The notes under the pieces were generated by a model, which was given only the letters and a program-made list of their open reading frames with translations, was not told the DNA's origin and searched no databases. From an uncultured Granulosicoccaceae bacterium (GTDB lineage: Bacteria > Pseudomonadota > Gammaproteobacteria > Granulosicoccales > Granulosicoccaceae): a stretch of 36,983 bases of DNA. The DNA lies in contig CALLLY010000391.1 in assembly GCA_938008205.1 (NCBI GenBank), positions 1 through 36,983 of the forward strand, in the 5' to 3' direction. A program made the position numbers and the translations under genes. Shown here piece after piece: positions 1 to 36,983 of this stretch (positions are counted from its first letter, which is position 1; each line of letters begins with the position of its first letter).

Positions 1-859
1 TTTTGTGGGTTTGGGGTTGATGGGTAGTGCTTTCACGGCACGAATGATCGAAAGCGGCTTATCGGTTTACGGTTATGACTGTGTAGAGGAGAAACTGTCG
101 AGCGCTGGTCGCTGTGGTGTGAATATCACCGCGAGTGCCGCAGAAGTAGCGAGTCATTGCCAGCAGATCCATGTATGTGTGATGACCACAGATGATCTGC
201 AAGACGTTGTATTCGGTGACCAGGGGCTGGCCAGTGTGGATGGCCGGGGCAAGGTGATGGTAGATCACTCCACCACACCTGCAGAGGTAACGCGCGACTG
301 GGCAGAGCGATTGAAAACACAAAGTGGTATGGCGTGGGTTGATGCCCCTGTGTCTGGCGGGCCACCGGCAGCACGTGAGGGTAAGCTTGCGATTATGGCG
401 GGTGGTGATTCTTCTGTTGTTGAGCGGGCATTGCCGGTATTACAGCTATTAGGAGAATGTACGCATATGGGGGACACCGGGGCAGGGCAGGTTACCAAGA
501 TGGTGAATCAGGTGTTGGTACTTAACAACTACTGTGTACTTGCCGAGGCATTGGCTTTGGCTGAAGCGGGTGGTGTTGACGCTTCCAAAATACCAACCGC
601 ATTGGCAAACGGATACGCGGGTTCTAACATGCTGGAGCGTCTGTACCCTCGTATGGTCGAGCGGGATTTTGACCCGGCAGGTTATGCGTTTCAGATATCT
701 AAAGATTTAAAGATGGTGCAGGCGCTTGCGGGTACTTTGAATGTGCCGACCCCGATGTCGTCCAAATCATCTGAATTATTTAAGCAATTGAATGACAATG
801 GCGATGGTGAGCTAGATGGTATAGCGGTATTAAAGCTATTCGAACAAGGCGGGTTGTAA
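1..859 (+). CDS. NAD(P)-dependent beta-hydroxyacid dehydrogenase (3-hydroxyisobutyrate dehydrogenase/6-phosphogluconate dehydrogenase-like), 5' end outside the window
   Basis: Translation ...FVGLGLMGSAFTARMIESG (Rossmann GxGxxG), DAPVSGGPPAAREGKLAIMAGG and GAGQVTKMVNQ motifs of the family; frame is open to base 1, so the listed GTG at 5 is probably not the true start. Confidence 0.85.
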   Translation, partial: FVGLGLMGSAFTARMIESGLSVYGYDCVEEKLSSAGRCGVNITASAAEVASHCQQIHVCVMTTDDLQDVVFGDQGLASVDGRGKVMVDHSTTPAEVTRDWAERLKTQSGMAWVDAPVSGGPPAAREGKLAIMAGGDSSVVERALPVLQLLGECTHMGDTGAGQVTKMVNQVLVLNNYCVLAEALALAEAGGVDASKIPTALANGYAGSNMLERLYPRMVERDFDPAGYAFQISKDLKMVQALAGTLNVPTPMSSKSSELFKQLNDNGDGELDGIAVLKLFEQGGL

Positions 860-971
860 CGACCGATACAGGAATTTCCCTGCAACTTTAACTAGGTCAT
901 TTAAAGGCGTGCCGTTGATTGATTAAGTGCTTTACTTGTTGATTAAATTCTCAGCTAATTAATTAGTGAGC

Positions 972-1856
972 TTATGGCGGGCTTCCGACTATCGCCAATA
1001 CTACTCCCAGTCCGATAACGGAAATCCAGAGTGCCCGCCACCATCCGATTACTTCACCCAGAAAGATTCTTGCAATAATGACTGTGGCGGCAGCGAACGC
1101 TGAATAACCAATACCTGCAGAGACTCTACCGCCGTAGAAAGAGCCTGCGAGAAAAACACCCAGAGCAGACATTTCCAGTAATGATTGTGCCAGCACTAGG
1201 CCAAGCGTTTTACCGTCTCGCGGTATTTTCAGTGGCTGAGTCAGAACAAGCTGTACCGTCAGTAGAATCAGGCAGGCAACCATGGCAGATAGTCTGTTCA
1301 GATAAAGGCCGTGCAAAGCACCGAGTTCTGACGTGGCCTCTTGTGCCAGAAACATTCGCAGCGCGATTGCCAGTGCGGCGCCAAGCCCGAGCAGCGCTGT
1401 TTTCTGCAGCCACTGAGTGGTGTATTCCCTGGTTTGTGTTTGACCGGGAGTCTGCCGCGACAGCATGGCAACCCCGCCAAATACAATAACGGTGGCGAGC
1501 ATTTGCAGGCCCGTCCACTGCTCGCCGGACAAGGCATTCATGACAACCAGAATTACCGCAAAGGTAGATGCTGCAGGAGAGGCGACTGCAACCGGGCCAC
1601 GGCCCAGTGCCAGATAAAGCAGATACAGAGCGACAACGTTCAGAGCGCCACTAATCGCCGATGCCGCCCATGCCCACAGATGAAACGGCGGGAAATCATT
1701 GGTGATCACCAGCCACACAGTCAGTATGGTTGTTGAGATTGCCATAATCGCAAGAATCAACACACTGTTCGAGACCCGCTGTGTGGTGACACGGGCAATA
1801 CAGTCTGACGCGCCGATCAAAACAGCACCCACTAAACCGAGAGTCAGGCCAATCAC
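972..1856 (-). CDS. EamA/DMT-superfamily membrane transporter
   Basis: 294-aa highly hydrophobic protein with about 10 TM-like segments and an EamA-like repeat layout. Confidence 0.75.
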   Translation of the reverse strand: MIGLTLGLVGAVLIGASDCIARVTTQRVSNSVLILAIMAISTTILTVWLVITNDFPPFHLWAWAASAISGALNVVALYLLYLALGRGPVAVASPAASTFAVILVVMNALSGEQWTGLQMLATVIVFGGVAMLSRQTPGQTQTREYTTQWLQKTALLGLGAALAIALRMFLAQEATSELGALHGLYLNRLSAMVACLILLTVQLVLTQPLKIPRDGKTLGLVLAQSLLEMSALGVFLAGSFYGGRVSAGIGYSAFAAATVIIARIFLGEVIGWWRALWISVIGLGVVLAIVGSPP

Positions 1857-2160
1857 AGGTTTTGCGGTCGGTTAAGGGGAAGTAAGTTCAATGGCAGGGC
1901 TCCGCATTCGCAGTGCGGATCATAGCAAGAACTACCCGAAGTACAGTTGCGAGCCACAGATATGTCGCGGTTGAACTTTAATTCCGGTTTCGGCGACGTT
2001 CGATAGATTTGTTAGACTAGGTAAGTGTTTGCATATGCATGGGTGCTGCTGCGAAAAGGTCATGTTTTAATACGAAGGCGCTGACACTCTCGCACGCGGG
2101 AGTAAAATCAAAATTTTGTGACACCTCCCGAAGTGGCGATGGTGTAAATAGAGGAAGCAA

Positions 2161-2970
2161 ATGAAACTGAATAAGCTCAAACAAAAATGGCAGGACGGCG
2201 AGCCGACCTTGAACTGCTGGCTGTCGATTGCTAATGGTTTTTCCGCGGAGGTAATGGCATCTCAGGGTTTTGACAGTGTGGTGATTGATACGCAGCATGG
2301 TGCGATTGGGTACAGCGATTCTTTGCAGATGTTGCAGGCGATTGCCGGCTATGACGTTACACCGATGGTGCGTGTACCCTGGCTTGATCCCGGAGCGATT
2401 ATGAAGTCAATGGATGCCGGTGCTTACGGTATCATTTGTCCGATGATCAATAATCGTGAGCAGGCTGAGGCACTTGTTTCCTATATGCGTTATCCGCCTG
2501 CAGGTACGCGAAGTTTCGGTCCGACTAGAGCTGTGTATCCGGCCGGTAAAGATTATTTTAAGCACGCTAATGATCAGATTTTGTGTATCGCAATGATCGA
2601 AACAGCAGAAGCAATGTCGAACCTTGATGAGATTGTTTCCACCCCTGGTATTGATGGTATCTACATTGGTCCGGCCGATCTAACGCTGGGGCTTAGCCAG
2701 GGCCAGCTTGCTCCGGGTATGGACAGGCAGGAGCCGGAAATGGTGGATGCGATCAAAAAAATACTGGCGGCCACCAAGTCTGCTGGCATCGCCTCTTGTC
2801 TGCACTGCGGCAGTCCGGAATATGCAGCGAAAGCAATTGGCTGGGGCTTTAATTTGTGCACGCTTAATAGTGAGGCGCGCTTTATGGAAATGGCGGCGGC
2901 GGCGAGTCTGGGTAAAGCACGAGAGTTGCTTGGGCAGACGGCGTCAGTAGCAGATGGCAGCGTGTACTAG
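2161..2970 (+). CDS. HpcH/HpaI aldolase/citrate lyase family protein (2-dehydro-3-deoxyglucarate/4-hydroxy-2-oxoheptanedioate aldolase-like)
   Basis: VVIDTQHGAIGY, PMVRVPWLDPGAIMKSMDAGAYGIICPMINN, ETAEAMSNLDEI and DGIYIGPADLTLGLS motifs; GAGG-like RBS upstream of the ATG. Confidence 0.88.
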   Translation: MKLNKLKQKWQDGEPTLNCWLSIANGFSAEVMASQGFDSVVIDTQHGAIGYSDSLQMLQAIAGYDVTPMVRVPWLDPGAIMKSMDAGAYGIICPMINNREQAEALVSYMRYPPAGTRSFGPTRAVYPAGKDYFKHANDQILCIAMIETAEAMSNLDEIVSTPGIDGIYIGPADLTLGLSQGQLAPGMDRQEPEMVDAIKKILAATKSAGIASCLHCGSPEYAAKAIGWGFNLCTLNSEARFMEMAAAASLGKARELLGQTASVADGSVY

Positions 2971-3106
2971 TTATTTTGCTAACGGCCCTGTCTGTTATTC
3001 AGCGAGTGAATTACCGCAGTTGGCTACGCGCACGCGTCGGGTTTTCTGAAAGCAGGATACAGTGATAATAAAGCCTTTTTCGATACTTCTTACCGCGGGT
3101 TAACAC

Positions 3107-4183
3107 ATGTCGCAGCGATGGCAACAATTGTTAGAAACGGCGCAGGCCCGTACCTGTCCGTGGTCGATGATACCCACTGAAGGGGAGTGGGGGATACACC
3201 ACCTGGATGATCCTCCGCATAATCGATTGCTGGGGCCGGTGTTTGAGCGGGGTGATCCATGCGGTGTTGTCGAGGTTAACGGTGAGATTGTCTGTCAATG
3301 GGGTGATATTGATCGCGCCGACATGACTTTCAGCGTAACCAAAACCTATCTTGCTCTGGTTGCTGGAATTGCCTTTGATGAAGGATTAATTCCGGAACTC
3401 GATGAACGTGTGGTCGTTACGCTGGCCAGACACAAGGTATCCACTGAAGGCTTTAACGATAATCACAACAGCGCCATTACCTGGCGTCATTTTCTTCAGT
3501 TCACCAGTGAATGGTCTGGTCAGTGTTTTGGTGTGCCTGATCAGATAGACCACTTTCGAACTGTCAGTATGCAGCCGGAGGTTAGTTCACATAGAAAAGG
3601 CAGTCGCAGAAATCTTTCATTGCCCGGTACATATTGGGAATATAACGATGTGAGGATTAATCAGTTCTCTCTGGCACTGCTTAGGCTGTTTAAAAAATCG
3701 TTGCCTCAGGTGTTTGCCGAAAAGATTATGCAGCCGCTAGGTGCCAGTGATCAGTGGCAATGGCACGGTTACGAAAATAGCTGGGTGCAATTGGACAATG
3801 GTGAAACGCTACAAAGCGTGCCGGGCGGTGGGCACTGGGGAGGGGGAGTGGTTATCTCCGCTCGAGATCAGTTGTTGGTTGCCCGACTGTTGCTAAACGG
3901 CGGCCGCCACAATGCAGTGCAAATACTCAGTAGTGAATGGATTGATCAATTGCTGACGCCTTGTGATGTTGCGCCATGGTATGGCGGCTTTACCTGGCTT
4001 AATACGAATCATGTTGTCAGTCAGTCGGCATCATCACAGAGTTATTTTGCCATGGGTATTGGCGGTCAGCTGGTGTGGCACGACCCCGTGCATAATCTGG
4101 CAGCGGTATTTCGATGGATCGATGCCGATCATACCGAACAGTTTATTGAGGCGTGTATAAGCGCATGCACCCCCGACGTGTGA
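3107..4183 (+). CDS. serine hydrolase (beta-lactamase class C/esterase-like)
   Basis: SVTK (SxxK) and YND (YxN-like) motifs; overall beta-lactamase-family layout. Confidence 0.75.
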   Translation: MSQRWQQLLETAQARTCPWSMIPTEGEWGIHHLDDPPHNRLLGPVFERGDPCGVVEVNGEIVCQWGDIDRADMTFSVTKTYLALVAGIAFDEGLIPELDERVVVTLARHKVSTEGFNDNHNSAITWRHFLQFTSEWSGQCFGVPDQIDHFRTVSMQPEVSSHRKGSRRNLSLPGTYWEYNDVRINQFSLALLRLFKKSLPQVFAEKIMQPLGASDQWQWHGYENSWVQLDNGETLQSVPGGGHWGGGVVISARDQLLVARLLLNGGRHNAVQILSSEWIDQLLTPCDVAPWYGGFTWLNTNHVVSQSASSQSYFAMGIGGQLVWHDPVHNLAAVFRWIDADHTEQFIEACISACTPDV

Positions 4184-4189
4184 CATTAG

Positions 4190-4756
4190 CTATATCGCCA
4201 ATGGGTACCTTCCAAGCCAATGGTGAACTGCAGCCACAACAACGAAAATTACTGCCACTAAAGCGAGATGAATCCATGCTGATTTGATTGGTGCGGTGTG
4301 GCGATCTACAAGTGATTCGACTCGTTTGGAAGCAACAACCTGGATTACGGCCCACAACAAAAGCCCGCCGAACAGAACGATTGACGCGAGATCACCATTG
4401 ACCAGCAGATGGGCTATAGCCCAGATTTTGAATCCGGTAAGTTGGGGGTTTTTCAGGTTGCCCAGCACAACCGCGGTACCGGGTACGGTTGCAGTAGTGA
4501 AATAGGCGTAGAGTGCGACGAACATCAGTAGATTGTTGACGGATCTGAGCCATATTGGCGGGGTCCATAACTGAACAAAATCCGCACTGCGATAACCGAA
4601 AATCATCATCAGTAGTGATGTCAGAATAACAAGACCGATCAACCCTTTGGCTGCCACGCCTAGTTTTGATTGCAGTGCTTGTCGGAAATCCGGAACGCAG
4701 CTCCGTAATAAGTGCGCCAGAGTCCAGATAATGAGCCCTGTGATTAGTAAAAGCAT
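4190..4756 (-). CDS. NnrU family membrane protein
   Basis: 188-aa multi-TM protein with WTLAHLLRS N-terminus, RSVNNLLMFVALYAYF and AIAHLLVNGDLASIVLFGGLLLWAV, typical of NnrU. Confidence 0.8.
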   Translation of the reverse strand: MLLLITGLIIWTLAHLLRSCVPDFRQALQSKLGVAAKGLIGLVILTSLLMMIFGYRSADFVQLWTPPIWLRSVNNLLMFVALYAYFTTATVPGTAVVLGNLKNPQLTGFKIWAIAHLLVNGDLASIVLFGGLLLWAVIQVVASKRVESLVDRHTAPIKSAWIHLALVAVIFVVVAAVHHWLGRYPLAI

Positions 4757-4977
4757 ATTCGTTCTACCGCGTTTGGGGCTTTCAGTTTAACTTGAAGCAT
4801 TTATTACTGACACAGCACAATGTGGCTACGAGGTGACGAGCTTGAATACCCGCGTAGTCCGTGGACACATCAGTGAGTGCAGAGTTTGCCGAACCGCTGT
4901 AATGCAAGCTGTTGGCGAGTGGCGCTCAGATTGGGTTCCCTACATGTATAGTAGGTTTAGGCGCCAGGGAAGGTCGA

Positions 4978-5004
4978 CAGTAATGGCCAGATTGGCCATT
5001 ACTG
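4978..5004. terminator. perfect 11-bp hairpin downstream of the cold-shock gene; possible terminator
   Basis: CAGTAATGGCC-AGATT-GGCCATTACTG; 50 nt beyond the - strand csp stop; no U-tract on either strand. Confidence 0.35.
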
Positions 5005-5053
5005 GGAATAATCAGGGAGAACTCGGTGTCTCCCAATGATTAGTCTTGGTTGG

Positions 5054-5260
5054 CTAAAGTGCGACTACGTTAGTAGCACATGGGCCTTTTTGCCCTTCAC
5101 CAACTTCAAATTCTACCGCTTGTCCGTCATTCAGTGTAGCGAAACCGCCACCAGCCTGAATTTCCGAGTGATGAACAAAAAGATCTTTGCCGCCGTCTTC
5201 GGGAGTAATAAAACCGTACCCCTTGTCTGCGTTGAACCACTTGACCGTGCCTTTACTCAT
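5054..5260 (-). CDS. CspA-family cold-shock protein
   Basis: [35 protein letters not shown] with RNP1/RNP2 motifs. Confidence 0.95.
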
Positions 5261-5565
5261 GTTGCTTTCAATTCCTGATATTTGCTTTTAACTTTGGACG
5301 TAACACATCCACGAGTAAGATAACAGATAAATAGTCAAGGGAAAGGCCGGATTTAATTTAGTTTTTAAATTGAACCGGTGAAGTAGGCAATCCGGGCAGT
5401 GAAAGCGTTGCCAGGCCTGGCTTTGAGTAAAACTCACCGTACTGCTACGGACTGGCAAAAAAAACTTGCGTGACAGCTTAAAATTGTCATCTGCAACCGA
5501 TTTCACTCGGAAACTCTGGCATTTAGAATCAGGGTTTTGTCGTTGTACCAGCTAATAAACAGCTG

Positions 5566-5955
5566 TTATTCGGTCTCTTCTGCGTAAGCTACGTGCCCGG
5601 TACCTTTGTGAGCCATTGGATTTTTACGCGCTTCTTCTGGCCAAAGTGCATGCCACCCGCGATCAATTTGAAAGGTAATAATCTTTCGGTTTTTAGTTTT
5701 CTCAGGGGCACTTTCAGGATCGCTTTTATTTAAAGCTTTGTGATGCTCGATGATTTCTTCATCAGTAGCTTCACGTATACCAAGTATCTCTCCGCCTTTG
5801 AAGGCTCTGTCGGACTTGGAGCGATGCAATGAAAGATATTTCATTGTTTCGTCTTCTTCTGAAAGCGACCACATACTGGATTCGCAGATGCCTTTTTTAT
5901 CGATGAGTTTCAGGCCGTGCTTTGACAGTATGAAAAGCGTGTTTGGGCTACTCAT
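5566..5955 (-). CDS. hypothetical protein
   Basis: 129-aa ORF between annotated genes, plausible codon usage, no strong overlapping ORF; no family recognised. Confidence 0.5.
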   Translation of the reverse strand: MSSPNTLFILSKHGLKLIDKKGICESSMWSLSEEDETMKYLSLHRSKSDRAFKGGEILGIREATDEEIIEHHKALNKSDPESAPEKTKNRKIITFQIDRGWHALWPEEARKNPMAHKGTGHVAYAEETE

Positions 5956-6035
5956 GAAAATTCCTTGTGGTCGGAAAAGATCGACTAAAGAGTATAGTTG
6001 AGATTACACGTTCGGGGCCGACTGTGGTAACTAAA

Positions 6036-6262
6036 CATGGTTTTCGGTGTTAATTTCGCTCTGGGAGTCTGCGCGGTAGAAGTCTGCGTAGCGAGGACGT
6101 GCCATGGCGAGGGCGATTTTACGATCATTTAAGGCGCATAGTTATTCTAACGCCACGAAAATGATCGATAAAAACGCACCGTCAGGGCGCGTTCGCAGTA
6201 GCAGAGGTTCTGCCGCGCAGACTCCTGGCTGGTAAAAACCGTAAGAATCGGCCATGGTTTTC
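6036..6262. repeat. long imperfect inverted repeat (about 75-bp arms) bounded by a 10-bp direct repeat; candidate MITE-like element or structured RNA
   Basis: Outer arms GGAGTCTGCGCGG (6064-6076) / CCGCGCAGACTCC (6213-6225); inner arms GATCATTT (6123-6130) / AAATGATC (6159-6166), with alignable sequence between; direct repeats CATGGTTTTC at 6036-6045 and 6253-6262. Confidence 0.6.
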
Positions 6263-6343
6263 TACAATTGCTGTGCTGATGCTACCCGCAGGACTGTTGT
6301 CTTGTTTCTGTATTCCCGTTAGCTATGTAATATGTGTTAGTGA

Positions 6344-7273
6344 ATGAGCGGCTCACCTGCCTGGAGGAAATTCGCATTGAAGACTGATGCAAACGCAGGA
6401 TGTACAAACTGGGGAATTAATAATGATTATGCGCCGCTGAGTGATGTGTTACTCGGGGTGCCGGAGTACTTCCAGTGGGTTGAGGCTGGTCCGCTGATCG
6501 CCAGAACCCTAAACAACGCCCACATGACTGGTGTTAAATTCGATTTGCAAGTTGCTATGGCGCAGCATGCGGAAATGGTTTCGATCTATGAGTCAAACGG
6601 GGTCAAATGCCATTATCTGGAATCTGACCCGGTGCTGCACCGGAATTTCTTTGCCCGGGACAGTTCGGCAATGACCCCCTGGGGGGCATTGATTTGTCAC
6701 ATGCAATTGAAAGTCAGGCGCGCTGACTATGTTACCGCGATAAATTTTTATCAAAGTAACAACATCCCAATTTGGCAATATGCAACGGCGGGACATTTCG
6801 AGGGCGGAGACTTTGTCATTCTTGAACCTGGAAAGGTACTCATTGGTTACTGTGGTGAACGCTCGGAGAAAGCGGGTTCGGAACAGATTGCGGAGTATGT
6901 AAGAGCACAGGGATGGCAAGCCATTACCGCACCTATCAGTCGTGAGTTTGTACACATGGATGGACTGGTAGTGCCACTGGCGGAAAAGCTATTGGTGGCA
7001 TGTATAGATGCGCTGGAACCGTGGGTGGTAAAGCAACTGCGAGACTGGCAATTTGAATTTGTTGATGTGCCCTACGTTGAGGCGAAAGATCTTGGTGTTA
7101 ATCTGGTTTCGCTTGGCAACAATAAAGTGTTGTCAATGAAAGGGGCGACTGAACTCAATACAAAAATGCGTGCACTCGGTTTTGAAGTGTACGACCCGGA
7201 TATGTCGATGTTCACCTTGGGTGGAGGTGGCGTGCATTGCCTGTGTCAGGCACTTTGCCGTGAAGATGTTTAA
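6344..7273 (+). CDS. amidinotransferase / dimethylargininase-arginine deiminase-family protein
   Basis: FEGGDFVIL, EFVHMDGLVVPL and C-terminal GGGGVHCLCQAL (catalytic Cys context) match the guanidino-group modifying pentein fold. Confidence 0.8.
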   Translation: MSGSPAWRKFALKTDANAGCTNWGINNDYAPLSDVLLGVPEYFQWVEAGPLIARTLNNAHMTGVKFDLQVAMAQHAEMVSIYESNGVKCHYLESDPVLHRNFFARDSSAMTPWGALICHMQLKVRRADYVTAINFYQSNNIPIWQYATAGHFEGGDFVILEPGKVLIGYCGERSEKAGSEQIAEYVRAQGWQAITAPISREFVHMDGLVVPLAEKLLVACIDALEPWVVKQLRDWQFEFVDVPYVEAKDLGVNLVSLGNNKVLSMKGATELNTKMRALGFEVYDPDMSMFTLGGGGVHCLCQALCREDV

Positions 7274-7280
7274 TTGAGGG

Positions 7281-7305
7281 ACGCTTTGCCACGAGGACAA
7301 AGCGT
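7281..7305. terminator. 8-bp perfect hairpin in the convergent gap; possible bidirectional terminator
   Basis: ACGCTTTG-CCACGAGGA-CAAAGCGT between the amidinotransferase stop and the agmatinase-like stop; no strong U-tract. Confidence 0.4.
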
Positions 7306-7328
7306 AAGGATCAGTAAACGTTTAACAG

Positions 7329-8288
7329 TTAAGCAGCTTTGCGTTTTGCGACGCTTTCGCACACTACGCACAATAATTCAAACAGGATACCTGCACCTGC
7401 CAGTGCGGTGGTTCCAGAGTGATCAAACGGCGGAGCAACTTCTACCATGTCGGCGCCAATGATATTCAGTCCGCTGCAGCCTCTTATAAGTTGCTGTGCT
7501 TCAAGAGTCGTCAGACCGCCGATCTCAGGTGTACCGGTACCGGGTGCGAAGGCCGGGTCGAGGCTATCGATATCAAAGCTTAGGTAGACTTTGCCTTTGC
7601 CGGCTACACGATGAATTTCATCGATTACCTGGCGCATACCAAGCTCGTGGAAGTCGTGCATGTAAACAACCCGCATGCCGCTGTCGTGACTGAACTTCCA
7701 TAAATCCATATCGTTCAGAGAACCGCGAATGCCAATTTGTATGGTGCGTGTCGGGTCGAGTAATCCTTCCTCGACGGCTCTGCTGAATGGCGCGCCATGA
7801 TGAAACTTGGAACCCATGTAATCGTCACCGGTGTCACAGTGTGCATCGATATGCACCATACCCACGGGTTCCTCTGCAGCCAGTGCTCGCAGGATAGGCA
7901 GAGACACTGAGTGATCGCCACCAACAGCCACCGGCACTATGTTATTGGCCACAACCTGATCGAAGGTGTCTTGAATCGCTTTGTGGCTCCCTTCCAGTTC
8001 AAAAGGCGATGGTACCCAGGCATCACCGATGTCCGACACTCGGCAAAGGTCGTGTGGTGCGATTCCCGTAGTCTGGTTTTTCATTCGAAGCAGCGTCGAT
8101 TGATTGCGAACTTCGCGCGGTCCGTGACGTGAGCCCGGACGATTGGTGACGCCGCCATCGAAAGGAACTCCGATGATGCCAACATCCGTGTCTTTCATGT
8201 CTTCGTGGTAAGGCGCTCGCAAAAATGTCGGCAGGCCAACGTATCGCGGGCGGGCTCTGGGATCTTCAAATTCAGGATAATCTTTCAC
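7329..8288 (-). CDS. agmatinase/ureohydrolase family protein (agmatinase, guanidinobutyrase or related guanidino hydrolase)
   Basis: GGDHS, HIDAHCD and SFDIDSLDP Mn-ligand motifs. ORF track starts at 8345, but a GTG at 8288-8286 overlaps the upstream thiolase TGA (GTGA) and gives VKDYPEFEDPRARPRYVGLPTF, which resembles an agmatinase N-terminus. Confidence 0.88.
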   Translation of the reverse strand: MKDYPEFEDPRARPRYVGLPTFLRAPYHEDMKDTDVGIIGVPFDGGVTNRPGSRHGPREVRNQSTLLRMKNQTTGIAPHDLCRVSDIGDAWVPSPFELEGSHKAIQDTFDQVVANNIVPVAVGGDHSVSLPILRALAAEEPVGMVHIDAHCDTGDDYMGSKFHHGAPFSRAVEEGLLDPTRTIQIGIRGSLNDMDLWKFSHDSGMRVVYMHDFHELGMRQVIDEIHRVAGKGKVYLSFDIDSLDPAFAPGTGTPEIGGLTTLEAQQLIRGCSGLNIIGADMVEVAPPFDHSGTTALAGAGILFELLCVVCESVAKRKAA

Positions 8289-9490
8289 GAAGCGCGTTCC
8301 ATGGTAAGTGCGATGCCCTGGCCCACACCGATACACATTGTGCACAGTGCGCGTTTGAGTTTTTGTTGCCGCAGTTCAATGGCAGCGGTCAGTGCCAGAC
8401 GCGCACCCGACATACCGAGTGGATGTCCCAGCGCGATGGCACCGCCGTTCGGGTTAACGTGGTCTGCGTCATCCGGTAAGCCCAGTTCGCGGGTAACGGC
8501 GAGCGCCTGGGCAGCAAACGCTTCGTTAAGTTCGATAATGTCGATATCAGAAATACTCAGTTGTTGTCGCTGCAGCAACTTCTGCGTAGCCGGGGCAGGG
8601 CCAATACCCATAATTCTGGGTTCGACTCCTGTTGTCGCCATACCGGTAATTCTGGCCTTTGCATTCAGGTTGTATTTTTCAACGGCTCGTTCAGAGGCAA
8701 TGATTATTGCCGCCGCGCCGTCATTGACTCCGGATGCGTTGCCTGCAGTTACGCAACCATTCGATCTAAATGGCGTTGATAGTGAGGCAAGTTTTTCGAC
8801 GCTGGTGGCTCTGGGATGTTCATCTGTCGAAACCACCACTGGATCTTTTTTGTGGCGGATAATCTTAACCGGTTGGATTTCCATGGCCAGTCTGCCGCTT
8901 TCAATCGCTTTGGCGGCACGGGTTTGAGAGCGGTGAGCAAACAAGTCCTGATCTTCGCGCATAATGCCAAACTCTGTGGCGACGTTCTCGGCTGTTTCAG
9001 GCATCGAGTCAATACCGTAAGCGTTTTTCAATGCAGCATTGACAAATCGCCAGCCAATGGTTGTATCGTAGATTTCAGCGTTGCGTGAGAAAGCAGTGTC
9101 GGCTTTTGGCATGACCATAGGTGCGCGCGTCATGCTTTCAACACCACCGGCAATGATCACATCTGCCTCGCCGGCGGCAATCGATCTTGCAGCCATACCC
9201 ACTGCATCAAGCCCTGAGCCGCACAAACGGTTGACAGTAACGGCAGGCACTCCAACAGGCAGGCCTGCCAGTAACACTGCCATTCGTGCAACGTTACGAT
9301 TGTCTTCACCCGCTTGATTAGCGCAGCCGATATAAACGTCATCGATGTATTCCGGGTTAAGTGCACCGACGTTGTTAATAAGGGAATGGATAACGTCGGC
9401 CAGTAGTGTGTCTGGTCGTACACTGGCCAGCGCGCCGCCGAAGCGACCGATAGGTGTTCTTAAACCTTCGCAAATGAAAGCGTTTTGCAT
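8285..9490 (-). CDS. paaJ: acetyl-CoA acyltransferase / 3-oxoadipyl-CoA thiolase
   Basis: Thiolase motifs VNRLCGSGLDAV, NEAFAAQAL, NPNGGAIALGHPLGMSGARL and CIGVGQGIA; PaaJ/PcaF-like N-terminus EGLRTPIGRFGGALA; position in the paa cluster. Confidence 0.88.
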   Translation of the reverse strand: MQNAFICEGLRTPIGRFGGALASVRPDTLLADVIHSLINNVGALNPEYIDDVYIGCANQAGEDNRNVARMAVLLAGLPVGVPAVTVNRLCGSGLDAVGMAARSIAAGEADVIIAGGVESMTRAPMVMPKADTAFSRNAEIYDTTIGWRFVNAALKNAYGIDSMPETAENVATEFGIMREDQDLFAHRSQTRAAKAIESGRLAMEIQPVKIIRHKKDPVVVSTDEHPRATSVEKLASLSTPFRSNGCVTAGNASGVNDGAAAIIIASERAVEKYNLNAKARITGMATTGVEPRIMGIGPAPATQKLLQRQQLSISDIDIIELNEAFAAQALAVTRELGLPDDADHVNPNGGAIALGHPLGMSGARLALTAAIELRQQKLKRALCTMCIGVGQGIALTMERAS

Positions 9491-9564
9491 CGGGTGTCCT
9501 GTAACTGGTAAGGGAGCTTTTCAATGGTTCCCTTAAGTTGTGTGATTAATATTGACTGGGTTTG

Positions 9565-10050
9565 CTATGAATCAACGTCGGCTATTAACGTGGCATTGAG
9601 GCTTCTTGAGTGACCTCTGAACAGCGCAATAGTCTCGTTGTTCTGATTGACAACTTCGGCATCGTAAGTGCCGGAGCGTTTACCACGATTTACTTCTATG
9701 GCAACAGCGGTGAGGGTGTCATTGAGCTTACCTGGTGCAACAAACGTGATGGAGTTGTGCTGTGCGACCGCTACCTGATTGTAGCTGTTGCAGGCAAAAG
9801 CGAATGCAGTATCTGCCAGTGTAAAAATAAACCCGCCATGGCAGATGTCGTGACCATTAGTATGTTGCTGTTCCACCTTCATTGAAACAGTTGCCGTACC
9901 GGGGGCGACGCTTATCAGAGTGATGCCAATGCTTTTACTGGCGTCGTCATTACTCCACATAGCTTCGGCACTGCGCGTTGCGAGTTCTTCGGGGCTCAAG
10001 GCCTCAATCCTATACTTTGAAGTGGTCAGTCTAGCGAAATCGGTTATCAA
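9565..10050 (-). CDS. paaI: hydroxyphenylacetyl-CoA thioesterase
   Basis: Hotdog motif NGHDICHGGFIFTLADTAFAFACNSYNQ, close to E. coli PaaI; N-terminus overlaps the paaX 3' end. Confidence 0.9.
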   Translation of the reverse strand: MITDFARLTTSKYRIEALSPEELATRSAEAMWSNDDASKSIGITLISVAPGTATVSMKVEQQHTNGHDICHGGFIFTLADTAFAFACNSYNQVAVAQHNSITFVAPGKLNDTLTAVAIEVNRGKRSGTYDAEVVNQNNETIALFRGHSRSLNATLIADVDS

Positions 10051-10885
10051 TTACGATATCTGAAACCGGCAGCGGGCCATTTGGTCCCTGCGCCTGTGTA
10101 TCCAGCCAGTGTTCTGCCAGCGGTGTCAGTTGACTGTACAGCAGGGCCACTTTTTTATGGCAGACTTCATCGACGGTGGGTGTAGAGGCAAATCTGACCG
10201 CTGCAGGGTTATGCCGTAGTCTGATGCGCCGCCATTCGTGAATTAGCAGTGTTCGTGTGGCCAATGCCAGCAGTGCATTTTGCACATTCACCTGCAAAAG
10301 ACTATCTACACGCGCTGATAAGCGTTGATATTTCTCAGCAATTAGCGCTGGCAATAGTTGTTGCAATACCCACGCAGGGAGAGAGTTGTTCTGCAGTCGG
10401 CAGACCAGATGGCCTTCACTTGTCAGTTGTTCGATTGCAGTAGTATCTTTTAATTCCGCGATCACAACGCTTTTACCGTGCAGTGACATAGGCCGGGCAA
10501 TAAGATTTTGTGGCAGTGGCTGGTGCGGGTGAGTTGCGACAACGTACAGATCGCCGGTGTCATAACAAGCTTCCGGCAGTGCCTGATAGATTCTGGCAGA
10601 CGCACCAGCGAACTCGTAGATGCCTTTTTCAGCCAGGCGATAGTAACTTTTACGGCCAGACCTGGTGCGTTCTACCCAGCCATCTTTACACAGCCTGGAC
10701 AGTGCTGTGCGTACTGCGCCACTGCCAATAGTCAGTGCCTCCATGACTTCCTGAATAGTGCCGGCTGAAACGGCACCGCCGCGTGTGGAGATGGAGTCGC
10801 CGAAGTAAGTAATAATGACCGACCATGCTTTAAGTGAGTTCTCTGCACGCAATTCGTCGAGCAGTGTTTCAAAACTGTTTGACAC
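10031..10885 (-). CDS. paaX: phenylacetate catabolism transcriptional repressor PaaX
   Basis: SWSVIITYFGDSISTRGGAVSAGTIQEVMEALTIGSGAVRTALSRLCKDGWVERTRSGRKSYYRL winged-HTH typical of PaaX. Confidence 0.92.
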   Translation of the reverse strand: MSNSFETLLDELRAENSLKAWSVIITYFGDSISTRGGAVSAGTIQEVMEALTIGSGAVRTALSRLCKDGWVERTRSGRKSYYRLAEKGIYEFAGASARIYQALPEACYDTGDLYVVATHPHQPLPQNLIARPMSLHGKSVVIAELKDTTAIEQLTSEGHLVCRLQNNSLPAWVLQQLLPALIAEKYQRLSARVDSLLQVNVQNALLALATRTLLIHEWRRIRLRHNPAAVRFASTPTVDEVCHKKVALLYSQLTPLAEHWLDTQAQGPNGPLPVSDIVIDNRFR

Positions 10886-10894
10886 CGTCGTGCT

Positions 10895-12940
10895 TTACAG
10901 TGCGTTCATGGTGTGTAGCTGATAGCTTGCTACCTGCTCATCGTGCTGGTTCAACAGCTTTACGTGCCAGCGTACTTCGCCATAGTCGTCATTGCGTTTT
11001 TTCTTATGTTGTACCGTCAGGCTGACTTTGATGCTGTCACCCGGCGATACCGGTTTTTGAAAGCTCAGATCTGTCAATCCGGTGTTGGCGAGTACCGGCC
11101 CCGGGGCAGGGTCCACAAACAGACCGGCTGCAAACGAAAGCAGCAGGTAACCGTGTGCGACACGGCCAGGAAAAAACGGATTGGCAGCAGCGGCATCTTC
11201 ATCCATGTGGGCATAGAAGGTGTCACCGGTGAAGTGAGCAAAGTGTTCAATGTTTTCCAGTGTGATCTCGCGGCCATCGGTGTGCAGTGTTTCACCAATC
11301 TCGAGTGCGTTAAAAGATTTGCGAAACGGGTGTTCAGTTTTAGTAGTCTCTTTTGCGCCGACAACATAACTGCCGGTCACGGATTGCAACAGATCAGGAG
11401 AGCCTTGTATTGCAGTGCGTTGCATGTAGTGCTTCACCGCTCTGATGCCTCCGAGCTCTTCACCCCCTCCGGCGCGGCCGGGCCCGCCATGAACCATGTG
11501 CGGCAGAGGGGCTCCATGCCCTGTGGCCTCTTTAGCTGAGTGCAGGTTGTTAAAATACAGTCGCCCGTGCCACGCCGCAGATCGGCTGGTGACTTCTCTC
11601 GCAATACTGCCATCCTGAGTAACTACTGATGCAACCAGACTACCCTGACCCCGGTTGAGCAACTCGCAAGCGTGATTTAAGTTTTTGTAAGGCATTAGTG
11701 TGGACACCGGACCGAATGCTTCAACGCAATGCACCGTCGCTGTGTTATCGGGATCATTGCAGCAATACAGCTTTGGGGTAATAAAAGCACTGTGGTTTAT
11801 ATTTTCACCTTCGATGTTAAGGTCTGTACTGCCAAATACCAGCGTGGCATCAGCGCTGATTTGCTCGCAGGCCGCGACCACACTTTGCTTTTGGTCGGCG
11901 GACACCAGTGCTCCCATGGTGGTTTGCGATAATGACGGATCGCCAATGACTAATTGTGCAAGCTTTGCATTGAGCGCTTGTGTGGTGTTGTCTATCAGAG
12001 ACTGCGGTACCAGTATGCGGCGAATTGCCGTACATTTTTGACCGGCTTTAACAGTCATTTCACTAAATATTTCATTGATAAAGAGATCAAAGTCTTGGCT
12101 GCCGTGACTGATGTCGGGGCCGAGCAATGTGGCGTTCAAGCTGTCTTGTTCCGCATTGAATGGGACGGCGTTTTGCAAAAGATTAGCGTTGGATCGCAAC
12201 GTATTAGCGGTATTCGCAGAACCGGTGAAAGTCACAATGTCCTGTGACTCCAGTTCATTCAGTAGATTGCCAGTGCTTCCGCAAATTAATTGAAAGGAGC
12301 CGGGCGGGAATATGCCGCTGTCAATCATCAGCTTAAAGCAGGCTTCGGTGATGTAGCTGGTGGAAGTAGCAGGCTTGATAATCGCAGGCATACCGGCCAG
12401 CAAAGTGGGTGCTAGTTTTTCAAGCATGCCCCACACTGGAAAATTAAACGCATTAATATGAACGGCAACACCGGGTTTGCTGGTGTAAACATGTTGGCCG
12501 ACAAAAGAACCGTGTCGCGATAACTGTTCAACTTCCCCATCGGTGCAAAGAGTGTCATCAGGGAGTTCTCGTCTTCCCTTGGACGCATAGACAAAAACGG
12601 TGGCAATACCGCCGTCTATATCAATTTTTGAATCTGCCGCAGTCGCACCACTGTGAAAAGCCAGCTGCGTAAGATATTCAGTGTGCTCGCCAATATAGAG
12701 TGCCAGCTGCTTCAGCTTTTTGGCTCTGTCGTGAAAGGTGAGCTCTCTGAGTGCCGGACCGCCCTGTTGTCGCGCATAGCTGAGCATGGCCTGAGTATCT
12801 ATACCATTGTTGCCAGCGCATGCGATTTGTTCGCCGGTGACGGCGGAATGTATAAGCCGTGCACTTGAGTCGGGCTTTATCCATTGATTTCCAACATAGC
12901 TGCTGACAATCTGGTCGGGGATGCTGAGATTGTGTTGCAT
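10895..12940 (-). CDS. paaZ: bifunctional oxepin-CoA hydrolase/3-oxo-5,6-dehydrosuberyl-CoA semialdehyde dehydrogenase PaaZ
   Basis: 681 aa; aldehyde dehydrogenase domain (HINAFNFPVWGMLEKLAPTLLAGMPAIIKPA, GQKCTAIRRILVP) plus C-terminal MaoC hydratase domain (FAHFTGDTFYAHMDEDAA...FFPGRVAHGYLLLSFAAGLFV). Confidence 0.95.
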   Translation of the reverse strand: MQHNLSIPDQIVSSYVGNQWIKPDSSARLIHSAVTGEQIACAGNNGIDTQAMLSYARQQGGPALRELTFHDRAKKLKQLALYIGEHTEYLTQLAFHSGATAADSKIDIDGGIATVFVYASKGRRELPDDTLCTDGEVEQLSRHGSFVGQHVYTSKPGVAVHINAFNFPVWGMLEKLAPTLLAGMPAIIKPATSTSYITEACFKLMIDSGIFPPGSFQLICGSTGNLLNELESQDIVTFTGSANTANTLRSNANLLQNAVPFNAEQDSLNATLLGPDISHGSQDFDLFINEIFSEMTVKAGQKCTAIRRILVPQSLIDNTTQALNAKLAQLVIGDPSLSQTTMGALVSADQKQSVVAACEQISADATLVFGSTDLNIEGENINHSAFITPKLYCCNDPDNTATVHCVEAFGPVSTLMPYKNLNHACELLNRGQGSLVASVVTQDGSIAREVTSRSAAWHGRLYFNNLHSAKEATGHGAPLPHMVHGGPGRAGGGEELGGIRAVKHYMQRTAIQGSPDLLQSVTGSYVVGAKETTKTEHPFRKSFNALEIGETLHTDGREITLENIEHFAHFTGDTFYAHMDEDAAAANPFFPGRVAHGYLLLSFAAGLFVDPAPGPVLANTGLTDLSFQKPVSPGDSIKVSLTVQHKKKRNDDYGEVRWHVKLLNQHDEQVASYQLHTMNAL

Positions 12941-12987
12941 AGTTTTATTGCTCAGGGATACTCGGCGCGGGTGTACCTGGATCAGTT

Positions 12988-15024
12988 TTACCTGGATAAG
13001 GCGTACTTGTTGGCTAAGGTCCAGCTGTCGGGGCTTTGAGTGATAACGCGGTTGAGCGCGTCCCGAATTGCATCATCTCCGGCTTGAGCGGCGGCGTGCA
13101 TGGGGCCGCCGCGCCAGCGTGGAAAACCATAGCCGTGTATTTTGACCATATCTATATCAAGTTCGCGTTCGGCAATGCCTTCTTCGAGAATGCGTGCTCC
13201 TTCATTGGCAAGCACTGCGATGAGTCGCTGTTGAATGTCTGATTCATCGAAGGATTGTCTTGTGATGTTTTGCTGTCGTGAGTATTCATTGATCAGATCA
13301 ATCACTTTTTGATCATTGTGTGGCTGGCGGCTGCCCTGTTCATAGATGTACCACCCTGCGCCATTGCGTTGCCCGAATCGTTCCAGCTCGCATAGCTGGT
13401 CGGCAATTGGGATGTATCGTTCCGCCGGGTCACGCGTGGGTGCCAGCCGCTTTCTATTGGCGTATCCGATTTGCAGGCCGGTTAAGTCCTGTAACTGATA
13501 CGGACCCATAGGCATACCATAATTTCGCATGGCGTTATCGATCTGTAGCGGGCTGGCGCCGTCGGCCAACAGGTAATCTGCCTGCCTTCTGTAGGCGGCC
13601 AGCATACGGTTGCCAATGAATCCATCGCAGATACCCGACAAAACACCTGTTTTTCCGAGCTTTTTAGCAAACGCAAACGAAGTAGCCAATACGTCCGTTG
13701 AGGTATGTGGCGTACGAACAATCTCCAGTAACTTCATGATATGCGCTGGAGAAAAAAAGTGCAGTCCGACAATACGCGATGGGTTATCGGTGTCGGCTGC
13801 AATATCCAGAGGGTTAATATAAGACGTGTTGGTTGCAATAATAGCGTCGCTGCGCAGGTGTTTGGCCAAGTCTTTAAAAACCGTTTGTTTTACTGCTAAG
13901 TCTTCAAATACCGCTTCAATGGCAATGTCGCATTGTGCGGCAATGCTGTAGTCGTCACTGCACTGCAGCATGGACATCTTTTTCTGCAAACCGGCTTTAT
14001 CGATTTTTCCACGCTTCAGTGCGCTTTGCAGAAGGTTATCAACATTGCTGATACCGGTTTGAGGATTGACTTCGATCATTCGAACTTCGAGACCGGCCAG
14101 CAAGCATGCGGCTGCTATTCCCGACCCCATCAGGCCACCACCGACGATGGCAATAGATTGAAAAGGTTTTACGTTGCCGTTTTTTATTGCATCGGGCTTT
14201 GCGACTAAACGTTCAGCAAAGAATGCATGGCGAAGTGCGACAGATTGTTCGCTGTTACGCAGCGTTAAATGAAGTTGCCGTTCCATTGGTTGCCCTTCGC
14301 TAAAGGGTATTTTAGTGGTCCATTCAACGGCCCGCAGATTGTCCAGCGGGGCGGTTGCACCTTTGGCGGCTTTGGTTACTTTGACCTTTTGATCTGCAAA
14401 GAAATCGGCCGGCACTGCGGTAACGGACCGTTGACTGACACTGGTTGGTGTGCGGGCTGCGGACGGGCTCTCTAAAAATGCCTTCGCAGCAACATCCAGG
14501 GGTTCCTGCACAATGGCATCGAGGCCTCCTGCTTCGAGCAATTCTGACGCACTGATCATGCGACCGCTGCAGCAAAGATCGGCCGCCAGTTCTGCGCCCA
14601 CCAGTCTTGGCAATCGTTGCGTGCCTCCGGCGCCGGGCACCAGCCCCAGGTTGACCTCGGGCAAGCCGAAGCGACTGGTTGCGGTGGAGAGGCGAAAGTC
14701 GCAAGCCATGGCGAGTTCAAACCCACCGCCGAGCACGGTGCCGAACATGGCTGCCAGCCAGATAATCGGACTGTCTTCTATTTGCTGATAGACATCCGGC
14801 AGGTGTGGTTCCTGTGGCGGTTTGCCGAATTCCGAGATGTCTCCACCTGCAACGAAAGTTCGACCGTGGCATTGAATAATGCCATGCGTGTGTCCGGCTG
14901 AGGTTGCCGCTGTAACTGCGTCGGCAAGCCCGGCTCGCACCGATAAAGACATAGCGTTAACCGGCGGGTGGTCAATGGTGATAATCGCCAGGCCGTCTTC
15001 TGCATGGTAGGTAACAGGGTTCAA
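12988..15024 (-). CDS. enoyl-CoA hydratase/3-hydroxyacyl-CoA dehydrogenase fusion protein (FadB/FadJ-like; likely paa ring-cleavage product beta-oxidation)
   Basis: N-terminal crotonase motifs ([31 protein letters not shown]) followed by 3HCDH motifs ([41 protein letters not shown]). Confidence 0.92.
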
Positions 15025-15070
15025 GCGGGTCTCTCCGGGTAGGAATCAAGCAAAACGTCGCAGTGTCGCT

Positions 15071-15114
15071 ATATGTTACAGAATTTGCATTGGTAATCAA
15101 ATTCTGTAACATAT
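15071..15114. promoter_or_regulatory. perfect 17-bp inverted repeat (10-bp spacer) in the divergent paa promoter; candidate PaaX operator overlapping two symmetric promoters
   Basis: ATATGTTACAGAATTTG-cattggtaat-CAAATTCTGTAACATAT; + strand TTGCAT-16-TAACAT (15085-15112), - strand TTGATT-16-TAACAT (15100-15073). Confidence 0.75.
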
Positions 15115-15143
15115 CAATTTTCAGGCACACCGACGGGGCGACC

Positions 15144-16136
15144 ATGTATTCGCAGGGTTTAATTGGTGCAAACACCGAAACGCAGGAAACGCCGGAGTTT
15201 CTGGCGGCTTTTCAGGCGCGTATAGACGCCGAGGAAAAGATCGAGCCGAACGATCCCATGCCGGCAGCCTATCGCAAGACACTAATTCGGATGATCAGTC
15301 AGCACGCACATTCCGAGATCGTTGGCATGCTGCCGGAAGGTAACTGGATTACCCGCGCACCCACGCTGCGGCGCAAGGTGGCGCTGCTTGCGAAAGTGCA
15401 GGACGAGGGTGGTCATGGACTGTACTTGTATTCGGCCGCTGAAACGCTGGGTGTATCGCGTGAACAGCTGACTCAGGAACTGCTAACCGGCAAAGCGAAG
15501 TATTCTTCGATCTTCAATTACCCCACACCGACCTGGGCGGATATCGGTGCCATAGGCTGGCTGGTAGACGGCGCGGCAATTATGAACCAGGTGCCATTGT
15601 GCCGGTGCTCGTATGGTCCCTATGCCAGAGCTATGATTCGCGTGTGTAAAGAAGAGAGCTTTCATCAGCGGCAGGGCTATGAGTTGATGACCAGTCTTGC
15701 CGAAGGCACCGAAGAACAAAAAGCTATGGCACAGGACGCTCTCAATCGCTGGTGGTGGCCATCGCTAATGATGTTTGGTCCGTCCGATTCCGATAGTCAG
15801 CACTCTGATCAGTCGATGGCCTGGAAGATCAAACGCTTCACCAATGATGAACTTAGACAGAAATTTGTCGATGCGACTGTCCCTCAGGCCGAGTTGATCG
15901 GGCTTTCGATGCCTGATGAAAAGCTCACATGGAATGAATCTAAAAACAACGGGCAGGGTGGGTATGACTTTGGTGAAATTGACTGGGATGAATTCTGGCA
16001 GGTAGTGAAAGGCCACGGCATGATGAATAAAGACCGAATCAATGCCAAACGTAAGGCCTGGGATGATGGTGCATGGGTTCGGCAGGCTGCACTGGCACAC
16101 GCCGAAAAGCAAAACCAACGCAAAGCGGCCGCTTAA
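15144..16136 (+). CDS. paaA: 1,2-phenylacetyl-CoA epoxidase subunit PaaA
   Basis: Strong PaaA similarity ([59 protein letters not shown]). Start re-assigned from 15063 to the ATG at 15144 because 15063 lies in the promoter palindrome region. Confidence 0.95.
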
Positions 16137-16146
16137 GGGAAGCGCT

Positions 16147-16437
16147 ATGAGTGATGAAAAAATGATTCCGCTGTGGGAAGTGTTTATCCGCCCGCGCAAT
16201 GGATTGAACCATAAACATGTTGGTAGTCTGCATGCCGCTGATGGGGAGCTGGCGTTGCAGGCAGCGCGCGATGTTTATACACGGCGTGAAGAGGGCAATT
16301 CTATCTGGGTGGTGCGGGCAGAAGATATTCTTGCTTCAGATCCCGATAAAAGTGCTGAAAACTTCGATCCCGCGGCAGATAAAATCTATCGCCACCCGAG
16401 CTTTTACGATATTCCTGATGAAGTGGGGCACATGTAG
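16147..16437 (+). CDS. paaB: 1,2-phenylacetyl-CoA epoxidase subunit PaaB
   Basis: WEVFIRPRNGLNHKHVGSLHAADGELALQAARDVYTRREEGNSIWVV; start re-assigned to the ATG at 16147 downstream of paaA. Confidence 0.95.
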   Translation: MSDEKMIPLWEVFIRPRNGLNHKHVGSLHAADGELALQAARDVYTRREEGNSIWVVRAEDILASDPDKSAENFDPAADKIYRHPSFYDIPDEVGHM

Positions 16438-17198
16438 TGACAGAGCATAAGGACCATCTGAAAGTTGCACTGCTGCAAGTAGCGGATGATCATTTGATAC
16501 TGGGACACCGTTTGTCGGAATGGTGCGGCCATGCCCCCATGCTGGAAGAAGATTTATCGATGCCTAATATGGCACTTGATCTTATCGGTCAGGCGCGGCA
16601 TCTATATACCTATGCGGCAGAACTTGAAGGGCTGCAGCGCAGTGAAGACGATCTTGCCTATCTTCGCACAGATCGCGAATACACGAATTGCCTGCTGGTA
16701 GAGCGTGGCAATATAGATTTTGCACATACCATGCTCAAGCAGTTGTATTTCGCTGCTTATATGAAGCCTTTCTGGCAATTTGTAGAAGGCTGTTCAGATA
16801 ACACCCTCAGTGCCATAGCTGGTAAAGCGGTGAAAGAAATCTCTTACCATATAAGACATGCCGGTGAGTGGGTTATCCGGCTTGGTGACGGTACTGACGA
16901 GAGCGCCGAGCGCATGCATCTGGCCGTCGAAACGCTGCATCCGTACACGGAAGAGCTATTTTGGATCGATGAACATCGCAAGATCTGTATCGATGCCGGC
17001 CTGCTGCCAGCGGCTGATGTAGTACGGCCTCAGTGGGACGCTACGATCAGCGCTGTGTTTGAACAGGCAAAGCTTGCCATTCCAGAGGTAACCTATCCGC
17101 TTCTGGGCGGGCGCGAAGGGAAACATACAGAAGCGTTTGGATATCTGTTGGCAGAGTTACAGTATATGCAGCGAGCGTATCCGGGGGCACAGTGGTAG
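16437..17198 (+). CDS. paaC: 1,2-phenylacetyl-CoA epoxidase subunit PaaC
   Basis: LGHRLSEWCGHAPMLEEDLSMPNMALDLIGQARHLYTYAAELEG; GTG start overlapping the paaB TAG. Confidence 0.95.
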   Translation: MTEHKDHLKVALLQVADDHLILGHRLSEWCGHAPMLEEDLSMPNMALDLIGQARHLYTYAAELEGLQRSEDDLAYLRTDREYTNCLLVERGNIDFAHTMLKQLYFAAYMKPFWQFVEGCSDNTLSAIAGKAVKEISYHIRHAGEWVIRLGDGTDESAERMHLAVETLHPYTEELFWIDEHRKICIDAGLLPAADVVRPQWDATISAVFEQAKLAIPEVTYPLLGGREGKHTEAFGYLLAELQYMQRAYPGAQW

Positions 17199-17674
17199 AT
17201 GTAGTACAACAAGCGCGTCTGGTTGCGCAAGCGGTCGCTGATCCCGAATTGCCTTTCCTGACCGTGCAGGATCTCGGTATTCTGCGCGGCGTAAAGCTGG
17301 AAAACGGGGTGGTGATTGCTAGTGTCGCACCGACTTACTCGGGTTGTCCTGCGGTTCGGGTTATTGAACAGGCGGTGGAGCAGGCATTGGCAGAAGCCGG
17401 GTTTCAGGCGCGTGTTGAAAGAGTAATGCATCCGCCATGGAGTACCGAGTGGATTACGCCTGAAGGGCGCAGGAAATTGCTTGAAAACGGGATTGCACCT
17501 CCGCCTGCGGACGCATCAGCCGATCAAACTTTTTTTGCGGTTCGTGAGGTTCAATGTCCTCTTTGCAAAAGCATGAGTACAGAGAAAGTTTCCGAGTTTG
17601 GTTCTACGCCTTGTAAAGCACAGTACCGATGCAAGAGTTGTCTTGAGCCATTTGATCACTTCAAATGTCACTAG
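17192..17674 (+). CDS. paaD: 1,2-phenylacetyl-CoA epoxidase assembly protein PaaD (DUF59/MIP18-type)
   Basis: DPELPFLTVQDLGILRGV...PTYSGCPA and C-terminal CPLCKS...CKAQYRCKSCLEPFDHFKCH zinc-ribbon. Confidence 0.94.
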   Translation: MVDVVQQARLVAQAVADPELPFLTVQDLGILRGVKLENGVVIASVAPTYSGCPAVRVIEQAVEQALAEAGFQARVERVMHPPWSTEWITPEGRRKLLENGIAPPPADASADQTFFAVREVQCPLCKSMSTEKVSEFGSTPCKAQYRCKSCLEPFDHFKCH

Positions 17675-17761
17675 AGCGATGGCCGATCCATCCGGAGTGA
17701 CAAGCTCCCAGCGCATCTGTTGAATGACGTACTTCACCTGAAAAATCACTGAAAAAAGAAC

Positions 17762-18829
17762 ATGGCAAAGCCTGAATTTCATGAACTCACTATCGCCGCG
17801 GTCAGGCAGCTTACCGATGACTCGGTTGCCATTAGCTTTAGCCTGCCTGCCGAACTGGCTGATCACTATGACTTTGTTCCCGGTCAGTACCTGACCTTAA
17901 GAGCAACCGTTAATGACGAAGATGTTCGACGCTCGTATTCTATATGTTCCAAGTCTGGTGACCCGCTGGAGGTGGGCATAAAGAAGCTTAAAGGTGGGTT
18001 GTTTTCGACTTTTGCTCAGAGTCTTAAAGCCGGTGACAAGCTGCAGGTGATGACGCCGCAGGGCAATTTTAAAGCACAGCCAGAAGGGAAGCATCACTAT
18101 CTATTGATTGCCGCAGGCTCTGGAATTACTCCCTGTTTGTCTATTGCCAAATCGGTACTGGATCAGGAACCTGAAAGCCTTATCACTTTGGTTTACGGTA
18201 ACCGCACTACCGCTTCGATTATGTTCCGTCAGGACATAAATGATCTTAAAGATAAATATACAACGCGGTTTGTCTCTATCAATGTGATGTCTGGTGAAAA
18301 GCAGGATGCTGAGTGTTTGAATGGCAGAATCGACCGCGACAAGGTTATCTCTCTTATTGATCAAAAGTTATTGAATCTGTCGCACTGCGACGGTGTGTAT
18401 ATCTGCGGGCCCGCGGCAATGGTGGAAGACGTTAAGGCTGGCCTTGGTGCCGCGTTGAGTGATGATGTGGCGATTCATACAGAGCTGTTTACTACCGGTG
18501 ATGTGGCCAGAGAACCGGCTGTGGTGAACGTCCCTGTTGATTCTGATGCATTGTCAGTGAGAATAATTATTGATGGCGCTGAGCGTGAAGTAAAAATGAA
18601 TCCACAAAGCGAAACAGTATTGGCTGCGGCGCAGAAAGCCGGGCTTGACCTGCCGTTTTCCTGTGCGGGTGGCATGTGCTGCACGTGTCGCTGCAAGGTG
18701 GTTTCCGGTAAAACTGCGATGGATATGAACTTCTCTTTGGCTGACTGGGAACTGGAGGCCGGATTTACGCTTGCATGTCAGACCCGCCCGCTCGATGATT
18801 CTGTATTACTCGATTTTGACGAATTTTAA
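17762..18829 (+). CDS. paaE: 1,2-phenylacetyl-CoA epoxidase reductase PaaE
   Basis: FNR-type domain (GQYLTLRATVNDEDVRRSYSICS, IAAGSGITPCLSI) plus 2Fe-2S ferredoxin domain (LPFSCAGGMCCTCRCKVVSG). Confidence 0.95.
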   Translation: MAKPEFHELTIAAVRQLTDDSVAISFSLPAELADHYDFVPGQYLTLRATVNDEDVRRSYSICSKSGDPLEVGIKKLKGGLFSTFAQSLKAGDKLQVMTPQGNFKAQPEGKHHYLLIAAGSGITPCLSIAKSVLDQEPESLITLVYGNRTTASIMFRQDINDLKDKYTTRFVSINVMSGEKQDAECLNGRIDRDKVISLIDQKLLNLSHCDGVYICGPAAMVEDVKAGLGAALSDDVAIHTELFTTGDVAREPAVVNVPVDSDALSVRIIIDGAEREVKMNPQSETVLAAAQKAGLDLPFSCAGGMCCTCRCKVVSGKTAMDMNFSLADWELEAGFTLACQTRPLDDSVLLDFDEF

Positions 18830-18844
18830 GCGTAACCGTGGTTT

Positions 18845-19780
18845 CTATAGTGGCGTGGTTTGCGCGCTAATACCGGGGAAGGTATAGGGCCAGAGGTCTT
18901 GCGGTGACCTCGCTTTTCTCGGCATTCTACTGCCAACAGCCAGAAAATTGATCTGCGCATTGTGACTTTTGAGTCTGGTGTGAAGCTCCCGGATGTTTTC
19001 AAAAGGTGTGTCAAACTTCATCACTACAGCGGTACATCGGGTTGCAGCAGCCAGGGATTGAACTGTCTGTAAATCTTGTTCTATGTCAGGACTATGAATA
19101 ATCACAGACTGATTTAGTAATGTTAATTGCCTGCAAAGCTTTCTTGCACCGAATTCTGTAATCGATTGGCGGGCACTGGGGTTTATGCTGCCGCGAGGCA
19201 GAAAGCTTACACCGTTGTTGTATTCAATCAGGCACTGTTCAACAGTGTTTGTGCCGTTCACAATATCGCTGACACCAGCGCAGTGTTTCGCTCTGAAATG
19301 TTTGGTCAGTGCGCCGTTTGCCGCGTCTACTAATATACGGCGTTCTTTCTTGTTTGATTTGATATCGCTGACACGCGACAGCGGCATTTTTGGAGCAAGG
19401 CCTTCTTTGTCGAGATTGGCATTGACTTTTCGTTCATGCAGGTGCGGTGTGGTCGCAAGTCCGACGCAGATATCGGAAGTGCGTGATTGTTTGCCATAGG
19501 CCGTGAATTGTACCAGCCATTTATTTCGAAACGCTATTTGCTCAGCGGTTGAACGGTGTTTGCTTTGGTTGTTTTGCGAATAGCGAATTCTTTCTGCCAG
19601 CTCCAGAAAGTTATGTTGTTTAAGCTGCAAAAAAGCCGGCGGTACCCCGAGATGCTTGTACCAGTTAAGGTGATACTGTTCCTGCAGAATATACACTCGC
19701 TCCGCGAAAATACGGTGAATATGCTTGTGGTGCTCCAGCGTTGTCGTGGTTGTAGATGCCGTGTGGGAAGAATTACTCAT
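18845..19780 (-). CDS. uncharacterised protein resembling the P-loop/MinD-like core of bacterial tyrosine kinases (CpsD/Wzc/EpsG type) but without a Walker A motif
   Basis: KERRILVDAANGALTKHFRAKHCAGVSDIVNGTNTVEQCLIEYNNGVSFLPRGSINPSARQSITEFGARKLCRQLTLLNQSVIIHSPDIEQDLQTVQSLAAATRCTAVVMKFDTPFENIRELHTRLKSHNAQINFLAVG can be threaded onto the BY-kinase pattern (VLLIDaD..., GLSDvL.g, lpaG..pPNP.ell.s..., vIiDtPP, vvr.g.t....v......l......G.V.N). Confidence 0.5.
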   Translation of the reverse strand: MSNSSHTASTTTTTLEHHKHIHRIFAERVYILQEQYHLNWYKHLGVPPAFLQLKQHNFLELAERIRYSQNNQSKHRSTAEQIAFRNKWLVQFTAYGKQSRTSDICVGLATTPHLHERKVNANLDKEGLAPKMPLSRVSDIKSNKKERRILVDAANGALTKHFRAKHCAGVSDIVNGTNTVEQCLIEYNNGVSFLPRGSINPSARQSITEFGARKLCRQLTLLNQSVIIHSPDIEQDLQTVQSLAAATRCTAVVMKFDTPFENIRELHTRLKSHNAQINFLAVGSRMPRKARSPQDLWPYTFPGISAQTTPL

Positions 19781-19807
19781 GAATGGTGTTGATTGGTTGT
19801 CTCTATT

Positions 19808-19836
19808 ATTGTCGTCTATTGTCGTCTATTGTCGTC
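19808..19836. repeat. three 10-bp tandem repeats (ATTGTCGTCT) upstream of the 18845-19780 gene
   Basis: ATTGTCGTCT ATTGTCGTCT ATTGTCGTC directly visible. Confidence 0.9.
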
Positions 19837-20068
19837 GCCTTCAGAGTTGCTACGATGCATGTTGCTGTTTGGCTCTTCTTGCGGTGAGTCTGAAGCGACT
19901 TGGTTCTTCTTTTGCGGTCGTGTTAGCCGTGCTCACTGCCTGACGTTAGTCTACCTCTAAGAGACGTTCGGTTTGCGTAACCGGCGTTAAGAAATGAAAA
20001 CTGCAGGCCGCTACCAATCAATCAGTATTTTTTCTTTTTCGTGACCCTTATGCCTGTGACTGCTTGAT

Positions 20069-20467
20069 TTAGACTTGCTCCAGTTCTATCAGAGTTCCAC
20101 AGAAATCTTTTGGATGTAAAAAAATCACCGGCTTTCCATGGGCGCCGATTTTGGGCTCGCCGAGTATTCTCGCGCCATCTGCGGTGAGCTTATTCACGGC
20201 AACTTCAATATCGTCGACTTCATAGCAAATATGATGGATGCCGCCGTCGCTGTTCTTTTCAAGAAAACGGGTAATCGGACTGTTGTTACCGAGTGGTTGA
20301 AGTAACTCTATTTTCGTATTGGGCAACTCAACGAAAACGGTGGTAACCCCGTGTTCCGGTAGATCGGTTTCAGCACTTATGGCAGCGCCGAGTGTGTTTT
20401 TGTACGTTGCTGCTGCCGACGCAATATCAGGCACTGCGATTGCCACGTGATTGAGCTTGCCTAGCAT
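20069..20467 (-). CDS. mce: methylmalonyl-CoA epimerase
   Basis: LNHVAIAVPDIASAAATYKNTLGA...GGIHHICYEVDDI...FLHPKDFCGTLIELEQV, glyoxalase-fold epimerase signature. Confidence 0.92.
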   Translation of the reverse strand: MLGKLNHVAIAVPDIASAAATYKNTLGAAISAETDLPEHGVTTVFVELPNTKIELLQPLGNNSPITRFLEKNSDGGIHHICYEVDDIEVAVNKLTADGARILGEPKIGAHGKPVIFLHPKDFCGTLIELEQV

Positions 20468-20536
20468 TGATTGATACCCGGGTTTATTGGAATACGCAGC
20501 ACTGACGTGCTGCGGGAAACGTTATGCTGCGAAGGT

Positions 20537-22432
20537 TCAGGCTGCCGGATAGCCTATGCCGGCAAGTGCTTCGGTAATTTCGTCCAGAATGACAGGATCA
20601 TCGATGGTGGCTGGCATCTTCCATTCAGTGCCGTCGGCGATAGAGCGCATCGTTGCCCGCAGGATTTTTCCGGAGCGGGTTTTTGGCAGGCGTTGTACCA
20701 CCACCACATTTTTAAAAGCTGCAACCGGTCCAATCTCATCTCGTACGCGTTGAATGACTTCGCGGCAAATGTCATTGTCTGCCTTTTGGGTATTGGCATT
20801 CAGTACCAGCAGGCCTACCGGGAGTTGCCCTTTTAATTCATCTGCTGCTCCCATTACCGCGCACTCGGCCACGTCCGGGTGTCCGGATAGCACTTCTTCC
20901 ATCGCCCCGGTAGACAGTCTGTGACCGGCAACGTTGATGACATCGTCCGTTCTAGCCATTACATAAACATAACCGTCTTCATCGATGTAACCGGCGTCGC
21001 CGGTTTCGTAGTGCCCCGGAAAGGTTGAGAAGTAAGCTGATTCGTAGCGGTCGGGTGCGTTCCAAAGCGTGATGAATGAGCCCGGTGGCAGCGGCGATTC
21101 AGCGACCAGCGCACCGATTTCGCCAGCGCTGCATTCCTTGCCATCACTGTTAAGGACTTTGAGTTGATAACCGGGAGCGGGTTTGGTTGGTGAGCCTGGT
21201 TTAACCGGTAAAAGTTCGATGCCCAGATAGTTGGCACAGATTGATGATCCGGTTTCGGTTTGCCACCAGTGGTCGATGACTGGCACACCCAGTTGATCCT
21301 GTGCCCAGGCAAGCGTGTCCGGATCGCAGCGTTCGCCTGCCAGAAACAGCGACCTCAGTCCTGAAATGTCGTATTTTTTCAGGTAATCGCCATTCGGGTC
21401 TTCTTTTTTGATCGCCCGGAAGGCGGTCGGTGCAGTGAACAAGGCTTTGACGTTGTGTTCACTGATCACTCGCCAGAACGCACCCGGATCTGGTGTGCCG
21501 ACGGGTTTGCCTTCGTACAGCACGGTGGTGTTGCCGTGAAACAAGGGGGCGTAAACGATGTATGAATGCCCAACGACCCAGCCAACATCCGATGCGGCCC
21601 AGTACACTTCACCGGGCTCAACGCCATAGATGTTTTTCATGGTCCACTTAAGCGAGACAATGCCGCCTGCAGTATCCCGCACCACGCCTTTTGGCATACC
21701 CGTGGTGCCAGAGGTGTAGAGAATATACAGCGGATGGTTGGCTGGAAGCTCGGCGCACTCGGTTGCGGGAGCTTTGGCTAATGTTTGCTGCCAGTCGTAG
21801 TCTCTGCCGTCAATCAGGGAGGCCTGCGCCTGTTCGCGCTGAAGAATTATGCATGCCTGCGGTTTGTGCGACGCCAGCTCGATAGCTTTGTCTAGCAGCG
21901 GTTTATATTCGACAGTTCGGCCGGGTTCGATACCGCAAGATGCAGCAAGAATCAGTTTTGGTGAGCAATCATCAATCCGGACGGCGAGCTCATTGGCCGC
22001 AAAGCCGCCAAACACTACTGAATGGATTGCGCCAATACGGGCACAGGCAAGCATTGAGACGACGGCCTGCGGAATCATTGGCATGTAGACGATCACGCGA
22101 TCGCCGGCAGTCACTCCTTTTTCTAGCAGCATGCCGGCGGTGCGACTGACCTCGTCCAATAGCTGGCTGTAAGTAATTTTCTGCTGCGTATTGGTGACCG
22201 GGCTATCGTAGATGATGGCGTGCTGATCGCCCCGGCCTTCGTTAACATGGTGGTCAAGCGCGTTGAAACAGGCGTTGGTGGTACCGTCCGGATACCATTG
22301 GTAGAACGGTGGTCTGGCCTCATCGATGGCCCTGGAGGGGGCTTTGAACCAATGAATGTCCTCAGCCAGCTTGAGCCAGAAGTTGTTCCTGTCGGCAATT
22401 GAGGACTCGTGAATGGGGGCGTAGCGAGACAT
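20537..22432 (-). CDS. prpE: propionyl-CoA synthetase / acyl-CoA synthetase (ACS family)
   Basis: YTSGTTGMPKGVVRDTAGG, YWAASDVGWVVGHSYIVYAPL, DHWWQTETGSSI and PKTRSGKILRATMRSIADG. Start re-assigned to the ATG at 22432 (MSRYAPIHESSIADRNNFW), since the upstream 33 aa do not look conserved. Confidence 0.88.
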   Translation of the reverse strand: MSRYAPIHESSIADRNNFWLKLAEDIHWFKAPSRAIDEARPPFYQWYPDGTTNACFNALDHHVNEGRGDQHAIIYDSPVTNTQQKITYSQLLDEVSRTAGMLLEKGVTAGDRVIVYMPMIPQAVVSMLACARIGAIHSVVFGGFAANELAVRIDDCSPKLILAASCGIEPGRTVEYKPLLDKAIELASHKPQACIILQREQAQASLIDGRDYDWQQTLAKAPATECAELPANHPLYILYTSGTTGMPKGVVRDTAGGIVSLKWTMKNIYGVEPGEVYWAASDVGWVVGHSYIVYAPLFHGNTTVLYEGKPVGTPDPGAFWRVISEHNVKALFTAPTAFRAIKKEDPNGDYLKKYDISGLRSLFLAGERCDPDTLAWAQDQLGVPVIDHWWQTETGSSICANYLGIELLPVKPGSPTKPAPGYQLKVLNSDGKECSAGEIGALVAESPLPPGSFITLWNAPDRYESAYFSTFPGHYETGDAGYIDEDGYVYVMARTDDVINVAGHRLSTGAMEEVLSGHPDVAECAVMGAADELKGQLPVGLLVLNANTQKADNDICREVIQRVRDEIGPVAAFKNVVVVQRLPKTRSGKILRATMRSIADGTEWKMPATIDDPVILDEITEALAGIGYPAA

Positions 22433-22652
22433 TGGCTCTCCAGAAAAAGTGTGCACGAATTGAATGGATGGCCGTATTGTCTCGCAGTTGGACAAGCAAC
22501 GGCAATGATTCTGCGCTTGTAACGGCTGCAAAATGTGCTAAAAACTGAGAAAGGGGAGATGCCCGGAACGGGTCAATTATGTGAATTTTTGTTAATAATT
22601 CACAGCGGTAATGCGGTAACCTGTTGGACCTGCTATAAAAATTGACTTGGTG

Positions 22653-22680
22653 TTAACGTTAGGTAACAATTCCAGCTGGT
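22653..22680 (+). promoter_or_regulatory. possible sigma70 promoter upstream of hfq
   Basis: TTGACT-16 bp-TAACAA spacing in the intergenic region; approximate by-eye match only. Confidence 0.25.
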
Positions 22681-22800
22681 TCAGTATGGTCGGGGACCAC
22701 CAGTTCTGCGAGTCTGCTTGGAGGTTACCCGGGTCATAAACAATAAATAGCGCTCCGCCGCGCAGTTCGTGGCAGGGTATAAAAACCCGGATCCAGACAG

Positions 22801-23052
22801 ATGGCTAAAGGGCAGTCGTTACAAGAACCCTTCTTAAATACGCTCCGAAAAGAGCGCGTTCCTGTATCTATTTATCTCGTCAATGGCATCAAACTGCAGG
22901 GTCAGATTGAGTCATTCGATCAGTTTGTGGTGTTGTTGAAAAACACCGTCAGCCAAATGGTGTACAAGCACGCTATCTCCACCATTGTGCCTGCGCGTGC
23001 AGTCAAGATCACTCCACCAAACCTAGAGGACAACGACTCTGCTGCGAGTTAA
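22801..23052 (+). CDS. hfq: RNA chaperone Hfq
   Basis: [66 protein letters not shown]. Confidence 0.98.
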
Positions 23053-23081
23053 AAATGTATACCCATGGAGATTAAACTCAC

Positions 23082-24362
23082 TTGTTTGATCGCCTGGAGA
23101 TTGGTAACGATTGTGTTGTAGTCAACATAGAGATTCCCGGGCAGGATAAGCACCCGGGCGAATTTGAAGAACTGGTGAAGTCAACCGGTGCGAAAATTGT
23201 CGACATCATCGATGTAAAAATATCCAAACCCCATCCAAGATACTTTTTCGGCGTTGGTAAAGCCGAGGAAATTGCTGCGGCTGTGGCAGAGGCCAAAGCT
23301 GACCTGGTGATTGTTGATCACTCCCTGGCGCCCAGTCAGGAGCGCAACCTGGAAGGACTGGTGAAAAGCCGGGTGCTGGACAGATCCGGCTTGATTCTCG
23401 ATATTTTCGCGCAGAGAGCACAGTCTTTTGAAGGCAAGTTACAGGTTGAGCTGGCACAGCTGGCGCATCTTTCAACTCGCCTCGTTCGTGGCTGGACTCA
23501 CCTGGAGCGCCAGAAAGGCGGTATCGGTTTACGTGGCCCGGGTGAAACTCAGCTTGAAACTGACCGGCGCTTGATCGGGGCACGCATTAAACAGATTCAA
23601 AAGCGTCTGGAGAAGGTAGACTCACGTCGCGAGCAGGGCCGGCGTAATCGCAAGAAGAACGAATTGCCCACGGTTTCACTGGTCGGCTATACCAATGCAG
23701 GCAAATCCACGTTGTTCAATCGTCTGACGCAGTCGAAGGTTTACTCGGCGGATCAGTTGTTCGCAACACTTGACCCGACCATCCGCAAACTCGACCTCGG
23801 CGCCGGAGAACATGCTCTGATTGTTGATACCGTCGGGTTTATCAGTAATCTTCCGCACGAATTGATCGATTCATTCAAGTCCACCTTGCAGGAGACGCGG
23901 GAGGCGACGGTGTTGTTGCATGTGATAGATGCATCTGACCCGGCGCGCCAGGAACGCAGGCGCCAGGTGGAAGAAGTGCTGGGCGAGATTGGCGCAGAGG
24001 TGCCTCAGATACTGGTGTACAACAAAGTTGATATGCTCGATTCGACAGAGCGTGACAATCTGCTCGACGCAATGCTGGGCGAGAATAGTATTGCTGTCTC
24101 TGCTGAAACCGGCGAAGGCATCGACGATTTATTACATAAGGTCGCTGAAAATGTGCGACCGCTGCGGCGCATGGGTTGGCTAACGCTGTCGGCTCAACAC
24201 GGCCGCGAGCGGGCAATGCTGTACGATCGCGATGCGGTGAAGCATGAGCGTATTGGCGAGACAGGCGAGTATATTCTGCAACTTGAAATTGCAGAGCACG
24301 ACTGGCAGCGTTTTATCAAGCATACCGGGCTCAAAGCAGAGCTTGTAAATCATCCGGGGTGA
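23082..24362 (+). CDS. hflX: ribosome-associated GTPase HflX
   Basis: GGIGLRGPGETQLETDRR, GYTNAGKSTLFN and DTVGFISNLPHELIDSFKSTLQE; TTG start. Confidence 0.97.
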   Translation: MFDRLEIGNDCVVVNIEIPGQDKHPGEFEELVKSTGAKIVDIIDVKISKPHPRYFFGVGKAEEIAAAVAEAKADLVIVDHSLAPSQERNLEGLVKSRVLDRSGLILDIFAQRAQSFEGKLQVELAQLAHLSTRLVRGWTHLERQKGGIGLRGPGETQLETDRRLIGARIKQIQKRLEKVDSRREQGRRNRKKNELPTVSLVGYTNAGKSTLFNRLTQSKVYSADQLFATLDPTIRKLDLGAGEHALIVDTVGFISNLPHELIDSFKSTLQETREATVLLHVIDASDPARQERRRQVEEVLGEIGAEVPQILVYNKVDMLDSTERDNLLDAMLGENSIAVSAETGEGIDDLLHKVAENVRPLRRMGWLTLSAQHGRERAMLYDRDAVKHERIGETGEYILQLEIAEHDWQRFIKHTGLKAELVNHPG

Positions 24363-24544
24363 CGCCATATCTAACCGGTGTTGGAAAAGCTGGCACTTAT
24401 TTGTTGATAGACCCAGCGACAGCACCTAAACTTGGCGGTTTGGTCGGGTTTTGCCGCGGTGTTAAAGTGCCGTGCCTTACAGCTAATTATCAATAAGCTC
24501 TGAATCACCAGTCAGAGTGTCTTTCTACTTATTTTGGAGTCGGC

Positions 24545-25741
24545 ATGGCTTGGAACGAACCTGGGGGCAATAACAATGACCCTTGGGGTAATAAGAAAAA
24601 TGATGGCGGCCCGCCCGACCTCGATGAGGTGTTTCGCAATCTGCAGAAGAAGCTCGAAGGGCTTTTCGGCACCAAGCGCAGCGGTGGTGGCGGTGGCAGT
24701 AGCTCAGGCGGCAGCGGAATGGGGTTTCCCGGTAAGCTGGGATCCATTGGTATCCTGGCGTTGCTGTCTATTGGTTTGATCTTGTGGCTGCTTAGCGGCA
24801 TCTACATTATCCAGCCCGCCGAGCGCGGCGTGGTGCAGCAGTTTGGCAAGTATGTGAAAACGACCCAGCCCGGACCTCACTGGCGTATTCCTTGGCCGAT
24901 TCAGAAGCATGAGCGAGTCAACGTCGATCAGAATCGATCCGAGGAGCTCAAGTCGCAGGAAATCCTGACCAAAGATGAAAACATCGTTGAGATCGATTTG
25001 GCCGTGCAATACAACATTAAAGATGCTGCCCAGTATCTGTTTAGTGTGGTAGAGCCTGACAGCACGCTGCGCCAGGCGGCGGAAAGTGCCCTTCGTGAAA
25101 CGGTAGGTACGACGCTGATGGATCAGGTAATAACCGAGGGTCGTGGCATTATCCAGACCGATACCAAAGACAAAATTCAGGAAACCCTGGATAACTACAA
25201 CACCGGTATTCAGGTGACGGCAGTCAACCTGCAAAGCGCGCAGCCACCCGAAGCGGTACAGGCAGCATTCTCCGATGCGATTAAAGCCCGTGAGGATCAG
25301 GAGCGTTTCATTAACGAGTCTGAAGCTTACAAGAACGGTCTGTTGCCACAAGCTCGTGGTGACGCGGTTATTGCACTGGAAGAGGCACGAGCTTACAAAG
25401 CCCAGACTGTTAACGCAGCTCAGGGTGAGGCAGCACGCTTCGAATCATTGCTGACCGAATATACCAAAGCTCCCGAGGTGACCAAACAGCGTTTGTATCT
25501 GGAGTCACTCGAATCTGTTTTGTCGAACAGCAGCAAAGTGATGGTTGACGTCGAAGGAGGCAACAACTTGATGTATCTGCCACTTGATAAACTGATGGGA
25601 GGCGCGGGTAATGCGGAAGCTAAATCAACTCTGCAACAGCTTAAAGACAAACAACCGACCTTCACCAATTCACAATCGCCCAGCACTTTGTCTTTGCCCA
25701 GGCAAAACGATAATCGCTCGCGTTCACGGGAGTCTCGCTAA
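24545..25741 (+). CDS. hflK: FtsH protease modulator HflK
   Basis: Gly-rich N-terminus, single TM, SPFH domain (AERGVVQQFGKYVKTTQPGPHWRIPWPI). Confidence 0.96.
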   Translation: MAWNEPGGNNNDPWGNKKNDGGPPDLDEVFRNLQKKLEGLFGTKRSGGGGGSSSGGSGMGFPGKLGSIGILALLSIGLILWLLSGIYIIQPAERGVVQQFGKYVKTTQPGPHWRIPWPIQKHERVNVDQNRSEELKSQEILTKDENIVEIDLAVQYNIKDAAQYLFSVVEPDSTLRQAAESALRETVGTTLMDQVITEGRGIIQTDTKDKIQETLDNYNTGIQVTAVNLQSAQPPEAVQAAFSDAIKAREDQERFINESEAYKNGLLPQARGDAVIALEEARAYKAQTVNAAQGEAARFESLLTEYTKAPEVTKQRLYLESLESVLSNSSKVMVDVEGGNNLMYLPLDKLMGGAGNAEAKSTLQQLKDKQPTFTNSQSPSTLSLPRQNDNRSRSRESR

Positions 25742-26616
25742 TGTTTAGATTTGGCCTGATAGCATTGGCGTTGATTGCGTTTCTGTTCTCGGTTAACAGC
25801 ACCATTGCGCCGTTTTTTGTGGTGGATGAACGCCAGCGCGCAATAAAACTGTTTCTTGGTGAAATTGAAGAGGATCTTTACGACCCCGGGCTTCATTTGA
25901 AGCTACCGTTTTTCAACACTATTCATAAGTTCGACAATCGCATCATGAATATCGACGCGATACCGGAACGGGTTCTGACTAGCGAAAAGAAAAACGTCAT
26001 CGTGTCTTCTTTTGTTAAATGGCGTATCAATAACCCGCGGGAATTTTTTAAAGCCACGGGTGGCGATAATCGACGAGCCGAAACCTTGCTTGGTCAGTTC
26101 ATTAACAAAGGTATAAAGGACGCGATAGGTAAGCGCACTATGCAAGATGTGATTGCCGGGCAACGTCTCGAAATCATGCAGGAAGTTGCCGTTGCGACCA
26201 ACGAGCAGGCTAATCCTCTTGGCGTCGAGATTGTTGATGTTCGGGTAAAGAAGGTTGAGTTACCTCCAGACGTCAGTGACTCTGTTTACCGTCGAATGGA
26301 GCAGGAGCGCGCCAAAGTGGCGAAAGACTTCCGCTCAAAAGGTCAGGAAAAAGCCAAAGGTATTGTGGCGGATGCCGAGCGACAAAGATCCGAGTTGCTT
26401 GCCGAAGCTTACAATGAGTCGCAGCAGATTCGCGGTGAGGCCGATGCAGAGGCGGCAGAGATTTACGCCAAAGCCTACGGTAAAGACCCCGAGTTCTACG
26501 CCATGTATCGTAGTTTGAATGCCTATAAATCGACATTCAGCGGTAAGAATGATGTGCTGTTGATTAAACCGGACTCGCAGTTTTTTAAATACTTTAACAG
26601 CGCCGACGGAAACTAG
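25741..26616 (+). CDS. hflC: FtsH protease modulator HflC
   Basis: SPFH domain with DERQRAIKLFLGEIEEDLYDPGLHLKLPFFNTIHKFDNRI; overlaps the hflK stop by 1 nt. Confidence 0.96.
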   Translation: MFRFGLIALALIAFLFSVNSTIAPFFVVDERQRAIKLFLGEIEEDLYDPGLHLKLPFFNTIHKFDNRIMNIDAIPERVLTSEKKNVIVSSFVKWRINNPREFFKATGGDNRRAETLLGQFINKGIKDAIGKRTMQDVIAGQRLEIMQEVAVATNEQANPLGVEIVDVRVKKVELPPDVSDSVYRRMEQERAKVAKDFRSKGQEKAKGIVADAERQRSELLAEAYNESQQIRGEADAEAAEIYAKAYGKDPEFYAMYRSLNAYKSTFSGKNDVLLIKPDSQFFKYFNSADGN

Positions 26617-26626
26617 GCCAAGCTGC

Positions 26627-26812
26627 ATGGCCGGTGAAATTCTTACAGCAATAGCACTGGTAATCGTAATAGAAGGTTTGCTGCCGGCGATCAGTCCGGC
26701 AGCCTACAAACGTGCGGTTTCTCAATTGGCTGACATGCCTTTGCGCACCATCCGAATTACCGGTCTGGTATTGATGGTGGTCGGGGCGCTGCTGCTACAG
26801 TTTATCCATTGA
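26627..26812 (+). CDS. DUF2065 family small membrane protein
   Basis: 61-aa two-TM protein directly after hflC (ALVIVIEGLLPAISPAAYKRAVSQLADMPLRTIRITGLVLMVVGALLL). Confidence 0.88.
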   Translation: MAGEILTAIALVIVIEGLLPAISPAAYKRAVSQLADMPLRTIRITGLVLMVVGALLLQFIH

Positions 26813-26850
26813 ACTGGATTATCAGCTGACTGATATCACTGAGCTTCACT

Positions 26851-29339
<2,489 letters not shown>

Positions 29340-29430
29340 TTCCAAGGCACAGCCTGGAGGGAAATTGCGGTTTTGGAGGGCTTGCCGATTGGGCTTGCCA
29401 ATCGCAGATAAGGTACAACTGAAAAACATG

Positions 29431-29517
29431 TGGTGCCGAGAAGAGGACTTGAACCTCCACGGGGTTACCCCCACTAGCACCTGAAGCTAGCGCGTCTACC
29501 AATTCCGCCACCTCGGC
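29431..29517 (-). tRNA. tRNA-Leu (anticodon CAG), CCA encoded
   Basis: Reverse complement GCCGAGGTGGCGGAATTGGTAGACGCGCTAGCTTCAGGTGCTAGTGGGGGTAACCCCGTGGAGGTTCAAGTCCTCTTCTCGGCACCA; cloverleaf with long variable arm, closely similar to the E. coli tRNA-Leu(CAG) pattern. Confidence 0.95.
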
Positions 29518-29657
29518 ACGAGGTCGCCAACACGAGCGCGAGACTATAGAAGTCTGCACCGTCGATGTCAATTGACTTTATCGATAATGTGTCGAAAAGC
29601 AGTCGTTTTCTATAGAAAAGCATAAGAATTAAATTTGATGTAACTGTTTGAGAAACT

Positions 29658-32087
29658 ATGGCCAAGAAAAAGGCAAGCAGTACCAAGGGCACTGCAAAAA
29701 CTTCCCGTAAACCAGCCGCACGCAAGTCGTCCGGAAAATACCAGTTTGAAATTGCCAGCCGCGAATCGTTAATGGATTTGTTGCAACGGGCAGGTCGTCC
29801 GATGACGCACGAGCAGGTGGGTGATTCGCTGAAATTGTATCAGCGAGATGAAAAATTCGACGCTCTTGGCAAACGCCTTGGCGCGATGGCACGTGATGGT
29901 CAGATTGTTCGCAATCGCCGTGGTGGTTACGTTCTGGTGGATGAACAGCAACTCATCCGTGGACGTGTTTCAGCGCACCCGGATGGTTTCGGCTTTTTGA
30001 TCAAGGAGCAGGGTGATGATGATATTTATCTCAGTGCCCGACAGATGCGCAAGGTGCTCGATGGAGATCGCGTCGTTGTGCACATTACCGGAACAGATAA
30101 TCGCGGGCGCTCAGAAGGTGCCATTGTCGAGGTAGTCGAGCGCGCCAATAAGACGGTGGTCGGGCGCATCGAGATAAGTCGTGGTGTTGCGGTATTGCAC
30201 CCGGACAACAAACGAATCGGTGTAGAGATCCTTGTCAGCGATACCGGTGCGGCCAAAGATGGTCAGATTGTGCTGGTTGAGATTGTTGAGCAGCCCACCA
30301 ACCGACGCCCACCGATAGGGGCGGTGATTGAAGTGCTGGGTGAGCACATGGCACCGGGTATGGAGATCGATATCGCGATTCGTTCGCGTGACATACCAGA
30401 CGAATGGCCGCAGGAAGTGTTATCGGAAGCAGGCGCTATCGGTGCGGAAGTCGACCCGAATGCAATTGCACAGCGACGCGACATCAGATCACTTCCATTG
30501 GTCACTATTGATGGTGAAGATGCCAGGGATTTTGACGATGCCGTATTTGCCGAAGAGAAACCCTATGGCTGGCGACTGGTGGTGGCGATTGCTGATGTGT
30601 CGCACTATGTAGAGATTGGTTCTCCACTGGACAGGGAAGCCTACAATCGTGGTACATCGGTATATTTTCCCCAGCGGGTAATCCCGATGTTGCCTGAGAG
30701 TCTTTCTAATGGCCTTTGTTCTTTAAATCCCGATGTTAACCGGCTGTGTATGGTGTGCGATATGGGAATTACCCATGAAGGCACCATTAAACGTGCGCGC
30801 TTTTATCCGGCAACCATGCGATCGCATGCGCGCCTGACGTATACCGAAGTTGGCGCCTTTGTAGCGGGAGATAAAGGTGTTGCAAAAAAGCTGGGTGCTC
30901 TCGGTAAACAGATAACCACGTTACATCAGTTGTACCTGGCGATGCGTACGGCACGATCCGAACGCGGTGCGATAGACTTTGACAGTAACGAAACACGAAT
31001 CGTTTTTGACGATAACGCAAAAATCCAACAGCTGGTTCCGGTAGTTCGCAATGATGCCCACATGATGATTGAAGAGTGCATGATAGCGGCGAACATTAGT
31101 GCTGCGAAGTTTATAGCGCGTAACAGGGTTCCAGGGTTATTCCGTGTGCATGAAGGTCCGGGTGAAGACAAACTGGTGGATGTGCGAAAGTTTTTACAAC
31201 AGCGTGGTCTGTCACTGAGTGGAGGTGATAAACCGCAGGCGATAGATTATGCACACACGCTTGATGCCGCTCGTGACCGGCCGGATTTACTGGTGATTCA
31301 GACAGTATTATTGCGATCAATGAATCAGGCGGTCTACACCACACGCGACAGTGGTCACTTTGGCCTGGCGCTGGAACACTACGCCCACTTTACCTCTCCA
31401 ATCAGGCGTTACCCCGACTTAATGGTGCACAGGGCAATCAAGCACATTCTCAAACACAAACATAACGACGGTTTTGAATACGATAGTAATCGTGTTGCAG
31501 AGATTGGTGATCATTGTTCAGTGACTGAAAGGCGTGCTGAAGCTGCGGTGCGTGATGTGATCTCCTGGCTTAAGTGCGAGTATATGCAGGATCATATTGG
31601 CAGTTCCCACACTGGAGTCATCAGTGGAGTGACTTCGTTTGGTGTATTCGTAGAGCTTAAAGCGATTCATGTGGAAGGGCTGGTGCACATTACATCCTTG
31701 CCCAAGGATTACTACGAGTTTGATACGGTTAGCCATCGCTTGCGTGGTCGCGCTGGCGGCCGTGAGTTTGGTCTGGGTCAGGTTATTCAGGTAGTCGTGG
31801 CTGCGGTTAATGTCGATGAAAGAAAAATCGACTTTCAGCTTGATGGTGAGGTTGCGAACAGCGGACGTAAACCCGGGCGCAGCAAAAAAAGCGAGCAGCA
31901 CGAAGGTGATGGCCATGGCGTAAAAAAAGGCCGATCGAAAAAGAAACGTGGTAGCAAAGACGAGCGCGATAACAAAGTATCAAAGAAAAAAAAGTCGAAG
32001 AAGAAAGCGTCTACGCGCAAAGTCGTAGCCAAAAAGAAGAAGTCCGGGGAACGTCGTAAGCGCAAGCGTAGTAACGACACACCATGA
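29658..32087 (+). CDS. rnr: ribonuclease R
   Basis: RNB motifs (TIDGEDARDFDDAVFAE, HYAHFTSPIRRYPDLMVHRAI), S1 domain (GVISGVTSFGVFVEL), Lys-rich C-terminus. Confidence 0.97.
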   Translation: MAKKKASSTKGTAKTSRKPAARKSSGKYQFEIASRESLMDLLQRAGRPMTHEQVGDSLKLYQRDEKFDALGKRLGAMARDGQIVRNRRGGYVLVDEQQLIRGRVSAHPDGFGFLIKEQGDDDIYLSARQMRKVLDGDRVVVHITGTDNRGRSEGAIVEVVERANKTVVGRIEISRGVAVLHPDNKRIGVEILVSDTGAAKDGQIVLVEIVEQPTNRRPPIGAVIEVLGEHMAPGMEIDIAIRSRDIPDEWPQEVLSEAGAIGAEVDPNAIAQRRDIRSLPLVTIDGEDARDFDDAVFAEEKPYGWRLVVAIADVSHYVEIGSPLDREAYNRGTSVYFPQRVIPMLPESLSNGLCSLNPDVNRLCMVCDMGITHEGTIKRARFYPATMRSHARLTYTEVGAFVAGDKGVAKKLGALGKQITTLHQLYLAMRTARSERGAIDFDSNETRIVFDDNAKIQQLVPVVRNDAHMMIEECMIAANISAAKFIARNRVPGLFRVHEGPGEDKLVDVRKFLQQRGLSLSGGDKPQAIDYAHTLDAARDRPDLLVIQTVLLRSMNQAVYTTRDSGHFGLALEHYAHFTSPIRRYPDLMVHRAIKHILKHKHNDGFEYDSNRVAEIGDHCSVTERRAEAAVRDVISWLKCEYMQDHIGSSHTGVISGVTSFGVFVELKAIHVEGLVHITSLPKDYYEFDTVSHRLRGRAGGREFGLGQVIQVVVAAVNVDERKIDFQLDGEVANSGRKPGRSKKSEQHEGDGHGVKKGRSKKKRGSKDERDNKVSKKKKSKKKASTRKVVAKKKKSGERRKRKRSNDTP

Positions 32088-32836
32088 AACTCGAAATTAT
32101 CTGCGGGATTCACGCGGTAACCGCGGTCATACAGAAGCACCCGAAACTCATCGATGAATTGCACTTTAACCAGGTACGAAATGACAACCGTCTGCAGCAG
32201 GTGCAAAAACTGGCGACTGATGCAGGGGTAAAACTGGGTCAGATCGACCAGAAAAGTTTTCAGCAAAAATATGGCGAGCTCCCGCACCAGGGAGTGGTAG
32301 CGCTCTGCCGCCCTCGCGAGCCAATGAGTGAGCCGGAGATGTTGCAGATGCTGTCTTCTCTGGAAGAGCCGGCTTTGGTACTGGTGCTTGATCAAATCAC
32401 CGATCCGCACAATTTCGGCGCTATTCTTCGCACCGCTGATGCGTCGGGAGTGCATTGTGTCATTGCTCCGAAAAATGCCAGTGTCGGCATTACACCGGTA
32501 GTCCGAAAGGTGGCCAGTGGTGCGGCTGAAACCATGGCCTATTGCCGGGTTGCAAATCTGGCGCGGTGCCTGGCTGAGCTGAAATCGCTTGGTATCTGGC
32601 TTTACGGCGCGGCCGGGGAAGCGCCGTCTCAGGATTACACGACGGTGGACTTTACCGGTTCTGTGGCGCTGCTGATGGGGGCAGAGGGCAGTGGTTTGCG
32701 ACGACTTACCCGTGAGTCATGCGATGGGTTAATTCGTATTCCTATGCGCGGCTCTGTCGAAAGCCTTAACGTTTCAGTGGCAACCGGAGTTTGTCTGTAC
32801 GAGGTGGTTCGCCAACGTGATAATTCAGGTAAATAG
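32084..32836 (+). CDS. rlmB: 23S rRNA (guanosine-2'-O-)-methyltransferase RlmB
   Basis: SPOUT motifs LVLDQITDPHNFGAILRTADASG, MGAEGSGLRRLTRESCD, IPMRGSVESLNVSVATGVCLYE; ATGA overlap with rnr. Confidence 0.97.
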   Translation: MKLEIICGIHAVTAVIQKHPKLIDELHFNQVRNDNRLQQVQKLATDAGVKLGQIDQKSFQQKYGELPHQGVVALCRPREPMSEPEMLQMLSSLEEPALVLVLDQITDPHNFGAILRTADASGVHCVIAPKNASVGITPVVRKVASGAAETMAYCRVANLARCLAELKSLGIWLYGAAGEAPSQDYTTVDFTGSVALLMGAEGSGLRRLTRESCDGLIRIPMRGSVESLNVSVATGVCLYEVVRQRDNSGK

Positions 32837-32955
32837 ACCTGCATAAATCGATACCAGGCCGGCACAGCTGTGTTATACTTGGCGGTTACCAACCATTCAT
32901 CCACTCCTTGTCCAGTACAGACTGAAAGTGCGGGCAATTTCTCACAGGAGCAATT

Positions 32956-33453
32956 ATGCGACACTACGAAATCGTGTTTCTGGTACACCCTGACCAGAGC
33001 GAACAGGTTCCGGCGATGGTAGAACGCTACCGTGGCATTATCGAAAATGCCAGCGGCACAGTTCATCGCGAAGAAGACTGGGGCAGACGTCAGCTTGCCT
33101 ATCCCATTAACAAGGTCTACAAAGCGCACTATATTCTGCTTAACATCGAATGCACACATGAGACGCTCGAAGAGCTGACCAGCGCATTCCGTTTTAACGA
33201 TGCAGTGATTCGCCACATGGTACTCAACCGTAAGGCACCGGTTACTGCTGAGTCTCCGCTTCTCAAGCGTGAAGAGGACGAAAAGCGCAGCAGCGACGAT
33301 CGGCCACGTCGCAATGACTCCGAAGACCGTCCTGCGTACGACGTTAACAAGGGCGAGCCTTCGATTGTCGAAACCGCTGCAGAAACGCCGGCCGCCTCGG
33401 GTGATGCACCCGCTGACGCTGCTGCGACCGCTGATTCAGAGACTGGAGAATAA
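32956..33453 (+). CDS. rpsF: 30S ribosomal protein S6 with long charged/acidic C-terminal extension
   Basis: [25 protein letters not shown]...[27 protein letters not shown]. Confidence 0.97.
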
Positions 33454-33455
33454 GC

Positions 33456-33680
33456 ATGGCTCGTTTTTTCCGTAGAAAAAAATACTGCCGTTTTACTGCT
33501 GAAAACATTCAGCACATCGATTACAAAGACCTTGAGCTGCTTAAGGCTTACGTCACCGAAACCGGTAAAATTGTACCGAGTCGAATTACCGGTACCAGTG
33601 CTCGTTACCAACGACAACTTGCGACCGCCGTTAAGCGTGCGCGTTACCTGGCGCTGTTGCCTTATAGCGATCAACACTAG
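33456..33680 (+). CDS. rpsR: 30S ribosomal protein S18
   Basis: [65 protein letters not shown]. Confidence 0.98.
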
Positions 33681-33725
33681 GGCCTCAGGAACAGTTAGTT
33701 CTGCAACGATAGAACTGGCGCTGTA

Positions 33726-34655
33726 ATGTTTCAGGCGCTCGCGGGCTACGCGGTGCGTGGACCGGTGCAGGGGGCAATTGTCGCGTCCAGCACATTGGTG
33801 TTGTCAACGCTGCTTGCGCCGCTGGTGGTTGTGAGCAGTGCGATTGTCGCGCTGATCTGGTTGCGACTGGGGTTGAAGTCGGGTGGGATTGCAGTGGCAA
33901 TCTCACTGTTGTTTTCAACCACCATAGCACTCATGACAGCATTGCCAACACTCGCTCCGGCTGCAGTGATGTTGTCTTCCTGGTTGCCGGTTATTGTGAT
34001 GGCGTGGGTCCTCCGTGACACTGTCAGATTGGATCTGGCGATTCTGGCTGGAGCGGCGTTAGTCGCAACGGTTCTGGTTTCGGTGTTCGCAGCAGTGCCT
34101 GATGTTTCCGGCATCTGGCGTACCCTTTTCACCAGAGTGTTGGAAAATCCACAGTTGTTGCCCGCGCAATTCCAGCAGATGGACCCCGAGCTCAGGGCCC
34201 GGATGCTGGAAACCGCCAGTAAGTACATCACAGGGCTTTATGCTGCGATGTGGTTTCTGGTGGCGGCGCTAAGCTTGTTCCTCGCCCGAGCATGGCAGGC
34301 CCGGTTGTTTAATCCCGGTGGGCTTCAGAAAGAATTTCACGAGCTGCGATTCGGGATAGCAGCGAGTAGCATTGGGTTGCTGATTGTCGGCGGTGCGGTA
34401 TTGCTTAGAGCCGAATTGCTAACGGCGCTTGCAATGCTGGTTTGCGCAGTGTTTGTGTTGCAGGGGACCGCAATATTGCACGCGATTGTTAAGCGCCGCG
34501 GTTTAAGCGGAGCATGGCTGGTCGCTGCATATGGTTTTATTTTGCTTACCATGCCGGAGTCGCTTATCTTCCTTGGGGTTTGCGGCATTACCGACGCATG
34601 GTTTGATGTTAGACAAAAGGTGGGGAGCAAGGTCCCCGACGAAGATAAACAATAG
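33726..34655 (+). CDS. DUF2232-type multi-spanning membrane protein
   Basis: 309-aa hydrophobic protein between rpsR and rplI, where DUF2232/YybS-like genes are commonly found. Confidence 0.7.
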   Translation: MFQALAGYAVRGPVQGAIVASSTLVLSTLLAPLVVVSSAIVALIWLRLGLKSGGIAVAISLLFSTTIALMTALPTLAPAAVMLSSWLPVIVMAWVLRDTVRLDLAILAGAALVATVLVSVFAAVPDVSGIWRTLFTRVLENPQLLPAQFQQMDPELRARMLETASKYITGLYAAMWFLVAALSLFLARAWQARLFNPGGLQKEFHELRFGIAASSIGLLIVGGAVLLRAELLTALAMLVCAVFVLQGTAILHAIVKRRGLSGAWLVAAYGFILLTMPESLIFLGVCGITDAWFDVRQKVGSKVPDEDKQ

Positions 34656-34668
34656 AAGGTGAAAGACT

Positions 34669-35121
34669 ATGCAAGTCATCTTGCTTGAAAAAATCAGCAA
34701 CGTTGGCAACCTGGGTGATCTGGTTGACGTGAAGCCCGGTTTTGCCCGGAACTTTCTGCTGCCGAATGGCAAAGCGCAGATGGCAACCAAAACCAACCTG
34801 GCTGAGTTTGAAGCTCGCCGTGCTGAGTACGAAGCGCAACAGGCATCATTGCTTGAAGCGGCAAAGCAGCGTGCTGCAGCCCTTGAAGGCGCTTCGGTTA
34901 CTGTTCTGGCTCGTTCTGGTAATGAGGGTAAGCTTTTCGGTTCAGTTGGCGCGGATGAAATTGCTTCAGCGTTTAATGCGGCAAACAAGCCGGTTGAAAA
35001 ACGCGAACTTCGCCTCCCGGATGGCCCACTGCGCAACACCGGTGAGCACGAGGTCGTGTTGCACATACATCCGGAAATCGATGTGGCTGTGAAGGTCATT
35101 GTTGAAGGGGAAGAGGAATAA
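34669..35121 (+). CDS. rplI: 50S ribosomal protein L9
   Basis: MQVILLEKISNVGNLGDLVDVKPGFARNFLLPNGKAQMAT. Confidence 0.98.
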   Translation: MQVILLEKISNVGNLGDLVDVKPGFARNFLLPNGKAQMATKTNLAEFEARRAEYEAQQASLLEAAKQRAAALEGASVTVLARSGNEGKLFGSVGADEIASAFNAANKPVEKRELRLPDGPLRNTGEHEVVLHIHPEIDVAVKVIVEGEEE

Positions 35122-35132
35122 AGCCTCTTTTT
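35111..35132 (+). terminator. short intrinsic-terminator-like hairpin overlapping the rplI stop codon
   Basis: AAGAGG-AATAAAG-CCTCTT followed by TTT (TTTTT run 35128-35132); rplI TAA lies in the loop. Confidence 0.4.
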
Positions 35133-35601
35133 GTCTAGGTTTTCGTAGGGCATTGGTGCTTTATTGGTTATGAGCATTGATCAACTACACGCTGTGGGTG
35201 ATCGCCCACCCCGGCGCTGAAAATCTGACCCTCCCGCTGGCGGGAGGTGTCAATCGAGCTTGTTGCAGCACCCTCCCAAGAGGGCGTTGTGCGAGCCGGT
35301 TTGATGTTGCACAGTCGACCGGAAGACCGACGCGTGAGCGAGGCTAACCTCGGCATTCCCGGCTGTTGACGCATGGGATTCTTGAACATCACCTTAAACA
35401 CGCGCTGCCACAACTCCCTCAAGCGCCAGGCAGGATTTACCTTTTACGAAGTTCTCTAAAGGGTTGGTGTGAAAGATCCTGCTAAGGCTTTGATGCAATC
35501 CTCGATGCACCACTCGCGGTAATTTTAAGTCTGGTTTATTTATCGTTCTGCTGCTTTAAAGCCGGTAGAATTGTCAGCCACCCTCAGTAGATGGCTATGT
35601 C

Positions 35602-36983
35602 TTGGCAACCCGATTCCCGCCGGTAGAGAAAGATCCCAACGAAATTCGGCTGCCCCCTCATTCTATTGAGGCTGAGCGGTCGGTGATTGGCGCGCTCATC
35701 CTTAATCCGGATGCGTGGGACAAAATTGCCGATGTTGTCGTGGAAGAAGACTTCTACCGCCACGACCACCGACTCTTCTTCCGTGCGATTGAATCGCTGG
35801 CAGAACGCAACGCACCTCGCGATGCTGTCACTGTTACCGAGCGTCTCGAGAGTAACGGTGATCTTGGTGAGACTGGTGGATTGCCCTATCTCGTAGAACT
35901 GGCAGAGCAAACACCAAGTGCGACCAACATTGTCGCTTACGCCATGATTGTTCGTGAAAGATCGGTTCTGCGTCAGTTGATCTCAACCTGCAACTCGGTA
36001 GCAGATCTGGCGTTCCGACCGGAGGGACTCGGAGTGGCCGAGATTCTTGATTCGGCTGAATCCCAGATGTTTGCGATTGCGGATCAAACCAGTCGTGCCA
36101 CCGCTGGGCTGACGAAAGTCGGCGATATCATGCAGTTGACTAAAGAAAAGCTTGAGGAGCTCGGTGCTAACCCGAGTTCGCTGACCGGTATCTCCACCGG
36201 CTACAAAGATCTCGATAAACTGACCTCGGGACTACAAAAATCGGATCTGATCATTGTTGCTGGTCGACCATCGATGGGTAAAACCTCCTTCTCGATGAAC
36301 ATTGTTGAAAACGTAGCGCTTAGCCAGGAACTGCCGGTAGCCATGTTCAGTATGGAAATGCCAGGCGAGCAGGTGTGTATGAGAATGATTGCGTCACTGA
36401 GCAAAATTGAGCTCAACCGTGTGAGAAACGGTCAACTCAATGATGCGGACTGGGCGCGAATTACCTCGGCAACCAACATATTGCACCAGCACAGCCGGAT
36501 TTTTATTGATGAAACCCCGGCAATGTCACCCACAGAGGTGCGCGCACGCTGCCGCCGACTGGCGCGAGAGCAAGGCGGCATCGGGTTGGTAGTAATTGAT
36601 TATCTTCAGCTGATGCAAACCGGCAACCGCGCTGAGAACCGGGCAACGGAGATTTCTGAAATATCCCGTTCACTCAAAGCATTGGCAAAAGAACTGTCGG
36701 TGCCGGTCATTGCGTTATCGCAGCTCAATCGCAGCCTGGAGAATCGTCCCGACAGACGACCCATTATGTCGGATTTGCGCGAGTCCGGAGCGATTGAGCA
36801 GGATGCTGATGTGATTGCATTTGTCTACCGTGACGAGGTGTACAACCCCGACTCACCTGACAAAGGCACAGCGGAAATTCTTATCCGCAAACAACGTAAC
36901 GGTCCTACCGGCAGCGTTCGATTGACGTTTAACGGTCAGTGGACGCGCTTTGACAACTATGCGCCTGAACACTACGGTGCTCC
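35602..36983 (+). CDS. dnaB: replicative DNA helicase DnaB, truncated by the window end
   Basis: Open frame from TTG at 35602: LATRFPPVEKDPNEIRLPPHSIEAERSVIGALILNPDAWDKIADVVVEEDFYRHDHRLFFRAI..., with GRPSMGKTSFSMN Walker A and later LSQLNRSLENRPDRRPIMSDLRESGAIEQDADVIAFVYR. Absent from the ORF track because no stop occurs before the edge. Confidence 0.95.
   Translation, partial: MATRFPPVEKDPNEIRLPPHSIEAERSVIGALILNPDAWDKIADVVVEEDFYRHDHRLFFRAIESLAERNAPRDAVTVTERLESNGDLGETGGLPYLVELAEQTPSATNIVAYAMIVRERSVLRQLISTCNSVADLAFRPEGLGVAEILDSAESQMFAIADQTSRATAGLTKVGDIMQLTKEKLEELGANPSSLTGISTGYKDLDKLTSGLQKSDLIIVAGRPSMGKTSFSMNIVENVALSQELPVAMFSMEMPGEQVCMRMIASLSKIELNRVRNGQLNDADWARITSATNILHQHSRIFIDETPAMSPTEVRARCRRLAREQGGIGLVVIDYLQLMQTGNRAENRATEISEISRSLKALAKELSVPVIALSQLNRSLENRPDRRPIMSDLRESGAIEQDADVIAFVYRDEVYNPDSPDKGTAEILIRKQRNGPTGSVRLTFNGQWTRFDNYAPEHYGA

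Follow-up and report, generated by a model that had tools for sequence, protein, structure and literature searches.

A perfect inverted repeat between divergent phenylacetate operons as a probable PaaX operator in an uncultured Granulosicoccaceae bacterium

Introduction

The stretch of Granulosicoccaceae DNA analysed here (36,983 nucleotides, referred to as the window) carries two divergently oriented operons for phenylacetate (paa) catabolism, and the 119 bp gap between them (15025-15143) contains a long inverted repeat, which raises the question of which regulator acts at this site and whether it governs both operons alike. The gap is bordered by the TTG start of a fused ECH/3HCDH gene on the minus strand (15024) and by the ATG of paaA on the plus strand (15144). 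The repeat (15071-15114) is composed of a left arm, ATATGTTACAGAATTTG (15071-15087), a 10-nt spacer, CATTGGTAAT (15088-15097), and a right arm, CAAATTCTGTAACATAT (15098-15114). The 17 bp arms are 100% complementary, which confirms the perfect palindrome that a sequence-only reading of this DNA had described in the gap.

The paa gene cluster and its PaaX protein

The plus-strand operon, paaABCDE (15144-18829), encodes the phenylacetyl-CoA epoxidase and is identified by the models TIGR02156, 2157, 2158, 2159 and 2160, all above cut-off. The minus-strand operon consists, in this order, of the ECH/3HCDH gene (12988-15024), paaZ (10895-12940; TIGR02278, 943 bits), paaX (10031-10885), a paaI-type thioesterase gene (9565-10050; TIGR02286, 148 bits), a paaJ/pcaF-type 3-oxoadipyl-CoA thiolase gene (8285-9490; TIGR02430, 642 bits) and an agmatinase-like gene. 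The fused hydratase/dehydrogenase gene at the head of the operon resembles FadB/FadJ models, with scores below their cut-offs; in E. coli the corresponding part of the pathway is encoded by the separate genes paaF, paaG and paaH. Beyond paaE lies an acetate/propionate-CoA-ligase-like gene (20537-22531, minus strand), which scores under the curated cut-offs of all its top matches. The paaK gene, whose product makes the inducer of PaaX, is separated from the paa cluster, being located on a different contig (G000:C269:6707-7963, L232), and the 1.5 kb to each side of it contain no PaaX-type site, the best score there being 12/20, so that synthesis of the inducer may escape PaaX control.

PaaX, encoded third in the minus operon, is a winged-helix repressor and the presumed binder of the repeat. 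It carries the PaaX domain PF07848 (77 bits; cut-off 24.8), and its score with the equivalog model TIGR02277 (115.8 bits) stays below the cut-off of 264.55. The protein is divergent in sequence and shares 43% identity with E. coli PaaX over the 81 residues of the DNA-binding part. A Foldseek search returned the PaaX structures 8A39 (E. coli PaaX) and 3L09 (E <= 2e-10) and nothing besides these at E <= 0.001. Domain, fold and context identify 10031-10885 as paaX, even though TIGR02277 alone would miss the name, and PaaX is the only regulator among the scanned window proteins.

Conservation of the probable operator in relatives

A position-wise search reveals an equivalent site upstream of paaA in 19 of 19 close family genomes, namely those with a close paaA (at least 81% protein identity) and readable upstream DNA on the contig. 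The family compared includes contigs deposited as Granulosicoccaceae, and a twentieth genome (G001) was left out because its contig breaks upstream of paaA. The family sites are 38-39 bp long from edge to edge; TTAC is invariant across their 38 half-sites, the consensus of which is ATATGTTACA. In the window this corresponds to a left half-site, ATATGTTACA (15071-15080), and on the same basis a right half-site, TGTAACATAT (15105-15114), with a conserved core of TGTTAC-N26-GTAACA spanning 38 bp edge to edge (15074-15111). Such sites are also located upstream of paaA in many Alphaproteobacteria. Between the window and G007 the repeat is identical at 42/44 positions, its adjoining 25 bp flanks at 14/25 and 6/25, and paaA at 78%.

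The symmetry of the repeat extends further in a few genomes. The inner stretch between the half-sites (15081-15104) has an outer 7 bp on each side by which the symmetry is continued in three genomes, those of the window, G012 and G007; 7/7, 6/7 and 7/7 positions pair there, respectively, compared with a mean of 46% in the other sites. As high pairing of the inner arms is limited to these three genomes, the full 17 bp symmetry is an extension built within a subclade onto conserved half-sites. This answers a doubt raised in the sequence-only reading, which considered the symmetry more complete than expected of a PaaX site: relatives keep the outer 10 bp half-sites only, at a spacing like that of E. 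coli PaaX, and three genomes, one of them with a single mismatch, have added the inner 7 bp to each arm. The element is very probably a conserved operator; its half-sites face each other, and they cover the promoters predicted for each of the divergent operons.

The same reading had suggested a genome-wide scan for the motif. The exact sequence GTTACAGAATTTG occurs in the 3.66-Mb draft genome at the two arms and nowhere else. The relaxed core (at most two mismatches) at a spacing of N24 does not exceed the control, with 8 matches against 8 for the reversed pattern; at N25 there were 18 raw matches against 9 for the control.

PaaX as the probable regulator of both operons

The inverted repeat is very probably a PaaX operator, at which PaaX would silence both divergent operons, its own gene included, until phenylacetyl-CoA frees the DNA. 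PaaX had been put forward as the natural candidate from the sequence, and comparison between genomes now supports it well through conservation, co-occurrence with paaX and a layout like that of E. coli. In a set of 80 public-genome paa loci, the site is present at 18 of the 22 that have paaX linked and at 6 of the 58 that do not (Fisher p 2e-9), where a site was counted at a score of at least 15/20, a threshold picked after the data had been seen and for a motif derived from the window itself. Within the family the site accompanies PaaX in 23 of 27 PaaX-bearing genomes and is found in 0 of 8 PaaX-less ones (p 2e-5). A paaX gene is encoded elsewhere in five of six checked genomes that have none beside paaA (L036, L037, L038, L064 and L070, which carry a scored site, and L044, which lies just under the threshold), the exception being L064. 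In G032 and G039 paaX and paaA are divergent neighbours and the site is located between them. The scored site is absent beside paaA in four of the 22 paaX loci and in four of the 27 family genomes with PaaX, and some PaaX loci of this kind carry TGATAC-type sites that the score misses. A kinship-aware test of PaaX presence against the site yields five independent pairs, none of them contrary and too few for significance.

In E. coli the operator of PaaX reads TGATTC-N27-GAATCA (PMC9493321), and the same scan applied to the E. coli Pa, Px and Pz regions gives 39, 38 and 40 bp edge to edge. Like these operators the element of the window consists of two inverted half-sites (38 bp here, 38-40 bp in E. 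coli), it adjoins divergent paa promoters, and it would place the operon of PaaX under its own control. The spacing is that of E. coli PaaX, and the layout is therefore that of a PaaX site with a different half-site. The half-site is TGTTAC instead of TGATTC, with two of the six letters changed, so the element is classed as a variant and not as an E. coli-type box. In summary, the spacing, the place over or next to paa promoters and the presence of a PaaX gene in the genome agree with a PaaX operator, and the half-site TGATTC is not found. Unlike E. coli, where Pz and Pa have separate sites and paaXY forms a separate unit, a single shared site here serves two divergent operons, one of which includes paaX. 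No paper on TGTTACA in connection with PaaX, and no PaaX motif beyond that of E. coli, was found in the library searched, so that an earlier description elsewhere, for instance in RegPrecise or a subscription journal, is possible.

What is directly observed is the conservation of the element, its layout, its linkage to paaX and the order of the genes; it is on the analogy with E. coli that PaaX binding, its oligomeric state, the inducer response and promoter occlusion are proposed. A PaaX dimer, or two, would sit on half-sites that are about three helical turns apart on the same face of the DNA, and bound PaaX would block RNA polymerase at both promoters, shutting off paaABCDE together with the ECH/3HCDH-paaZ-paaX-paaI-paaJ operon. 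Phenylacetyl-CoA, the known inducer of PaaX, would then relieve the repression. Because paaX is located within the minus operon, the repressor would be produced along with the enzymes and be subject to negative autoregulation, a suggestion of the earlier reading that is strengthened by the comparative evidence. It may not be a universal arrangement: the unlinked paaX genes of five genomes are not preceded by a clear site of their own, save for a weak one in L236, which implies that autoregulation does not occur throughout.

Are the two promoters controlled equally?

The repeat contains a candidate minus promoter (15073-15100), TTGATT (15100-15095)-16-TAACAT (15078-15073), and a candidate plus promoter (15085-15112), TTGCAT (15085-15090)-16-TAACAT (15107-15112). 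All of these hexamers had been named from the sequence and are indeed present at 16 nt spacing in both directions; the proposal that they form mirror-image promoters holds up in one half. The TAACAT in the left half-site is the best minus promoter position in 10 of the 19 family sites, several of which have a TTGA 16-17 nt away as in the window. The plus TAACAT position is the best in 4 of 19, three of which belong to the subclade with extended arms, and in the window it competes with an alternative plus promoter, TTGGTA (15090-15095)-16-TATCAA (15112-15117). These rankings stem from a simple sigma-70 matrix, by which the plus candidate of the window is scored as TTTGCA-17-TAACAT. With the plus twin confined to the three-genome subclade, mirror-image promoters are plausible there and not general. 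In this subclade the inner arms have turned symmetric as well, which would generate a similar TTG...TAACAT promoter each way.

It is possible, though rather unlikely, that PaaX binds the repeat and the two operons are nevertheless controlled unequally. The real plus promoter would then lie elsewhere, the symmetry would be incidental, and paaA would be either roadblocked or not repressed via this promoter. The narrow distribution of the plus TAACAT speaks for such an arrangement, as does a strict consensus promoter scan, which finds neither promoter of the window. Other relatives have TTGACC-18-TATTAT-like plus promoters around the left half-site, and in Alphaproteobacteria the plus -10 element (TATAAT, TATTAT, CATATT and similar) is mostly displaced downstream by 3-5 bases, to a position occupied by TATCAA in the window. 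Against unequal control, the two TAACAT and the two TTG hexamers are all preserved across the window, G012 and G007. Four genus members (L172, L174, L176 and L178) carry, around the left half-site, a strong promoter-like plus pair of TTGACC-18 and TATTAT, AATAAT or TACTAT, which is missing in the window.

Other readings of the repeat

That the repeat instead serves as the operator of a different dimeric regulator, for example a PaaR of the TetR type with its gene elsewhere in the genome, while PaaX acts at other sites or has no role, is improbable. PaaR does govern the same operons in some bacteria (PMC9493321; PMC2770484) and may share its genomic context with PaaX (PMC13186573); the genome is moreover a draft, and the regulator survey covered the window proteins, among which no TetR gene was detected. 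PaaR operators likewise are inverted repeats in paa promoters that respond to phenylacetyl-CoA as inducer (PMC9493321). However, those of Burkholderia and Thermus are compact repeats of 14-15 bp (ACCGACCGGTCGGTT; CNAACGNNCGTTNG) dissimilar to the present element, and a PaaR-type 15 bp repeat, ACCGACCGGTCGGTT, between -35 and -10 is absent from the gap. The site furthermore tracks paaX, and its third base tracks a residue in the PaaX helix (see below). Compact PaaR-like repeats were observed upstream of paaA in two loci with no paaX found nearby, GACCGTCCGGTCGGT in L097 and TTGACCGTCCAATTGGTCAA in L041.

A function of the repeat in RNA, as a hairpin, attenuator or terminator, is less probable still. 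A perfect 17 bp stem with a 10-nt loop would fold, but it is the letters that are conserved and not the pairing, given that the inner arms pair at 46% outside the subclade and TTAC is constant in the family, and with the -10 elements inside the arms a transcript would begin outside the repeat. The hairpin and terminator readings are rejected on this conservation pattern and on a terminator scan, which found none. A functionless palindrome produced by chance or assembly has next to no likelihood and is refuted by conservation: the window does come from a fragmented draft assembly as one of its contigs, but composition predicts 6e-5 perfect repeats per window (2e-7 per gap) with arms of 17 bp or more and a loop of 0-30, and independent genomes carry the same element in the same place.

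Half-site spelling and the recognition helix

The PaaX operator may be spelled in more than one way depending on its repressor. The third base of the half-site (T or A) matches the PaaX residue at the position of S63 in 48 of 49 cases, although this association is statistically weak as it reflects one or two changes on the tree only. A Ser at this position (xRTAxSRL) goes together with TGT half-sites, and Phe, Ala or Thr with TGA half-sites, those of E. coli among them. In the AlphaFold model of the window PaaX, S63 is within the predicted recognition helix (55-67), ahead of the wing strands (71-84); no structure of a PaaX-DNA complex was known as of a 2022 review (PMC9493321). Within the family of the window, G046 combines an E. 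coli-type PaaX (VRTSVFRL) with TGATAC half-sites (G046:C453, L135; G046:C116, L204), which suggests that regulator and operator were acquired together by horizontal transfer. It is tentatively proposed, as a conjecture that is less likely than not, that at least two PaaX operator spellings (TGTTAC and TGATAC/TGATTC) are set by one recognition-helix residue (Ser63 versus Phe and others), and that the operator of the subclade has become an almost complete 44 bp palindrome, by which a single repressor would govern nearly identical promoters of the two divergent operons.

In other respects the element would be an ordinary catabolic repressor site. It provides a concrete operator motif with which PaaX sites can be searched for beyond the enterobacteria, in Granulosicoccaceae-like Gammaproteobacteria and many Alphaproteobacteria, along with a hypothesis of DNA reading by PaaX that centres on a single residue, and the motif would aid in assigning phenylacetate regulons in uncultured genomes.
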